A stretch of 64,000 bases of DNA from Microthrixaceae bacterium (GTDB lineage Bacteria; Actinomycetota; Acidimicrobiia; Acidimicrobiales; Microtrichaceae): positions 1 through 64,000 of the forward strand of contig JAIBBP010000178.1 in the NCBI GenBank assembly GCA_019694615.1. The letters run 5' to 3'. The notes beneath the pieces were generated by a model, which worked only from the letters and a program-made list of their open reading frames with translations, did no database searches and was not told where the DNA came from. Positions 1-64,000 of the stretch are shown one piece after another (position 1 is the stretch's first letter; the number at the start of each line of letters is the position of its first letter). The position numbers were made by a program, and so were the translations under genes.

Positions 1-174
1 GGCTCAACGGTGGGGTCCGAGGCGTCGGTGGTCGGTTCGATCGTCGGACAGGCGGCCGAAGTCGGCGCCGGTGCGCGCGTGATCGACGGCAGCGTCATCG
101 GGCATCGGGAGAAGGTCGCCTCGGGCACCGAGATCGCCGGAGCGACGGTTCCGGATCCGTCGACCTGGCAGTGA
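1..174 (+). CDS. Sugar nucleotidyltransferase, C-terminal fragment (ManC/GlmU-like left-handed beta helix)
   Basis: The window opens inside a gene whose last 57 codons run in frame 1 to a TGA at 172-174. The translated tail shows hexapeptide-type repeats (GSTVG, ASVVGS, AEVGAGARV, DGSVIGH), typical of the left-handed beta helix that ends mannose-1-phosphate guanylyltransferases and related NDP-sugar pyrophosphorylases. The nucleotide-binding domain lies outside the window. The next genes are a sugar epimerase and, opposite, the GDP-mannose-consuming gmd/rmd pair. A GDP-mannose pyrophosphorylase (mycobacterial manB/manC position near fbiA-fbiB) is therefore the likeliest identity, but the substrate cannot be read from this tail. 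Confidence 0.7.
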   Translation, partial: GSTVGSEASVVGSIVGQAAEVGAGARVIDGSVIGHREKVASGTEIAGATVPDPSTWQ

Positions 175-229
175 CAGCAGAGGGCCTCCTCCGCAAAGGA
201 CGATGGCTCGACACATGAAAGGCACGAAC

Positions 230-1180
230 ATGCGAGCACTCGTGACGGGGGGAGCGGGGTTCATCGGATCCACGCTCGTCGATCGCCTCCTTGCCGAAGG
301 GCATTCGGTCGACGTCGTCGACAACCTGAGCTCGGGCAAACTCGCAAACCTGGCCGATGCGCGCTCCAATCGCGACCACGACCTCACGATCCACCAGATC
401 GACATTCGCGAGCCCGGGGTCGCCGAACTCATCGAGCGTCGCAACCCCGATGTGGTGTTCCACCTCGCCGCTCAGGCCGACGTGCGGGTGTCGGTGAGCG
501 ATCCCGTACTCGACGCGTCGATCAACGTCATCGGATCGCTTCATGTTCTGGAAGGTGCACGGCGCGCCGGGGCGGACAAAGTGGTGTTCGCGTCGAGCGG
601 CGGGACGATCTACGGCGAGCCCGATGTGTCGGCGCTGCCGGTTCCCGAGACGGCCCCGCTGCGACCCGAGTCGCCCTACGGCATCACCAAGCGAGTGTTC
701 ACGGACTACCTCAACGCCTACCGACTGCTGCACAACCTCGAATTCACGTCGCTGGCACTCGGCAACGTCTACGGTCCGCGTCAGGATCCGCACGGCGAGG
801 CGGGGGTTGTCTCGATCTTCGCCGGCAAGCTGCTGGCGGGTGAGCCGTGCACGATCTTCGGCGACGGTGAGCAGACCCGCGATTTCGTCTTCGTCGACGA
901 CGTCGTCGACGCATTCGTCCGCGCCGCCACCCGCGGCGGTGGCCTTCTGTTCAACATCGGCACCAGCACCGAAGTCTCGGTCAACGCCTTGTACGCCTCG
1001 ATGGCAGCGGCCGCTGGCGTTTCGGCCCCTGCGGTCTACGCTCCCGCACGAGCGGGCGAGCTCAACCGCATCGCGCTCGACGCGGGCAAAGCCAAGATCC
1101 ACCTGGGTTGGGAGTCGTGGACGACGCTCGACGACGGCACACGCGCGGTCATCGAGTGGACCCGCAGCACCGGGGGTTGA
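230..1180 (+). CDS. NAD-dependent epimerase/dehydratase (UDP-glucose 4-epimerase-like)
   Basis: This is a 316-residue extended short-chain dehydrogenase/reductase. The N-terminal GGAGFIGS is the Rossmann dinucleotide motif, and a YGITK motif near residue 149 supplies the catalytic Tyr and Lys. ASSGGTIYGEP and GNVYGPRQDP are typical of UDP-glucose or UDP-galacturonate epimerases, and the length is normal. In-frame ATGs also occur at 203 and 215. I chose 230 because the Rossmann strand begins there and GAAAGG lies 8 nt upstream. It follows the nucleotidyltransferase by 55 nt and probably forms one operon with it, making a nucleotide sugar for envelope polymers. The exact epimerisation is not determined by sequence. 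Confidence 0.85.
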   Translation: MRALVTGGAGFIGSTLVDRLLAEGHSVDVVDNLSSGKLANLADARSNRDHDLTIHQIDIREPGVAELIERRNPDVVFHLAAQADVRVSVSDPVLDASINVIGSLHVLEGARRAGADKVVFASSGGTIYGEPDVSALPVPETAPLRPESPYGITKRVFTDYLNAYRLLHNLEFTSLALGNVYGPRQDPHGEAGVVSIFAGKLLAGEPCTIFGDGEQTRDFVFVDDVVDAFVRAATRGGGLLFNIGTSTEVSVNALYASMAAAAGVSAPAVYAPARAGELNRIALDAGKAKIHLGWESWTTLDDGTRAVIEWTRSTGG

Positions 1181-1635
1181 CTCCCTTCGAGGTCCGCCCC
1201 GGTGGCGGAACCCGAGCCATAGCCGCCGTGTTTGGGCTGTTGCTCGTCGCTGGCGTGATCGTGCTCGCGACGACCGGTAGCGCGGTTCCCTTGCTACCAG
1301 GGCTGTGGGTCGGCTGGTATCCGGTCCTCGTGGCCGTTCGAACGCGTGTCACCGTCGTCGACGGAACCATGTTCGTACGCAACCCGTTTCTGTCGTACAA
1401 CTTCACGCCTGCCGAGATCGATGGTCTTGAGGTGGTGCGACTGGCGTCGAACTGGAATCTGCGTCGCCCAGTGGACCCTGCCGGACTTCAGCGGCTCCGT
1501 GTCCTCGTGGTCGACGGCGTGGGTCGTGAAGTCACCCTTGTCGCTACGGATCGCTTCAGAATCCAGACGGGAATCCCGGCGGAGTTCCAGCAACTCGCCG
1601 ACGCGCTCGGGGTACCCCTGCAGGTGCGGAGCTAG
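1177..1635 (+). CDS. PH-domain membrane protein (bPH2-like)
   Basis: This encodes about 152 residues. The TTG start at 1177 overlaps the epimerase stop (TTGA), suggesting translational coupling. An upstream GTG at 1108 would add 23 basic residues that lie inside the epimerase, so it is less likely. Two hydrophobic segments (AVFGLLLVAGVIVLA and LLPGLWVGWYPVLVAV) are followed by a beta-rich region beginning RVTVVDGTMFVRN. This layout matches small actinobacterial membrane proteins with a bacterial PH-like domain. The function is unknown. It ends just before a long hairpin shared with the convergent fbiB. Confidence 0.65.
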   Translation: MTPFEVRPGGGTRAIAAVFGLLLVAGVIVLATTGSAVPLLPGLWVGWYPVLVAVRTRVTVVDGTMFVRNPFLSYNFTPAEIDGLEVVRLASNWNLRRPVDPAGLQRLRVLVVDGVGREVTLVATDRFRIQTGIPAEFQQLADALGVPLQVRS

Positions 1636-1644
1636 CAACCCCTA

Positions 1645-1709
1645 GCGCTCGATGTTTTGTGGTCACGAAGCGACCTCTGTGGTCGTTTCGTGACCACAAA
1701 GCGGAGCGC
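1645..1709. terminator. Long hairpin between convergent genes (hairpin A)
   Basis: An inverted repeat pairs 1656-1675 with 1681-1700 (20 bp with one G.U pair) around a 5-nt loop, TCTGT. Outside it GCGCTC (1645-1650) pairs with GAGCGC (1704-1709). It lies between the convergent PH-domain gene and fbiB, so a bidirectional terminator is the simplest reading. No U-tract follows on either strand. Its arm end TTTTGTGG resembles, but does not match, the TTCTGT ends of the other five long hairpins. Confidence 0.7.
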
Positions 1710-1768
1710 GGGGCTCGTGGGGGCCGGGGAGCCCCCAAGGCTTGACCTTTGGCGACCTCTCGAACCTC

Positions 1769-2479
1769 CTAGCGGAACAAATCGTCGGAGGGGGAGCGCA
1801 CCACGTCGGTGATGACGCCACTTTGCGTACCAGAAGGTACGAACCACGCATCGTCGACGCCGCGGATGACAGCGACGGGGACACCCGTCGCCTTGCCCAT
1901 GACGAGGTCGGCGGCGCCGGCGAGCTCGTCGACGATGCAGACCTCGGTGACCATCAACTCCCGCCCGTAGGAGTCCTCGGTACCTCGCAGGTCGAGGACG
2001 GGGATGATGCCGGCCGCCCCGATGGCGACATCGGTGACGCCGCGGCGCCACGGGCGTCCGAAGGTGTCGGACACGATGACGCCCACCTCCACCCCGCCCT
2101 TGCCCCTGATCCCGTCTCGGATCCGTCGCGCTGACCGGTCCGGATCGTCGGGAAGGAGCGCTGCCCAGCCACGATCGACGTTCGAGAGGTCGATCCCGGC
2201 GTTGGCACAAACGAACCCGTGCTTCGTCTCACTGATGATGAGGTCACCGCGCCTGCGCAGGATCCGACGGGACTCCCGCTCCACGATCGGCTTGTGGCTG
2301 AGCGGGTCCGACGGGTCGACCTCGACCATCGCGCCTTCCGCCTTCGAGACGATCTTCTGCGTGACGACCACCACGTCGTTGCGATGTAGCTCGACGGCGT
2401 CGCAGATGATCTGGGCCAGGTCGGCTGCTCGCCCGATCTCCCCGATGTCCTCGACGCCGAAGATCTCGAGCCGGCTCAT
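1769..2479 (-). CDS. cofE: Coenzyme F420 gamma-glutamyl ligase (single-domain CofE/FbiB N-terminal type)
   Basis: This 236-residue protein matches the CofE family, which adds L-glutamate to F420-0 with GTP. Family features include VVVTQKIVSKAEG near the N terminus, the GDLIISETKHGFVCANAGID block and VSDTFGRPWRRG. The ATG at 2479 overlaps the stop of cofD/fbiA (ATGA), so the two are translationally coupled. A longer reading frame to 2557 would sit inside fbiA and is rejected. Mycobacterial FbiB is about 450 residues, with a C-terminal nitroreductase-like domain that reduces dehydro-F420-0. Here the protein ends after the ligase domain, so that reductase must be encoded elsewhere if the same route is used. 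Confidence 0.92.
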   Translation of the reverse strand: MSRLEIFGVEDIGEIGRAADLAQIICDAVELHRNDVVVVTQKIVSKAEGAMVEVDPSDPLSHKPIVERESRRILRRRGDLIISETKHGFVCANAGIDLSNVDRGWAALLPDDPDRSARRIRDGIRGKGGVEVGVIVSDTFGRPWRRGVTDVAIGAAGIIPVLDLRGTEDSYGRELMVTEVCIVDELAGAADLVMGKATGVPVAVIRGVDDAWFVPSGTQSGVITDVVRSPSDDLFR

Positions 2480-3420
2480 AGCGCTGCCTCGATCACGGCT
2501 CGAGCCAACGATGCCGAAACGCCGGGCTGCGACATGATCGTGGGCGTCGCGACGCACCGCAGGCCGAGAGCCTCGACCTGATGGATGAGGGGTGTGTCGA
2601 TCTCGTCGATGACCAGCGTCCCGGCGAGATCGGCGTAGATGGAGGCCACCCCGACGGCTGAGGTTTCGTGTCCCAGCTCCGAGAGCAAACGGTCGGCAGG
2701 CCCTTTCAACGCCTTGCCTCCGATGATGGGAGAGACCGCGACCACGGCGCTCCGTCGTGCCGCGACCGCTGAACGAATGCCCGGGACTGCGAGCAGTGGC
2801 CCGATCGACACGATGGGGTTCGACGGAGCGACCACGACGACGTCGGCGGTTTCGATCGCATTGAGTACGCCCGGTGCGGGGTCGGCGCTATCGGCACCCT
2901 CGACCCGGACGCCGGTGACCTCGACGGCGTGTTGCTCCCGCACGAAGTACTCCTGGAAAGCCAAGTCGCCCCGGTCGGTCCGCAACACAGTGGCGATCGG
3001 GTCGTCGGTGACGGGGAGCAGCAGCAACGGCAGTCCCCAAGCAGCCACCATCTCGGCGGTCACCTCGGAAAGCGGGGCGCCTTCGGCCAACCTGGACGTG
3101 CGATAGAGGTGTGTGCCGAGGTCGCGGTCGCCCAGGTTGAACCAACTCAGATCGTGGCGGCCGGATGAATTCGTATAGCGCCGGAGCCACTCCATCGCCT
3201 GCCACGACTCGCCGGCCAGCCCCCACCCACGCTCGTCGTCGTTGGCCCCGGCGAGGGTGTACATGACGGTGTCGATGTCAGGGGAGATCGACAATCCGCC
3301 GATGACGTCGTCATCGGCGGTGTTGACGATTGCGACATGCTCGGCGTCGGGGAACTCCGTGAGGAGCGCCCGCAACATCCGTGCCGCGCCGACACCTCCG
3401 CACAGCGTGGTGATGCGCAC
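2476..3420 (-). CDS. fbiA: Phosphoenolpyruvyl/2-phospho-L-lactate transferase FbiA (CofD)
   Basis: This 314-residue protein is full length for the CofD/FbiA family. The family transfers the (phospho)lactyl or phosphoenolpyruvyl moiety from its GDP-activated form to 7,8-didemethyl-8-hydroxy-5-deazariboflavin (Fo) in F420 synthesis. Diagnostic motifs are CGGVGAARML at the N terminus, NTADDDVIGGLSISPDIDT, and the SNPIVSIGPLL phosphate-binding segment. It lies 25 nt downstream of gmd and overlaps cofE by 4 nt, so rmd-gmd-fbiA-cofE may be one transcript. In actinobacteria the substrate is expected to be the phosphoenolpyruvate derivative; that is family knowledge and is not visible here. Confidence 0.95.
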   Translation of the reverse strand: MRITTLCGGVGAARMLRALLTEFPDAEHVAIVNTADDDVIGGLSISPDIDTVMYTLAGANDDERGWGLAGESWQAMEWLRRYTNSSGRHDLSWFNLGDRDLGTHLYRTSRLAEGAPLSEVTAEMVAAWGLPLLLLPVTDDPIATVLRTDRGDLAFQEYFVREQHAVEVTGVRVEGADSADPAPGVLNAIETADVVVVAPSNPIVSIGPLLAVPGIRSAVAARRSAVVAVSPIIGGKALKGPADRLLSELGHETSAVGVASIYADLAGTLVIDEIDTPLIHQVEALGLRCVATPTIMSQPGVSASLARAVIEAAL

Positions 3421-3445
3421 CGCTTCTCCCGAGCAGCAGGTGCTG

Positions 3446-5375
<1,930 letters not shown>

Positions 5376-5500
5376 GAAACGGGCGACAGGGGGTCGAGTC
5401 GACGCATCGATCGGTGAGTCTAGAGGCCGGGTCGGAGCACGTCGCGACTCGTATCTGGTGGCGGGGCGCCGATGCCCATCGCCCCCCGACAGCGTTGCTG

Positions 5501-5506
5501 TACTAT
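5501..5506 (+). promoter_or_regulatory. Candidate -10 element of the giant glycosyltransferase gene
   Basis: TACTAT fits the actinobacterial TAnnnT -10 consensus. Transcription from it would start near 5513 and leave about 64 nt before the ATG at 5577, which is why that start was preferred over ATGs at 5505 and 5547. The 200-nt divergent gap to rmd holds nothing else recognisable. Confidence 0.4.
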
Positions 5507-5576
5507 GGACGCCCGCACCGCGACCAGCACGGCGCGCTTCAGCCTGATGTCACCTCGTCGCCAGCCCACCTCGAAC

Positions 5577-8500
5577 ATGTCCGATTCCTCGCTGGCGTCG
5601 GGTCCGTCGGGCGCCAACCGTCCGGTGTCGACATCGATCGATGGCGACGACTGGACGCCGGACTCGACGCCCTATGTCGAGGGCTACGACGTAGCGCCAG
5701 ACACCGTCCCGGCGATGGTCGGAGTGGGCGTTCCTGCGGTGGTCGCCGTCGTGCCGACCAGGAACCCGGGGCCGTGGCTGGAGACGATGCTCGCGTCGCT
5801 CGCCGCCCAGGAGTACGCAAACCTCACCACCCTGGTGATCGACGCGGGATCCGTCGTCGACGTTGCCGCCCGAGTCGCCGAGGTCCTACCGAATGCGTTC
5901 GTGAAACGGGTTCGCGAACCCTCGTTCGCGGTCGCGGCCAACGACGCACTCGGCACGATCGAAGGAGCGTCCTTCTACCTGTTCTGCCACGACGACGTCG
6001 AGCTTCGACCCGGGGCGGTGCAGGCTCTCGTCGAGGAGGCGTTCCGGTCGAACGCTGGCATCGTCGGGGCGAAGCTCGTCGACTGGGATCACGACGACCA
6101 CCTCCGAAGCGTCGGTGGATCGATCGACAAGTTCGGGTTCTCGTGGCCCATCGCCGAGCCCGATGAACTCGACCAGGCCCAACACGACGCCGTCCGCGAG
6201 GCGTTCGTCGTGTCGAGCGCCACGATGCTCGTCCGCGCCGATCTGTTCGCCGACCTCGGCGGCTTCTCCACCGACATCGACGGGTGGGGCGAGGAGCTCG
6301 ATCTCTGCTGGCGAGCGAAGATCGCCGGTGGCCGGACGGTCGTCATGCCCGCTGCGGTCGTTCGACACCGCGAACGATCCGAACTCGCCGATCCCACGGG
6401 ACGGAGCCAGCACGTCGCGCTGCGTCATCAAGCGCGAATCATGCTGGTCTGCTACAGCCCGCTGCAGCTCGTTCGCATCGGACCGCAAGCGCTGATCCTG
6501 GCGATCCTCGACATGATCGGCGCACTGCTCCGGGGCCGGGTCGCTACCGCTCGAGACGTCGGTTCCGCCATCGTCTGGAACGTCGCACATCTGCCGACCA
6601 CGTTGCGAATCAGAGGTCGGGTCAAACGATCGCGGCGGATCCGCGATCACGAGATCCGTCGCATGCAGGTGAAGGGGAGCGTGCGGGTAGTCAGCTTCCT
6701 GCGCCAGCGGGCCGCCGCCGAACGCAGCCTCGCCTCGACACTCGCCGCCGCAGCGCGGGGTCGTCCCGCAGAAGGCGAGGGTGACGGCGACGGTTACTGG
6801 CCCGTTGCAGCGTTCGTCGCGAGCGCCGTCGTGCTGTTCGTCGGCTCGCGCACCTTGATCGGCAGTGGCGTCCCGGCGGTCCGGGAGTTCGTGCCATTGG
6901 GTGAGCCATCACAACTGTTGGCTGAATGGTGGTCGGGGTGGAGGACTCCGGGGGTCGGGTCGGCCTCAGGGGCGCCGACGATCAACGTTCTCGCAGCGGT
7001 GCTCAGCTGGCTGACTTTCGGGTCGACGGGCCTCGTTAGAACTGCGCTGATTCTGGCGCCATTGCCTTGGGGCGCCTGGGCGTCGTGGAGACTGCTGCGC
7101 GGATGTGCGTCGCCGCAGGCGCGCGCCGCTGCACTGGTCACCTACCTGGTCAATCCGCTGCCGTACAACGCGATCGCCGAGGGGAGATGGCAGGCGCTGG
7201 TCGTGTACGGTGCTGCGCCGGCACTGTTGGGGCGCATCGCCCGCGCCGGCGAATGGGCGCCGTTCGACCGTGCGAATCCATCGCCGGGGTCGGTACAGCG
7301 GCAGATCGTCGGCCTCGGTCTGGTCGTGGCATTCGCCACGACGTTCGCCCCGGTAACGGTGTTCGTGACCATCGTCATGTGCGTGCTGATCGCTGCGGTG
7401 CTCGGAGCCTTGACCCGAACCGGGCGACCCGGCCGTGCCGTGCTGGTCACAGGAGGAGCGCTGACGTTCTCGGCTGTGCTTCACCTGCCCTGGACCTTGG
7501 CGCTGCTCGGTTCGTCGAATCGCTGGTCGGTGCTCGCCGGTGCCGATCCGGGGCGTCGAACGCCATTGTCGTTGCGCGACGCGGTGCTGTTCGACACGGG
7601 GCCGCACGGCGGATGGGTTTCGTTGGGCTTGATGGTCGTCGCTGCGGTCGCGCTCCTGATCTCGGCACGGGAGCGGTTCCGCTGGTCGGCGCTTGCAGCG
7701 GCGTTGATCGTGTCCTCGTTGGCAGCCGTCGTTGCCGCCGGTCGGCTGGCACCGTCGATAGCGCTGCCCGCCCCCGAAGTCCTTCTTGCTCCGGCGGCGG
7801 TCGGCATCGTCCTGGCAGCGGCGCTTGGGGTCGAGGCGTTTCGACTCGATGTCGTCGGCGGAGCGTTCGGCGCCCGACAGGTGCTCTCGTTGTTGGCCGC
7901 CGTCGCTGTTGCCGTGTCCTCCCTCCCGCTCATCGTCGATTTCGTGGGAGGCCGATGGTTGGCGCCGGTGAGCGATATCGACGTCGCGCTCCGCCCCATC
8001 GGCAAAGCCGGCGGGGTCGAGAACTCTCGAACCCTCTGGATCGGAGATGCCGACGCGTTGTCGGTCCAAGGGTGGCCGCTCGCCGATGGAATGAAGTTCG
8101 CTCTCACCGACGGGGTTGCCCCGACCGTCTCATCGCTCTTTCCTCCTGAGGCCGGCGACGCTGAGCATGAGATGCGGACCGCACTTCGTGACGCCATGGA
8201 GGGCAGGTCCGGCCGACTCGGAGCTGAGCTGTCCCGGTTCGGTGTCCGCTACGTCGTTGTCGCTCAACGACTCGCACCGCTTCCATACGGCCGAACCACG
8301 TTCCCGATCGACGCAGCCCTCGACGACCACCTGAACGAGCAGTTCGATCTGGCCAGGATCGAAGTGGCACCCGGTATCGAGGTCTACGAGAACCTGGCGT
8401 TCCTGCCGGTGCGTTCAACGTTCACCGCAGCGGCGGGCCAGGCCGGTGAGGGCTCAACCGACGCCGCTGATCCCGAGGTGGACCGATCGGCCGTCGAAGC

Positions 8501-8897
8501 CTGGGATGGGACAGGTCGCCCGCCGGTTAGATACGAGGGCGATGTTCCGGCTGATCGCCGGATCCTGGTGCTCTCGGCGATCGACGGCGGCTGGACGATG
8601 ACCGTCGACGGCGACGAAGTGGAGTCGTCGCGCGCCTTCGGGTGGGCGGCGTCCTACCCGACCGGTTCGGGCGGTGACGCTGAGTTGACCTACTCGACGC
8701 CGGCGCTCCAGGTCGTCCTTCACCTCCTCCAGTTCGTCGTTCTCGGGTCGATTCCCTGGGTGCGTCGCCGGCGTGTCTCGGAGTTCCGGACCCGTCGCTC
8801 GCGCTCCCATCAACCCCCGAGCCTCGAACACCCCGATGGAGACATCCCCGAAGGCGCCGATCCGGACGCCCTGACGCGGGCGGGCGACACCACATGA
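5577..8897 (+). CDS. Large GT2 glycosyltransferase with C-terminal polytopic membrane domain
   Basis: This encodes about 1106 residues. After a low-complexity N terminus, a GT-A family 2 domain begins at VVAVVPTRNPGPWLETML. It contains the metal-binding region CHDDVELRPGA and the acceptor-side motif GWGEELDLCWRAKIAGG, common in rhamnosyl-type GT2 enzymes. From about residue 400 onward the protein becomes membrane-embedded, with a dozen or so hydrophobic stretches and a soluble extracytoplasmic tail. Actinobacteria carry such giant GT2/membrane proteins next to DUF5719 genes, as here. It overlaps the DUF5719 gene by 4 nt. A role in transferring D-rhamnose or mannose to an envelope polymer is inference from the gmd/rmd genes next door. 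Confidence 0.8.
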   Translation: MSDSSLASGPSGANRPVSTSIDGDDWTPDSTPYVEGYDVAPDTVPAMVGVGVPAVVAVVPTRNPGPWLETMLASLAAQEYANLTTLVIDAGSVVDVAARVAEVLPNAFVKRVREPSFAVAANDALGTIEGASFYLFCHDDVELRPGAVQALVEEAFRSNAGIVGAKLVDWDHDDHLRSVGGSIDKFGFSWPIAEPDELDQAQHDAVREAFVVSSATMLVRADLFADLGGFSTDIDGWGEELDLCWRAKIAGGRTVVMPAAVVRHRERSELADPTGRSQHVALRHQARIMLVCYSPLQLVRIGPQALILAILDMIGALLRGRVATARDVGSAIVWNVAHLPTTLRIRGRVKRSRRIRDHEIRRMQVKGSVRVVSFLRQRAAAERSLASTLAAAARGRPAEGEGDGDGYWPVAAFVASAVVLFVGSRTLIGSGVPAVREFVPLGEPSQLLAEWWSGWRTPGVGSASGAPTINVLAAVLSWLTFGSTGLVRTALILAPLPWGAWASWRLLRGCASPQARAAALVTYLVNPLPYNAIAEGRWQALVVYGAAPALLGRIARAGEWAPFDRANPSPGSVQRQIVGLGLVVAFATTFAPVTVFVTIVMCVLIAAVLGALTRTGRPGRAVLVTGGALTFSAVLHLPWTLALLGSSNRWSVLAGADPGRRTPLSLRDAVLFDTGPHGGWVSLGLMVVAAVALLISARERFRWSALAAALIVSSLAAVVAAGRLAPSIALPAPEVLLAPAAVGIVLAAALGVEAFRLDVVGGAFGARQVLSLLAAVAVAVSSLPLIVDFVGGRWLAPVSDIDVALRPIGKAGGVENSRTLWIGDADALSVQGWPLADGMKFALTDGVAPTVSSLFPPEAGDAEHEMRTALRDAMEGRSGRLGAELSRFGVRYVVVAQRLAPLPYGRTTFPIDAALDDHLNEQFDLARIEVAPGIEVYENLAFLPVRSTFTAAAGQAGEGSTDAADPEVDRSAVEAWDGTGRPPVRYEGDVPADRRILVLSAIDGGWTMTVDGDEVESSRAFGWAASYPTGSGGDAELTYSTPALQVVLHLLQFVVLGSIPWVRRRRVSEFRTRRSRSHQPPSLEHPDGDIPEGADPDALTRAGDTT

Positions 8898-10366
8898 TCC
8901 GTCGCGTCGTCGTTGTCGCCGTCTTTGCGTTGATCGTCGTTGGCCTGTTTCGCATCGATTCGCCGAACGCTCGTCCGGGCGCGTCCCAATCTTCGGTCGT
9001 CGGCCCCTCGGTCGACGACGGCGACGCGTCGGTGTGGTTCTGCCCGGGAGCGCCCGATGACGCCAACGGCCCAGCACACCAACTGGTGATCGCCAACCCC
9101 GGTGACGAGCTCACGGCATTGGTCACCGTCTACGGGGCGACATCCGACGCAGCGGTCTCCAAGCCCGTGACGGTTCCCGCCCGGTCGCAGCACGTCGTCG
9201 CTCTCCTCGATGTCTTCGGATCGTCCGGAAGCACGTCGGTCGAGATCAGCGGAGGGTCAGGCGTCACAGTCGCCCATCGTCTCCTGGGATCCGCGGTCGA
9301 GGACCAGTCGGGCTGTTCGACCGAGGCGTCTGCGGAGTGGCATTTCGCCAGCGCGAACAGCGAACTCGTCAACGCCTCGACAGGGGTGGAGGCAGTCGCG
9401 CACCTCTGGCTCGTCAATCCGTTCCCCGCCGACGCGAGCGTGGACATCCGTGTTGCCCGCGACGATCAGGTCCGCATTCCCACCCCACTCCGCGGGCTCA
9501 TCGTGCCGGCTCGCTCGGCGCGAATGGTCGACCTCACCGCCGCCGTCGAACGGAAGTCCCAGTTCGCGTTCTCCGTCGAGGCTCGTGGGGGCCGGATCGT
9601 GGCGGAGCTGGTGCAGACCGTGGCGGGACGGGGCTTGATGTTGGAGCCGGGCGTGCCATCCACCTCCCGATCGTGGATGCTGGCGGATTCGTTTGGCGGG
9701 ACGTCGATCGTCGAGGCGCTGCACGTCTACAACCCGACCGCTGAGGATGCGACGGTCGCTGTCAGCGTTTACCCCAACGAGGTCGATGCCGCGTCGCTCC
9801 CCGAGCCGTTCGTGCTGGAGGTACCTGCACGTCGCTTCGCCCCACTGGTCTTGACCGAGCAACCGCGTGTTCCGCCCGACGACCTGCGCTGGGTACGGGT
9901 GGACGTCGTCGAGGGTCCGGGAGTCGTGATCGGTCAGGTCCTCTCGATCACCGGAGCGGTCGGTGACGACATCAGACCGTCGGTCGCTGGCGGTCTCGCC
10001 ACCTCCACCGGTGTCTCGGCGCAGGCCGATCGCTGGTATCTGCCGTTCCTCAGTTCACCACCGGACAGTCAGCCGGCGATCGTCGTCGCCAACCCTTCCG
10101 AATCGATCGCGCTGGTGAGCCTGACCCGGATCGCTCGAGGCGAGCGAACTGAGTTGTCGGACCGGTTCGAGGTTCCGCCGAGGTCGTCGCTGGTCATCGA
10201 TCTGAGCGCGGCAGCCACCGACGGCCCGATCGGCGTCGAGCTCGAGGCATCGCAGCCGGTGGTGGTGTCGGCTCGCACGACGTCGGTCTCGCGGGCCGAC
10301 CTCTCGCTCGTTCCGGGTGTGCCCGCACGGAGGTCGTCCTCGTCGCTTCCGGAGTTCGAGGGCTGA
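8894..10366 (+). CDS. DUF5719 family membrane-anchored surface protein
   Basis: This is a 490-residue protein with an N-terminal signal anchor (VVVVAVFALIVVGLF) and a long extracytoplasmic part. The extracellular region consists of repeated beta-sandwich-like units, each with phrases such as LVIANPGDE, LWLVNPFPAD, LHVYNPTAED and IVVANPSES followed by a VPARS-like segment. This is the DUF5719 pattern. ATGA overlap with the upstream glycosyltransferase indicates coupling, and a thioredoxin-like gene follows after 1 nt. The biochemical role is unknown. Conserved linkage with the giant glycosyltransferase suggests that it acts with it in envelope assembly. Confidence 0.75.
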   Translation: MIRRVVVVAVFALIVVGLFRIDSPNARPGASQSSVVGPSVDDGDASVWFCPGAPDDANGPAHQLVIANPGDELTALVTVYGATSDAAVSKPVTVPARSQHVVALLDVFGSSGSTSVEISGGSGVTVAHRLLGSAVEDQSGCSTEASAEWHFASANSELVNASTGVEAVAHLWLVNPFPADASVDIRVARDDQVRIPTPLRGLIVPARSARMVDLTAAVERKSQFAFSVEARGGRIVAELVQTVAGRGLMLEPGVPSTSRSWMLADSFGGTSIVEALHVYNPTAEDATVAVSVYPNEVDAASLPEPFVLEVPARRFAPLVLTEQPRVPPDDLRWVRVDVVEGPGVVIGQVLSITGAVGDDIRPSVAGGLATSTGVSAQADRWYLPFLSSPPDSQPAIVVANPSESIALVSLTRIARGERTELSDRFEVPPRSSLVIDLSAAATDGPIGVELEASQPVVVSARTTSVSRADLSLVPGVPARRSSSSLPEFEG

Positions 10367-10367
10367 C

Positions 10368-10814
10368 ATGGACCGTCTCATCGTGGTCGTGCCGCTGATC
10401 GCCGTCGCTGTCGCCGTCGCGTTCGTGGTGCAGCGCCGTCGACCGGATGCCCCGGCGCAGCCGGTCGAGCACGTCGCCCCGTCGCAGCTGGATCGCGGGG
10501 ACTTCGCTCGGCCCGATGCGCCGTGGCTCGTCGTGACCTTCACCTCAGCGACGTGCGGTACGTGCAGCGACGTAGCGTCGAAGGCGGCGGTGCTCGGGTC
10601 GGATTCAGTGAGCTGCGTCGACGTCGAGTACGGACGCGACCGAGCCCTTCACGACCGCTACCACGTCACTGCGGTGCCGACCCTGGTCATCGCCGACTCG
10701 CAGGGCGTTGTGCGCCGTTCGTTCATCGGCCCGGTCTCGGCAACCCACTTGTGGGCAGCGCTCGCTGAACTGCGCGATCCCGGATCGGTTCCGGAGGGTT
10801 GCGGCGACCACTGA
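10368..10814 (+). CDS. Membrane-anchored thioredoxin-like protein
   Basis: This encodes about 148 residues. An N-terminal transmembrane helix (IVVVPLIAVAVAVAFVV) is followed by a thioredoxin fold with a CGTC active site in FTSATCGTCSDV and the cis-proline segment VTAVPTLVIADSQG. It likely faces outward and handles disulfides or thiols in secreted proteins. It starts 1 nt after the DUF5719 stop, so it is the third gene of that operon. An alternative start at 10317 would overlap DUF5719 and lacks support. It ends before a perfect palindrome facing ftsH. Confidence 0.8.
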   Translation: MDRLIVVVPLIAVAVAVAFVVQRRRPDAPAQPVEHVAPSQLDRGDFARPDAPWLVVTFTSATCGTCSDVASKAAVLGSDSVSCVDVEYGRDRALHDRYHVTAVPTLVIADSQGVVRRSFIGPVSATHLWAALAELRDPGSVPEGCGDH

Positions 10815-10835
10815 CCCAGCTACCGACATGACCCA

Positions 10836-10893
10836 GCTCGTTCTGTCCTGCGAGAGCACCACCCGGGTGGTGCTCTCGCAGGACAGAACGAGC
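10836..10893. terminator. Perfect 58-bp palindrome between convergent genes (hairpin B)
   Basis: Two 29-bp arms (10836-10864 and 10865-10893) are exact reverse complements with no spacer; the centre is CCC/GGG. The left arm starts GCTCGTTCTGTCCTGCGAGA. The identical 58 bp recur at 22878-22935. It lies between the convergent thioredoxin gene and ftsH, so bidirectional termination is plausible, although no U-tract follows. A 10-bp direct repeat, TGACCCAGCT, occurs at 10812-10821 and 10829-10838 beside it. Confidence 0.75.
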
Positions 10894-10908
10894 ATGGCGG
10901 GGTCGGCG

Positions 10909-12915
<2,007 letters not shown>

Positions 12916-12921
12916 CGGCAC

Positions 12922-12927
12922 AGCCTA
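12922..12927 (-). promoter_or_regulatory. Leaderless-type -10 element of ftsH
   Basis: TAGGCT on the minus strand ends 6 nt before the ftsH ATG, matching TAnnnT at the distance typical of leaderless actinobacterial transcripts. No Shine-Dalgarno sequence is evident. Confidence 0.45.
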
Positions 12928-13063
12928 GAAGGCCTGAGCGCCCTTCCGTACTCGCGAACAAGGCTGCTCTCAGGACTCTCCGACTCGACGGCTACCCAAT
13001 CGTTCGCGGCGACGGTTCGGCATGCGCGGAATCGGCCGCGCCTCCCGATATCGTCATCGTTCG

Positions 13064-13294
13064 ATGAAGAGGACCTGTGCCCGCCCCGGTTGCCAACGGC
13101 ACGCCGTGGCGACTCTGAGCTACAGCTACGCCGACAGCGTGGTGTGGGTCGACGACCTGGCGGCCGAAGCCCACCCGATGATCCACGATCTCTGCCCTGA
13201 GCACGCCGATCGACTGCGGGTGCCGCGTGGTTGGGAGCGTCGCGACGCCCGTGTCGGCTCGGTCGTGGGGTCACATCAACGCCTTTCGGCGTGA
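13064..13294 (+). CDS. DUF3499 family protein
   Basis: This small protein of about 76 residues has the actinobacterial DUF3499 pattern. It opens with KRTCARPGCQRHAVATLSYS, continues through a YADSVVW segment, and ends in HDLCPEHADRLRVPRGWERR. The Cys pair near the N terminus and the CPEH motif suggest a metal-binding knuckle. The start at 13064 follows a TATCGT -10-like element by 9 nt. In mycobacteria a DUF3499 gene also lies close to the mannose and F420 genes. The function is unknown. Its stop overlaps the start of the CPBP protease. Confidence 0.75.
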   Translation: MKRTCARPGCQRHAVATLSYSYADSVVWVDDLAAEAHPMIHDLCPEHADRLRVPRGWERRDARVGSVVGSHQRLSA

Positions 13295-14019
13295 CGGCCG
13301 AGCGCTCGACGGCCCCCGAAAAGGGGTCCGGCGCGTCGTGGGGGTGGTACGAAGCGATCGGGCTGGTGTTCGTGTCGCACTTCGTGCTCATCGTGTCCGG
13401 GTCGATCGCAGTATCCGGTCGCGGGCCCGACGCTCCACCGACACCGGTCGCAACCCAGTTCTGGGCATCGACCCCCTTCTGGGCGACGATCGTCGTCGGT
13501 GCGTGGTGGGTGGCAGGTCGGGGAACGTCGCTCGTGGACCTTCGGGCATCGCTCGGGCTTTCGATGCGGTTCGTCGACGTCGCGATCGGGATTTCCGTCG
13601 GAGTCGCGACGCAGCTGCTGCTCCTGCCCGCTCTCTATTGGCCGATCCACCGCCTCAGCGGCACCGATCGCGACGATCTCGAGCGTCTGGCTCGCGATCT
13701 CGTCGGCACCGCTGACGGAGTGGTCGGAGTCATGCTCCTCGTGCTGATGACCTGCGTCTTCGCCCCAGTTTGCGAGGAGTTGCTCTATCGGGCGGTCGTG
13801 TTGCGCGGGGTGGGGCGCGATTCGTGGGCACTCGGCGTCGTCGTGGGCGCTGTCGTCTTCGGTCTCGCTCACATGCAAGGGCTGCAGTTGCCCGGTCTGA
13901 TCGTCCTCGGCCTGATCACCGGAGTGCTGGTGTGGCGGACCGGCCGTATCGGCGCGGCGGTTCTGGCTCACGTGGCCTTCAACGCCACGACCGTGGTCGT
14001 ACTCCTCGCCGAGCGCTGA
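13291..14019 (+). CDS. CPBP family intramembrane metalloprotease (CAAX protease-like)
   Basis: This polytopic protein of about 242 residues has the CPBP/Abi signature. FAPVCEELLYRAVVLRG carries the conserved EE and R, followed by a helix ending in VVFGLAHMQGLQLPG (FxxxH) and the last motif AHVAFNATTVVV (HxxxN). These are the metal-binding residues of the family. I chose the GTG at 13291 because it overlaps the DUF3499 stop (GTGA), implying coupling. The reading frame also contains an upstream start at 13231. Members mature prenylated-type or signal peptides; the substrate here is unknown. Confidence 0.85.
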   Translation: MTAERSTAPEKGSGASWGWYEAIGLVFVSHFVLIVSGSIAVSGRGPDAPPTPVATQFWASTPFWATIVVGAWWVAGRGTSLVDLRASLGLSMRFVDVAIGISVGVATQLLLLPALYWPIHRLSGTDRDDLERLARDLVGTADGVVGVMLLVLMTCVFAPVCEELLYRAVVLRGVGRDSWALGVVVGAVVFGLAHMQGLQLPGLIVLGLITGVLVWRTGRIGAAVLAHVAFNATTVVVLLAER

Positions 14020-14188
14020 CGGCCGGGTGGGTTTGGGCCGTTCGGTCCTGCCGGCGGAGCACCGCTGCCCAGTAGGGGGTCGGGGCCGATAGTTCGCCCG
14101 GACCATTCTCGGCCGGCTTCACCCCGAAGGCTCATCGCCGGACGCGGCGCGTCGATCAGAAGTGGCCAGCGAGGTGAAAGGAATCACC

Positions 14189-14449
14189 ATGAGCAAACAG
14201 ACCCCAAGGACGGGGATGTCACGGAGCAGGCCAATCGACCGAATTCTCGAAGCACTGTGCGCCGCGTGTGGCGAGATCGTCGTCGAGATCAATCTGCTGA
14301 TCGACGGCGAGGACCTGACGATGCGTTCGTGCTCCCAGTGCGACACGCGCAGTTGGCACCGTGGCGGGGCGCCGGTGGAGCTGGGTGGTATTCTCGCCGA
14401 CCTGAGTTCCTCCCCGACCCGCTATCGGCGCGACCTGGCGAGCCGCTGA
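14189..14449 (+). CDS. Small zinc-ribbon-like protein
   Basis: This hypothetical protein has about 86 residues. Two CxxC pairs (LCAACGE and SCSQCD) separated by about 28 residues suggest a zinc ribbon. The start at 14189 has GAAAGGA 6-7 nt upstream. An upstream in-frame start at 14162 would add nine residues and lacks a ribosome binding site. It sits alone between the CPBP gene and the large PTPS-related membrane protein gene. No family was recognised and no function is claimed. The 169-nt gap upstream holds no recognisable feature. Confidence 0.6.
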   Translation: MSKQTPRTGMSRSRPIDRILEALCAACGEIVVEINLLIDGEDLTMRSCSQCDTRSWHRGGAPVELGGILADLSSSPTRYRRDLASR

Positions 14450-14549
14450 CCTCAGGGTCGGTCGGCCGTTCGCTCTCCAACGCGGGCCCATCCCAACGCT
14501 GTCCCAGAGGGTGGGGGAGCGCCCCCCGACCAGAGACGATGATGCACTG

Positions 14550-17435
14550 ATGGACGGCCACGACCCCGGTACCGGCAACGGCCGTGACGATCTCGAGCCC
14601 CCAGCCGACGATCATGTTGAGTGGCATTCCGGGGACGCCGTCGACCGCAGCTGGGAGCCGGCTGCCAAGTTGTTCAGCGCCATTGTCGTCGGGTTGTGCT
14701 GTATCTATGTGTTCTGGGTAGTCCACCCGGAGCTCGTGTTCCGCAACACGACTCCCACCGGCGGCGACATGGGGGCGCACGTCTGGGGCCCCGCCTACCT
14801 CCGCGATGAGCTGCTGCCGAACCTCCGCCTGACCGGGTGGACGAAGGACTGGTACGCGGGCTTCCCTGCGTACACCTTCTACATGGTCATCCCGTCCTTG
14901 ATGATCGTGATCCTCGACGTCGGTTTCATCCGGCCGGATTCGTTCATCGGGATCGTCCTGGCCGTGGCGCTCGCCGGTGGCGCAGCCGCGGTCGCGTGGG
15001 CGGTTCGCCGACACGCTTCCCGGCTTGTGAAGTTCCTCGTCTGGACGGCGTGTCTGTTCGTTCCGCTGTTGTGCATCGAGTTCCCCTACAACATCGCGTT
15101 CAAGCTGGTCGCCGTTTCGGGAATCGTCGGCTTCCCCGCAGGCGTCTGGTACCTGCTGCGGGGGCTGTCACTTCGGCGACCTGGCCCCGAGTTGGGTGCG
15201 TTGGCATCGGTCGCGTTCCTGATGGACAAGTCGCTCTTCCACATCTACGGCGGGAACATCGCTTCGACGATGGCCGGCGAGTTCGCGTTCTCGATCTCGT
15301 TGACCCTGTCGATGTTCGCACTCGGCTCCATTGCGATGGGCGTGCGCACCGGGCGTCACCGGGCGCGCTCCGCTGTTCTCATCGGGTTGGCGATGCTGTG
15401 CCACGTCATCCCCGGGCTCTTCTTCCTCCTGGTCGGCGCGATCCTGATCGTGGTGCTCCGCCCCCGAGCGGCGTCGTTCAGGTGGGCGCTACCCGTAGGG
15501 CTCAGCGGTGCGCTGACCGCCATGTGGTGGTACGTCCCCTTCTACGGACGCAGCTCGTTCCTGAACGACATGGGATGGGAGAAGCTGGGCGTCGAACTCC
15601 CTCCACAGAGCTGGGCGCGGCTGAAGCTCGTGGGAGCGCTCCGATCCGTCGGTAGCACTGTCGGCGACGCCACGAGCTGCGACGCCAAGGAAGCGGTCGT
15701 CAACTGGTCGCAGATGTGGCGGAACCTGTTGCCGTTCGGGCCGCACAAGATCAACGGAGTGGAGCTGCCGGACCCCAACATGTGGGCTGGGAAAGTGTTC
15801 TTCGTGCTCGCGGGCATTGGTGTCGTGTTGTCGCTGGTGATGGTGGTTCGTGCCGGGATCTGGCTGACGGCTCTCACAGCCATCGCCGCGGTCGCGTTCG
15901 TGCTCATGCCACAGGATCGCTTCTGGAATGCCCGTGTCCTGCCCTTCTACTACCTGGGTATCTACCTGCTCGCGGCTGTCGGGGTCGTGCTCGTTCTGCG
16001 CTCGCTCGTGCTCGTCATCTCGGGTAGGTGGGCGGATCCTCACCTCGTGGTCTCAGCGGTGGTGACGGGAATCGCCATGCTCGTGCTGTGGGGTGCGCTC
16101 GGTATGACGCTGCGTCAGCTGCCGGGGGGAGCGATGCTCGCGAGTTCGCCGACCGGTGAGCCCACCTACTCGTGGCTGTACTGGACGTCGACCTATCACG
16201 GCCCGGTGCGTGACTGGGCCAAGTGGAACTTCGAAGGCCTCGAAGCGAAACCCGGTTACACGGTCGTCGATGAACCCGTCGATCCGAACGACCCGGCGAG
16301 CCCCACCCAACGGGTGCAGAAGCTCGACACGACGAACTCGCGTGAGTTCTTCGACATGATCGGTGAGATGCGTCGGGTCGGCGAAACGGAGGGGTGCGGT
16401 CGGGCGTTCTGGGAGTACGACAAGATCCTCGAGAACTACGGCACGCCCATGGCGCCTATGCTCCTGCCATACTTCACCGATCATTGCATCGGGTCGATGG
16501 AGGGCCTGTACTTCGAGGCCTCGTCGACCACGCCGTACCACTTCCTGGTCCAGTCCGAGCTCTCGCAGTCGCCATCGCAGCCGGAACGATTCGATTGCCA
16601 TCTGGGCTTCGAGAAATCCCCGTACCGCCCCTTCGACATCGACGCCGGGATCAAGCACCTGCAGATGCTCGGCGTGAGGTACTACATGGCGGTTACCGAG
16701 GAGTCGAAGGCGGCGGCGAATGCCGATTCTCGGTTGACCAAGGTTGGCGAGTCCGGTCCGTGGCAGATGTTCGAGGTGTCCGATATCGACCTGGTCACGC
16801 CGCTCGAGTACGAACCGGTGGTGTGGGATGACGTCGATGACGACATCTACTCGTGGGCCCGCCCGTCGGTTGATTGGTTCAACGACGAAACCCAGTGGGA
16901 CGTGCTGCGAGCGTCGGACGGACCCTCCGATTGGGCACGAGTCGGCGCTGCCGACGAAGTCGAGCGAGTAAGGACCGCGGATCCCGACCTCGAGGTCACG
17001 AACGCGACGGAGACCAACGAGTCGATCACCTTCGAGGTGAGCGAGGTCGGCACGCCGGTGCTGATTCGCACGTCGTACTTCCCCAACTGGGAGGTCGAGG
17101 GAGCGGACGAGGTTTACCGCGTGGCCCCCAACTTCATGGTGGTTGTCCCCACCGAGAAGACGGTGACCCTCAGCTACTCCCGTACCCCGCTCGAGTTGTT
17201 CGCGGTCCTCCTTTCGCTGGTCGGGGTTGTGCTGCTGATCGGATTCGTCGCGCGGGCCCCGAAGACGCCCTTGTTCACCGGTCGCGAGTTCTTCGGCGAT
17301 CGCGATCCCTCGACCCTCTCGTCGGGAACCACTGACGACGATCCGGATAGCGACGGCAGCGATCCGGGTTCTGGTGACGTCGAGTGGGACGAGACCCAAG
17401 ACGCCGACCCCTTCGGCACAGCCACACCCCAGTGA
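14550..17435 (+). CDS. Large polytopic membrane protein with PTPS-related domain
   Basis: This encodes about 961 residues. After an acidic cytoplasmic N terminus there are roughly a dozen hydrophobic helices, then an extracytoplasmic domain rich in aromatic and acidic residues, and a final helix (VLLSLVGVVLLIGFVA). The motif TPTGGDMGAHVWGPAYLRDE and the KDWYAGFPAYTFYM region match actinobacterial proteins annotated as 6-pyruvoyl-tetrahydropterin-synthase-related membrane proteins. These resemble GT-C glycosyltransferases, with the acidic GGD near the first loop. It overlaps the GtrA-GT2 gene by 4 nt (GTGA). A role using a polyprenyl-phosphate sugar made by that neighbour is inference. The ATG at 14550 was preferred over a GTG at 14511, with weak ribosome-binding evidence. 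Confidence 0.7.
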   Translation: MDGHDPGTGNGRDDLEPPADDHVEWHSGDAVDRSWEPAAKLFSAIVVGLCCIYVFWVVHPELVFRNTTPTGGDMGAHVWGPAYLRDELLPNLRLTGWTKDWYAGFPAYTFYMVIPSLMIVILDVGFIRPDSFIGIVLAVALAGGAAAVAWAVRRHASRLVKFLVWTACLFVPLLCIEFPYNIAFKLVAVSGIVGFPAGVWYLLRGLSLRRPGPELGALASVAFLMDKSLFHIYGGNIASTMAGEFAFSISLTLSMFALGSIAMGVRTGRHRARSAVLIGLAMLCHVIPGLFFLLVGAILIVVLRPRAASFRWALPVGLSGALTAMWWYVPFYGRSSFLNDMGWEKLGVELPPQSWARLKLVGALRSVGSTVGDATSCDAKEAVVNWSQMWRNLLPFGPHKINGVELPDPNMWAGKVFFVLAGIGVVLSLVMVVRAGIWLTALTAIAAVAFVLMPQDRFWNARVLPFYYLGIYLLAAVGVVLVLRSLVLVISGRWADPHLVVSAVVTGIAMLVLWGALGMTLRQLPGGAMLASSPTGEPTYSWLYWTSTYHGPVRDWAKWNFEGLEAKPGYTVVDEPVDPNDPASPTQRVQKLDTTNSREFFDMIGEMRRVGETEGCGRAFWEYDKILENYGTPMAPMLLPYFTDHCIGSMEGLYFEASSTTPYHFLVQSELSQSPSQPERFDCHLGFEKSPYRPFDIDAGIKHLQMLGVRYYMAVTEESKAAANADSRLTKVGESGPWQMFEVSDIDLVTPLEYEPVVWDDVDDDIYSWARPSVDWFNDETQWDVLRASDGPSDWARVGAADEVERVRTADPDLEVTNATETNESITFEVSEVGTPVLIRTSYFPNWEVEGADEVYRVAPNFMVVVPTEKTVTLSYSRTPLELFAVLLSLVGVVLLIGFVARAPKTPLFTGREFFGDRDPSTLSSGTTDDDPDSDGSDPGSGDVEWDETQDADPFGTATPQ

Positions 17436-18622
17436 GGTTCGCCCGTCGGTTCGCGTTGGTGGGTGCGGCGGTCACCGCGCTCGACCTCGGCCTGGTGTTG
17501 GCGCTCACAGCTTCGACGGAGTGGTCCCTGCCCCTGATCGATGCGTTGGCCATCCTGGTCGCGACGTTCGTGTCGTACTGGCTGCACCGGGCGATCTCCT
17601 ATGCAGCGGAGCCGGCGAGGCGGTGGTACAGGGACCTTCGCCACTATGTCCTCTCAGCCTTCGTGGCGCTCCTCACCGACGTCGCTGTCTTCGCCGCGTT
17701 GATCCAGGGTTCGGACCATTCGGTGCGTTCAGTGATCGTGCCGAAGCTTCTCGCCCTGACGGGCGGATTCCTGGTACGGGTAGCCAGCTTCCGGAAGCGG
17801 ATGTTCACGTCGATACGAGCCGACCAGGAACAACCGCGCGATCGACCGCCGGCGCCGGGAGACGTACGCCTCACGCTGGTTGTTCCCGCCTACTTCGAGG
17901 AGGACGGCATCGCGGCAACCGTTGGCAACATCGAGGCTGCGCTCGGGCACCTGCGCGACGACGGCGGCTTCGAGCTGATCGTCGTTGACGACGGCTCGAC
18001 CGACGCGACCGCGGCGCGGGCTCGCGCCGCCGGCGCCGATGTCGTACTGGTGCAACCGGAGAATCGGGGTAAAGGTGCCGCAGTTCGTGCCGGAATGCTG
18101 GCTGCGCGGGGGCGCACGATTGCGTTCACCGATGCCGACCTGAGTTACTCGCCCGATCAGGTTCTCGGGCTCCTCGAACGGGTCGAAGCGGGATGGGACG
18201 TCGTCGTCGGCTCGCGCAAGCACACCGAAACCCGCACCCTCGTGACCGCGCGGCGACTCCGCGAGGTCGGGGGCCGCGTCGTGAACGGGCTGACGGCAGC
18301 CGTGTTGCTGGGCCAGTACCGCGACACCCAGTGCGGGCTGAAGGCGTTCCGGTCCGACGTGGCCCGAGTCATCTTCGGCAACTCCCGAATCGACGGGTTC
18401 GCGTTCGACGTCGAGGTGTTCCACCTAGTGGAGCGTTACCGGTTCACGTTGTGCGAGGCGCCGGTCGAAGTGTCCAACTCGACGCGGTCGACGGTGCACG
18501 TCGTTCGTGACACCGCGCGACTGGTCCGCGACCTGTTCAGGATCCGCACGATCGCCCACACCGGTGGGTACGAGTTGACGGCCGGTGAAGTCACCGGTCT
18601 GGGGGAGTGGACCGTCGAGTAG
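17432..18622 (+). CDS. GtrA-like flippase domain fused to polyprenyl-phosphate GT2
   Basis: This encodes about 396 residues. The first 125 form a GtrA-type four-helix membrane domain (ALVGAAVTALDLGLVLAL through PKLLALTGGFLVR). From about residue 140 a dolichol-phosphate mannosyltransferase-like GT2 domain follows: LTLVVPAYFEEDGI, IVVDDGSTDAT, ENRGKGAAVRAGML, FTDADLSY and YRDTQCGLKAFR. The protein could make a polyprenyl-phosphate hexose and help translocate it. GtrA domains are more often separate or C-terminal to such GT2 domains. The GTG start overlaps the upstream stop. The next gene, phosphomannomutase, supports mannose as the sugar, but this is not proven. Confidence 0.82.
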   Translation: MRFARRFALVGAAVTALDLGLVLALTASTEWSLPLIDALAILVATFVSYWLHRAISYAAEPARRWYRDLRHYVLSAFVALLTDVAVFAALIQGSDHSVRSVIVPKLLALTGGFLVRVASFRKRMFTSIRADQEQPRDRPPAPGDVRLTLVVPAYFEEDGIAATVGNIEAALGHLRDDGGFELIVVDDGSTDATAARARAAGADVVLVQPENRGKGAAVRAGMLAARGRTIAFTDADLSYSPDQVLGLLERVEAGWDVVVGSRKHTETRTLVTARRLREVGGRVVNGLTAAVLLGQYRDTQCGLKAFRSDVARVIFGNSRIDGFAFDVEVFHLVERYRFTLCEAPVEVSNSTRSTVHVVRDTARLVRDLFRIRTIAHTGGYELTAGEVTGLGEWTVE

Positions 18623-18669
18623 GGAGAGGCGCAGGCGCGGGTCCGTCTGGCCGTACGATATCGAGCGTC

Positions 18670-20019
18670 ATGAGCAGATTCGATGCCATCTTCAAGGCCT
18701 ACGACGTGCGTGGGACCGTGCCCGACCAGTTCGACGACGAGATGGCCGGTGCCATCGGAGCGGCATTCGCTGCGTTCGTGCGCAGCGAGGACCCGTCGGT
18801 GTCGAGGGTGCTCGTCGCCCGTGACATGCGCCCCTCCGGCGAGGGAATGGTCGCGGCGTTCTCGCAGGGTGTCGTCTCTCAGGGGCTCGACGTCGTCGAC
18901 CTCGGATTGGGGTCGACCGACCTCCTCTACTACGCGGCCGGATGGATGGACGCTCCGGGAGCGATGTTCACCGCCTCGCACAACCCGGCGCAGTACAACG
19001 GCATCAAGTTCTGTCTGTCCGGTGCCCGCCCCGTCGGTGAGGACTCCGGCCTCGTGCAGATACGTGACGCCGCGGCAGCCGGAGTAGCGCCTGCCAGCGA
19101 GCCGGGCATCGTCCGTCACCAGGATGTGCTTGCGGAGTTCGCCGCACACGTCCGGTCCTTCGTCGACCTCGAGTCCCTCCGTCCGCTCAAGGTGGTGGCT
19201 GACACCGCCAACGGCATGGGTGGTCTCGTGGTCCCGGCGGTGTTCGACGCCCTGCCGTTCGACCTCGAGGTGATGTACCCGGAGTTGGACGGTACGTTCC
19301 CGAACCATCCAGCCGATCCGATTCAGCCGGAGAACCAGCGGGATCTCATGGCCCGAGTACTGGAAGTGGGGGCCGACGTCGGGCTGGCATTCGATGGTGA
19401 TGCGGACCGCGTTTTCCTCGTCGATGAGTTGGGCGTCGGGCTGTCCGGATCCACGACCACCGCCATCCTGGCTGACGCGATCCTGAAGCAGCATCCGGGT
19501 GGCAAGGTCGTGCACAACCTGATCTGCTCGAAAGCCGTGCCCGAGGTGGTGGTCGAGGCGGGCGGCGAGCCGATCCGCTCCCGCGTCGGGCACAGCTTCA
19601 TCAAGCAGGTCATGGCCGAGACCGGCGCGGTGTTCGGTGGTGAGCACTCGGCCCACTACTACTTCGCCGATAACTTCCGGGCCGACAGCGGCCTCATCGC
19701 CGCGGTCCTCGTGCTCGAACAGCTGTGCATCAAGGGCGTTCCGTTGAGCGAGTTGCGCAAGCCGTACGAGCGCTACGCAGCCTCGGGCGAGATCAACACC
19801 GTGGTTCCCGACCCCGCGGAGGTGATCGATCGCGTTGCTGACGTGTACGCGGCGCTTCCTCAGGACCGTCTCGACGGGCTGACCGTCGATGGCGGCGACT
19901 GGTGGTTCAACCTCCGGCCTTCCAATACCGAACCGCTGCTGCGGCTCAACCTCGAGGCCGCGACCCCCGCCGAGGTCGACGCCAAGGTCGCCGAGGTCAA
20001 GGCTGCGTTCGGGCTCTGA
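18670..20019 (+). CDS. Phosphomannomutase/phosphoglucomutase
   Basis: This 449-residue alpha-D-phosphohexomutase interconverts hexose 6- and 1-phosphates. The catalytic phosphoserine loop is TASHNPAQYNGIK, the metal loop DGDADRVFL, the sugar-binding loop GGEHSAHYYF, and the phosphate-binding loop RPSNTEPLLRLN. All four family loops are intact. The ATG at 18670 follows TACGAT (18654-18659) by 10 nt, consistent with a short or absent leader. Together with the upstream nucleotidyltransferase fragment it would feed GDP-mannose to gmd/rmd and the GT2 proteins. It corresponds to the mycobacterial manB(pmmA)-SIS-sahH neighbourhood. Confidence 0.93.
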   Translation: MSRFDAIFKAYDVRGTVPDQFDDEMAGAIGAAFAAFVRSEDPSVSRVLVARDMRPSGEGMVAAFSQGVVSQGLDVVDLGLGSTDLLYYAAGWMDAPGAMFTASHNPAQYNGIKFCLSGARPVGEDSGLVQIRDAAAAGVAPASEPGIVRHQDVLAEFAAHVRSFVDLESLRPLKVVADTANGMGGLVVPAVFDALPFDLEVMYPELDGTFPNHPADPIQPENQRDLMARVLEVGADVGLAFDGDADRVFLVDELGVGLSGSTTTAILADAILKQHPGGKVVHNLICSKAVPEVVVEAGGEPIRSRVGHSFIKQVMAETGAVFGGEHSAHYYFADNFRADSGLIAAVLVLEQLCIKGVPLSELRKPYERYAASGEINTVVPDPAEVIDRVADVYAALPQDRLDGLTVDGGDWWFNLRPSNTEPLLRLNLEAATPAEVDAKVAEVKAAFGL

Positions 20020-20032
20020 TCTCGGTCGCAAC

Positions 20033-20038
20033 TAGTCT
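20033..20038 (+). promoter_or_regulatory. Leaderless-type -10 element of the Trm112 gene
   Basis: TAGTCT ends 8 nt before the ATG at 20047, a leaderless layout. Confidence 0.4.
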
Positions 20039-20046
20039 GCAGCGTC

Positions 20047-20289
20047 ATGGCCATCTCCGACGCCCGCCTGCTCGAGTTTCTCGCCTGTCCCGAGGACAAA
20101 GGTCCGCTCTACTACTTCGAGGGCGAGGATTCGCTCTACAACCCGCGCCTTCGTCGCCGCTACCTCATCAAGGATGGCATCCCGGTGATGCTGATCGACG
20201 AGGCTGAGTCGGTCTCTGAGGAGGAGCACACGCGCTTGCTGGCGAAGGCCGAGGCCGACGGTATCCAGCTCAACTTCACACCGGCCTGA
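20047..20289 (+). CDS. Trm112 family protein (UPF0434-like)
   Basis: This is an 80-residue protein of the Trm112/YcaR family. It begins LLEFLACPEDKGPLYYF, where bacterial relatives have a CPxxKGxL motif, followed by the YPIRDGIPVML-like segment YLIKDGIPVMLIDEA. Bacterial members are small folds that often act as partners of methyltransferases; the partner here is unknown. Its stop overlaps the start of the SIS-domain gene by 1 nt (TGATG), so translation is likely coupled. Confidence 0.88.
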   Translation: MAISDARLLEFLACPEDKGPLYYFEGEDSLYNPRLRRRYLIKDGIPVMLIDEAESVSEEEHTRLLAKAEADGIQLNFTPA

Positions 20290-21233
20290 TGCCCGGCGCC
20301 GCGATCCTCGACAGTGAGGGCGCGTACGCAGTGGCGCAGTCGACGCCATCGGCGGTTCGGGCCACCCTCGCTGCGGCAGTCCGCGCCGAGGTGCCTAACG
20401 ATCTTCCGATTCGCGCTGTGGTGCTGGCGTCGTCCGCCCGTTCACGGCTCACCTCCTCGGCGGTCATCGCGATCGCCGCCGAACGCGCCTCCGTCCCCGT
20501 CGTCGAGTTGACCGCCGGTCCGTTGCCCCGGTGGGTCGGCAGTGACACCCTTGTGGTCGCGCTCGACTCAGGCGTCGCCGAGGGACTGTTGAGCGACTCG
20601 ACCGTCGACGGCGTGCCCATCGTCGCGGTAGGCGGCAATGTTGACGATCGCCCGCAACCCATCGTCGAGACGGCCGCTGCGCTCGCGGCGTTGGAGCAGT
20701 TCGGCGTCGTTTCGGGACTACTCGACGACATGGTCGCGGCGTGCGGGTTCCTTGAAGCTCGGTGGGCCGAACTGGTGTCGTCACCGTCGGCGGCACAGCG
20801 GCTCGCGAAGCGGGTCGGTCGCACAATTCCCCTGGTCTACGGCGCTGGTGCTGTCGGCCACGCGGCCACGGCGGCCTGGAAACACTCGGTCAACCGCAAC
20901 GCCAAGGCCCCGGCGTTCGCGAACTCGGTGCCGGGCGTCGACCACGACGAGGTGTGCGGTTGGGCTCAGCACGGCGACGTCACTCGGCAGGTGTTCACGC
21001 TCGTGGTGCTCCGTCACCCGTTCCAGTCTGCTGATGAGTCGCACCGTCTCGACGTGACGGCCGAGACGTGTGACGAGATCGTCGCAGGCGTTAACCAGGT
21101 GACGGTGTCCTCGCCCAACAAGGTGGCTGCGCTGTTCGAGTTGATGCTGCACGGCGAGGTGGTTTCGTTGGAGATGGCCGCGCTCGCAGACATCGATCCG
21201 GGCCCGACGCCGATCACCGACCGCTACCTCTGA
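20289..21233 (+). CDS. SIS domain protein, phosphoglucose/phosphomannose isomerase-like
   Basis: This 314-residue protein resembles the bifunctional PGI/PMI family and the mycobacterial protein encoded between pmmA and manA. The first half is a weakly conserved SIS domain. The second contains PLVYGAGAVGHAATAAWKHSVNRNAK and the catalytic-type segment PGVDHDEVCGW, where family members have NHxE. Here the N-H-E arrangement appears as DHDE, so activity is uncertain. It is coupled to Trm112 and follows phosphomannomutase, in line with fructose-6-phosphate to mannose-6-phosphate conversion. It may instead be a regulatory relative without isomerase activity. Confidence 0.7.
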   Translation: MPGAAILDSEGAYAVAQSTPSAVRATLAAAVRAEVPNDLPIRAVVLASSARSRLTSSAVIAIAAERASVPVVELTAGPLPRWVGSDTLVVALDSGVAEGLLSDSTVDGVPIVAVGGNVDDRPQPIVETAAALAALEQFGVVSGLLDDMVAACGFLEARWAELVSSPSAAQRLAKRVGRTIPLVYGAGAVGHAATAAWKHSVNRNAKAPAFANSVPGVDHDEVCGWAQHGDVTRQVFTLVVLRHPFQSADESHRLDVTAETCDEIVAGVNQVTVSSPNKVAALFELMLHGEVVSLEMAALADIDPGPTPITDRYL

Positions 21234-21422
21234 GCGGAGCTTGACGACACAGCGGGCGGGCCACTGCACGCGGCCCGTCGATCGCCTACGCTGTCCGGCC
21301 GTACGGGCTGCTGTGAACCCGGTGTCTGATGACCCCAGCCACGCACACTCATCCGAGCAGTGACGCGACGCGCCGAAACCGGTTGCGGTGTCGCTGACAT
21401 GACGTCGCGGAGGCGCAACCAC

Positions 21423-22853
21423 ATGGACTTCAAAGTCGCAGATCTGTCCCTTGCCGGATTCGGTCGTAAGGAAATCGAGCTCGCCGAGCACGAGATGCCC
21501 GGGCTCATGGCCACCAGGGCCGAGTTCGCCGATGCGCAGCCGCTCAAGGGCGCCCGCATCATGGGTTCGCTCCACATGACGGTGCAGACAGCGGTTCTTA
21601 TCGAAACGCTCGTCGCCCTGGGTGCTGACGTTCGTTGGGTGAGCTGCAACATCTTCTCCACCCAGGACCACGCTGCGGCTGCGGTTGCCGTGGGGCCCGA
21701 CGGGACTGTCGATGATCCCCGGGGCGTGCCCGTGTTCGCTTGGAAGGGCGAGACGTTGGAGGAGTACTGGTGGTGCACCGACCAGGCACTCCGTTGGCCC
21801 GATGGCGGCGGCCCAAACATGATCCTCGACGACGGCGGCGACGCGACGATGCTCGTGCACAAGGGCACCGAGTACGAGGCCGCCGGCGCCGTTCCCGCCC
21901 CCACCAAGGACGACTCGGAGGAGTGGAAGGTCGTACTGGAACTCCTCACCAAGTCGGTGGGCAACGAACCGACCCGCTGGACCGAGGTCGGCAAGGCGAT
22001 CCTGGGAGTCACCGAGGAGACGACGACGGGTGTTCATCGGCTCTACCAGATGTTCGAGGCGGGTCAGCTGCTGTTCCCGGCGATCAACGTGAACGACTCG
22101 GTCACGAAGTCGAAGTTCGACAACCTGTACGGCTGCCGCCACTCGCTGATCGACGGCATCAACCGCGCCACTGACGTGATGATCGCTGGCAAGGTGGCCG
22201 TGGTGTGTGGCTACGGCGACGTCGGCAAGGGGTGCGCTTCGTCGTTGCGGGGCCAAGGCGCCCGCGTCATCGTCACCGAGATCGACCCGATCTGCGCGTT
22301 GCAGGCGGCGATGGAGGGCTACCAGGTCACGACCCTCGAGGACGTCATCGAGACCGCCGACATCTTCATCACGACCACGGGCAACAAGGGCATCATCAGC
22401 GCCGAACACATGGCGCGCATGAAGCACCAGGCGATCGTCGGCAACATCGGCCATTTCGACAACGAGATCGACATGGCCGGGCTCGGCCGGATGAGCGACG
22501 TGCAGCGCGTCAACATCAAGCCCGGAACCGACGAGTTCGTGTTCCCCGACGGGCACTCGGTGATCATGCTCGCTGAGGGCCGCCTCCTGAACCTGGGTTG
22601 TGCGACGGGCCACCCGAGCTTCGTGATGTCGAACTCGTTCACCAACCAGGTGATCGCTCAGATCGAGCTGTTCACCAAGACGGCCGACTACCCCGTTGGC
22701 GTCTACGTGCTGCCGAAGCTCCTCGACGAGAAGGTCGCTCGGCTCCATCTCGACGCTCTCGGCGTGAAGCTCACCAAGCTGAGCCAGGACCAGGCCGACT
22801 ACATCGGTGTGCCGGTGAACGGTCCGTACAAGCCGGACCACTACCGCTACTGA
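21423..22853 (+). CDS. ahcY: Adenosylhomocysteinase (S-adenosyl-L-homocysteine hydrolase)
   Basis: This 476-residue NAD-dependent enzyme hydrolyses S-adenosylhomocysteine to adenosine and homocysteine, clearing the inhibitor left by methyltransferases. Motifs include [15 protein letters not shown], the NAD-binding [10 protein letters not shown], and the family C terminus KPDHYRY. The extra insert near residues 90-130 is usual in bacterial SahH. The ATG at 21423 has GGAGG 9-10 nt upstream; the open frame extends to 21360, but that part is not family sequence. The 189-nt upstream gap contains one short stem (CAGTGAC, 21358-21364, with GTCGCTG, 21390-21396). A long palindrome lies just downstream. 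Confidence 0.97.
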
Positions 22854-22869
22854 GCTGAGTCGGGTCCTT

Positions 22870-22943
22870 CTCCCTCTGCTCGTTCTGTCCTGCGAGAGCA
22901 CCACCCGGGTGGTGCTCTCGCAGGACAGAACGAGCAGAGGGAG
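22870..22943. terminator. Perfect 74-bp palindrome downstream of ahcY (hairpin C)
   Basis: Arms of 37 bp (22870-22906 and 22907-22943) are exact reverse complements with no spacer. The inner 58 bp (22878-22935) are identical to hairpin B. The outer 8 bp per arm (CTCCCTCT/AGAGGGAG) are unique to this copy yet also pair perfectly. It lies 16 nt after the ahcY stop and 100 nt before a lipoprotein gene on the same strand, so it could end the ahcY transcript. There is no U-tract. Confidence 0.7.
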
Positions 22944-23043
22944 CGGGTTGGCGGGAAATGAATGGCGACAGAGGGGCCAACTCGTCGTACCATCGGGTAC
23001 TCGCTGCCGGCTGGGGTGGCGTCGAGATTGCTGGGAGATGCTC

Positions 23044-24198
23044 ATGAACAACCGCACCGTCGGTCGTTGGACCGCCCTCGCCATCGTGTCCTCGATGGTG
23101 TTCGTCCTCGCCGGTTGCAACATGGCGAAGGTCGGCGCGAAGTGCCGGAACGGAGCGGCACCGGCCAGGGACGCGACTCACGTTCTGTTCTGCCAGAAGG
23201 GGAAGTGGGCTCGGGTGATGACGATCGGCCAGGCGGCCGACTTCATCATGAGCGGATGGCCGTCCAACGTCGAGCTGCTCGACGGTGGAGGACAGACTGT
23301 GGGGTTGGGTGATGCCTTTGGCCAGGTCTCTGTGCGTGTGACACGCCGCGACGGGCAACCCGTCAAAGGCGCCGACGTCCTGTTCGCCGGCCCGGCCTCG
23401 GGAGCGTCGATCGCAGCGCCGAGCGGCCTCATCGCGACCGATTCCAATGGTGTCGCCCGCTTCACGCCGGTCGCCAACAGCGTTGTAGGCGGGTACGCAG
23501 TGACTGCGACGGTCAACGGTGGCACCCGTCCGAGCGTGACGTTCGGGCTCAACAACGCTGCCGGCCGTGCTGCCAGCGTCGTCGTGGTGTCCGGCAACGA
23601 CCAGACCGCCGTGGCGGGAACGCAGTTCGCCCAGCCGGTCGTCGTTCGGGCAGTCGACCGCTTCGGCAACACGGTCACCTACAAGAACATCGAGTTCTCG
23701 ACGTCCGCGGCAGGCGTTTGGTTCGGCCCGGCTGAGGCGTTCGCCGGCGATGACGGAAAGGCCTCGACGACGATGGGCACCGGCAACCTCGCCAGGACCG
23801 TGCCCGTGACGGCGAAGGTCGTCGGAACCGACGCGTCGGTTACGTTCAACATGCACGTCGTGGCCGGGCCGGCGGTCGCTGCCAACTTCCACATGACCTC
23901 CGGTAACGGACAGACATCGAGGTCGTCGACCGACCCCGACTACCCGCTGCGCTTCGACAACCCGCTTGTCGTGGCCTTCAGTGACCTGTTCGGAAATCCA
24001 GTGTCCGGGCAGACCGCGACGTGGGCAATCGTCGACGGTGGTGCTGGTACGGCCAGCGCAACGATGACCGTCGCCGCGTCCGACGCCGATGGCCTCGCAC
24101 GAGCCCGCCTCACGAGCAACGGCATCGCCGGCACGTTCCAGGTCACGGCGACAGCGTTCGGCATTACGGAGACGTTCAACCTCACGAACCCGGCGTAG
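23044..24198 (+). CDS. Lipoprotein with conserved Cys module and Ig-like (Big-1-type) repeats
   Basis: This encodes about 384 residues. The N terminus is a lipoprotein signal ending in the lipobox VLAGC (Cys 25). It is followed by a compact module, CNMAKVGAKC, ATHVLFC, GKW and TIGQAADFIMSGWP. Three to four Ig-like units then follow, each containing phrases such as GQPVKGADVLF, DRFGNTVTYKNIEFS and DLFGNPVSGQTATW, which resemble invasin/intimin Big-1 domains. A paralogue with the same module lies at 43331-44425. The start at 23044 has GGGAG 7 nt upstream. It is probably anchored on the outer face of the cytoplasmic membrane; the function is unknown. Confidence 0.75.
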   Translation: MNNRTVGRWTALAIVSSMVFVLAGCNMAKVGAKCRNGAAPARDATHVLFCQKGKWARVMTIGQAADFIMSGWPSNVELLDGGGQTVGLGDAFGQVSVRVTRRDGQPVKGADVLFAGPASGASIAAPSGLIATDSNGVARFTPVANSVVGGYAVTATVNGGTRPSVTFGLNNAAGRAASVVVVSGNDQTAVAGTQFAQPVVVRAVDRFGNTVTYKNIEFSTSAAGVWFGPAEAFAGDDGKASTTMGTGNLARTVPVTAKVVGTDASVTFNMHVVAGPAVAANFHMTSGNGQTSRSSTDPDYPLRFDNPLVVAFSDLFGNPVSGQTATWAIVDGGAGTASATMTVAASDADGLARARLTSNGIAGTFQVTATAFGITETFNLTNPA

Positions 24199-24226
24199 TC
24201 TCGACCCCGACGAGATCGGGGGCCGG

Positions 24227-25078
24227 ATGGATGAGTTTGCGGGGAAGGTCGCGGTGATCACCGGCGGCGCTTCCGGGATTGGGCTGGCGATGGCGCGTCG
24301 CTTCGGCGCCGCCGGCATGAAGTTGGTGATCGCCGACCTCCAACAGGACGCGCTCGATGACGTGATCGCCGAGTTGGGTGCTGCCCGCATCGAGGCCGTT
24401 GGTATTCGAGCCGACGTGGCGGACCGGGCTCAGGTGCAGGCGGTCGCTGACCAGGCGATGGACGCGTTCGGGGCTATCCACCTTGCCGTCAACAACGCCG
24501 GCGTCGCGTCGGGAGGGTTGAGCTGGGAGCTCTCTGAAGCCGACTGGAGCTGGGTGCTCGGTGTTGACCTTTGGGGAGTGATTCACGGTGTCGGGGTGTT
24601 CACCCCGTTGATCATCGAGTCGGGAGGTGGACACGTCGTGAACATCGCCTCGATGGCTGGGCTCACGTCTCCGCCGTACATGGCCCCCTACAACGTGGCG
24701 AAGCACGGGGTCGTCGCGCTGTCGGAGTCGATGTACCTCGAGCTGAAGATGGCAGCTCCAACCGTTGGGGTGACGGTGGTCTGTCCCGGCTGGGTGCGGA
24801 CGCAAATCCACAAGTCGATCCGGCATCGACCGTCGGCAGACACGCCGGTGTCCGACGCTGGTGTCGGCGATGCCGACGCAGGCTTCGAGGCGATCGTCGG
24901 ATCCCTGATCGCCGACGGGCTCGACCCGGCCGATGTCGCCGAGCAGGTGTTCGACGCTGTGGTGAACGACCGCTTCTACGTCCTCACGCACCCGGAGTGG
25001 TCGGGAATGGTCCGGCGCAACACCGATCGGATGTTGGCGGGCGAGAACCCGGAGATGGGTATCCCCGGAATCCCCTGA
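24227..25078 (+). CDS. Short-chain dehydrogenase/reductase
   Basis: This classical SDR has about 283 residues. ITGGASGIGLAMARR is the cofactor-binding motif, VNNAGVASGG follows, a Ser occurs in NIASMAG, and the catalytic YNVAKHG lies near residue 160. An Asp at the end of the second strand (VIADLQ) suggests NAD preference. The longer reading frame from 24089 overlaps the lipoprotein and lacks SDR sequence. A small stem, CCCCGA/TCGGGG (24205-24221), lies just before the start and covers the only G-rich ribosome-binding stretch, so it could limit initiation. The substrate is unknown. Confidence 0.88.
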   Translation: MDEFAGKVAVITGGASGIGLAMARRFGAAGMKLVIADLQQDALDDVIAELGAARIEAVGIRADVADRAQVQAVADQAMDAFGAIHLAVNNAGVASGGLSWELSEADWSWVLGVDLWGVIHGVGVFTPLIIESGGGHVVNIASMAGLTSPPYMAPYNVAKHGVVALSESMYLELKMAAPTVGVTVVCPGWVRTQIHKSIRHRPSADTPVSDAGVGDADAGFEAIVGSLIADGLDPADVAEQVFDAVVNDRFYVLTHPEWSGMVRRNTDRMLAGENPEMGIPGIP

Positions 25079-25136
25079 GCAGCGAGACCGATCCCGTGGG
25101 GGCTCAGTGTCGGGGGTGGGTGCCTACCGTGCGGTG

Positions 25137-25763
25137 ATGTTCTTACCTGTGCACTGTGTGGTCTGCCGCACGCTCGGTTCGACCTTGTGCGAGCTGTGCG
25201 CTGCTCAGCTGGTGCCGGCTCCTGAGGCTCCGCCGCTTCCACCGCTGGATCGGACGGTCGCGCTCTTCGCATACGAAGGCGTGGGCCGAACGGTCGTCTC
25301 GAGGCTGAAGTTCGACGGCCACCGTGATGCGGTACGGCCGATGGGTGCGATGCTCGCCGCAGCGATCGACGCGCCGGTCGATCTGGTCACCTGGGTTCCG
25401 ACGAGCCCCGCTCGGCGTCGTCGGCGAGGGTACGACCAGGCCGAGCTGCTGGCACGCGCCACTGCTCGCTCGCTGGGTGTGCCAGTTCGCCGAACCGTGC
25501 GTCGACAGAGCGGCCCTGCACAGACCGGCCAGGCTCGGGCGGCTCGGTTGCAGGCGTCCTTTTCCCCGTTCGGGCGACCTCCGCACGGGGTCGTCGCGGT
25601 GGTTGACGACGTGAGGACGACGGGGGCATCCCTCGTTGGAGTGGCGCGGGCGCTCAGGTTTTGTGGCGCTCGTTCCGTCGTCGGGGCGACCCTCGCAGCG
25701 ACCGCGGGAACAACCTCGGGATCGGCGTCCTATTCCGCGATCGATCCTCTACAGTCGGGTTGA
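25137..25763 (+). CDS. ComF family phosphoribosyltransferase-like protein
   Basis: This protein of about 208 residues has the ComF layout. An N-terminal zinc-finger-like cysteine cluster (HCVVC and LCELC) is followed by the middle segment SRLKFDGHRD and a type I phosphoribosyltransferase motif VVAVVDDVRTTGASL. RGYDQAELLARATA is a family hallmark. ComF takes part in DNA uptake or processing in competent bacteria, but the family is widespread in non-competent ones. It lies just upstream of hpf and secA, as in mycobacteria. The ATG at 25137 is preferred to GTG codons at 25134 and 25107. Confidence 0.88.
   Translation: MFLPVHCVVCRTLGSTLCELCAAQLVPAPEAPPLPPLDRTVALFAYEGVGRTVVSRLKFDGHRDAVRPMGAMLAAAIDAPVDLVTWVPTSPARRRRRGYDQAELLARATARSLGVPVRRTVRRQSGPAQTGQARAARLQASFSPFGRPPHGVVAVVDDVRTTGASLVGVARALRFCGARSVVGATLAATAGTTSGSASYSAIDPLQSG
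25750..25755 (+). promoter_or_regulatory. Candidate -10 element of hpf inside the comF 3' end
   Basis: TACAGT matches TAnnnT and would start a transcript near 25762, about 68 nt before the hpf GTG, which has its own strong AGGAGG site. Confidence 0.35.
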
Positions 25764-25829
25764 CCAACGGCACTCCTCTCGCCATCCACCGTGCTCCGGT
25801 GGGTCGCCGAGGGGGAACAGGAGGTCAAC

Positions 25830-26480
25830 GTGCAGATCAACGTGAGCGCTCGCCACACCGAGGTCGCCAAACGTGACCGGGATCTGATCATCGAGAAGCT
25901 CTCGCGACTTGGTGGGAAGTTCCTGGAGATGGACCGGGCGGAGGTGCACTTCTTCCAGGAACGCAACCCGCGGATCCACGACAAGGAGTGTTGCGAGATC
26001 ACGTTGGAGGGCCACGGCCACCACATCAGGTGCAAGGCCGGCGGCCCGGATCACCTGACGGCCGTCGATCGGGCGATCGAGAAGCTCGAGAACAAGCTCC
26101 ACAAGCTGAAGACCAAGCTCTCGACGCACCGAACACATCGCGACGTCACGCGCGCGAAGCAGTGGGCAAACGCGACGACCGACCTCCCAGATGACCTCGT
26201 TCGTGAGGTCATGTCGACGAACGGAACGTCGCCGCAGGGAACAGCGGTGGACGTCGAGGTGAGCGACGAGCTTGCGGCCGAGGCTCAGGTGCTCGTCGAC
26301 AGCTACCGCATCGTCAAGACGAAGAAGGTCGAGAACCTGGTCCTGACCCCGCTCGACGCGGCGATGCGGATGGACCTCGTCGGACACGACTTCTACTTCT
26401 TCACCAACGTCGAGACCGACGCTCCCGCGATCGTCTATCGCCGTGAGGACGGCGACATCGGACTGATCGACGAGGGCTGA
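25830..26480 (+). CDS. hpf: Ribosome hibernation promoting factor, long form
   Basis: This encodes about 216 residues. The N-terminal HPF/RaiA domain (VQINVSARHTEVAKRDRDLI through LENKLHKLKTKL) binds the 30S decoding region. A variable linker is followed by the C-terminal dimerisation domain (VKTKKVENLVLTPLDAAMRM, GHDFYFFTNVET), which allows 100S ribosome formation. The GTG at 25830 has a near-perfect AGGAGG 6 nt upstream and gives the normal N terminus, so the frame's earlier start at 25791 was rejected. Placement between comF and secA is conserved in actinobacteria. It probably responds to stress or slow growth. Confidence 0.95.
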   Translation: MQINVSARHTEVAKRDRDLIIEKLSRLGGKFLEMDRAEVHFFQERNPRIHDKECCEITLEGHGHHIRCKAGGPDHLTAVDRAIEKLENKLHKLKTKLSTHRTHRDVTRAKQWANATTDLPDDLVREVMSTNGTSPQGTAVDVEVSDELAAEAQVLVDSYRIVKTKKVENLVLTPLDAAMRMDLVGHDFYFFTNVETDAPAIVYRREDGDIGLIDEG

Positions 26481-26563
26481 TCGCGGATTGACCATTCGGC
26501 GCGGCGTGTCCTCCCGCCGCGCCGCCTCCTTTCCGGACCCGCCGGTAGGATGCGAAACCGACT

Positions 26564-29272
<2,709 letters not shown>

Positions 29273-29380
29273 GCGCCTCGGCCACCTCCGCTCAGGTTCG
29301 GTCGCTTCGCTCCCTTCTTCCGCTGCGGTACCTCGGCGCATCCGGCTTACGATGCCGAATCGCCTAGCCTCTCGAGCGCC

Positions 29381-30490
29381 ATGCAGGACTTCAGCAACGC
29401 CCTTTCCGACCTCTCGCGGCGCCTCGGCGACGCGCGCCAGTATCTCCGCATCGACGAGTTGACGGCGCGGCGGCGCCAGCTCGAGACCGAGCTGGCGCGC
29501 CCCGATCTGTGGGACGACCAGGAAGCGGCGCAGAAGATCCAACGGGAGTTCGCGTCGGTCAACGACGACCTGACGACGTTCGCGGAGTTGCACGGGGCGA
29601 TCGAGGACGCAGCGACCCTGGCCGATCTGGCTCGTGAGGAAGGTGACGAATCCCTCGAACCGGAGATCAACGAGGCGATCGCAGCGTTGACGTCGCGGTT
29701 CGACGATCTCGAGCTCCGCGCGCTGTTCACCGGCGAGTGGGACGAGAACGACGCGATCATGGAGTTCAACTCCGGAGCGGGAGGCGTCGACGCGCAGGAC
29801 TGGTGCGAAATGCTCATGCGCATGTTCCTCCGCTGGGCCGAGAAGCGCGGCTTCGAGGTCGAGATCGACGCGGCATCCCCGGGCACGGAGGCCGGGATCA
29901 GCTCGGCGACGTTCATCATCAAGGGCCGCTACGCCTACGGCTACCTGCGCAGTGAGCACGGCGTGCACCGTCTCGTCCGAATTTCGCCGTTCGACAACGC
30001 CGCCCGGCGACAGACGTCGTTCGCGTCCATCAAGATCACCCCGTTCATCGAGGACACCACCGGCGAGATCGACATCGACGAGAAGGATCTGCGCATCGAC
30101 GTGTATCGGTCGTCGGGCGCCGGCGGTCAGCACGTCAACGTGACCGATTCGGCGGTGCGCATCACCCACCTCCCGACGGGCATCGTCGTGTCCTGCCAGA
30201 ACGAGCGCTCCCAGCACCAGAACAAGGATCAGGCCATGAAGGTGCTGAAGGCCAAGCTGCTCGACCTCGAACGCCTAAAGCACGAGGCGAAGCTGGCGGA
30301 GATCACCGGCGACCAACTCGACGCGAACTTCGGGAGCCAGATCCGCAGCTACGTCCTTCACCCCTACCAGCAGGTGAAGGATCTGCGGTCGAACATCGAG
30401 GTCGGCAACGTCGAAGGTGTTCTCGACGGCGACCTCGATGGGCTGATGGAGGGGTACCTCCGTTGGGAACGAGCGACGGCGGCGCCGTAG
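29381..30490 (+). CDS. prfB: Peptide chain release factor 2
   Basis: This 369-residue class I release factor recognises UGA and UAA. The SPF tripeptide of RF2 is seen in RISPFDNAARR near residue 203, and the peptidyl-hydrolysis loop is SSGAGGQHVN near residue 248. The gene reads through in one frame, with no programmed +1 frameshift and no early in-frame UGA, unlike E. coli prfB. TAGCCT (29365-29370) lies 10 nt before the ATG. The adjacent ftsE-ftsX pair is also a conserved actinobacterial neighbour. Confidence 0.98.
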   Translation: MQDFSNALSDLSRRLGDARQYLRIDELTARRRQLETELARPDLWDDQEAAQKIQREFASVNDDLTTFAELHGAIEDAATLADLAREEGDESLEPEINEAIAALTSRFDDLELRALFTGEWDENDAIMEFNSGAGGVDAQDWCEMLMRMFLRWAEKRGFEVEIDAASPGTEAGISSATFIIKGRYAYGYLRSEHGVHRLVRISPFDNAARRQTSFASIKITPFIEDTTGEIDIDEKDLRIDVYRSSGAGGQHVNVTDSAVRITHLPTGIVVSCQNERSQHQNKDQAMKVLKAKLLDLERLKHEAKLAEITGDQLDANFGSQIRSYVLHPYQQVKDLRSNIEVGNVEGVLDGDLDGLMEGYLRWERATAAP

Positions 30491-30599
30491 CGTAGGGAAC
30501 CACGACGCCGAGGGGTGCTCCGGATCGGAGGGCACTCGCAACTAGAGTCGTGGCCGCTCCGCGGACTCCCCGTTCCGCGTTTCGAGGACCCCGACCACT

Positions 30600-31277
30600 G
30601 TGATCAAGCTCGAGAACGTCAAGAAGGTCTACAAGAACGACCACGTTGCGCTGCGCAACGCCAACGTCGACATCCAGAAGGGCGAGTTCGTCTTTCTGGT
30701 CGGACCATCGGGGTCCGGAAAGTCGACGTTCATTCGGCTGCTCAACCGCGAAGAACTCCCGACCGAGGGCAAGGTGTGGGTTGCCGGCAAGGACATCGCC
30801 AGCATCCGGAACTGGCAGGTGCCCTACCTGCGTCGCAACATCGGATACATCTTTCAGGACTTCAAGCTCCTCCCCAACAAGACGGTCGAGGAAAACGTCG
30901 CCTTCGCCTTGGAGGCGATCGGCCGTCCGCGACACAGCGTGAAGACCCAGGTGCCGGCCATCCTCGAGCTGGTCGGGCTGGCGCACAAGGCCAAGAACCG
31001 GCCCGACGAGTTGTCGGGTGGTGAGCAGCAGCGAGTGTCGATCGCCCGGGCATTCGTCAACCGGCCGCTGATCCTGCTGGCCGACGAGCCCACCGGCAAC
31101 CTCGATCCCAACACCACCATCGGCATCATGAAGCTCCTGGACCGAATCAACCGCACGGGCACCACCGTGGTGATGGCGACTCACGATCGCGGCATCGTCG
31201 ACGTGATGAGGCGCCGGGTTATCGAACTCGAAGGCGGCCAGGTCGTTCGCGACCAGGCGCGAGGGGTGTACGAGTAG
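30600..31277 (+). CDS. ftsE: Cell-division ABC transporter ATP-binding protein FtsE
   Basis: This 225-residue ATPase starts with GTG. Walker A is [11 protein letters not shown], the Q-loop is in [11 protein letters not shown], the signature is [15 protein letters not shown], Walker B is [11 protein letters not shown], and the H-loop is in ATHDRGIVD. It forms FtsEX with the downstream gene, coupling ATP hydrolysis to control of peptidoglycan hydrolases at the septum. The stop is immediately followed by the ftsX ATG. TAGAGT at 30545-30550 could be a -10 element for a separate promoter after prfB. Confidence 0.96.
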
Positions 31278-32177
31278 ATGGCCATGCGCCTCGACTACCT
31301 GGTTCGCGAGACCGGGCAGAACCTCGTCCGCAACTGGCTGCTTTCGGTTGCGACCGTGCTGATCGTCACGGTGTCGCTGACCATGTTCGGCATCACCGTG
31401 CTGCTGGGCTTCTTCGGTCTGGACAATGCGTTCATCACCTGGAACAACGACGTCTCGTTCATCGTCTACATGAACCCCGACGCCACCGCGGAGCAGATCG
31501 CCGCGATCGACAAGGACCTCGAGAACAGCCCGCAGGTCGACACCGTCGAGTACTACGACGATGACAAGACCTTCGAGCTGTACCAGAAGATGTTCCAGCA
31601 GGACGGCCCCGAGATGCTGACGGCGCTCGAGAAGGGCGATCTTCCGACGTCGTTCCGTGTCAAACCGTCCAATCCAGACGCGAACGTCGTGAAGGAGTTG
31701 GCCAACAGCTACGGCCCCAAGACCGGCGTGTACACCGTCGACTTCCCCGACGAGCAGGTTCGGCAGGTGCAAAGCGCAGGGCAGACCATCAGGTTCTGGC
31801 TGTTGCTCGCCTCGGTCGTGTTGCTCGCCGCGTCGATCGTCCTGATCTTCATCGCGATTCAGACGGCGGTGTTCTCACGTCGCCGGGAGATCGAGGTGAT
31901 GAGGCTCGTCGGAGCGACCAACTGGTTCATCCGCATTCCGTTCCTCATCGAGGGCCTGATCCAGGGACTGGTGGGAGCGATTCTGGCGGTGAGTTCGCTC
32001 GCCATCATCGGTGCAGCGTGGAAGTCCGATGGCGAATCGATGAAGGGCTCCTTGCTCGCACGGTTCGTTTGGACCGACGACCAGCAACTGTGGACGTTCC
32101 TGGGCCTCCTCGGCATCGGTGCGGTGGCCGGCGCGCTCGGCGCGTTCATCTCGACGCTCTGGTACCTGCGGGACTGA
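31278..32177 (+). CDS. ftsX: Cell-division protein FtsX
   Basis: This 299-residue membrane protein has the FtsX order. An N-terminal helix (LLSVATVLIVTVSLTMFGI) is followed by a large extracellular domain with the YMNPDATAEQIAAIDKDLE-type segment and VDTVEYYDDDKTFELYQ. Three helices complete the FtsX/MacB permease fold (FWLLLASVVLLAASIVLIF, then LIEGLIQGLVGAILAV, and a final one). VMRLVGATNWFIRIPF is the coupling-helix region. It works with FtsE; mycobacterial FtsX activates the hydrolase RipC. It ends before a long hairpin facing azlD. Confidence 0.95.
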   Translation: MAMRLDYLVRETGQNLVRNWLLSVATVLIVTVSLTMFGITVLLGFFGLDNAFITWNNDVSFIVYMNPDATAEQIAAIDKDLENSPQVDTVEYYDDDKTFELYQKMFQQDGPEMLTALEKGDLPTSFRVKPSNPDANVVKELANSYGPKTGVYTVDFPDEQVRQVQSAGQTIRFWLLLASVVLLAASIVLIFIAIQTAVFSRRREIEVMRLVGATNWFIRIPFLIEGLIQGLVGAILAVSSLAIIGAAWKSDGESMKGSLLARFVWTDDQQLWTFLGLLGIGAVAGALGAFISTLWYLRD

Positions 32178-32188
32178 CCCCACCCCAC

Positions 32189-32264
32189 CCCACCCCAGCC
32201 GGTTCTGTTGTACAAAGCGCGCGGTCACGCGCGCGCTTTGTACAACAGAACGGGCTGGGGTGGG
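32189..32264. terminator. Long hairpin between convergent ftsX and azlD (hairpin D)
   Basis: Arms 32189-32223 and 32230-32264 pair over 35 bp with one mismatch (32201 with 32252) around a 6-nt loop. The inner arm reads GTTCTGTTGTACAAAGCGCG. The outer part pairs CACCCCAGCC with GGCTGGGGTG. It separates the convergent ends of ftsX and azlD and could terminate both, though no U-tract follows. The inner arm is homologous to hairpin F with compensatory substitutions. Confidence 0.75.
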
Positions 32265-32276
32265 TGCGTCGTCCGG

Positions 32277-32579
32277 TCAGATGAGGAGACGCGCCAGGGC
32301 GGCGGTCCCGGCGCTGACGAGAATCACCACCAGGAGCGGAGCTTTCGCCCACACTGCGACGACTCCCGCCGCTACTCCGAGTACGCGGGTGGCGACGATG
32401 TCGCCTCCACCTCCGGTCAGGGTCTGTTGAATCACCAGCCCGGCGAAGATCGCGGCCGGGAGCAGACCGACAACGTTCGCGAGCGGCCCGGTCAGCTTGA
32501 CCCGGCTGAGCGCAAGCAGACCGAACAGCTTGAACGCGTACGCACCGGCCGCCAGCACCACCACCGTCGACCAACTCAC
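32277..32579 (-). CDS. azlD: AzlD family branched-chain amino acid exporter subunit
   Basis: This encodes about 100 residues and four hydrophobic helices (STVVVLAAGAYAFKLFGLLA, LANVVGLLPAAIFAGLVI, VLGVAAGVVAVWAKAPLL and a last one), the AzlD pattern. The GTG at 32579 overlaps the azlC stop (GTGA), so the pair is coupled. AzlC and AzlD together export branched-chain amino acids or toxic analogues such as 4-azaleucine. An open frame to 32801 lies inside azlC and is a shadow. Confidence 0.82.
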   Translation of the reverse strand: MSWSTVVVLAAGAYAFKLFGLLALSRVKLTGPLANVVGLLPAAIFAGLVIQQTLTGGGGDIVATRVLGVAAGVVAVWAKAPLLVVILVSAGTAALARLLI

Positions 32580-33301
32580 GGAGTCTCCGGTCGGTTGGGG
32601 GCCTGCCGGCGTGCAGCGAGGACGGCGCCGCCGAACGCGCCGAGGGTTGACGCCAGGATCGGAATGCCGACCGGCAGGAATGGCACGGTAGCGATCGCGA
32701 TTGCCGCGGCGATCAGCGCGCTGATCCGGCCGGGTCGACGCCGCAGGTGAGGCGCCAGCATCGCCACGTACACGGCCGGGAAGGCGGCGTCGAGACCCCA
32801 TTGCTGCAAGTCGCCCACGACGTCGCCGGCGACCGCGCCGACCAGCGTGCCCAGGTTCCAGAACACGTAGGTGCCCAGCCCCGCGCTGACGAACCCCTTT
32901 CGCTGCTGAGCGGGGTCGGACTGAGCCGCGCCCATTCCGGTGGACTCATCGATGATGAGCTGAGCGACCGCCAAGCGCTCGGCCATCGGGCGGTCCGGAA
33001 ACCATCGCGCCACCACCGGGCCGTACAGCGTGTTGCGCGCTGCGAGCATCAGGGCCGACCCCAGCGCGGTGGCCGGTGCTCCACCGGCGTCGATGACGCT
33101 GACGGCGGCAAGCTGGGATGCTCCGGTGAACACGAGCAACGACAGAGCGCACGTCTTCGCGACCGAGAGCCCCGATGACCGCGCCAAGACCCCGAAGATG
33201 ATCCCGACGATTCCCACCGCGAACGCGAGTAGTAGCCCGTCGCGGACCGGCCTGCCAGGTGGTTCACCGGGAGTTCGTTCCGCAGCGTCGTCGGGTGCCA
33301 T
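32576..33301 (-). CDS. azlC: AzlC family permease, branched-chain amino acid export
   Basis: This 241-residue polytopic protein has the AzlC features LLAFAVGIVGIIFGVLARSS, LVFTGASQLAAVS and LMLAARNTLYGP. A QLIIDESTGMG segment follows. It is the large partner of AzlD. The start codon lies only 16 bp from that of the divergent crotonase gene. TAGCGT on the minus strand (33311-33316) is 9 nt before the ATG, suggesting a leaderless transcript whose promoter upstream part lies inside the crotonase gene. Confidence 0.88.
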   Translation of the reverse strand: MAPDDAAERTPGEPPGRPVRDGLLLAFAVGIVGIIFGVLARSSGLSVAKTCALSLLVFTGASQLAAVSVIDAGGAPATALGSALMLAARNTLYGPVVARWFPDRPMAERLAVAQLIIDESTGMGAAQSDPAQQRKGFVSAGLGTYVFWNLGTLVGAVAGDVVGDLQQWGLDAAFPAVYVAMLAPHLRRRPGRISALIAAAIAIATVPFLPVGIPILASTLGAFGGAVLAARRQAPNRPETP

Positions 33302-33310
33302 GGGCTAGAC

Positions 33311-33316
33311 ACGCTA
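33311..33316 (-). promoter_or_regulatory. Leaderless-type -10 element of azlC in a 16-bp divergent gap
   Basis: TAGCGT lies 9 nt before the azlC ATG. The whole gap is 33302-33317 and contains CTAG-ACACG-CTAG, so the plus-strand gene has a similar but poorer TAGACA 6 nt before its ATG. Confidence 0.35.
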
Positions 33317-33317
33317 G

Positions 33318-34220
33318 ATGTCCGACTTCGCCACCATCCGTTACGACGTTTCCGAGGGCATCTGCACGGTCACCCTGAGCCGTCCCGATCAGCTCAACGC
33401 ATTCAACATCCCGATGATGCGGGAACTCATCGAGGCCTTCGATCGCATTGACGCCGATGACGACGTTCGCGTGGTGATCGTGACGGGCTCGGGCCGGGCG
33501 TTCTGTGCCGGCGCCGACCTCGCGTCCGGTTCAGGCTCGTTCGACTACGACGGGCCAGTATCCAACGACGAGACGGCAGAGTTCGAAGGTGCGGTGGGAG
33601 GGCGAGCGAAGGGCCAACCGCTTCGCGACGCTGGAGGGATCCTGACGCTCCGCATCTTCCGCTGCCGCAAGCCGGTGATCGCCGCGATCAACGGACATGC
33701 CGTTGGGATCGGTGCGACGATGACACTCCCGATGGACATCCGACTCGCGTCGGTAGAAGCGAAGATCGGGTTCGTGTTCGCCGCGCGCGGCATCGTGCCC
33801 GAGGCGTGTTCGAGCTGGTTCCTACCCCGTCTCGTCGGGATCTCCCAGGCAGCCGAGTGGATCTACACGTCGCGCGTGTTCCTTGCCGCGGAGGGTCGTG
33901 AGCGCGGGCTGATCCGCTCGGTGCACGACCCCGACGAGCTCATGCCCGCGGCCCGCGAGTTGGCGACCGAGATCGTCGTGAACTCGGCGCCGGTTTCGGT
34001 GGCGCTCAGTCGAATGATGCTCTGGCGAATGCTCGGCGCGTCACATCCAATGGATGCGCACCGGATCGACAGCCGGGCGGTTCACTTCACCGGGGCGAAA
34101 CCCGACGCACGCGAAGGCATCGGCGCCTTCTTCGAGAAGAGGCAACCACACTGGTCGATGAGCGTGAGCGACGACTTGCCTGACTTCGTGCCGTGGTGGG
34201 ACGAGCCGACCTTCAGTTGA
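33318..34220 (+). CDS. Enoyl-CoA hydratase/isomerase family protein (crotonase fold)
   Basis: This 300-residue crotonase superfamily protein has SRPDQLNAFNIPMM, the first oxyanion-hole segment GSGRAFCAGADLASGSG, and the second NGHAVGIGATMTLPMDIR. GIVPEACSSWFLPRLVG carries a Glu at the usual catalytic region. The family hydrates 2-enoyl-CoA or performs related acyl-CoA reactions. No other fatty-acid genes are adjacent, so the substrate cannot be assigned. Length and motifs are complete. Confidence 0.88.
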   Translation: MSDFATIRYDVSEGICTVTLSRPDQLNAFNIPMMRELIEAFDRIDADDDVRVVIVTGSGRAFCAGADLASGSGSFDYDGPVSNDETAEFEGAVGGRAKGQPLRDAGGILTLRIFRCRKPVIAAINGHAVGIGATMTLPMDIRLASVEAKIGFVFAARGIVPEACSSWFLPRLVGISQAAEWIYTSRVFLAAEGRERGLIRSVHDPDELMPAARELATEIVVNSAPVSVALSRMMLWRMLGASHPMDAHRIDSRAVHFTGAKPDAREGIGAFFEKRQPHWSMSVSDDLPDFVPWWDEPTFS

Positions 34221-34244
34221 TCGTCGGCCGGCCGGGTCGGCCGG

Positions 34245-34802
34245 TCACGGCTTCCACTTGATGTTGCAACCGAGGCTCGGGTGTTGGTCGTCGGCCGGCG
34301 AGCTCCCTGCGAGTAACGCATCAACCGCTGCCTTGAGGTCGGAGCCAGTTACGGGCACATCGTTGGACGGTCGGGAACCATCGAACTGTCCGCGGTAGGC
34401 GAGCCGGCGTTGACCGTCGAACACGAAGAGGTCGGGAGTGCACGCTGCGCTGTAGGCACGTGCGACGTCCTGGCTCTCGTCGTAGAGGTAGTGGAAGTCC
34501 CAGCCGTAGGAGCGGGCGGTGCTCGCCATCAGCGGCGGGGCATCGTCGGGGTACGCGGCGACGTCGTTGGACATGATGCCGACGACCGCTGTGCCACGAG
34601 CCAGGAACCGCTGAGTTACGAGACCCAACTCGCGCCCGATGTGTTTCACGTAGGGGCAGTGGTTGGAGAGGAACATCACCACCAGCGCGGGTGCGCTCCC
34701 GGCGATGTCGTCCAAGGTGTGCAGCGCCCCGTCGGGGTCGGGGAGCGCGAAATCCGGCGCGGGAGTGCCGAGCGGCAACATGGCGGAGGGAGTGGCGACC
34801 AT
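34245..34802 (-). CDS. AhpC/TSA-type redoxin (thioredoxin-like) protein
   Basis: This encodes about 185 residues. The thioredoxin fold begins at LGTPAPDFALPDPDG. The active-site region is FLSNHCPYVKHIGREL, with a single peroxidatic-type Cys, and the C-terminal CNIKWK motif is characteristic of this redoxin subgroup. CTPDLFVFD is the cis-proline segment. The start at 34802 lies 7 nt after TAGTTT on the minus strand, a leaderless arrangement. A longer frame to 34931 runs through the adjacent hairpin and is not credible. The peroxide or thiol substrate is unknown. Confidence 0.82.
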   Translation of the reverse strand: MVATPSAMLPLGTPAPDFALPDPDGALHTLDDIAGSAPALVVMFLSNHCPYVKHIGRELGLVTQRFLARGTAVVGIMSNDVAAYPDDAPPLMASTARSYGWDFHYLYDESQDVARAYSAACTPDLFVFDGQRRLAYRGQFDGSRPSNDVPVTGSDLKAAVDALLAGSSPADDQHPSLGCNIKWKP

Positions 34803-34809
34803 GGACGTC

Positions 34810-34815
34810 AAACTA
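34810..34815 (-). promoter_or_regulatory. Leaderless-type -10 element of the redoxin gene
   Basis: TAGTTT on the minus strand ends 7 nt before the ATG at 34802. A -35 element at normal spacing would fall near 34833-34838, at the edge of hairpin E. Confidence 0.4.
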
Positions 34816-34835
34816 CCTCCGGGCCCCCTTCCACC

Positions 34836-34887
34836 GGTTCTGTGTTGCGAGGCCGCCCCTCCAGGGGCGGCCTCGCAACACAGAACC
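34836..34887. repeat. Long hairpin between two divergent promoters (hairpin E)
   Basis: Arms 34836-34860 and 34863-34887 pair perfectly over 25 bp around a 2-nt loop; three more pairs follow after one mismatch. The left arm begins GGTTCTGTGTTGCGAGGCCG. It lies between the divergent redoxin and DUF2207 genes, upstream of both -10 elements, so it would not be transcribed from either promoter and cannot end either transcript. The outer GTTCTGT/ACAGAAC matches hairpins B, C, D and F. Confidence 0.75.
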
Positions 34888-34903
34888 AGTGAGGCGTCGC
34901 CGG

Positions 34904-34909
34904 TAGCCT
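34904..34909 (+). promoter_or_regulatory. Leaderless-type -10 element of the DUF2207 gene
   Basis: TAGCCT ends 9 nt before the ATG at 34919. The matching -35 position (about 34881-34886, CAGAAC) falls inside the right arm of hairpin E. Confidence 0.4.
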
Positions 34910-34918
34910 GACGGCGCG

Positions 34919-36829
34919 ATGGCCCGAACACGCTTTGTCCTACTCGTCGTTTCCGTGATCGTGGTGTTCGTCGGTGGAGCTCGTTCCGTTTCGGCGTCTC
35001 CGAACCAGAGCGGCTTCGAACGCATCGACTCGTTCGATTCGACGATCACCGTCAACCGCGACGGGTCGGCGGACATCACCGAGGTCATCGCCTATGACTT
35101 CGGGTCGGCGAGTCGACACGGCATCGAGCGGTTCATCCCGACGGTGTTTCCGTGGAGCGGCAAGCTGCCCGACGACGCGTCGCCGGGAGCCCAGTACGAC
35201 CGTGTCACGCCGATCTCCGACGTGAGCGTGTCGGCGAGCACCGGAACGCCGGCAGACGTCGAGGAGTCCCACGAGAACGGCGTGACCAGGCTTCGCATCG
35301 GCGATCCCGACCGGACGATCACCGGTGCACACACCTACACGATCCGATATCGGATCGCAGGGGTTCTGAACGCGTTCGAAGGCCACGACGAGCTCTACCT
35401 GAACGTCTCTGGCAACGAGTGGCGGGTGCCGTTCTCAGAGTTGACCGCCACGGTGAAGGCGCCGGGAGCGATCTCACGAATCGCGTGCTTCGCCGGACCC
35501 GCGGGGTCTCAACTCCCCTGTGAGTCGTCGACCAAGAACGACAGTTCGACTGGCGGCGTGGCGACGTTCCGCCAGGACGCAGTGTCCGCCTTCGAAGGTC
35601 TGACAGTGGTCGTGGCGTTCCCGAAGGGCGTCGTCGAGGATCCCGAGTCGACCCGAATCCTACGCGAGCGGTGGTCGATCTCCTCGGCGTTTCGACTGAA
35701 CGCCGCGACCGGTTCCGCAGCGGGCGCGGTGCTGTTGGGCGGGGTCGGGCTCGTCGGTCTTCTCGGTTATCGGGTTGGGCGGGATCGGCGCTACCGCGGC
35801 AGCGTCGTTGACGCGGCGTTCGGCAACGACTCCGGGGACGAGGGTCGTATCCCGCTGTTCGACAGGCCCGGCGATACCGTTGAGTTCGTCCCGCCGGAGG
35901 GCGTTCGGCCTGGACACATGGGAACCCTGTGGGACGAGCAGGCCAACCACCTCGACGTGTCGGCGATGATCGTCGACTTGGCTGTTCGTGGCTGGATCCG
36001 GATCGACGAGATCGCGCCGCAGTCCGACGGATTCCTCGGGTTCGGCGGGGACAGCGGCGATTTCCAGCTCGTTCAGCTCCGTGATCCCGACACCGACCCA
36101 CTCGCCTCGGAGCTCTGGCAGGCCGAACGCACGCTGCTGTCGTCGTTGTTCGCCACGGGCGACGTGGTGAAGCTCTCTGCGCTCAAGACGAAGTTCGCAT
36201 CCAAGATGCAGATCATCCAAGGCCACCTCTATGACGACGCCGTCGAGGCTGGGTGGTTTCCGGCGCGTCCCGACACGATTCGGGGCCGTTGGGCAGGTCG
36301 CGGGTTTCTGCTCCTCCTGCTCGGGGGAGGGATCGTCGTGCTCGCTGCGAAGTTCACCCACCTCGGTCTTGTTGCGCTCCCGATTCCGCTGTTGGGACTC
36401 GTTCTCATGGGGTGCGCGAAGTACTTCCCGCACCGGACGGCGAAGGGGTCAGCGTTGCTCGGGAGGGTGCGAGGCTTCAAGGAGTTGTTCGAGGCGGGCG
36501 AAGGCGAGCGGCAGCGGTTTGCCGAACAGCACAACCTCTTTGCCCAGTACCTGCCGTACGCCATCGTCTTCGGGTGTACAGACAAATGGGCCGAGACGTT
36601 CGCCGATCTCGGCCTCAGTCCTCAGGAGATGGGCCTCGGCGTGTGGTACACGAGCCCCTACGGTTACGACCCGATTCACTTCGGCTATGCGATGGGCTCG
36701 TTCACGACGTACTCGTCGGGGTCCCTGGCGGCCGCAGCCCCGTCCTCGTCCGGTGGATCGGGCGGGTCAGGTTTCAGCGGAGGGTCCAGCGGAGGCGGGT
36801 TCGGCGGTGGTGGCGGGGGCTCCTGGTAG
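34919..36829 (+). CDS. DUF2207 family membrane protein
   Basis: This 636-residue protein is built as follows: a signal peptide (LLVVSVIVVFVGGARSVSAS); an extracellular beta-rich DUF2207 domain (FDSTITVNRDGSADITEVIAYDF-type opening, RHGIERFIPTVFPW); a helix (GAVLLGGVGLVGLLGY); a cytoplasmic domain with DVSAMIVDLAVRGWIRI; two helices (GFLLLLLGGGIVVLAA and GLVALPIPLLGLVLMG); the motif LLGRVRGFKELFE; and a Gly/Ser-rich tail ending in GGGGGSW. These match the widespread DUF2207 proteins of unknown function. The gene stands alone, with long hairpins on both sides. Confidence 0.85.
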   Translation: MARTRFVLLVVSVIVVFVGGARSVSASPNQSGFERIDSFDSTITVNRDGSADITEVIAYDFGSASRHGIERFIPTVFPWSGKLPDDASPGAQYDRVTPISDVSVSASTGTPADVEESHENGVTRLRIGDPDRTITGAHTYTIRYRIAGVLNAFEGHDELYLNVSGNEWRVPFSELTATVKAPGAISRIACFAGPAGSQLPCESSTKNDSSTGGVATFRQDAVSAFEGLTVVVAFPKGVVEDPESTRILRERWSISSAFRLNAATGSAAGAVLLGGVGLVGLLGYRVGRDRRYRGSVVDAAFGNDSGDEGRIPLFDRPGDTVEFVPPEGVRPGHMGTLWDEQANHLDVSAMIVDLAVRGWIRIDEIAPQSDGFLGFGGDSGDFQLVQLRDPDTDPLASELWQAERTLLSSLFATGDVVKLSALKTKFASKMQIIQGHLYDDAVEAGWFPARPDTIRGRWAGRGFLLLLLGGGIVVLAAKFTHLGLVALPIPLLGLVLMGCAKYFPHRTAKGSALLGRVRGFKELFEAGEGERQRFAEQHNLFAQYLPYAIVFGCTDKWAETFADLGLSPQEMGLGVWYTSPYGYDPIHFGYAMGSFTTYSSGSLAAAAPSSSGGSGGSGFSGGSSGGGFGGGGGGSW

Positions 36830-36834
36830 CGACG

Positions 36835-36914
36835 ACCCACCCACAACCTGTTCTGTTGTATGAAGCGCGCGGCTGGGCGCGCGCTTCATACAACAGAACA
36901 GGTTGTGGGTGGGT
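36835..36914. repeat. Long hairpin between DUF2207 and mscR genes (hairpin F)
   Basis: Arms 36835-36871 and 36878-36914 pair perfectly over 37 bp around a 6-nt loop (GCTGGG). The inner arm reads GTTCTGTTGTATGAAGCGCG, the same as hairpin D except CA to TG, with the matching TG to CA on the other arm. It starts 5 nt after the DUF2207 stop and could end that transcript. It also abuts a possible CAGGCT -10 element (36918-36923) for mscR. Confidence 0.75.
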
Positions 36915-36952
36915 GTGGCAGGCTGACCCCGAATCGACTGAAGGGGGCGCAG

Positions 36953-38050
36953 ATGCCGCAGGAAGTGCGTGGAGTCGTCGCGAAGGCCAAGGGGGCGCCG
37001 GTTTCGATTGAGACGATCGTGATCCCCGATCCCGGTCCCGGCGAGGTGGTCGTGGCGATTGCTGCGTGCGGTGTGTGCCACACCGATCTGCACTACCGCG
37101 AGGGCGGAATCAATGATGAGTTCCCGTTCCTCCTGGGGCACGAAGCCGCCGGGACGGTGGAGTCGGTGGGGGAAGGGGTTACCAACGTCGAGCCGGGCGA
37201 CTTCGTCGTACTCAACTGGCGTGCCGTGTGCGGGCAGTGCCGCTCGTGTCGGAAGGGCAAGCCGAACCTCTGTTTTAACACCCACAACGCGATGCAGAAG
37301 ATGACGTTGCTCGACGGAACCGAGTTGTCGCCGGCGCTCGGCATCGGCGCTTTCTGCGACAAGACGCTCGTCGCTGCCGGTCAGGCGACCAAAGTCGATC
37401 CGGCCGCGCCTGCAGCCGCCGCGGGTCTTCTCGGGTGTGGCGTGATGGCCGGACTCGGCGCTGCGATGAACACCGGTGGTGTCGGCCGTGGAGACTCGGT
37501 CGCGGTGTTCGGGTGTGGGGGTGTCGGCGACGCCGCGATCGCCGGTGCGAAGCTTGCCGGAGCCACCACGATCGTCGCCGTCGACCTCGACGATCGGAAG
37601 CTTGATTGGGCCAAGGAGTTCGGCGCCACCCACACCGTCAACTCGGGAACTTCCGACGCGGTCGCAGCCATTCAGGAGGCAACGGGAGGTTTCGGTGCCG
37701 ACGTGTGTATCGACGCGGTCGGCCACCCGGCGGTATACCGGCAGTGCTTCGAAGCCCGCGATCTCGCAGGCACGGTCGTGCTCGTGGGGGTACCCCGGCC
37801 GGACATGACGTTGGAGTTGCCGTTCATCGAGGTGTTCGGCCGAGGCGGCGCACTCAAGAGCTCGTGGTACGGCGACTGCCTGCCCGAGCGCGATTTCCCG
37901 ATGCTGATCGACCTCTACCTGCAGGGTCGACTCGATCTCGACCGGTTCGTGTCGGAGCGGATTGGCCTCGACGACGTTGAGGCCGCGTTCCACAAGATGG
38001 AGCAGGGCGAGGTCCTGCGGTCGGTCGTCGAGATCGTTCCGGGCGCCTGA
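36953..38050 (+). CDS. mscR: S-(hydroxymethyl)mycothiol dehydrogenase
   Basis: This 365-residue zinc alcohol dehydrogenase is of class III type. Catalytic zinc ligands lie in [14 protein letters not shown] near residue 41, and [12 protein letters not shown] follows. The structural zinc loop is [33 protein letters not shown] is the NAD-binding fold with an Asp downstream (AVDLDDRK). The match to mycothiol-dependent formaldehyde dehydrogenase is supported by the 1-nt overlap with a metallo-beta-lactamase-fold gene, the same pair as mycobacterial Rv2259/Rv2260. It would oxidise the mycothiol-formaldehyde adduct. GAAGGGGG precedes the ATG at 36953. Confidence 0.88.
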
Positions 38051-38673
38051 TGTCGATCGAGCTGGTCACGACCGACGGCATTTTCAGCCTCGACGGCGAG
38101 GATTTCGACGTCACCAACAACATCTGGATCATCGGCGACGACCGTGAGGTCGTGGTCGTGGATGCGGCGCACGACCATCTGTCGATCGTGGAGGCCGTCG
38201 GGGGTCGGCGGGTACGTCGGATCCTGCTGACCCATGGACACAACGACCACATCAACGCTGCGGCGGCGCTGGCCGACGCCGTCGACGCGCCCATCGCCCT
38301 TCACCCCGACGACCGGATGCTGTGGGATGTCGTCTATCCCGACCGTTCCCCTGATATCGATCTTGCCGAGGGTGCTCGCATCGACGTGGGCGGCCACGAC
38401 CTGTCCGTGCTGCACACACCCGGCCACGCTCCGGGCTGCTGCTGCTTCTACGACGAGCGAACGGCTGTGCTGTTCAGCGGCGACACTCTGTTCTGCGGCG
38501 GCCCGGGCGCAACCGGGCGCAGCTTTTCGGATCGCCCGACCATCCTGCGGACGATCCGAGAACGACTGCTGGGGCTGCCGGGCCACACGGTGGTGCACAC
38601 GGGCCACGGCGATTCGACGACGATCGAAGCGGAGCGGCCACTTATCGAGGAGCTTGTGCGCTCCGAGTTGTGA
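38050..38673 (+). CDS. MBL-fold hydrolase, mycothiol formaldehyde pathway partner
   Basis: This 207-residue metallo-beta-lactamase-fold protein has the metal-binding motif LTHGHNDHINAA and a second His in LHTPGHAPGCCCFY. The bridging Asp is in LFSGDTLFCGG and the last His in VVHTGHGDSTT, so all metal ligands are present. The ATG overlaps the mscR stop. In mycobacteria the homologous gene follows mscR, and a thioesterase-like step releasing formate from formyl-mycothiol has been suggested; here that is inference. Its last 32 nt overlap the convergent end of nhaA. Confidence 0.87.
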   Translation: MSIELVTTDGIFSLDGEDFDVTNNIWIIGDDREVVVVDAAHDHLSIVEAVGGRRVRRILLTHGHNDHINAAAALADAVDAPIALHPDDRMLWDVVYPDRSPDIDLAEGARIDVGGHDLSVLHTPGHAPGCCCFYDERTAVLFSGDTLFCGGPGATGRSFSDRPTILRTIRERLLGLPGHTVVHTGHGDSTTIEAERPLIEELVRSEL

Positions 38674-39817
38674 CCCACAGCGCGATCGAACCGAACGCTG
38701 CTGCGAGGGTCGAGCCGACGAGTATCGCGAGTTTTGCCGACGGTGCGGAGGCGCCGTCGAGGGCCAAGTCCGCGATGAAGATCGACACGGTGAAACCCAC
38801 GCCACCCACAACTCCGATTGCGACGATCTGGGCTATGCCAACACCGGTGGGAAGGTCGAGGCCCATCCGTCGACCGAGCCACGTTGCCGCGGTGATTCCG
38901 ACGGGCTTGCCGACCACGAGGCCGACCACGATCGCCCATGACATCCGCGACGACGCTGCGCCGGCAAGCGCGTCGCCCCCGAGATCGATCCCGGCGTTTG
39001 CGAGCGCGAACAACGGCACGATCACCAGACTCGTCCATGGGTGAAGCCGATGCTCGATCCGTTCGATGCGCGACACCGGGGTCAGTAGGCCCATGACGAC
39101 GCCGGCGATCGTTGCGTGTACCCCGGCCTCGTGGGTGAACCACCACATCGTGACACCGAGGATGACGAAGCCGGCACCGAAGTCGGGCCGCACCCGGCTG
39201 AGCCCGACGACCATGAGCGCACAGCCGACGGCACCGAGGAGGTAGCCGGCGTTCAGCCCGGAGCTGTAGGCGACGGCGATGACGGCGATGGCCCCGATAT
39301 CGTCCACGATGGCGAGCGCCAGCAGGAACACCTTCGCTCCGGTGGGAACACGTCGGCCGAACGCGGTGAGGACGCCCAGAGCGAGGGCGATGTCGGTCGC
39401 CATCGGGATCGCCCAGCCGCGGGAGGCGCTGCTGGGAGCGACGAGCAGGTAGATCGCCGCCGGCCCAACCATTCCGCCGAGCGCGGCGATCGCGGGGAGC
39501 GCCGCGGTGCGCACCGATGCGAGCTCGCCGTCGATCATCTCGCGCTTGATCTCGAGCCCGACGACGAGGAAGAACAACGTCATCAGGCCGTCCCCGATCC
39601 AGGCGTGTACGTCGAGATCGAGGCCTAGGCTTCCGATCCCGACGTTGGACCGCGTGTGGAGCAAGGACTCATACGTCTCGCTCCACGGTGAGTTCGCCCA
39701 CACCAAGGCGACGACAACCGCCACGCAGATGAGTACCGCGCCAGCGACCTCGGCCGCGAGGAAGTCCCGCAGCGACCGGACGAGGAGAACGGGCGGGACC
39801 CGTTGTCGACCTGTCAA
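38642..39817 (-). CDS. nhaA: Na+/H+ antiporter NhaA
   Basis: This 391-residue antiporter has the NhaA landmarks FFLVVGLEIKREMIDGEL, PMATDIALALGVLTAFG and LLALAIVDDIGAIAVIA, the last holding the paired Asp of the ion-binding site. Later helices include KPVGITAATWLG and GGVGFTVSIFIADLA. It exports sodium in exchange for protons and suits a saline habitat. The start is a TTG at 39817 overlapping the stop of the upstream aminotransferase (TTGA). Its 3' end overlaps the MBL-fold gene by 32 nt in a tail-to-tail arrangement. Confidence 0.95.
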   Translation of the reverse strand: MTGRQRVPPVLLVRSLRDFLAAEVAGAVLICVAVVVALVWANSPWSETYESLLHTRSNVGIGSLGLDLDVHAWIGDGLMTLFFLVVGLEIKREMIDGELASVRTAALPAIAALGGMVGPAAIYLLVAPSSASRGWAIPMATDIALALGVLTAFGRRVPTGAKVFLLALAIVDDIGAIAVIAVAYSSGLNAGYLLGAVGCALMVVGLSRVRPDFGAGFVILGVTMWWFTHEAGVHATIAGVVMGLLTPVSRIERIEHRLHPWTSLVIVPLFALANAGIDLGGDALAGAASSRMSWAIVVGLVVGKPVGITAATWLGRRMGLDLPTGVGIAQIVAIGVVGGVGFTVSIFIADLALDGASAPSAKLAILVGSTLAAAFGSIALWVTTRSAQAPR

Positions 39818-40953
39818 CTGACCCGGCCGAGCGCGTCCGCGAGCCGCGCAAGCTCGTCGTCGGTCGTGATGTGATGGGGAGACAGGCGCACGGAGTCCTC
39901 GAAACCACCGCCCGCGTCACACATCGGCGGCTCCCCGGCCATGTAGCGGTTGGCGATGCCGGCGGCGACGAGGCGCTGGCTCGCCTCCGCAGCGCCGAGT
40001 GCGTCGTGGGTGAAGGTGACGATCCCGCGATCGGAGTCGGTGCCGAGCCGGCGGATCCCATTCCGGCCGTCGAGGATTGACCGGATTGCGTCACTTCGGT
40101 CCGCGATCCGTGAGGCGATGGTGTCGACTCCGATAACGAGAGCCTCGGCGGCGGCAACGCCGAGGCCGAGGAGCGCCGCGATCGGCCGCTCGAACGTCTC
40201 GAAACGCGTGGCATCGTCAGGCTGCCTGTGAACCGACGCCCCGGCGACGGTCGAACCGAAGGCCAACGACAACGGGTCGAGCGACGTCGCGATGTCGTGC
40301 CGCACCCAAGCGAAGCCGGTGCCGCGTGGTCCGCGAAGGAACTTCCGGCCCGGAGCGAACGCGACGTCGCAGCCAATTGTCCCGACATCGATCGGGAGTT
40401 GTCCGACCGTTTGTGAGATGTCGAGCACGAAGAGTGCAGCCGGCGCGGCGTCTCGTAGCGACGGGAACAATCGACCGGCATCGGTGACCGTGCCCTGATG
40501 GGTCGGCATGTGGGTGAGCAGTACCGCGTCTGTCCGCTCGTCGACCAATGAGTTCAGGGAGTCCTGGTCGACGGTTCCGTCGTCGGCGGGCGCGGCGACG
40601 TCGACGTGGAGCGGGCGGATCTGGGCCCAACGTGATAGTGCGAGCCACATCGACGAGTACGTGAAGGGGTCGACGACGATTCGGGCGGGGTGAGCGAAGA
40701 ACCCCCGATCTGCGAGGTGGGCGAACATGACGCGCTCGAAAGCGTCGGTCGCTCCACCGGCGAGCGCGATCTCGGCGGGAAGGCCGCCGACGAGCCGGGC
40801 CAACGAGCCGCGGGTCGAAGCGATCTCCGCTGCAGCTTCATCCGCCGCTTCGTACCCTCCGATCTCCTGTTCCCGTTGCAGGTGGGTCACCATCCGTCGG
40901 ACTACGGCGTCGGTGGGTGGTGACGCCCCGGCGTGGTTGAGAAAGGCGCTCAT
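39814..40953 (-). CDS. Class V aminotransferase (cysteine desulfurase/EgtE-like)
   Basis: This 379-residue PLP enzyme opens with FLNHAGASPPTDAVVRRM. ALAGGATDAFERV corresponds to the cofactor phosphate-binding turn. VLLTHMPTHQGTV, VLDISQTVGQLPIDVG (Asp that pairs with the pyridine nitrogen) and CDVAFAPGRKFLRGPRGTGF (Schiff-base Lys) follow. The C-terminal SVRLSPHHITTDDEL is typical. Families with this layout include cysteine desulfurases, isopenicillin-N epimerase and the ergothioneine lyase EgtE; sequence alone does not decide between them. The ATG at 40953 lies 7 nt after a TACTGT -10 element. Coupled to nhaA. Confidence 0.82.
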   Translation of the reverse strand: MSAFLNHAGASPPTDAVVRRMVTHLQREQEIGGYEAADEAAAEIASTRGSLARLVGGLPAEIALAGGATDAFERVMFAHLADRGFFAHPARIVVDPFTYSSMWLALSRWAQIRPLHVDVAAPADDGTVDQDSLNSLVDERTDAVLLTHMPTHQGTVTDAGRLFPSLRDAAPAALFVLDISQTVGQLPIDVGTIGCDVAFAPGRKFLRGPRGTGFAWVRHDIATSLDPLSLAFGSTVAGASVHRQPDDATRFETFERPIAALLGLGVAAAEALVIGVDTIASRIADRSDAIRSILDGRNGIRRLGTDSDRGIVTFTHDALGAAEASQRLVAAGIANRYMAGEPPMCDAGGGFEDSVRLSPHHITTDDELARLADALGRVS

Positions 40954-40960
40954 GGACGTG

Positions 40961-40966
40961 ACAGTA
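40961..40966 (-). promoter_or_regulatory. Leaderless-type -10 element of the class V aminotransferase gene
   Basis: TACTGT on the minus strand ends 7 nt before the ATG at 40953. Confidence 0.4.
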
Positions 40967-41014
40967 TCGGGCGCCCTCGGTCGCCAGTCGGGAGTTCGAG
41001 GGAGGGAGGGCGAC

Positions 41015-43222
41015 ATGTCGAATCTGCAACTGCATCCCGGGGTGGAGACCCTGACGATCACTGGAGCGACTCCGGGAGCGGAGCTGCGCGTCGAGAGTGA
41101 CGACGGGCCGTCGCTCGTCACGGTGGTGGCCGACCACTCGGGCAATGCCCACGTGGCGTTCGTTCCCGCGGAGCACAAGGTGATCTCGTCCACCGAGGAG
41201 TGGGCCGACGTGTTGTCGACGGGCCAGATCCTCGCGCCAGGGGTGTACTCGGTCGTCGACGAGTCGACCGGCTCGACTCACGGTCCGGTCAGAGTCCTGT
41301 CGGTCGAAGATCTGCCCGACCCGTCGTTGTACCGCCAGGAGTTGGAGGAGGGTTTCGGCTACCTCGAAGTCCGCGATGGCGTGACCCTCTCGATCATGGT
41401 GCGATTCCCCAACGAGGACCTGTACGGCCCGGCGCCATGGCCGACGGTGATCGAGTACTCGGGCTATGGCCCTTCGAATCCCGACGCTCCGCAACCGGGC
41501 TCGTTGCTCGCGAACCTCCTCGGGTTCGCCGTCGTCGGCGTGAACATGCGCGGAACCGGGTGTTCGGGCGGCGTGTTCGACGTGTTCAGCCCTGCGCAGG
41601 CGGCTGACGGATACGACGTCGTCGAGACGGTGGCACGACAGCCCTGGGTGCTCGACAACAAGGTGGGAATGGTCGGCCTGAGCTACCCCGGAATCTCCCA
41701 GCTGTACGTCGCGGCGACGAGGCCACCGAGCCTCGCTGCGATCACCCCGCTGTCGGTCATCGACGATCTCTGGCGCCAGCAGTGGCCCGGAGGCACCTAC
41801 AACTCCGGCTTCACGAGGGCTTGGCTGGCGCAGCGAGACGCCGAGACGAAGGTCGGCGGAATGGCGTGGGACCAGGCGCGAATCGACGCCGGTGACGAGC
41901 AGGCCGCGGCCAATCAGGCCATTCGCTCCCAGAACATGGACTTTGAGCGGTTCGGACGGGCGATCGACAACTTCCGCCCGACCCTCGACGCCCGGCGAGT
42001 CGAGACAGTGGTCGACCGAATCGACGTTCCCGTCTATCTCACCGGCGCCTGGCAGGACGAGCAGACGGGCAGCCGGTTCGCGCTGATGCTCGACCGGTTC
42101 CACAACTCGCCCCACGTGCAGTTCACGCTCTTCAACGGGCACCACCCCGATGGCTACAGCCCAATGGTGATCCTGCGATGGTTCGAGTTCCTGTCCTTCC
42201 ACGTGGGCCGCAGGGTGCCGGTGGTCCCCGAGGTGATCCGTATGTTCGCTCCGCTTCAGTTCGCGGAGGTGTTCGGTGTGCTTCAGGACCTCGAAGACGA
42301 TCGGTTCGGTGATCTCGTCGACGACTTCGACGCTGCGTTCGAACGGTGGACCTCCGAGCCGCCCGTGCGGATCCTCTTCGAGAGCGGCGCCGGATCCGAC
42401 ACCCCGGGAGCGACCTCGGCGCGCTACGAGGTCCTGACGTCGGAGTTCCCGCCACCTGGGACCGCCGCTCGCCGCTGGTGGTTCGCGGATGGCGGCGAGC
42501 TCGCCGACGCTGCGCCCACTGCCGCCGCAGACGTCGTGTACGAGGACGATCCTGAAGCCGGCGGACTCTGCTACGCGATCATCGACGACCTCCAGGACTT
42601 CACCAAGCCGACGGTGCCGATCGAGTGGACCACGTTCGCCGACGAGCAGGCGGTCCAGTTCGAGACGGCTCCGCTCAACTCGGACCTCACGGTTGCCGGA
42701 CAGGGCCACGTCGATCTGTGGATGCTGCCGGGGTCGGACGACACGTCGGTCCAGGCGACGTTGACCGAGATCCGTGCCGACGGCACCGAAGTTCGTGTGC
42801 AGTCGGGATGGCACCGCCCACAGCATCGGGTCGAGGATCCGACACGCTCCGACGAACTCCGTGTCGATTACACGTTCGCCCCCGAGGACCGCTCGCCGCT
42901 CGCCGTCGGTGAACCGGTTCACTTCCGACTCCCGTTCATGCCGCTGGCGCACCGTTTCCGGGCCGGCACGAGGATTCGCGTGTCGGTGTCGACCCCGGGG
43001 CGAGACACTCCGCTGTGGTGCTTCGACAACCCGATCACGCCCGGCGCGATTCACACGGTGCGCGTCGGTGGTGAACAGGCCTCGTCGCTGGTGCTGCCGG
43101 TGTGGGACGACCCCGATCACGTGCTCGACGAGGCACATGTCGAACCGCCGGGGGCCGACGCCCTTCGCGGTCAGCCCGCCCGGCCCGCACTCCCGATTCG
43201 CAACGTCCCGGCTGACAGCTAG
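41015..43222 (+). CDS. CocE/NonD family hydrolase (X-Pro dipeptidyl-peptidase S15-like)
   Basis: This 735-residue protein has an N-terminal domain of about 110 residues, then an alpha/beta hydrolase core with the nucleophile Ser in MVGLSYPGISQ near residue 223 and NMRGTGCSGG (oxyanion region). Acid and base candidates are in YLTGAWQDEQTG and FNGHHPDGY. The C-terminal jelly-roll domain carries GQGHVDLWML, FRLPFMPLAHRF and the ending typical of the S15/CocE group. GGAGGGAGGG precedes the ATG at 41015. No signal peptide is evident, so it is probably cytoplasmic. The substrate (peptide or ester) is unknown. Confidence 0.88.
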   Translation: MSNLQLHPGVETLTITGATPGAELRVESDDGPSLVTVVADHSGNAHVAFVPAEHKVISSTEEWADVLSTGQILAPGVYSVVDESTGSTHGPVRVLSVEDLPDPSLYRQELEEGFGYLEVRDGVTLSIMVRFPNEDLYGPAPWPTVIEYSGYGPSNPDAPQPGSLLANLLGFAVVGVNMRGTGCSGGVFDVFSPAQAADGYDVVETVARQPWVLDNKVGMVGLSYPGISQLYVAATRPPSLAAITPLSVIDDLWRQQWPGGTYNSGFTRAWLAQRDAETKVGGMAWDQARIDAGDEQAAANQAIRSQNMDFERFGRAIDNFRPTLDARRVETVVDRIDVPVYLTGAWQDEQTGSRFALMLDRFHNSPHVQFTLFNGHHPDGYSPMVILRWFEFLSFHVGRRVPVVPEVIRMFAPLQFAEVFGVLQDLEDDRFGDLVDDFDAAFERWTSEPPVRILFESGAGSDTPGATSARYEVLTSEFPPPGTAARRWWFADGGELADAAPTAAADVVYEDDPEAGGLCYAIIDDLQDFTKPTVPIEWTTFADEQAVQFETAPLNSDLTVAGQGHVDLWMLPGSDDTSVQATLTEIRADGTEVRVQSGWHRPQHRVEDPTRSDELRVDYTFAPEDRSPLAVGEPVHFRLPFMPLAHRFRAGTRIRVSVSTPGRDTPLWCFDNPITPGAIHTVRVGGEQASSLVLPVWDDPDHVLDEAHVEPPGADALRGQPARPALPIRNVPADS

Positions 43223-43316
43223 CCCGCTCACTCGCCGACTTGGCGCTCAACCCAGGCAGGGGTGTGCTCGCAGCGATGATTCCGGCGCGGGTCGCGCGAA
43301 AGCTGACATGCGCCCG

Positions 43317-43322
43317 TACAGT
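43317..43322 (+). promoter_or_regulatory. Leaderless-type -10 element of the second Ig-like lipoprotein gene
   Basis: TACAGT ends 8 nt before the GTG at 43331, and no ribosome binding site is present. Confidence 0.4.
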
Positions 43323-43330
43323 CGTCGGTC

Positions 43331-44425
43331 GTGAAGCACCGCGTTGTTGCCCTCGCCGTTGCGGCGACCGTTCTCATCGTCCCAGCGTGCAAGTTCGCCA
43401 AGGTCGGAGGCCGCTGCGCAGCGGCCCAGGGCCCGGCGCGTACCGCCACGCACGTGCTGTTCTGCGTCGACGGGCGGTGGAAGCAGACCCTCACGATCGG
43501 CCAGGCAGCAGACTTCATCATCGGCCAGTGGCCCGGCTCGGCCACATCCTCGGCGGGCAACGACATCTACTCCAGCCCGTTCAGTCGGCTCCCCGAGTTC
43601 GACCTCACGGTCACGAACCGTGCCGGCAAGCCAGCAGCGAACACCACCGTGACGCTCTCGCTCACGGGACCAGGAATCTCGGGTGCGCATCGATCTGAGT
43701 TTCGCACCGACGCCCGCGGCATCTTCCGGTTTGTCCAGCCGCATCCGCTGATCGTCGGCCCGCTCGGCGTGTACACGCTGACGTGGTCGGGACCGCACCC
43801 GACCCCAATCCTCACGCAGCGGATCCACAAGGCCGGTCGTCCCGCGTCGGTGGCACTGCTCAGCGGCGACAACCAGACCATCACCGCCGGGCAGCAACTG
43901 GCTCCGTTCGAGTTCGAGGTTCGCGATAGCAACGGAGTGCCGGTGAAGGGTGCCCGGGTGAAGCTCGAACTCTCCGAAGGGCTGGAGATCGTGTCGGCGA
44001 CGAACGGTCTTGTCGTCGTTCGGGGAACGGGGCGGACCGACGCCGGGAGGTCGACCGTCAGGCTCGTCGCCTACGAGCCCGCTCCGCTCGGGGGCGACTG
44101 GGCGCTCGGAACCGCGACGGCGTCCTACACCGTGAACGCAGGGCCGATCGACGACGCGTTGATCTACGGCGATCTGCAGTCCGCGAACACTGGCGCTGGC
44201 TTCTCGTACCCGCTGTCTGTCCGCCCGATCGACGCTTACGGCAACAGCGTTCGAAACGCAGTCACGTTCACGGTCGTGCCGGGCGCGTCGGGGGCGTCGG
44301 GCGCGATCAGCCCAGCGGGAACCAATACGGTGACCGCGACGGCCAACGAGATCGCCGGCGACTGGGGAGTGCGAGCTGACATCGCCGGTCTCGGGTCCTT
44401 CGTGTTCGAGCTCGAGAATCTGTAA
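43331..44425 (+). CDS. Lipoprotein with conserved Cys module and Ig-like repeats, paralogue of 23044-24198
   Basis: This 364-residue protein starts with GTG. The lipoprotein signal ends in IVPAC (Cys 20). The following module, CKFAKVGGRC, ATHVLFC, GRW and TIGQAADFIIGQWP, is nearly identical to that of the lipoprotein at 23044. Two to three Ig-like units follow (NRAGKPAANTTVTLSL, DSNGVPVKGARVKLEL, DAYGNSVRNAVTFTV), but the repeats have diverged far more than the module. It is likely membrane-anchored on the cell surface. The neighbours are unrelated, so position gives no hint of function. Confidence 0.73.
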   Translation: MKHRVVALAVAATVLIVPACKFAKVGGRCAAAQGPARTATHVLFCVDGRWKQTLTIGQAADFIIGQWPGSATSSAGNDIYSSPFSRLPEFDLTVTNRAGKPAANTTVTLSLTGPGISGAHRSEFRTDARGIFRFVQPHPLIVGPLGVYTLTWSGPHPTPILTQRIHKAGRPASVALLSGDNQTITAGQQLAPFEFEVRDSNGVPVKGARVKLELSEGLEIVSATNGLVVVRGTGRTDAGRSTVRLVAYEPAPLGGDWALGTATASYTVNAGPIDDALIYGDLQSANTGAGFSYPLSVRPIDAYGNSVRNAVTFTVVPGASGASGAISPAGTNTVTATANEIAGDWGVRADIAGLGSFVFELENL

Positions 44426-44457
44426 ACGTCGGCCAAACCCAGCGAGCGGACGCCCGC

Positions 44458-44463
44458 TAGCGT
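44458..44463 (+). promoter_or_regulatory. Leaderless-type -10 element of the holin-4-like gene
   Basis: TAGCGT ends 7 nt before the ATG at 44471. Confidence 0.4.
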
Positions 44464-44470
44464 CCAAAGC

Positions 44471-44821
44471 ATGAAGCGACTCGTCATCCTCTGGGTCATT
44501 TCGACGTTGGCACTTCTGCTCCTACCAGTCGTGTTCAGCGGCGTCACGATCGACGACTGGAAGTACGCGGCACTGGCGTCGGTCGTCATCGGTATCATCA
44601 ACTGCTCGATCGGGCCGGTGCTCAAGTTCTTCACCCTGCCGATTCGTTGGCTCACGATCGGCGTGTTCACACTGGTCATCAATGGATTCCTGCTGTTGAT
44701 GGCGTCCAAAGTGGCTCCGGGATTCGTGATCGACGACTTCGGCACAGCGTTCTGGGCGGCGATCGTCTACAGCCTCGTGACGTGGGTAGGCGGCCTGATC
44801 CTCGCTCCAGCGGAGGACTGA
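44471..44821 (+). CDS. Phage holin family 4-type membrane protein
   Basis: This 116-residue protein has four hydrophobic helices: LVILWVISTLALLLLPVVFSG, AALASVVIGIINCSIGPVL, WLTIGVFTLVINGFLLLMAS and FWAAIVYSLVTWVGGLIL. The pattern GIINCSIGPVLKFFTLPIRWLTIG matches the Phage_holin_4_2 family (PF04020), common in actinobacteria and cyanobacteria outside prophages. There are no phage genes nearby, so a lysis role is unlikely. The function is unknown. Confidence 0.85.
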   Translation: MKRLVILWVISTLALLLLPVVFSGVTIDDWKYAALASVVIGIINCSIGPVLKFFTLPIRWLTIGVFTLVINGFLLLMASKVAPGFVIDDFGTAFWAAIVYSLVTWVGGLILAPAED

Positions 44822-44954
44822 CCTCCGTCGGGCGACTGGGTGCGGGGAGGGGCGGGTCTCGGGCCATCGAGTGCGCACCTCACAACTCGGTAAGGCTGCT
44901 GTGAGGTCCCGCACGGTGGTCGATTCGCCGCTGTCCGACCGTCGTAGTCGACAC

Positions 44955-44981
44955 GTCATCTGAGTGAAATCCCGCGGCAAC
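44955..44981 (+). promoter_or_regulatory. Candidate GlnR box upstream of nirB
   Basis: GTCAT-n6-GAAAT-n6-GCAAC (44955-44959, 44966-44970, 44977-44981) follows the 11-bp phasing of actinobacterial GlnR sites (GTnAC-n6-GAAAC-n6-GTnAC), with one or two mismatches per pentamer. It ends 22 nt before the nirB ATG; TGCAAT (44992-44997), 6 nt before the ATG, is a weak -10 candidate. The rest of the 182-nt gap after the holin gene shows nothing else. Confidence 0.5.
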
Positions 44982-45003
44982 TGCCGTCCGGTGCAATGTC
45001 TCC

Positions 45004-47601
45004 ATGTCTTCTGCGACTGCGAACAAGCTGCGTGTTGTTGTCATCGGCAACGGCATGGTGGGCCACCGCCTCCTGACCACCCTCGCCGACCTCGGCGCAA
45101 TGGACAGCCTCGACGTCACGGTGCTTGGCGAGGAGACCCGTCCTGCGTACGACCGTGTCGCGCTGAGTTCGGTGTTCGACGGCAAGAACCCCGCCGGCCT
45201 CTCGATGGTCGAGGACGGGTTCTTCGAGCGTCACGGCATCGTCTGTCATCTGGGTGACCCGGTGACGTCAATCGACCGCACGAAGCGGACCGTGACAAGT
45301 GTGGGTGGCCTCGTTATCAACTACGACCGACTGGTGCTGGCCACCGGCTCGGCGCCGTTCGTGCCGCCCATGGAGGGAAGCGACGGGCCGGGATGCTTCG
45401 TCTACCGGACCCTCGACGACCTCGACGCGATCGCGCGGGCCGCCGCCGACCCGGCCGTACAACGGGGTACGGTCATCGGCGGTGGTCTGCTCGGCCTCGA
45501 AGCGGCCAACGCGCTGCGGAACCTGGGCCTCGAAACCGATGTCGTCGAGTTCGCTCCTCGGCTGATGCCGGTGCAGCTCGACGACGGCGGTGGACGTGCG
45601 CTTCGTCGGCACATCGAAGCGCTCGGTGTCGGCGTCCACTTGGAGCGACGGACCCTGTCCGTCGAATCCGACGGAGCGCGCCCGATGGCCTTGACGTTCG
45701 ACGGCCACGATCCGCTGGCGACAGACCTGGTGGTGTTCTCGGCCGGGATCCGTCCCCGCGACCAGCTGGCACGCGACGCCGGCCTCGAGGTGGGCGAGCG
45801 TGGCGGGGTGTTGACCGACGCCACCCTCCTGACGAGCGACCCGGCGGTGTACGCGATCGGGGAGTGCGCGGCAGTCGACGGTCGCACGTACGGCCTCGTG
45901 GCACCCGGATATCAGATGGCTCGGGTTGTCGCCTCCCGCCTCGCTGCTGCGGCGACCGGCACCGAATGCGAGGACGTGTTCGAGGCGAGCGACATGTCGA
46001 CGAAGCTCAAGCTGCTCGGTGTTGCTGTCGCCAGCGTCGGCGACGTGAACCCCCCGCCGGGGGTCGATCCCGGGGTGCGTCACCCGCTGATCTGGGACGA
46101 TCCGAGCACCGGCGTGTACCAACGCCTCGACGTCGACGATGAAGGACGTGTCGTCGCAGCGGTGCTCGTCGGGGACGCAACTCAGTACGGCGAAATCCTG
46201 GCCACCTTCCGCAGCGGCGAGGCAGTCCCGGCGCCGGGGGAGCTTCTCCGACCGACCGCCACCGCCAACCCTGCGGAGGGCATCAGCCCGTCGATGCCCG
46301 TCTGCTCGTGCGAGAACGTGGCGGCCGGCGCGGTGCTGGACGCCGTCGCGACGGGCTGTTCGACCGTCGGGGAGATCAAGACGTGCACAGCAGCGGGCAC
46401 CGGCTGTGGAGGTTGCCTCCCCGTCGTCGAGCAGGTACTCCGTTTCGGACTCGAAGCGCGGGGCGAAACGGTGTCGAGCGCACTGTGCGCCCACTTCGAC
46501 CACTCCCGCGCCGAACTGTTCGAGATCATCCGTATCCGCGGCCTCCGCAGCTTCGCTGAGGTCCTCGCCGAGCACGGCACCGAACGCTCGGCCGCAACCA
46601 TCGCCGGCGCTGGCTGCGAGATCTGCAAGCCCGCAGTGGCTTCGATCCTCGCGTCGCTCGGCGGTGGGCACATCCTCGAAGGCGACCAGGCGTCGCTGCA
46701 GGACACCAACGACCACTTCCTCGCCAACCTTCAGAAGGACGGGACCTACTCGGTCGTGCCCCGGATCCCCGGTGGCGAGATCACCCCCGAGAAGCTGATG
46801 GTCATCGGGCAGGTGGCGATCGACTTCGGCCTCTACACCAAGATCACCGGCGGTCAGCGCATCGACCTGTTCGGAGCCCGCGTGGAGCAACTCCCCCTGA
46901 TCTGGCGGCGACTCGTCGACGCCGGGTTCGAGTCCGGACACGCCTACGGCAAGTCGCTGCGCACGGTGAAGTCGTGCGTTGGCGAGACGTGGTGCCGATA
47001 CGGCGTAGCCGACTCCACGGCGATGGCCATCTTGCTGGAGGAGCGCTACCGGGGTCTGCGTGCTCCACACAAGATCAAGCTCGCCGTGTCCGGGTGCGCC
47101 CGTGAGTGTGCAGAGGCGCAGAGCAAGGACGTCGGTGTGATCGCGACGGAACGAGGCTGGAACCTTTGGGTCGGCGGCAACGGCGGGATGCGTCCGCGAC
47201 ACGCAGAACTGCTGGCGGAGGACCTCGACGACGAGACGCTGGTTCGCTACATCGACCGGTTCCTCATGTACTACGTGCGAACCGCCGATCGGTTGCAGCG
47301 CACCGCATCATGGGTCGAGTCGCTCGACGGGGGGCTCGACCACGTCAAAGCCGTCGTCATTGCGGACTCGCTCGGAGTGGCCGACGCTCTCGAGGAGATG
47401 ATGGAAGCCCATGTTGCGACCTACGAGTGTGAGTGGAAGGCGACGATCGACGACCCGCAGCGGGCGGCCCGGTTCGTGTCCTTCGTGAACGCTCCCGACG
47501 AACCGGACCCCACCATCGTGTTCGTTCGTGAGCGCGATCAGATCCGGCCCGCTCGGCCTGACGAGCGGCCGTCCCCCGACCCCATGGAGGTGATGTCATG
47601 A
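45004..47601 (+). CDS. nirB: Nitrite reductase [NAD(P)H] large subunit
   Basis: This 865-residue enzyme reduces nitrite to ammonium in the cytoplasm. Domain order: an FAD/NAD(P)-binding pyridine nucleotide oxidoreductase (VVVIGNGMVGHRLL, TVIGGGLLGLEAANALR, YAIGECAAVDG); a BFD-like [2Fe-2S] domain (CSCENV with CTAAGTGCGGC); a further Cys pair (AGCEICKP); and the sulfite/nitrite reductase core with SCVGETWCRYG near residue 657 and VSGCARECAEAQSKDVG near 698, which bind the 4Fe-4S-siroheme pair. ATGA overlap with nirD couples the subunits. The GlnR-like box upstream suggests nitrogen control. Confidence 0.97.
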   Translation: MSSATANKLRVVVIGNGMVGHRLLTTLADLGAMDSLDVTVLGEETRPAYDRVALSSVFDGKNPAGLSMVEDGFFERHGIVCHLGDPVTSIDRTKRTVTSVGGLVINYDRLVLATGSAPFVPPMEGSDGPGCFVYRTLDDLDAIARAAADPAVQRGTVIGGGLLGLEAANALRNLGLETDVVEFAPRLMPVQLDDGGGRALRRHIEALGVGVHLERRTLSVESDGARPMALTFDGHDPLATDLVVFSAGIRPRDQLARDAGLEVGERGGVLTDATLLTSDPAVYAIGECAAVDGRTYGLVAPGYQMARVVASRLAAAATGTECEDVFEASDMSTKLKLLGVAVASVGDVNPPPGVDPGVRHPLIWDDPSTGVYQRLDVDDEGRVVAAVLVGDATQYGEILATFRSGEAVPAPGELLRPTATANPAEGISPSMPVCSCENVAAGAVLDAVATGCSTVGEIKTCTAAGTGCGGCLPVVEQVLRFGLEARGETVSSALCAHFDHSRAELFEIIRIRGLRSFAEVLAEHGTERSAATIAGAGCEICKPAVASILASLGGGHILEGDQASLQDTNDHFLANLQKDGTYSVVPRIPGGEITPEKLMVIGQVAIDFGLYTKITGGQRIDLFGARVEQLPLIWRRLVDAGFESGHAYGKSLRTVKSCVGETWCRYGVADSTAMAILLEERYRGLRAPHKIKLAVSGCARECAEAQSKDVGVIATERGWNLWVGGNGGMRPRHAELLAEDLDDETLVRYIDRFLMYYVRTADRLQRTASWVESLDGGLDHVKAVVIADSLGVADALEEMMEAHVATYECEWKATIDDPQRAARFVSFVNAPDEPDPTIVFVRERDQIRPARPDERPSPDPMEVMS

Positions 47602-47960
47602 CGTTCCTGCTCGACCCGCCGGCAACGAGTGTTGCTGTCTGTCCTGTTGACGACCTGGTTGACGACCGGGGAGTGTGCGCGCTGGTGAGCGACCGCCACG
47701 TCGCCGTGTTCCGGTTGTCGGGAACCAGGGAGCTGGTCGCCGTCGACAACGTCGATCCCTTCTCGGGAGCGTCGGTGTTGTCTCGTGGACTCGTCGGCTC
47801 GACCCGACGCGACGGGGCCTGGGTCACCTACGTCGCCTCGCCGCTCCGCAAGCAGCGCTTCGACCTCCGGACCGGTGTTTGCCTCGACGACCCGAACGTG
47901 GCTCTTGATCTGTTCGAGGTCACCGTGGACCACGGGATGGTGATGGTCCAGGAGGTGTGA
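47598..47960 (+). CDS. nirD: Nitrite reductase small subunit
   Basis: This 120-residue Rieske-fold protein lacks the Cys/His cluster ligands, as NirD proteins of this type do. It begins after a short N terminus with VAVCPVDDLVDDRGVCALV. It contains RHVAVFRLSGTRELVAVDN and PFSGASVLSRGLVG, and ends VTVDHGMVMVQEV. It overlaps nirB by 4 nt and is its partner subunit. A hairpin follows 3 nt after the stop and would separate nirBD from nnaR. Confidence 0.93.
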   Translation: MTFLLDPPATSVAVCPVDDLVDDRGVCALVSDRHVAVFRLSGTRELVAVDNVDPFSGASVLSRGLVGSTRRDGAWVTYVASPLRKQRFDLRTGVCLDDPNVALDLFEVTVDHGMVMVQEV

Positions 47961-47963
47961 CGG

Positions 47964-47999
47964 GAGACCGGCACCGGTGCTGCGCCACCGCCGGTTCTC
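47964..47999 (+). terminator. Bulged hairpin between nirD and nnaR
   Basis: GAGA-CCGGC-GGTG on the left pairs with CACC-GCCGG-TCTC on the right, with small bulges. It begins 3 nt after the nirD stop and ends just before the GlnR-like box of nnaR, so it could terminate nirBD transcripts. There is no U-tract. Confidence 0.4.
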
Positions 48000-48007
48000 A
48001 CGGCGGA

Positions 48008-48034
48008 GAAACGGCGACGAAACCGCGCCGTAAC
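48008..48034 (+). promoter_or_regulatory. Candidate GlnR box upstream of nnaR
   Basis: GAAAC-n6-GAAAC-n6-GTAAC (48008-48012, 48019-48023, 48030-48034) is a close match to the GlnR pentamers with exact 11-bp phasing. It ends 22 nt before the nnaR ATG, the same distance as at nirB. CACACT (48045-48050), 6 nt before the ATG, is a possible -10 element for a leaderless mRNA. Confidence 0.62.
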
Positions 48035-48056
48035 ACGGGACCCCCACACTGACTCG

Positions 48057-49184
48057 ATGTTCCTCGGCGCCCTCAGTGGCTTCACCGTCGCCGTCACCGC
48101 TGACCGGCGGGCGGAGGAGCAGGCCCAACTGATCGCCCGCAGAGGCGGTGAGGTGACGTTCGGCCCGGTCATCAAGACGAAGCCGTTGGCGGATGAAGCA
48201 GCGTTGGAAGAGGCGACGCGCCAACTCCTCATCGACCCCCCGGACGTTGCGGTGTTGTCGACGGCGCTGGGTGTCCGAGGCTGGTTCTCGGCCGTCGAGG
48301 CCCTCGGTCTGGCGGACGATCTCTCACAGGTGCTCGACGCCGCCGAGGTGATCGTGCGGGGACCGAAGGCGTCGGGTGCAGCGCTGACCGCTGGCGTCGA
48401 CGTCGACTGGCAGGCGACCTCGGCGACGTACCGCGAGATCGTCGAGTACATGGCGGCTCGGCCGACCGTGGACGCGGCCGGGAAGCCGATTCGTGTCGCG
48501 GTGCAGTTGGACGGTGATCCTCGTTCGTCGCTCGCAGCGAGGCTGAGCGGATTGGGCTACGACGTGGTCACTGTGCCGGTCTATGAATGGCACCTACCTG
48601 ACGATCTGACGGCGGCGGAACGTGTTGTTTCGGCGGTCGCCGACGGCACCGTCGATGCTGTGACGTTCACGTCGGCACACGCCGTCACGAACTTCGCGGT
48701 CATTGCCGATCGGGTGGGATTGCTGAGCGAGGTGCTCGCATCCGTCTCGCGTGGCACCGTGGCAGTTGTCTGCGTCGGCCCGGTGACCGCCGAGCGGGCC
48801 CGATCGGTCGGGTTCGAGTCGTGCATCGAGCCGGCCAACGCCCGGCTCGGTGCCATGGTGCAGGCGTTGGTTTCGGCGTTCTCGAATCGCGTCGTCGAGG
48901 TTGATCTGGACGGAACCCCCGTCTTGATGCAAGGGAGGATGGTGTCGGTGGGCGATGGCGAACCGGTGCGATTGACCGAGCGTGAACGGGCGGTGCTGGG
49001 TCTGCTCGCGAAGCGACCCGGTGCAGTCGTCTCGAAGCAGACGCTGTTGGAGCAGGTCTGGGCAGGGGAGTCCGACGACCATGTCGTGGAAGTGACGATC
49101 GGTCGTCTTCGCCGTCGGCTCGGTGACGCCGGAGGATCGATCGAAACGGTGGTGAGGCGTGGATACCGCTTGGCGGTGCGATGA
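48057..49184 (+). CDS. nnaR: NnaR-type regulator: uroporphyrinogen-III synthase domain plus winged helix
   Basis: This encodes 375 residues. Residues 1-265 form a HemD (uroporphyrinogen-III synthase) fold: LSGFTVAVTADRRAEEQAQL, TFTSAHAVTNF and VCVGPVTAERARSVG. Residues 290-375 are an OmpR/PhoB-type winged helix: LTERERAVLGLLAKRPGAVV, LLEQVWAGESDDHVVEVTIG, RLRRRL, and the ending VVRRGYRLAV. This domain order is that of NnaR, which in Streptomyces works with GlnR on nitrate and nitrite genes. It may also contribute to siroheme supply for NirB. Its own promoter has the best GlnR-like box of the cluster. Confidence 0.9.
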   Translation: MFLGALSGFTVAVTADRRAEEQAQLIARRGGEVTFGPVIKTKPLADEAALEEATRQLLIDPPDVAVLSTALGVRGWFSAVEALGLADDLSQVLDAAEVIVRGPKASGAALTAGVDVDWQATSATYREIVEYMAARPTVDAAGKPIRVAVQLDGDPRSSLAARLSGLGYDVVTVPVYEWHLPDDLTAAERVVSAVADGTVDAVTFTSAHAVTNFAVIADRVGLLSEVLASVSRGTVAVVCVGPVTAERARSVGFESCIEPANARLGAMVQALVSAFSNRVVEVDLDGTPVLMQGRMVSVGDGEPVRLTERERAVLGLLAKRPGAVVSKQTLLEQVWAGESDDHVVEVTIGRLRRRLGDAGGSIETVVRRGYRLAVR

Positions 49185-49237
49185 GTCCAGCGACTCACAC
49201 TGTGATCAGGGCAGCGTGAGCCGAACGTCGCGGTCGC

Positions 49238-49264
49238 GTCATCGAGCCGGTACGGGACCGAAAT
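49238..49264 (+). promoter_or_regulatory. Candidate GlnR box upstream of narK
   Basis: GTCAT-n6-GGTAC-n6-GAAAT (49238-49242, 49249-49253, 49260-49264) keeps the 11-bp phasing seen at nirB and nnaR. It ends 23 nt before the ATG at 49288; CACGAT (49275-49280) is a possible -10 element 7 nt before that ATG. Confidence 0.5.
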
Positions 49265-49287
49265 CGGTGCTCGGCACGATGATCGCC

Positions 49288-50823
49288 ATGCCCCCCGCCT
49301 CAGTAGCATCGACCGCCTCCCTAACCGTCACCCCACGTGAACTCGTCGCCCGCATGTTCCGTCGAGACGCGTCGACCCGCGTTCTGCACCTCACGTGGTT
49401 CGCGTTCTTCCTGACGTTCGTCGCCTGGTTCAACTTCGCGCCGTTCGCCTCAACGATCGGTGACCAGTTCGGACTGTCGAAAGGCCAACTCGTCACCTTG
49501 GGGCTGTGCAACCTTGCTCTGACGGTTCCCGCCCGCCTGATCGTGGGCGGCCTGCTCGACCGGTTCGGCCCGCGGCGGACATTCTCGGCGATCCTGGTCT
49601 ACGCCCTCGTCCCGTGCGTGCTGTCCGCGACGGCACAGTCCTTCTCGATGCTGGTGTTGAGCCGGCTACTGATGGGCATCGTCGGCGCCGGGTTCGTCGT
49701 CGGTATCCGGATGGTGTCGGAGTGGTTCAAACCCTCCGAGCTCGGTACTGCTGAAGGTATCTACGGCGGTTGGGGCAACTTCGGTGCCGCCGCCGCTGCG
49801 CTGGTCCTTCCTGTTCTGGCCGAAATCGTCGGTGGCCCCGACGGATGGCGGTGGGCGACCGCACTGGCGGGGGTGGTGGCCGCTGCGTACGGGATGGTGT
49901 ATCTCCGCAGGGTCGACGACACGCCCGACGGCGTCGCCTACGTGCGGGCCCGCAAGGCATCTGCGCTCGAGGTGACCAGCCGCGGCGCAGTGTGGGGGCT
50001 GATCGCCATGTCGGTGCCCCTGGGCCTGGCGCTTGTGGATATCGCCTGGCGGATCTTCCACGTCGACGTGATCTCCTCGGTGGTGTTCGGTATCGCCGTT
50101 GCGGTTTCCGCGGTCCTGTTGGGTTTGCAGATCGCCGCGGTGTGGAAGGTGAACGTGCGGGCGAGGACGTCGACCTACCCCGAATCGGAGCAGTACCCGT
50201 TCCGGTCGGTCGCCGTCCTGTCGTTCGCCTACATGTGCACCTTTGGTTCTGAACTCGCCGTCGTGTCGTTCCTGCCGGAGTTCTTCGAGTCGACGTGGGG
50301 TTTGTCGACTGCGGTCGCCGGTGCGGCCGCCGCGGCGTTCGCCGTCCTCAACCTCGTGTCACGGCCAGCAGGCGGGATGTTCTCCGACGCACTGTCGAGC
50401 AGGCGTCGGTGGTTGGCGCTTCTTCTCGGCGGCCTCGCCGTCGGATACCTCGTGTTGTCGCAGCTCAGCAGCGGTTGGCCGCTCGGTGTCGCTCTGGCGG
50501 CGGTCCTTGCCACGTCGGTGTTCGCCCAGGCGGGCAACGGCGCGGTGTACGCGATCGTCCCCCAGGTTCGCAAGCAGGTCAGCGGCCAGATCGCCGGCAT
50601 GTGCGGCGCCTACGGCAATGTCGGCGGAATCGTGTTCCTCACGGCGCTGGTGTTCGTGTCTCCTCAAGCCGTGTTCGCCATCATGGGACTGACCAGTCTG
50701 CTGGCGTTCCTTGCGTGTCGCTGGCTCGTGGAACCCACAACCGTGGCCGCTCCGCTGCACCTTGGCGACGCGGCTCGGCCTGTTGCCGACATAAGTTCGC
50801 CCGGCCTTGTCGGGGCGCGATGA
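49288..50823 (+). CDS. narK: Nitrate/nitrite transporter, MFS NarK family
   Basis: This 511-residue protein with about 12 helices has NarK features: LTWFAFFLTFVAWFNFAP in the first helix; the nitrate signature in helix 5 (GFVVGIRMVSEWFKPSELG, TAEGIYGGWGNFGAAAAAL); and a second in helix 11 (GQIAGMCGAYGNVGGIVFL). An Arg in each half probably binds the anion. The ATG at 49288 was chosen from its spacing to the -10 and GlnR-like elements; ATG at 49279 is also possible. It overlaps the next gene by 4 nt (ATGA), so it is first in a transport-reduction operon. Confidence 0.94.
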   Translation: MPPASVASTASLTVTPRELVARMFRRDASTRVLHLTWFAFFLTFVAWFNFAPFASTIGDQFGLSKGQLVTLGLCNLALTVPARLIVGGLLDRFGPRRTFSAILVYALVPCVLSATAQSFSMLVLSRLLMGIVGAGFVVGIRMVSEWFKPSELGTAEGIYGGWGNFGAAAAALVLPVLAEIVGGPDGWRWATALAGVVAAAYGMVYLRRVDDTPDGVAYVRARKASALEVTSRGAVWGLIAMSVPLGLALVDIAWRIFHVDVISSVVFGIAVAVSAVLLGLQIAAVWKVNVRARTSTYPESEQYPFRSVAVLSFAYMCTFGSELAVVSFLPEFFESTWGLSTAVAGAAAAAFAVLNLVSRPAGGMFSDALSSRRRWLALLLGGLAVGYLVLSQLSSGWPLGVALAAVLATSVFAQAGNGAVYAIVPQVRKQVSGQIAGMCGAYGNVGGIVFLTALVFVSPQAVFAIMGLTSLLAFLACRWLVEPTTVAAPLHLGDAARPVADISSPGLVGAR

Positions 50824-52442
50824 CCGACGTGGCCGACCCGTCCGCCGTCGACCTGTTCGGCGAGTGGCACGACGGTGCCGGCGCATCCGGAATGCGCGCG
50901 CCGGGGGGCGGCACCGCGTATCGGGCGCTGTTGCCGGCCACCGCGCCCGGGCCGGGCCAGCAGTACCGCTTCGAGGTCGACCTCGACTCGTGCACCGGAT
51001 GCAAGGCGTGTGTCGCCGCGTGCCATTCGCTCAACGGCCTCGACGAGGACGAAACCTGGCGTTCGGTCGGCCTGCTGGTAGGCGGCACCGCAGCGCCGCC
51101 AACCACAGCCACGGTTGCTACTCCCGTTGCGCCGTGGCAACAGCACGTCACAACGGCGTGCCATCACTGCCTGGAGCCGGCCTGTCTGGCCGGCTGCCCT
51201 GTCGAGGCGTACGAGAAGGACCCGATCACCGGCATCGTTTCCCACCTCGACGACCAGTGCATCGGGTGCCGGTACTGCATGTTGACCTGCCCCTATGAGG
51301 TGCCGTCGTTCAACGAACGGCTCGGCGTGGTTCGCAAGTGCGACATGTGCAAGGACCGTCTCGCCGAAGGCGAGGAGCCGGCGTGTGTGCAGGGTTGTCC
51401 AACCGACGCGATCTCGATCGGTCTGGTGTCCACCGTTGAACTGCAGGCGGGCCTCGCCGTCGACCCGTCGGCTCGGCTCGTTCCCACGGCCCCGCGGTCG
51501 GCTCACACCCAGCCCACGACCGTCTACCTCACGCGCCGCCCTACGGCACCGCACAACGTGGTCGCCGCCGATGACCATCACGTCGTGCCCGCTCACAACC
51601 ACCCACCCCTCGTCGCGATGCTCGTGCTGACCCAGATGTCGGTCGGAGCGTTCGTGCTGTCACACCTGCTCGACCTCTCCGGTGTGAGCGAAGCGGCCGG
51701 TTCGACGGCATCGGCGGTCCTGTCGTGGGTGTCAGCGCTTGTCGCCATCGGTGCCAGCGTCCTGCATCTGGGCCGCCCTCTCGTCGCCTGGCGCGCCGTG
51801 CTCGGCCTCCGACACTCGTGGCTCTCCCGTGAGATCGTTGCGTTCGGGGCTTACGCACCCCTCGGCGGGGCGACCGCTGCGGCATCAGCCGGTTGGCTGC
51901 CCAACGGTCTGACTCCGTGGCTGGCGACAGCGACAGCCCTCGTCGGCCTAGCCGGAGTCGGATGCTCCGCGATGTTGTATGCGGTGACCGGCCGCCCCTA
52001 CTGGCGCCTCGACCGCACGGTTGCCCGTTTCGTGGTCACGATGGCGGCGACGGGTGGCGCAGCGGTTGCCCTGGCGGACGTTGCGGTCGCCGGTGGGGAG
52101 CACGCAGCTGTCGCTGCGACGTGGGTGGCGACCTGCGGGATCGCCGTCGGCTGGATGATGACGTTCGTGTTCGTCGCTCGCCACCGAGGGGCCGCGGGGC
52201 CGCTCGGCCGGTCGGTGTCGCTGTTGACCGGCGTTCTCAGCCCTCAGATGGGGCTGGCGTTCGGCGCGTCCGGTGTGGCCGTCGTCATCGCGGGCGGCGC
52301 GAGCGCCGGGTCGCCGTCGCCGACAGCGGCGGTCGTCCTCGCTGCGGTTGCGCTGCTCGCCGTCCTCGTAGCCGCCTGGATCGAGCGCGGCCTCTACTTC
52401 ACCGGCGACTCGCCGGACCGGATGCCCGGAGCACTGCGATGA
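50820..52442 (+). CDS. Fused 4Fe-4S electron-transfer (DmsB-like) and NrfD/DmsC-like membrane protein
   Basis: This encodes about 540 residues. Residues 60-200 contain four 4Fe-4S cluster motifs of the DmsB type: CTGCKACVAACH, CHHCLEPACLAGCP, CIGCRYCMLTCPY and CDMCKDR...CVQGCP. After a linker, residues 265-535 form about eight membrane helices like the DmsC anchor (AMLVLTQMSVGAFVLSHLL, SLLTGVLSPQMGLAFG). The two are separate subunits in E. coli DMSO reductase. Translational overlap with narK and narB suggests that it passes quinol electrons to the cytoplasmic nitrate reductase. Physiological electron flow is inference. Confidence 0.88.
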   Translation: MTDVADPSAVDLFGEWHDGAGASGMRAPGGGTAYRALLPATAPGPGQQYRFEVDLDSCTGCKACVAACHSLNGLDEDETWRSVGLLVGGTAAPPTTATVATPVAPWQQHVTTACHHCLEPACLAGCPVEAYEKDPITGIVSHLDDQCIGCRYCMLTCPYEVPSFNERLGVVRKCDMCKDRLAEGEEPACVQGCPTDAISIGLVSTVELQAGLAVDPSARLVPTAPRSAHTQPTTVYLTRRPTAPHNVVAADDHHVVPAHNHPPLVAMLVLTQMSVGAFVLSHLLDLSGVSEAAGSTASAVLSWVSALVAIGASVLHLGRPLVAWRAVLGLRHSWLSREIVAFGAYAPLGGATAAASAGWLPNGLTPWLATATALVGLAGVGCSAMLYAVTGRPYWRLDRTVARFVVTMAATGGAAVALADVAVAGGEHAAVAATWVATCGIAVGWMMTFVFVARHRGAAGPLGRSVSLLTGVLSPQMGLAFGASGVAVVIAGGASAGSPSPTAAVVLAAVALLAVLVAAWIERGLYFTGDSPDRMPGALR

Positions 52443-54649
52443 GCCGGTTCGCGCTCCCGATCCCCCAACTGCGCGCGAGGACCGGACCGCGCACCGACGA
52501 GCTGGCACGCGTTCGCCTGGCATCGGCCGGCAGTGCCCGAGGCCGTCAGATTCCGGTCCGTCACGCTCCGACGTCGGTTGCGTCGTCGGTCTGCGGGTTC
52601 TGCTCCACCGGGTGTTCGCTCGACGTGCACGTTCGTGACCGGCGACCGGTCAACGTCGTCCCGACCGACGTGTACCCCGTCAACAGCGGTTCGGCCTGCC
52701 CGAAAGGGTGGGAGGCGATGACGCCGATGTCGTCGGCGGGCCGCGCAACCACCCCGCTGCTTCGGCGCGGCGGGCGGCTGGAGCCGGTGAGCTGGGACGT
52801 CGCGTTCGACGAGTTCTGCTCCAAGGTCCGTCGCGTACAAGCCGACCACGGTGCCGACTCCTTCGCCTTCCTCTCCACCGGCCAGATCGTCACCGAGGAG
52901 ATGGCGCTGCTCGGCGCGGTCGCCAAGTTCGGGTTGGGCATGGTTCACGGCGACGGCAACACCCGCCAATGCATGGCCACAGCGGTCACCGCCTACAAGG
53001 AGTGCTTCGGGTTCGACGCACCGCCCTACACCTACGCCGACTTCGAGGAATCCGACGTCGTCGTGCTGGTCGGCTCCAACCTGGCGATCGCCCACCCGAT
53101 CATGTTCGAGCGGCTCCAGCGGAACCCGCACCGCCCCGAGATCATCGTCGTCGACCCGCGGGCCACCGAAACGGCCATGATTGCCACCCGGCACCTCGCG
53201 ACCGCGCCGAAGAGCGACCAGACCCTGTTCTACGGCATCGCCCGCGAACTCATCGCCCGGGAAGCGATCGACCGTCGCTACATCGCCGAACACACGTCGG
53301 GTTTCGAGGACTACGCGGCGTTCGTCGCCGACTTCGATGCCGGCCGGGTGTGCGCCGCTACCGGCCTCGACGTCGAGTCCTACCTCGGAGCCATCGACGC
53401 CATCGCGGCAGGGAAGCGTGTCTCGTTCTGGTGGACGATGGGGGTCAACCAGGGACACGCCGCAACCCGCACCGCTCAGGCGATCATCGCCCTGGCCCTG
53501 ATGACCGGAAACATCGGGCGACCGGGAACCGGCGCCAACTCGATCACCGGGCAGTGCAACGCGATGGGCTCGCGCCTGTTCTCCAACACCGCCTCCCTGT
53601 TCTGCGGACGGGACACAACCAACCCCGAACACCGTCAAGAGGTCGCCGACATCATCGGCATCGATGCGGCCGCGATACCTGATCGCCCGAGCTGGGCCTA
53701 CGACCAGATCATCGAAGGCATCGTCAAAGGCAAGATCCGCGGGCTGTGGGTCATCGCCACCAACCCGGCGCACTCGTGGATCAACCACGGCCACCTCCAC
53801 GACGTACTCGAACGGCTCGACGTGCTCGTCGTCCAAGACCTCTACGCCGACACCGAAACAGCGGTGCTCTCAGACCTCTTCCTTCCTGCCGCGGGATGGG
53901 CGGAGAAGGAAGGGACGTTCATCAACTCCGAACGGCGCATCGGACGGGTGCGGGCACTGCACCAACCGCCCGGCGACGCCCGCACCGACTTCGAGATCTT
54001 TCAGGGGATCGCCGAAGTGTGGGGATGCGGTCCGATGTTCCGACGCTGGCGCACACCGGCCAAGGTCTTCGACCTCCTCGCCGAACTCAGCCGCGGCCGG
54101 CCGTGTGACATCTCCGGAATCGGTGGGCACACCGGCCTCGACGAGGTAGCGGTCGGCGTGCAGTGGCCCCAACCCGAAGGCTCTCTCGACACGGCCGTGG
54201 AACGCCGGCTGTTCGAGGACGGCCGGTTCTTCACGCCCGACCAGCGGGCCCGCTTCGTTTTCGAGGAGCCCACCGTCGCACCCGAACGGGCGTCGGACCG
54301 CTACCCACTCGTGCTGCTCACCGGCCGCGGTACCACCGCGCAATGGCACACCCAGACGAGAACGGGACGTTCACCGGTGCTCGCGGCGCTCGGCCCCGAA
54401 CACCTCTACGTGGACATGTCGCCTGCCGACGCCGAAGCCAGGGGGGTGAAGTCGGGAGACACCGTTGCCGTCACCTCGCGACGAGGTGCCGTCGAAGCCC
54501 GCGTGTTCGTCACCCCGTCAGTCGCCACCGGACAGGTGTTCCTGCCGATGCACGACCGCCGGATCAATGTGTTGACCGCACCCGGTTTCGACCCATACTC
54601 CCGCCAGCCGTCGTACAAGCATTCAGCCGTGCAGGTCGCCGCTGTCTGA
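52439..54649 (+). CDS. Molybdopterin nitrate reductase, assimilatory NarB/NasA type
   Basis: This 736-residue Mo-bisMGD enzyme has an N-terminal 4Fe-4S motif (VCGFCSTGCSLDVHV with a fourth Cys in GSACPKGW). The Mo-ligating Cys is in GNTRQCMATAVTAYKE near residue 178, as in NapA/NarB enzymes. Further motifs are VVDPRATETA, WTMGVNQGHAATRTAQAI, GRPGTGANSITGQCNAMGSR and a C-terminal MopB tail (LLTGRGTTAQWHT, KHSAVQVAAV). There is no Tat signal, so it is cytoplasmic. It is coupled to the FeS/anchor fusion and sits beside narK and nirBD, which together give nitrate uptake and reduction to ammonium. It ends 2 nt from the convergent epimerase gene. Confidence 0.9.
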   Translation: MSRFALPIPQLRARTGPRTDELARVRLASAGSARGRQIPVRHAPTSVASSVCGFCSTGCSLDVHVRDRRPVNVVPTDVYPVNSGSACPKGWEAMTPMSSAGRATTPLLRRGGRLEPVSWDVAFDEFCSKVRRVQADHGADSFAFLSTGQIVTEEMALLGAVAKFGLGMVHGDGNTRQCMATAVTAYKECFGFDAPPYTYADFEESDVVVLVGSNLAIAHPIMFERLQRNPHRPEIIVVDPRATETAMIATRHLATAPKSDQTLFYGIARELIAREAIDRRYIAEHTSGFEDYAAFVADFDAGRVCAATGLDVESYLGAIDAIAAGKRVSFWWTMGVNQGHAATRTAQAIIALALMTGNIGRPGTGANSITGQCNAMGSRLFSNTASLFCGRDTTNPEHRQEVADIIGIDAAAIPDRPSWAYDQIIEGIVKGKIRGLWVIATNPAHSWINHGHLHDVLERLDVLVVQDLYADTETAVLSDLFLPAAGWAEKEGTFINSERRIGRVRALHQPPGDARTDFEIFQGIAEVWGCGPMFRRWRTPAKVFDLLAELSRGRPCDISGIGGHTGLDEVAVGVQWPQPEGSLDTAVERRLFEDGRFFTPDQRARFVFEEPTVAPERASDRYPLVLLTGRGTTAQWHTQTRTGRSPVLAALGPEHLYVDMSPADAEARGVKSGDTVAVTSRRGAVEARVFVTPSVATGQVFLPMHDRRINVLTAPGFDPYSRQPSYKHSAVQVAAV

Positions 54650-54651
54650 CG

Positions 54652-55068
54652 TCAGTGGCCGTTTCCGGGTTGGACCAGTTCCACCAGGACGCCACCGGCA
54701 TCCTTGGGGTGGATGAAGTTCACCCGGCTTCCGGCGGTGCCACCCTTGGGAGCGTCGTAAAGCAGACGGATGCCGCGGTCCCGAAGCGTCGCGCACACCT
54801 CGTCGATGTCCGCGACGCGGTACGCCATCTGCTGGATGCCGGGGCCTGAGCGATCGAGGAACTTGCCAATGGTGGAGTCCGGGCTCAGCGGGGCCAGTAG
54901 TTGGATCGACGACTCGCTGTCTCCGACGCGGAGCATCGCCTCACGGACGCCCTGCTCCTCATTGACCTCGACGTGGTACGCCTTCATGCCGAAGTTCGTC
55001 TCGTAGAACGTAATGGCTTCGTCGAGGTCGGCGACCGCGATGCCGACATGGTCGATGTGGGTGAACAT
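54652..55068 (-). CDS. mce: Methylmalonyl-CoA epimerase
   Basis: This 138-residue vicinal-oxygen-chelate protein matches methylmalonyl-CoA/ethylmalonyl-CoA epimerases. FTHIDHVGIAVADLDEAITF holds the first metal His, and AYHVEVNEEQGVREAML follows. PGIQQMAYRVADIDE has a Gln/His region, and KDAGGVLVELVQP ends with the metal Glu. It interconverts the R and S forms of methylmalonyl-CoA in propionate metabolism. The partner mutase genes are not in this window. It stands alone, converging on narB with a 2-nt gap. Confidence 0.87.
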   Translation of the reverse strand: MFTHIDHVGIAVADLDEAITFYETNFGMKAYHVEVNEEQGVREAMLRVGDSESSIQLLAPLSPDSTIGKFLDRSGPGIQQMAYRVADIDEVCATLRDRGIRLLYDAPKGGTAGSRVNFIHPKDAGGVLVELVQPGNGH

Positions 55069-55105
55069 CGGCCCAGTCTGGCACCTTGGCGAAGCAGGGC
55101 CGAGT

Positions 55106-55516
55106 TCAGCCGAGCACCTCGACGGACACGCCGAGGAGTTGGTACGTGTTCAGGGCCCGACGATCCCGACTGGCGAGCGGGAGTCCTGCGGACCGAGCGG
55201 CCAGGGCGACCAGCCCGTCATAGGCGGCACCTCCAGCGATTCCGGCGTCGGCGAGCACAGCCGGGGCCGACCGGGCGGCCCTCGCGTCGAGGACTGCGGC
55301 GGTATCGAATCGGTCACGGAGGAGGCGGACGGCGTCTCGCGGAGCGACACGCGCATCGCCGGGAAGCCGGGTGAGAACGGCGTACGTCTCGTGGACGGCG
55401 TGTCCGGCGAGAGCGACCGATCGTTCGCCGATGGCGTCGTTCGCCGCTCGGTGCGCCGCATGCGAGGTCAGCAACAGAGGCACCGCGACACTCGTGTCCA
55501 GGAGTACGTCGGTCAT
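55106..55516 (-). CDS. PIN-domain protein, toxin of a type II toxin-antitoxin pair
   Basis: This 136-residue PIN-fold ribonuclease has the acidic residues of the active site: Asp in VLLDTSVAVPLL, Glu in AGHAVHETYAVLT, and Asp residues in AAYDGLVALAARS and LASRDRRAL. Overlap of its ATG with the stop of the upstream AbrB-like gene (ATGA) supports a toxin-antitoxin operon in which the toxin comes second. The RNA target is unknown. Most PIN toxins pair with VapB antitoxins of this size. Confidence 0.85.
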   Translation of the reverse strand: MTDVLLDTSVAVPLLLTSHAAHRAANDAIGERSVALAGHAVHETYAVLTRLPGDARVAPRDAVRLLRDRFDTAAVLDARAARSAPAVLADAGIAGGAAYDGLVALAARSAGLPLASRDRRALNTYQLLGVSVEVLG

Positions 55517-55749
55517 CGACGCGCGGCGTCGATGAGAGCGAACACGTCGTCGTCTGTGACGGGTGTGTCGGCAACAGCGACGAGTTTCCCGTCGCGTTCC
55601 TCGACTCGAGCGGTGCGGCTGATCGGCGTGATGTGCAGGCCGTCGCCGTACTCGCTGACGTCGACCTTCGACCCTGGCATGAGCCGCAGTCTGTCCCGCA
55701 GGAGCTTCGGGACGACGATTCGGCCAACTTCGTCGACTGTTGCTTCCAT
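55513..55749 (-). CDS. AbrB/MazE-type antitoxin
   Basis: This encodes about 78 residues. The N-terminal swapped-hairpin AbrB DNA-binding domain reads MEATVDEVGRIVVPKLLRDR, followed by GSKVDVSEYGDGLHITP. The C-terminal tail probably binds the PIN toxin. The ATG at 55749 lies 7 nt after TAGCGT, so the operon is likely leaderless and autoregulated. A longer frame to 55890 runs into the DUF6351 gene and is rejected. Confidence 0.85.
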   Translation of the reverse strand: MEATVDEVGRIVVPKLLRDRLRLMPGSKVDVSEYGDGLHITPISRTARVEERDGKLVAVADTPVTDDDVFALIDAARR

Positions 55750-55756
55750 TGGGACA

Positions 55757-55762
55757 ACGCTA
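55757..55762 (-). promoter_or_regulatory. Leaderless-type -10 element of the toxin-antitoxin operon
   Basis: TAGCGT on the minus strand ends 7 nt before the antitoxin ATG. It lies in the 62-nt gap after the DUF6351 gene. Confidence 0.4.
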
Positions 55763-55811
55763 CCAGCACACTCCCAGTTGGACTCGCTCGGCGTGTCCGG
55801 ATGCGGAGCCG

Positions 55812-58283
55812 CTACGACCGATCGCCGCGAGCGCCGGCGTACGCAGCCCCCACCAGGGCGAGGCCGATCGCCGCGCCGAGCAGGACCCACCAGAGTGAGC
55901 CGACGTCGGTGCCGTCATCGGTTGGGGCTGCACTGCCGTGGCTCTGCGCGGATGCAGTTGCGCGCTGCTCGGTGGACGACAGGCCGGGGTAGCCGACGCT
56001 GCGCTTCGACCAGTCGCACACGCCGTCGGGAAAGATCGTCTCGAGGCGTTCCTGTTGCGCATCGTTCGGAGCCCACGCCCCGTAGTCGCCGTTGTCGATC
56101 GCCGCGGTGACGGGCTTGAGGTGGCATTTGTAGACGTCGTTGGTGATGGGCCCGCCGGCGACGATGCGCGACGTGGAATGGATCGGGAAGTACGCAGCAC
56201 AGTCGCCGACGGTGACACCGCCAACTTCGGCGGGGGCCTTGTCGGTCCACGCTCCTTCGCCGGTGAGCGCCAGCTCGACCGCTCCGTCCCACACGCCGTC
56301 GCCGGATGCGATCTGTTGGCCCGACGTGTCCCAGCACGCGTCGACGGCCTCGCTCGGCTTGGTCGAGGCAGCGGTCGCGTCCGCGTCGGCCTGCATCGAC
56401 AGCACCCACTCGTCCATCACCCGGTACACGTTCATCAACAGACGTGACGTCGCCTCCTCGTCCTCTTCGGGGCGGGCGTCCTGGAACCAGATCACGTGGT
56501 TGTCGACCGACCCCATCGACCGACGGATGCGCTCGCGGACCACGAACGACTGGTGCACGTTGTGCATGTCGAGCTGGTCCTCCAAGTAGTGGCGCACGTC
56601 GAGGATCGGGATGTCACGCCCGAGGCGACCGTCGAATTCGAGGCCCGACTCGAACGCGTTGGTGATCGCCTCGACATCGCCCTCGCTTCGAGGTGCCGGT
56701 CCGGCGCCGGTTCCGAGGTTCATCTGTCGCGAGGAGTACTGGTCGAGGTCATCGCCCTCGCAGAGGCCGACGGTCTTGGCGAACGCTCCGAGAGTGTCGC
56801 CGGCCATCTGAGCGACCATGCCGCATGACTCCGGAACGTTGTCCTCGCCCGCTTTCCAGGACCCGATGCGTTCGTTGAGTTCGAGGAACTCGTCAGGGGT
56901 GATCTCGCCACGGGCGACCGAACGCAAGCCGTACTGGACGCCGACGTTGTCCCACGGAACGCGGGCGAAGCCGGTGCCGGGGTCGATGCCGTACGCCTCC
57001 GCCGCGTCGTCCCAGTGCGTCCAGTTGACCCACTCGGCTGGGTCCGCGGACTGGCGAAGCAGCCGCCCGAAGTCGGGGAACGCGTCGGGAACGGCCGGCT
57101 CACCGGCGGCAGCCTTCGTGAGGAGCTCTCCGGCGTAGGGCAGCAGCACGTCGTCCATGTCGGCGGCGAGCCCGAAGTTTGGGTTGAGCGCGAGCGGGGT
57201 CGATCCGCGCCAACCTTCGATGCACTCGCTCGACCCGGTGTCGCCGGTTGCCTTCTGCCAGTCGGACTCGAACCCCTCGATCGTGTTCTGGCCTTCGAGC
57301 AGCTCGCGGTTGTCCCAGTTCGCCCATCGTGGATTGTCGGCGTCGGTGACGTCCATGTATTGCTCGAGCAGCTCGCAGTCTCCGATGTTGATGGTCTGGG
57401 TCGTCATGTCGGGATAGGAGTACTGGGGGATCAGCGCGTCGAGCAGGTCGGGGTGGTTCTGCGCGTACACGTACTGCTGGATGCCGCCGCCTGACCCACC
57501 GATTCCGACCGTGTAGCGGGGCTCGGCGTGGTCGTCGACGAAGAGCGCCTTCAGTTCCTCGGCGACGCGACCGCCGAGGAGCAGGTCGTAGTGGACCGAC
57601 GTCCGTGTGCCGCTCGAGTACACGACCGCGTGGCCCGAGCGGAGAGCCTCGTCGAGTTGGGAGTCGCCGTTCGAGAGGCTGCCCTGGCTGTGGCCGATGC
57701 CGACGCCGCCGCCGAAGCTGTAGACGAGGCGACCGTTCCAGTACCGGTCGTCCCAGGTGGTGCCGGCGTCGGTGACCTCCTCGAACGGCACGAGCATCGC
57801 GACGCTGTAGATGAACCGCGTGTCGGGAAGCGTGCCCCGCTGGTAGCGGTAGAGATAGGGGATCCGGGTCGCGCCTGCGAGTTCCATGTCGTCGCTTCCG
57901 ATGAGTGTGGCGACGTCGAGGTAGGCGATGTCGGCTGGCAGGGCGGTCGCGTCGGCGGGGAGGGTCTGGACCTTCCCGGCGGTGTCGCGGTAGCGGTACT
58001 CGACGCGCTCGTCGGCCTGGCAGCGCTGCGACCAGCCGAGCGGTTGCTTGGTGAGGTCGGGGGTGTCGGGGGCGGTCTCCGGATAGACGGGAGTGCCCTT
58101 GCGGTCGTCGTTGTCGACTTTGGGCTGGCCGAGCCCGTTGAACTGCGTGGTGCAGAGGAACGGCTCCTTGGTGGGATCGTCCTGCGCACCGGCGGGTGGC
58201 GCTCCCAGCGGTGCCATAGCTACCAGGGCGGCTGCGACCGCGGTGATCCGACCGACGCGACGACGAAGCGAAACGTGCTCCAC
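55812..58283 (-). CDS. Secreted, membrane-anchored DUF6351 family protein (alpha/beta hydrolase-like)
   Basis: This encodes about 823 residues. A signal peptide (ITAVAAALVAMAPLGAPPAGAQ) leads to a large exported domain with several Cys residues. GIGGSGGGIQQYVYAQNHPD resembles a nucleophile elbow, with DAGTTWDDRYWNGRLVYSFGGG before it. This matches DUF6351 proteins. The end has a Ser/Thr-rich stretch and a transmembrane helix (LWWVLLGAAIGLALVGAAYAG) with a basic stop-transfer, so the protein is anchored at its C terminus. The GTG at 58283 has GGGGGAGG 7 nt upstream. A polymer depolymerase or esterase activity is possible but unproven. Confidence 0.78.
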   Translation of the reverse strand: MEHVSLRRRVGRITAVAAALVAMAPLGAPPAGAQDDPTKEPFLCTTQFNGLGQPKVDNDDRKGTPVYPETAPDTPDLTKQPLGWSQRCQADERVEYRYRDTAGKVQTLPADATALPADIAYLDVATLIGSDDMELAGATRIPYLYRYQRGTLPDTRFIYSVAMLVPFEEVTDAGTTWDDRYWNGRLVYSFGGGVGIGHSQGSLSNGDSQLDEALRSGHAVVYSSGTRTSVHYDLLLGGRVAEELKALFVDDHAEPRYTVGIGGSGGGIQQYVYAQNHPDLLDALIPQYSYPDMTTQTINIGDCELLEQYMDVTDADNPRWANWDNRELLEGQNTIEGFESDWQKATGDTGSSECIEGWRGSTPLALNPNFGLAADMDDVLLPYAGELLTKAAAGEPAVPDAFPDFGRLLRQSADPAEWVNWTHWDDAAEAYGIDPGTGFARVPWDNVGVQYGLRSVARGEITPDEFLELNERIGSWKAGEDNVPESCGMVAQMAGDTLGAFAKTVGLCEGDDLDQYSSRQMNLGTGAGPAPRSEGDVEAITNAFESGLEFDGRLGRDIPILDVRHYLEDQLDMHNVHQSFVVRERIRRSMGSVDNHVIWFQDARPEEDEEATSRLLMNVYRVMDEWVLSMQADADATAASTKPSEAVDACWDTSGQQIASGDGVWDGAVELALTGEGAWTDKAPAEVGGVTVGDCAAYFPIHSTSRIVAGGPITNDVYKCHLKPVTAAIDNGDYGAWAPNDAQQERLETIFPDGVCDWSKRSVGYPGLSSTEQRATASAQSHGSAAPTDDGTDVGSLWWVLLGAAIGLALVGAAYAGARGDRS

Positions 58284-58411
58284 TCGATTCCTCCCCCGAG
58301 GTGGCGACACCACACGGTGTCGAGAGCGGAGCCTATCGAGCTGTCACCGGTGAATCGGCAGTTGCGCGTCGGCGTGCGCGGTCGTCGCCGATCTCGGTGT
58401 CAGACCCCACG

Positions 58412-58428
58412 GTCATGATGGTCATGAC
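58412..58428. promoter_or_regulatory. Candidate operator between DUF6351 and P-loop genes
   Basis: GTCATGA-TGG-TCATGAC is a perfect 7-bp inverted repeat with a 3-nt spacer, and also a 9-bp tandem repeat (GGTCATGAT, GGTCATGAC). It lies in a 273-nt divergent gap with nothing else recognisable. No regulator gene is adjacent. Confidence 0.35.
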
Positions 58429-58556
58429 GCACGTGCTCGTTTCGAGTGGCACCTGCACTTCCCCTCCCACGCGTCCGCCGCGCTCGGATGGCCCCGCCCC
58501 GCAATCGACCTCGGCGCCTTGGGCCTCCCTCACCGTCAATCCAGTTCGGAGCGCGC

Positions 58557-59135
58557 ATGATGGATCGAATCGAGTTCGTCGGTGTCAGGGGAGGGCACGG
58601 TGCGACCACCGTGGCCCTGGTGGCGGCTGCGACGCTGGCTACCCGAGGCCCGTCAACGATTTCGGCGATGGACCCCGTCGCCCTCGCGGCCGTGGCCGGT
58701 GCTTCGTCTGGTGATCTACCGACGCATCTGACCGAAGGTCTCATTCTCGTCGCCGATCAGTCGGGCGCCGGAGTTGTCGACGCCGGAACGCTCCGACCAT
58801 GCCTCGACGGCAGTGGCCCGGTCGAGACCGGAGAACCCGACGTGGCGGACGAGACCGGCCTGCTTCGTGTCGCCGTGCTACGTGGGCCCGACTATCTCGG
58901 TGTGCGGACTTTGGCGGGCGTCGAAGGTCGCGCGGTGGACGGGGTGGTGGTGGTTGCCGAGCCGGGGAGGGCGCTCGATTCTCATGACGTCGAGCACGTG
59001 TGCGGCCTTCCCGTGGTCGCTGTCGTGGACCACACCCCGAACGTCGCTCGCGCGGTGGACGCCGGTCTGCTGGTGCAGCGCTGCCAGCGCCTCCGCGAGT
59101 TCGATCGGCTTCGCTCCTGGCTCGCCGATCGCTGA
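58557..59135 (+). CDS. Degenerate P-loop (MinD/CpaE-like) protein
   Basis: This encodes about 192 residues. The N terminus FVGVRGGHGATTVALVAAATLA has the position and shape of a deviant Walker A box of the ParA/MinD/CpaE class, but the signature lysines are replaced (GGHGATT instead of GGVGKTT). Later segments such as VDGVVVVAEPGRAL and VVAVVDHTPNVARAVDAG look like P-loop strands. Nucleotide binding may be weak or lost. A GGAG lies 5 nt before the double ATG at 58557/58560. No pilus or partition genes are nearby. The function is unknown. Confidence 0.6.
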   Translation: MMDRIEFVGVRGGHGATTVALVAAATLATRGPSTISAMDPVALAAVAGASSGDLPTHLTEGLILVADQSGAGVVDAGTLRPCLDGSGPVETGEPDVADETGLLRVAVLRGPDYLGVRTLAGVEGRAVDGVVVVAEPGRALDSHDVEHVCGLPVVAVVDHTPNVARAVDAGLLVQRCQRLREFDRLRSWLADR

Positions 59136-59182
59136 GCACACCGATTCAGGACCCCGGCGCCCCGTCCCGATGTCGGCTGCGA

Positions 59183-59680
59183 TCAGTGGCGGCGGACTCC
59201 GCCGTACTTCATGCGTGTGTCGCTCATCGATGCCGGGCGGGCCTCATCGTCGGTGATGCCGGCCGCAACGATCTCGCCGACGAACAGGGTGTGGCTGCCG
59301 AGGTCGAGTGTGTGTCGCACCTCGCAGTCCATCCACGCGATTGCTTCGTCGAAGATCGGCGCGCCGGTGGTCTCGGTGCGGACCGGACGGCCGTTGAGGG
59401 CACCGTCCTCGTTGGTGGCGGGTTTGGAGAACTTGACGAACACCTTGGTGTTCTCGGCATCCCAGAGGTTGATCGAGAAGCACCCGCCGTCGCGGATGAG
59501 CCCGACCGTCACCGAGTCGTTGTCGATTCCGACGCCGACGAGGACCGGTTCCTGCGCGAGCTGGGTGATCCAGCTGGTCGTCATGGCGTTGCGTCGCCCC
59601 TCGGCCGCCGACCCGACGAGCGCCAGCGCGTTCGGGATCTTCCAGGTGACCTTGTTGAGAAGCTCGTCGTCGAGTGTCAT
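59183..59680 (-). CDS. Flavin reductase-like domain protein
   Basis: This 165-residue FMN-binding split-barrel protein has NKVTWKIPNALALVGSAAEG and the family block RNAMTTSWITQLAQEPVLVGVG. GGCFSINLWDAENTKVFVKFSK, DCEVRHTLDLGSHTLFVGEI and a C-terminal RMKYGGVRR follow. Members reduce flavins with NAD(P)H for partner monooxygenases or act as flavoredoxins. No monooxygenase is adjacent. The start at 59680 fits the domain; a GTG at 59698 is possible. Confidence 0.87.
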   Translation of the reverse strand: MTLDDELLNKVTWKIPNALALVGSAAEGRRNAMTTSWITQLAQEPVLVGVGIDNDSVTVGLIRDGGCFSINLWDAENTKVFVKFSKPATNEDGALNGRPVRTETTGAPIFDEAIAWMDCEVRHTLDLGSHTLFVGEIVAAGITDDEARPASMSDTRMKYGGVRRH

Positions 59681-59843
59681 GGTCACAGCCTGGCGCACCG
59701 ATGCGGCCGGTGTGTGTCGGGGTGGTCCGGAACCGCGAGGGGAATCGCCGACGGTCGGGCATTGGGGGGAGGTACGTTCTCGAGTCCGCGCGCGCCGGCG
59801 GCAGCGGAGGGAAATTGCTGACCGAGCGCGGCTGCCGGTGACG

Positions 59844-59912
59844 GTCGCGCTACGACTCGTGCTCTACGCGCTGGACCCGATGAACGTCGTTGCCCAGGTG
59901 TGCAGCCCGGGG
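59844..59912 (+). pseudogene. Remnant of a secreted lipase C terminus
   Basis: Reading 59844 onward gives VALRLVLYALDPMNVVAQV, then CSPG, closely matching the C terminus of the intact lipase at 62767-63723 (IALRLVLNALDPSTAVTPV, then CSPV). The DNA is also similar. No start codon or catalytic part precedes it, so this is a fragment of a duplicated lipase gene. The rest of the 307-nt gap 59681-59987 shows no gene. Confidence 0.6.
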
Positions 59913-59987
59913 CGAGCATGGGGAGTGGAAGGTCGGCGAACTCCTCGGGGTCAACCACGCCTACAACGTACGACTCCGTCGGCCCGC

Positions 59988-61127
59988 CTAATTGGCGCAG
60001 AAGCCGTCGGCCGACGGGTCGCGGACGTCGTTGCGCAGGTTCAACCACCGCGACAGGAACGTCGTCCACTGGTAGTCGGTCGCCGACTTGTTCGCGTTGT
60101 ACAGCGTGTTGGCGTGAAGGTTTGTGGAGCAGTACGAAGTGAGCTCGGCGACCAAAGACTGGGCACGAGCGTCCTGCACAGTGCGGGCTGCGCAGGAGTA
60201 GTCGAGCGCCTGGTCGAATCGGGAGGCGATGCCACTTGTCGGTACATCGCCGGCGCCGATCTCCGGTGTCGAGCCGTCGACGTATGCCGGGGAGAGACAG
60301 CCACTGGCGGCGAGAACGGCCTGGGGCTTGGAGTTGGTGGACGTCGGGGTGTCGCCGGTGAAGTAGGAAACGGTACCGACGTCATCGGAACGATAGGCGG
60401 TGCCCATCGCCGTGACCGCCCCCGCCGAGAAGCCGGCGACGGCGATACGGTCGGGGTCGATTCCGTAGGTCGCGGCGTTCGCCCGCAGATAGCGGACCGC
60501 TGCCAGAGCATCGCGGGTCGCCGCTTGCACGTTGTTCTTGCACGTCTCGAAGTGCGCGAGCCACGTCGGGTCGTTGGGGTTCTCGTTGTCCTGCACCCAC
60601 TGGCAGAGCGCCGGCGACGAGTTCCCGCTCGGCACGAGCGTGGTGTTCATCCGATACTCCAGCGAGAAGCCGACGTAGCCGCGTTTGGCGTAGTCCGCTC
60701 CGACGCCGACGGCGAGCCCGTGCATGGCATCGGCGCCGAAGGCAAACCCGCCCCCGTGTATCCAGATGACGGCAGGCCGGTCGGTGCGACCGTCGTTGGG
60801 GTCGGCCATCCACATGCGCAACCGCTGGTTGCCGTCGTTGTCGAGCGGCGGCCGGGGGTCGGGGATTTCCTTGTTCGTTCCGGCGTACAGGGTGCCGCCG
60901 TAGTGGGGATCGATGTTGGGCGCTGCGCCCCAGTAGATCGGGTCGTTGTCGGGGGTCACCACCGGTGTGATCTCGGGCATCTGGTCGATGTAGAGCCCTG
61001 TCGGGCCGGAACCTCCGCCGCCACCGGAGCCCGGAGCACACCCAGCAAAGAGCGGGAGTGTCGCCGCGCAGGCTGCGAGCACCGCTGACCGTAGCTTCGG
61101 CGATCGCATGTTGAGCGAGCGTGTCAT
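59988..61127 (-). CDS. Lipoprotein carboxylesterase (alpha/beta hydrolase)
   Basis: This encodes about 379 residues. The signal ends in the lipobox LFAGC, followed by a Gly-rich spacer. The hydrolase core has the oxyanion motif VIWIHGGGFAFG and the nucleophile elbow VAGFSAGAVTAMG, as in the type B carboxylesterase/hormone-sensitive lipase group. Several Cys residues (YSCAA, SYCS, DGFCAN) may form disulfides outside the cell. The ATG at 61127 has GGGGG about 9 nt upstream. It probably degrades extracellular esters. The region around it carries other lipase genes and fragments. Confidence 0.85.
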   Translation of the reverse strand: MTRSLNMRSPKLRSAVLAACAATLPLFAGCAPGSGGGGGSGPTGLYIDQMPEITPVVTPDNDPIYWGAAPNIDPHYGGTLYAGTNKEIPDPRPPLDNDGNQRLRMWMADPNDGRTDRPAVIWIHGGGFAFGADAMHGLAVGVGADYAKRGYVGFSLEYRMNTTLVPSGNSSPALCQWVQDNENPNDPTWLAHFETCKNNVQAATRDALAAVRYLRANAATYGIDPDRIAVAGFSAGAVTAMGTAYRSDDVGTVSYFTGDTPTSTNSKPQAVLAASGCLSPAYVDGSTPEIGAGDVPTSGIASRFDQALDYSCAARTVQDARAQSLVAELTSYCSTNLHANTLYNANKSATDYQWTTFLSRWLNLRNDVRDPSADGFCAN

Positions 61128-61286
61128 GTTCGTTGACCCCCTGTCCTGCGCAGCACGGTGCTCCGACCGGCACATTTAACCGGTTGGTGGTGCGCAGTCG
61201 ATGAGGAAAATGTGATGAAACCATGTGCACGGGCGTGCCGCCCGACGTCGAACCGGCTCGATCCCCGGCGGGTCTGGCCCCAGTCC

Positions 61287-61400
61287 TACGGCTACCGACA
61301 GCTCGGCCGGGGGACCGTTGGGCTCATCCATGGTTGGCCGTTGTCGAGTGCGTTGTGGGCGGCTCAGGTACCTGCGGTCACCCAGCTCATGGGGGGATGA
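61287..61400 (+). pseudogene. N-terminal remnant of an alpha/beta hydrolase
   Basis: The translated stretch YGYRQLGRGTVGLIHGWPLS with SALWAAQVPAVTQL resembles the N-terminal oxyanion region of chloroperoxidase-like alpha/beta hydrolases (HGWPLSxxxW then QVPAL). It stops at a TGA at 61398-61400, before any nucleophile elbow. There is no further hydrolase sequence downstream. It accounts for part of the 340-nt gap between the esterase and the next gene. Confidence 0.5.
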
Positions 61401-61467
61401 CCCGCAATGTCGCGGACCACCCGTTCGGGGCGTCTGATCGCTCCGGCCGACGGGCAGAGGTTCGATT

Positions 61468-62266
61468 GTGTCCTTCAGTTCACCCTCGATTCCGGTGCCG
61501 CGTGGGCGGCTTAGCGCCGCTCTTGTCGCTTATCTCAGCGGCCGGTGGCAGATCCTGTCGGTCGCGCCCGTTGTTTCGCGTGACGGCGGGACGAGCGCAT
61601 TGGACGACGAGGACCTTCAACTAGCGCTCTACTGCTGCTACGAGCTGCACTATCGCGGGTTCGACGGAGCGGTCGACGCCGAGTGGGACGACCAGGTGTT
61701 GCGTTTCCGGGCGGCGCTGGAGCGTGAGTTCGAAGCAGCCCTCCGGGACGCCGTGGTTGAGCGCCACCGATGTGGGGTCGACGATCCGGCATCGGAGTTG
61801 TCGTTGATTGTCGAGGACGGCGACGGAGCGCCGTCACCTTCCCGGTTCATCGCCGAGCGCGGATCGCTCGGCGACCTTCGCGAGTTCGCGATCCACCGGT
61901 CGCTGTACCAGCTGAAGGAGGCCGACGGGCACACGTGGGCAATTCCCCGGTATTCGGGCCGCTCGCGCTCGGCTCTGATCGAGACCCAGATGGACGAGTA
62001 CGGCAACGGTGTGCCGGGCCAGGCTCATGCGGAACTGTTCGCGGACACCATGGACGAGCTCGACCTGTGTACGACGTACGGGGCCTACGTCGACCTCGTT
62101 GGCGCGCCAACGTTGTCCACGGTGAACCTGCTGACCTGGTTCGAATTGCATCGACGCCTGTTGCCCGCGCTGCTCGGTCACCTCGCGGTGTTCGAGATGA
62201 CCTCGGTGGTGCCGATGGGCCGGTACGCCTCGGCGTGCGATCGTCTCAGGCTGTCGGCGCGGGCGC
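61468..62266 (+). pseudogene. Iron-containing redox enzyme family (haem-oxygenase-like) gene, 3' truncated
   Basis: Starting with GTG, about 266 residues match the haem-oxygenase-like diiron family: DEDLQLALYCCYELHYRGFD, then ELSLIVEDGDG, REFAIHRSLYQLKEADGHTW with its ExxxH-type ligands, AELFADTMDELDL, and MTSVVPMGRYASACDRL. The family normally continues with a FYDxHVxADxxHE segment that carries the remaining iron ligands. Here homology stops near 62266 and the frame runs into the antisense of an SDR gene, ending at 62499 with Arg-rich nonsense. The gene is probably inactive. Confidence 0.65.
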
Positions 62267-62599
62267 GACGTCGATCACGCGGCGGAACTCATCCGGTGGG
62301 ATATCGCCGAACCGCCCGTACTCCGCGATTCCGGCGACGTGCGCCCACGTGTCGATGCCGCCGAACTGGTCGACGGCGTGATCGGCGACACTTCTCACCG
62401 ATGCGTCGTCTGCGGCCTCGGCGACGATCGTCTCCACCGGCCGAGCAGCCTCGGCGGCGAGTGAGGCCAGCGCCTCGGTGTCACGACCGGCGGCCATGAC
62501 CCGTGCCCCCCGCGCGGCAGCGGCGAGGGCAGTCGCTCTCCCGATGCCGGAGCTGGCACCGAAGACGACGATGTTCTGTTGGGCGAGCGGTCGATGCAT
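62267..62599 (-). pseudogene. Short-chain dehydrogenase gene, truncated after about 111 codons
   Basis: From the ATG at 62599 the sequence is a good SDR N terminus: QNIVVFGASSGIGRATALAA, AGRDTEALASLAAEAA, WAHVAGIAEYG and DEFRRVIDV. It should continue with an N-x-x-G stretch and a YxxxK active site. Instead homology ends at 62267, and the frame stops at 62246-62248 after six unrelated residues. The breakpoint coincides with the end of the convergent haem-oxygenase-like gene, indicating a deletion that joined both. Confidence 0.65.
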
Positions 62600-62689
62600 C
62601 TGGTCCTGCCTCCGTTCGACAAGCGGTGGGTCGAGTGCCCGCGTACCCGGACTGCACGATTTCGAGAACCGCCGACTTGCGCGCCGTAT

Positions 62690-62713
62690 CACTGACTAAG
62701 TGGTCACTCAGTG
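62690..62713. promoter_or_regulatory. Palindromic operator upstream of the lipase
   Basis: ACTAAGTG-GT-CACTCAGT (62695-62712) is an 8-bp inverted repeat with one mismatch, nested within CACTG...CAGTG (62690-62694, 62709-62713). The layout resembles TetR-family operators. It lies in the gap between the truncated SDR and the lipase gene, 53 nt before the lipase start. Confidence 0.45.
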
Positions 62714-62766
62714 GATAGTGTGGTGAATGACCGGCGGCATCGCCGGCACGTTCCGGGGGGATCGGT

Positions 62767-63723
62767 ATGCGCCGTCAAGGCATGGTGTGCGTGGTGTTCG
62801 CGGTGGTCGTCGCGCTCGTGGGCTGCTCGTCGCCCTCGGGTGGCGGAGGCGGGGGCGGGCCGTTGCCCGTCAACTACAACATCACGGCTGCCGCGCCGTA
62901 CCTCCTGCAGCCCAACACCCCGCCGGCGGGCGCGAACGGGAGCTGCAGGCCGACAGCGGCGCATCCGCGGCCGGTGATCCTCGTGCATGGAACGGTCGCG
63001 ACGATGGGCGAGAACTGGGCCGTGTTGTCGCCGCTGCTCAAGAACAACGGGTACTGCGTCTTCGCGTTCAACTACGGCGGAACGTGGTTGTCGACGTTGA
63101 CGTTCGGCAACGTGCAGGGCCTCGACGGATCGATCAGCGCGGCGAACGAGTTGCGGGCGTTCGTCGACCACGTGCTCTGGGCCACAGGGGCCACCAAAGT
63201 CGACATCGTCGGTCACTCCCAGGGCGGAATGCTGCCGAACTACTACGTGAAGTTCCTCGGCGGCGCATCCAAGGTGCACTCCATCGTCGGGCTTGCTCCC
63301 GTCAACCATGGCACCACCCTCAGCGGTCTGGTCACCCTCGGCCAGGATGTCAGCCGGGTGTTCCCGCCGTTGATGCCGTTCATCAACCTGTTCCTCGGGC
63401 TCGGCGTACCGGCGTTCGTCGATCTTCAGGTCGGCTCCGCGTTCATGAACCAGCTCGCATCGCTGCCCGACACGGTGCCTGGCATCAACTACACGGTGAT
63501 CGCCACCCAGTACGACCAGGTCGTCACGCCGTACCAGTCGTCGTTCCTCACCGGCCCGAACGTCGACAACATCACGCTCCAGTCGGTGTGCAACCTCGAC
63601 TACGCGGAGCACGTGGCGATCGTGTTCGACCACATCGCCCTTCGGCTCGTGCTCAACGCGCTCGACCCCTCCACTGCTGTCACTCCCGTATGCAGTCCGG
63701 TGTACGCCTTCATCGGCGGCTGA
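62767..63723 (+). CDS. Secreted lipoprotein lipase (alpha/beta hydrolase, lipase class 2-like)
   Basis: This encodes 318 residues. The signal ends in LVGC, followed by a Gly-rich spacer. The hydrolase core has RPVILVHGTVATMGENW (oxyanion region), VDIVGHSQGGMLPNYYVKFL (nucleophile Ser) and LAPVNHGTTLSG, as in lipase class 2/EstA-type enzymes. A catalytic His is likely in DYAEHVAIVFDHIALR, and Cys pairs may form disulfides. GGGGGG lies about 6 nt before the ATG at 62767. A remnant of a related gene lies at 59844. It is probably controlled through the palindrome upstream. Confidence 0.88.
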   Translation: MRRQGMVCVVFAVVVALVGCSSPSGGGGGGGPLPVNYNITAAAPYLLQPNTPPAGANGSCRPTAAHPRPVILVHGTVATMGENWAVLSPLLKNNGYCVFAFNYGGTWLSTLTFGNVQGLDGSISAANELRAFVDHVLWATGATKVDIVGHSQGGMLPNYYVKFLGGASKVHSIVGLAPVNHGTTLSGLVTLGQDVSRVFPPLMPFINLFLGLGVPAFVDLQVGSAFMNQLASLPDTVPGINYTVIATQYDQVVTPYQSSFLTGPNVDNITLQSVCNLDYAEHVAIVFDHIALRLVLNALDPSTAVTPVCSPVYAFIGG

Positions 63724-63748
63724 TCGCCTCCGTCAGGCGACGCCGGGC

Positions 63749-64000
63749 TCAGGGGGACGCAGTCGGGATTCCTTCGAGGATCGTCGTCGCGAGCGTGTGT
63801 GCGAGCTGTCGTTCGCCCAGCGGCCCCCCGACCGACTCGACGGCGCGTATCCCCGCGAGGGAAGCCACGACCGCCCGGATGCGGTCGTCGAAACCGTCGA
63901 CCGTCGACAACTCGTCTGGGGCCCAGGCCCCAACCCGTTTCGCGACGGTGTCCAAGTAGCCGTCGAGCGTCGTCGACAGCCTGGCCGCCAGCTCGCGGTC
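63749..64000 (-). CDS. C-terminal part of an unidentified protein (possible TetR-family regulator)
   Basis: The frame is open to the right edge of the window and ends at 63749. The visible 83 residues (RELAARLSTTLDGYLDTVAK, then RVGAWAPDELSTVDGFDDRI and a final helix LAHTLATTILEGIP) look all-helical. A TetR ligand-binding C terminus would fit, and a TetR-like operator lies 1 kb away, but no diagnostic motif is present. The start lies outside the window. Confidence 0.4.
   Translation of the reverse strand, partial: DRELAARLSTTLDGYLDTVAKRVGAWAPDELSTVDGFDDRIRAVVASLAGIRAVESVGGPLGERQLAHTLATTILEGIPTASP

Follow-up and report, generated by a model that had tools for sequence, protein, structure and literature searches.

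The 50-bp palindrome at positions 34837-34886 of the window, by which we mean the whole 64,000-nucleotide stretch of Microthrixaceae DNA analyzed here, belongs to a dispersed palindrome family, members of which also bracket genes for a putative nuclease. We consider it probable that this copy, which lies between divergent genes for a redoxin and a DUF2207 membrane protein, is a solitary, non-autonomous member of subfamily D, the offspring or relic of palindrome-bounded nuclease elements. Few bacterial repeats are as common as dispersed palindromes, for which the RAYT/HUH transposase is the only dedicated partner that we found documented. If our reading is correct, the units described below would be a second, independent solution to the REP/RAYT role, and would give a role to some actinobacterial AbiEi-DUF559 genes. 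The subfamily-matched link to a nuclease would then offer a testable enzyme-substrate pair and may explain orphan AbiEi-DUF559 genes, and the family would illustrate how a selfish hairpin can become a transcript-boundary element.

The initial annotation had reported a long hairpin between the two genes, and the hairpin is indeed present: its arms (34832-34860 and 34863-34891) are 97% complementary, and within them lies a core that begins with GTTCTGT, ends with ACAGAAC and has 24 of 25 positions paired (Table 1). Folded as RNA, the palindrome reaches -65.5 kcal/mol on the forward and -71 kcal/mol on the reverse strand (z-scores of -9.3 and -9.8), values that no shuffled sequence equaled. It lies upstream of the putative -10 elements of both genes, so that, as had been argued from its position, neither gene's own transcript can be terminated there. 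Because no sigma70 -35/-10 pair between redoxin and DUF2207 passed a consensus scan, the promoters are proposed from the TANNNT elements by themselves; near-leaderless and partly conserved promoters are plausible for both genes, with DUF2207 preceded by GCCGGTAACCT, 7 nt and an ATG in genome G008, and TATGGT found about 8 nt ahead of the redoxin ATG in genome G022.

Table 1. Positions of the palindromes, neighboring genes and putative promoter elements in the window
Feature	Position	Strand	Remarks
Palindrome core, subfamily D	34837..34886	.	24 paired positions, 2-nt centre
Core with outer, imperfectly paired flank (CACCG/CAGTG)	34832..34891	.	
Redoxin / AhpC-TSA family gene	34245..34802	-	Pfam AhpC-TSA/Redoxin; ATG at 34802; start MVA..MLPLGTPAP kept in G022
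DUF2207 membrane protein gene	34919..36829	+	ATG at 34919
Enoyl-CoA hydratase gene (echA)	33318..34220	+	Convergent with redoxin
Putative -10 of redoxin gene, TAGTTT	34810..34815	-	Near-leaderless; ends 7 nt before ATG; TANNNT in G022 orthologue
Putative -10 of DUF2207 gene, TAGCCT	34904..34909	+	Near-leaderless; ends 9 nt before ATG; GGTAACCT in G008 orthologue
Subfamily A copy	36835..36914	.	5 nt past DUF2207 stop; 37-bp stem
Subfamily A copy	32189..32264	.	Between convergent ftsX and azlD
Subfamily B copy	22866..22947	.	Tandem genes, 12 nt past stop codon
Subfamily B copy	10832..10897	.	Between convergent genes

A search of the genome with the pattern GTTCTGT-N{20,50}-ACAGAAC returned at least 167 palindromes; all copies listed were exactly 50 nt long (GTTCTGT-N36-ACAGAAC), and a reversed-pattern control returned none. 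They fall into at least 4 subfamilies, which have the ends in common and differ inside: A (TTGTACAAAGCGCGCG), B (CCTGCGAGAGCACCACCC), C (CCCGCGAATCTTCAGG) and D (GATGCGAGGCCGCCCCT). The GTTCTGT/ACAGAAC ends, which the initial annotation had singled out, proved to be the most conserved parts of the hairpin and common to all subfamilies. The core at 34837-34886 follows subfamily D with one compensated pair, T-A in place of A-T at position 9, and D-like places in the genome number 32. Five palindrome copies lie within the window, of which the one directly past DUF2207 is probably the hairpin that had earlier been labeled F and placed beside a possible promoter. Beyond this genome, the pattern occurs in 26 of 61 relatives, nearly all from the same family and each with its own inner sequence. 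Matches in named genomes came mostly from one Microthrixaceae genome, and a scan of named genomes with the subfamily D sequence gave no match, the window's own genome possibly lying outside that scan. A known RNA family was rejected, as solely sub-threshold matches to microRNA-type hairpins were returned, which are artefacts of the long stems. The genomes are mostly metagenome-assembled and incomplete (that of the window is 89% complete), and contigs often end at palindromes, so that short-read assemblies probably understate the copy number; contigs of G021 (L201, L173, L185, L171 and L203), for example, often stop at or near one. We also noted other long hairpins, about 50 nt in length but with different ends (GTTTTGTTCTGCGAACG.. 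and GGTTTTCGTTCGAGAACC..; L021 1589, L048 15884 and L029 9688), which are probably further subfamilies, and, at 1656-1700 of the window, a near-perfect 20-22-bp hairpin between tandem genes (TTTGTGGTCACGAAGCGACC..) that lacks the GTTCTGT ends.

The position of 107 copies was determined relative to genes called with a home-made gene finder in 1.27 Mb of sequence, a sample partly picked around known copies, which should leave the class proportions unaffected: the flanking genes are convergent for 40 copies, tandem for 40 and divergent for 8, while 5 copies are at contig or stretch ends and 14 overlap predicted genes. Compared with the counts of gaps of at least 50 bp, this placement is far from random (chi-square p = 3e-12). 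A stop codon lies at most 37 nt away in 78 of the 80 convergent or tandem copies (median 17 nt), and palindromes are similarly placed at 3' ends in G004 and in the SJ36 genome. In other words, most family members are stop-codon-proximal hairpins, as terminators would be, but the copy at 34837-34886 lies between two gene starts. Some of the gene overlaps are gene-calling errors, and a few copies are in frame inside protein genes: a B copy contributes 17 residues to a variable linker of both an isochorismate synthase (L031) and a CaiB-type CoA-transferase (L021), and homologues of the two proteins lack the insert. Rickettsia palindromic elements (RPEs) likewise occur both between genes and, in frame, within protein genes. 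The Microthrixaceae family resembles them in its in-frame copies, with these two well-supported cases, and differs in the shorter length of its copies (50 bp), in their mostly intergenic position at stop codons and in having a candidate partner gene.

The congeners G010 and G021 have several palindrome loci in common, at which the core is intact and the neighboring sequence contains many indels. At two of these loci, a G-C pair has become C-G through changes in both arms (L195/L200 and, with another pair, L192/L171); such compensatory changes would be compatible with selection for pairing as well as with templated repair from one arm to the other. At one orthologous locus the loop is inverted, CTTTTG in L194 2001 versus CAAAAG in L201 2001, which is what recombination between the arms or resolution of a cruciform would produce. 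No solitary palindrome insertion was caught against a clean empty site, the flanks in G021 being too diverged or the contigs ending at palindromes, and no target duplication was seen at the palindromes.

The link to a nuclease comes from a 1165-bp block of G010, in which one gene has a palindrome on one side and half of one on the other, and in place of which G021 has 17 bp; this presence/absence difference may reflect gain or loss of a unit, the ends of which are approximate. Two genes in the genome of the window, each lying between a palindrome pair, are homologous to the gene of this block. Searching that genome with a profile of these three genes gave four close homologues (E ≤ 1e-114, with 1e-19 for the following match), none of them within the window itself and all four bracketed by matching palindromes: B-B (C218), A-A (C39), D-D (C72) and E-E (C148), the last being a fifth type. 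These palindrome-nuclease-palindrome units are about 1.1 kb long (1075-1131 bp for the four, 1075-1166 bp overall). Three distant nuclease homologues in the same genome, which served as controls, lack such palindrome pairs, and among about eight other single genes between two copies, the types matched in just two when read by eye. For subfamily C, no cognate nuclease was found in the 89%-complete genome, and no partner nuclease gene was found on plasmids. Paired copies also enclose genes other than that of the nuclease, namely a glycosyltransferase-like gene between D copies (L106 5241 and 6874) and a DJ-1-like gene between B copies (L042 189 and 956).

Matching pairs with other palindrome sequences bracket the nuclease gene in further genomes, among them several other genera: G004 (two genes), G008 (two genes), G002, G031, G015, G009, G020 and G056, which is from outside the family; in G004, G008 and G002, the bracketing palindrome is also the dispersed one. 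One clear side or unequal pairs were found in G010, G014, G016, G022, G024, G033, G037, G042 and G046. No matched palindromes flank the homologue of G034; in G001, where there are 17 palindromes, none could be detected beside the strong homologue, and G021 has nine palindromes with no nuclease match. A strong homologue is present in 10 of the 12 genomes with at least 4 GTTCTGT palindromes versus 4 of the 21 others (p = 6e-4, indicative only as the genomes are related), and the four exceptions among the latter have palindromes with other ends. In addition, a second, short palindrome, GGGGGAYRTCCCCC(ATA), follows the 5' palindrome and precedes the start of the nuclease gene in each of the four units from the window's genome (L061 6666; L030 8231; L253; L254). 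It is also found in G008a, and GGGGATCGGTCCCC-like versions occur in the G004 units; searching the 1.27-Mb sample with GGGGGAYGTCCCCC returned solely the two units sampled there. This element is a likely candidate operator.

The N-terminal half of the nuclease matches AbiEi models in 18 of 18 proteins (PF13338 in 7), and the C-terminal half matches REase_MTES_1575 (PF18741) in 16 of 18 and DUF559 in 12 of 18 at E ≤ 0.01, the first member scoring below the curated cut-off. Its nearest solved chain is the endonuclease-like 3hrl (E = 0.0003), followed by weak matches to the mobile-intron endonuclease 3r3p and the mismatch endonuclease 1cw0 (the three spanning E-values of 0.0003 to 0.5). Residues E205, D235, E246, H253 and D262 are invariant, in an arrangement that we take to resemble the EDxHD layout of the Vsr-like and homing endonuclease group. 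The profile matches and conserved acidic residues would place the partner protein among the PD-(D/E)XK / Vsr-like nucleases. It shares weak profile similarity and the conserved E, D, E, H and D with Vsr-like and EDxHD homing endonucleases (3r3p, 3hrl, 1cw0), but it is fused to an AbiEi-like winged helix, bracketed by palindromes and located outside introns and inteins. Similarly, its N-terminal half is like the AbiEi antitoxins of type IV toxin-antitoxin systems, but the unit is a single-gene one of about 1.1 kb, the C-terminus is a nuclease, and no partner toxin lies inside.

The closest parallel to this organization is found in REP/REPIN sequences and their RAYTs, in which dispersed palindromes lie mostly near 3' ends, between convergent or tandem genes and in some cases in genes, and bracket their cognate nuclease (PMC3733652, PMC3116915). 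The Microthrixaceae palindromes are likewise dispersed in the genome and bracket a cognate nuclease gene, but the enzyme is unrelated: the partner is an AbiEi-like protein with a DUF559/REase_MTES_1575 nuclease, the palindrome is a single one of fixed length (49-50 bp), and its ends are GTTCTGT/ACAGAAC, with no GTAG/CGTC tag. The Y1/HUH transposase (PF01797) was absent from all 33 Microthrixaceae genomes searched and detected in five controls. Membership of the REP/RAYT system was rejected on account of the missing transposase and tag. As the unit architecture repeats that of REP/RAYT, we read the solitary palindromes as non-autonomous members of the family. The parent element would be about 1.1 kb long and consist of a palindrome, an upstream region, the gene for an AbiEi-like winged helix joined to a DUF559/REase_MTES_1575 nuclease, and a second palindrome. 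The nuclease probably recognizes its own palindrome as a duplex, cruciform or single-strand hairpin, for which the conserved GTTCTGT ends and the subfamily-specific inside would provide the basis, and its cutting would let the palindrome be copied or inserted elsewhere. Solitary palindromes could come from direct copying or be produced when the two ends of a unit recombine, and would persist mainly just past stop codons, where they do the least harm and are probably useful as two-way barriers or 3'-end hairpins. Whether such units, with one AbiEi-like/DUF559-fold nuclease spreading its own boundary palindromes, form a class of mobile element not described so far is in our estimation an evenly balanced question; our search of the open-access literature turned up no paper that connects DUF559 to palindromic repeats.

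The stop-codon placement, and the compensatory changes that keep pairing at orthologous sites while flanks diverge, would also suit an explanation that we consider unlikely, in which the palindromes serve the host alone, as bidirectional terminators or 3'-end stabilizers homogenized by gene conversion, and nuclease genes just happen to use them; the bracketing could then mean that the nuclease gene is merely insulated by terminators. Palindromes at transcript boundaries may indeed act as two-way barriers or 3'-end hairpins, and the long hairpins with few Us are like the terminators of Streptomyces (PMC12207403). However, stems across the family are preceded by C-rich and followed by G-rich sequence, with no U-tract, which mycobacterial RNA polymerase is reported to need according to work cited in PMC10937400; a preference for G-U over A-C on the sense strand, sought as a sign of RNA function, gave no signal (9 versus 8); and neither the in-frame copies nor the bracketing of all four nuclease genes by matched subfamilies would be expected. 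Stem-loop repeat families also occupy intergenic gaps (PMC2267715, PMC12207403), from which, as from U-poor actinobacterial terminators, the Microthrixaceae palindrome family differs in its defined 50-bp sequence and its partner gene. A DNA uptake signal arranged as inverted pairs has next to no chance of being correct: in Neisseria and Pasteurellaceae, terminator hairpins are indeed built from inverted uptake signals (PMC2267715), but GTTCTGT outside palindromes occurs 84 times against 88 expected, and the idea was rejected for this lack of an excess of single sites. The absence of half sites likewise led us to reject an autonomous insertion sequence with palindrome halves at its ends.

The initial annotation had proposed a function tied to this promoter pair, such as an insulator, a cruciform switch or an operator, which our results do not support. 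The exact placement between two conserved TANNNT elements favors such a role, as do the seven other copies between divergent genes, the over-representation of subfamily D among divergent copies (6 of 30 versus 2 of 58, p = 0.017), and a copy at L105 774 that also lies between two near-leaderless TAGNCT promoters. However, the palindrome is a copy from a dispersed family in which divergent placements are a small minority (8 of 88), and the orthologous loci of G008 and G022 both lack the 50-mer, which makes a locus-specific function very improbable. In G022, redoxin and DUF2207 are divergent across a gap of about 70 bp with a short hairpin (8-bp stem), and in G008, echA is directly followed by DUF2207, with no redoxin between them. 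Without the 50-mer, the redoxin-DUF2207 gap measures 66 bp, and the 50-mer therefore appears to have been added to a compact promoter gap, in which the solitary subfamily D copy would have landed or survived. There it is a possible two-way transcription barrier, for instance against echA read-through across redoxin, which would reach the palindrome, or against bleed-through between the promoters. At this locus (33318-34802), redoxin stands between echA and DUF2207, and G022 has an apparent remnant of the 3' end of echA before redoxin.
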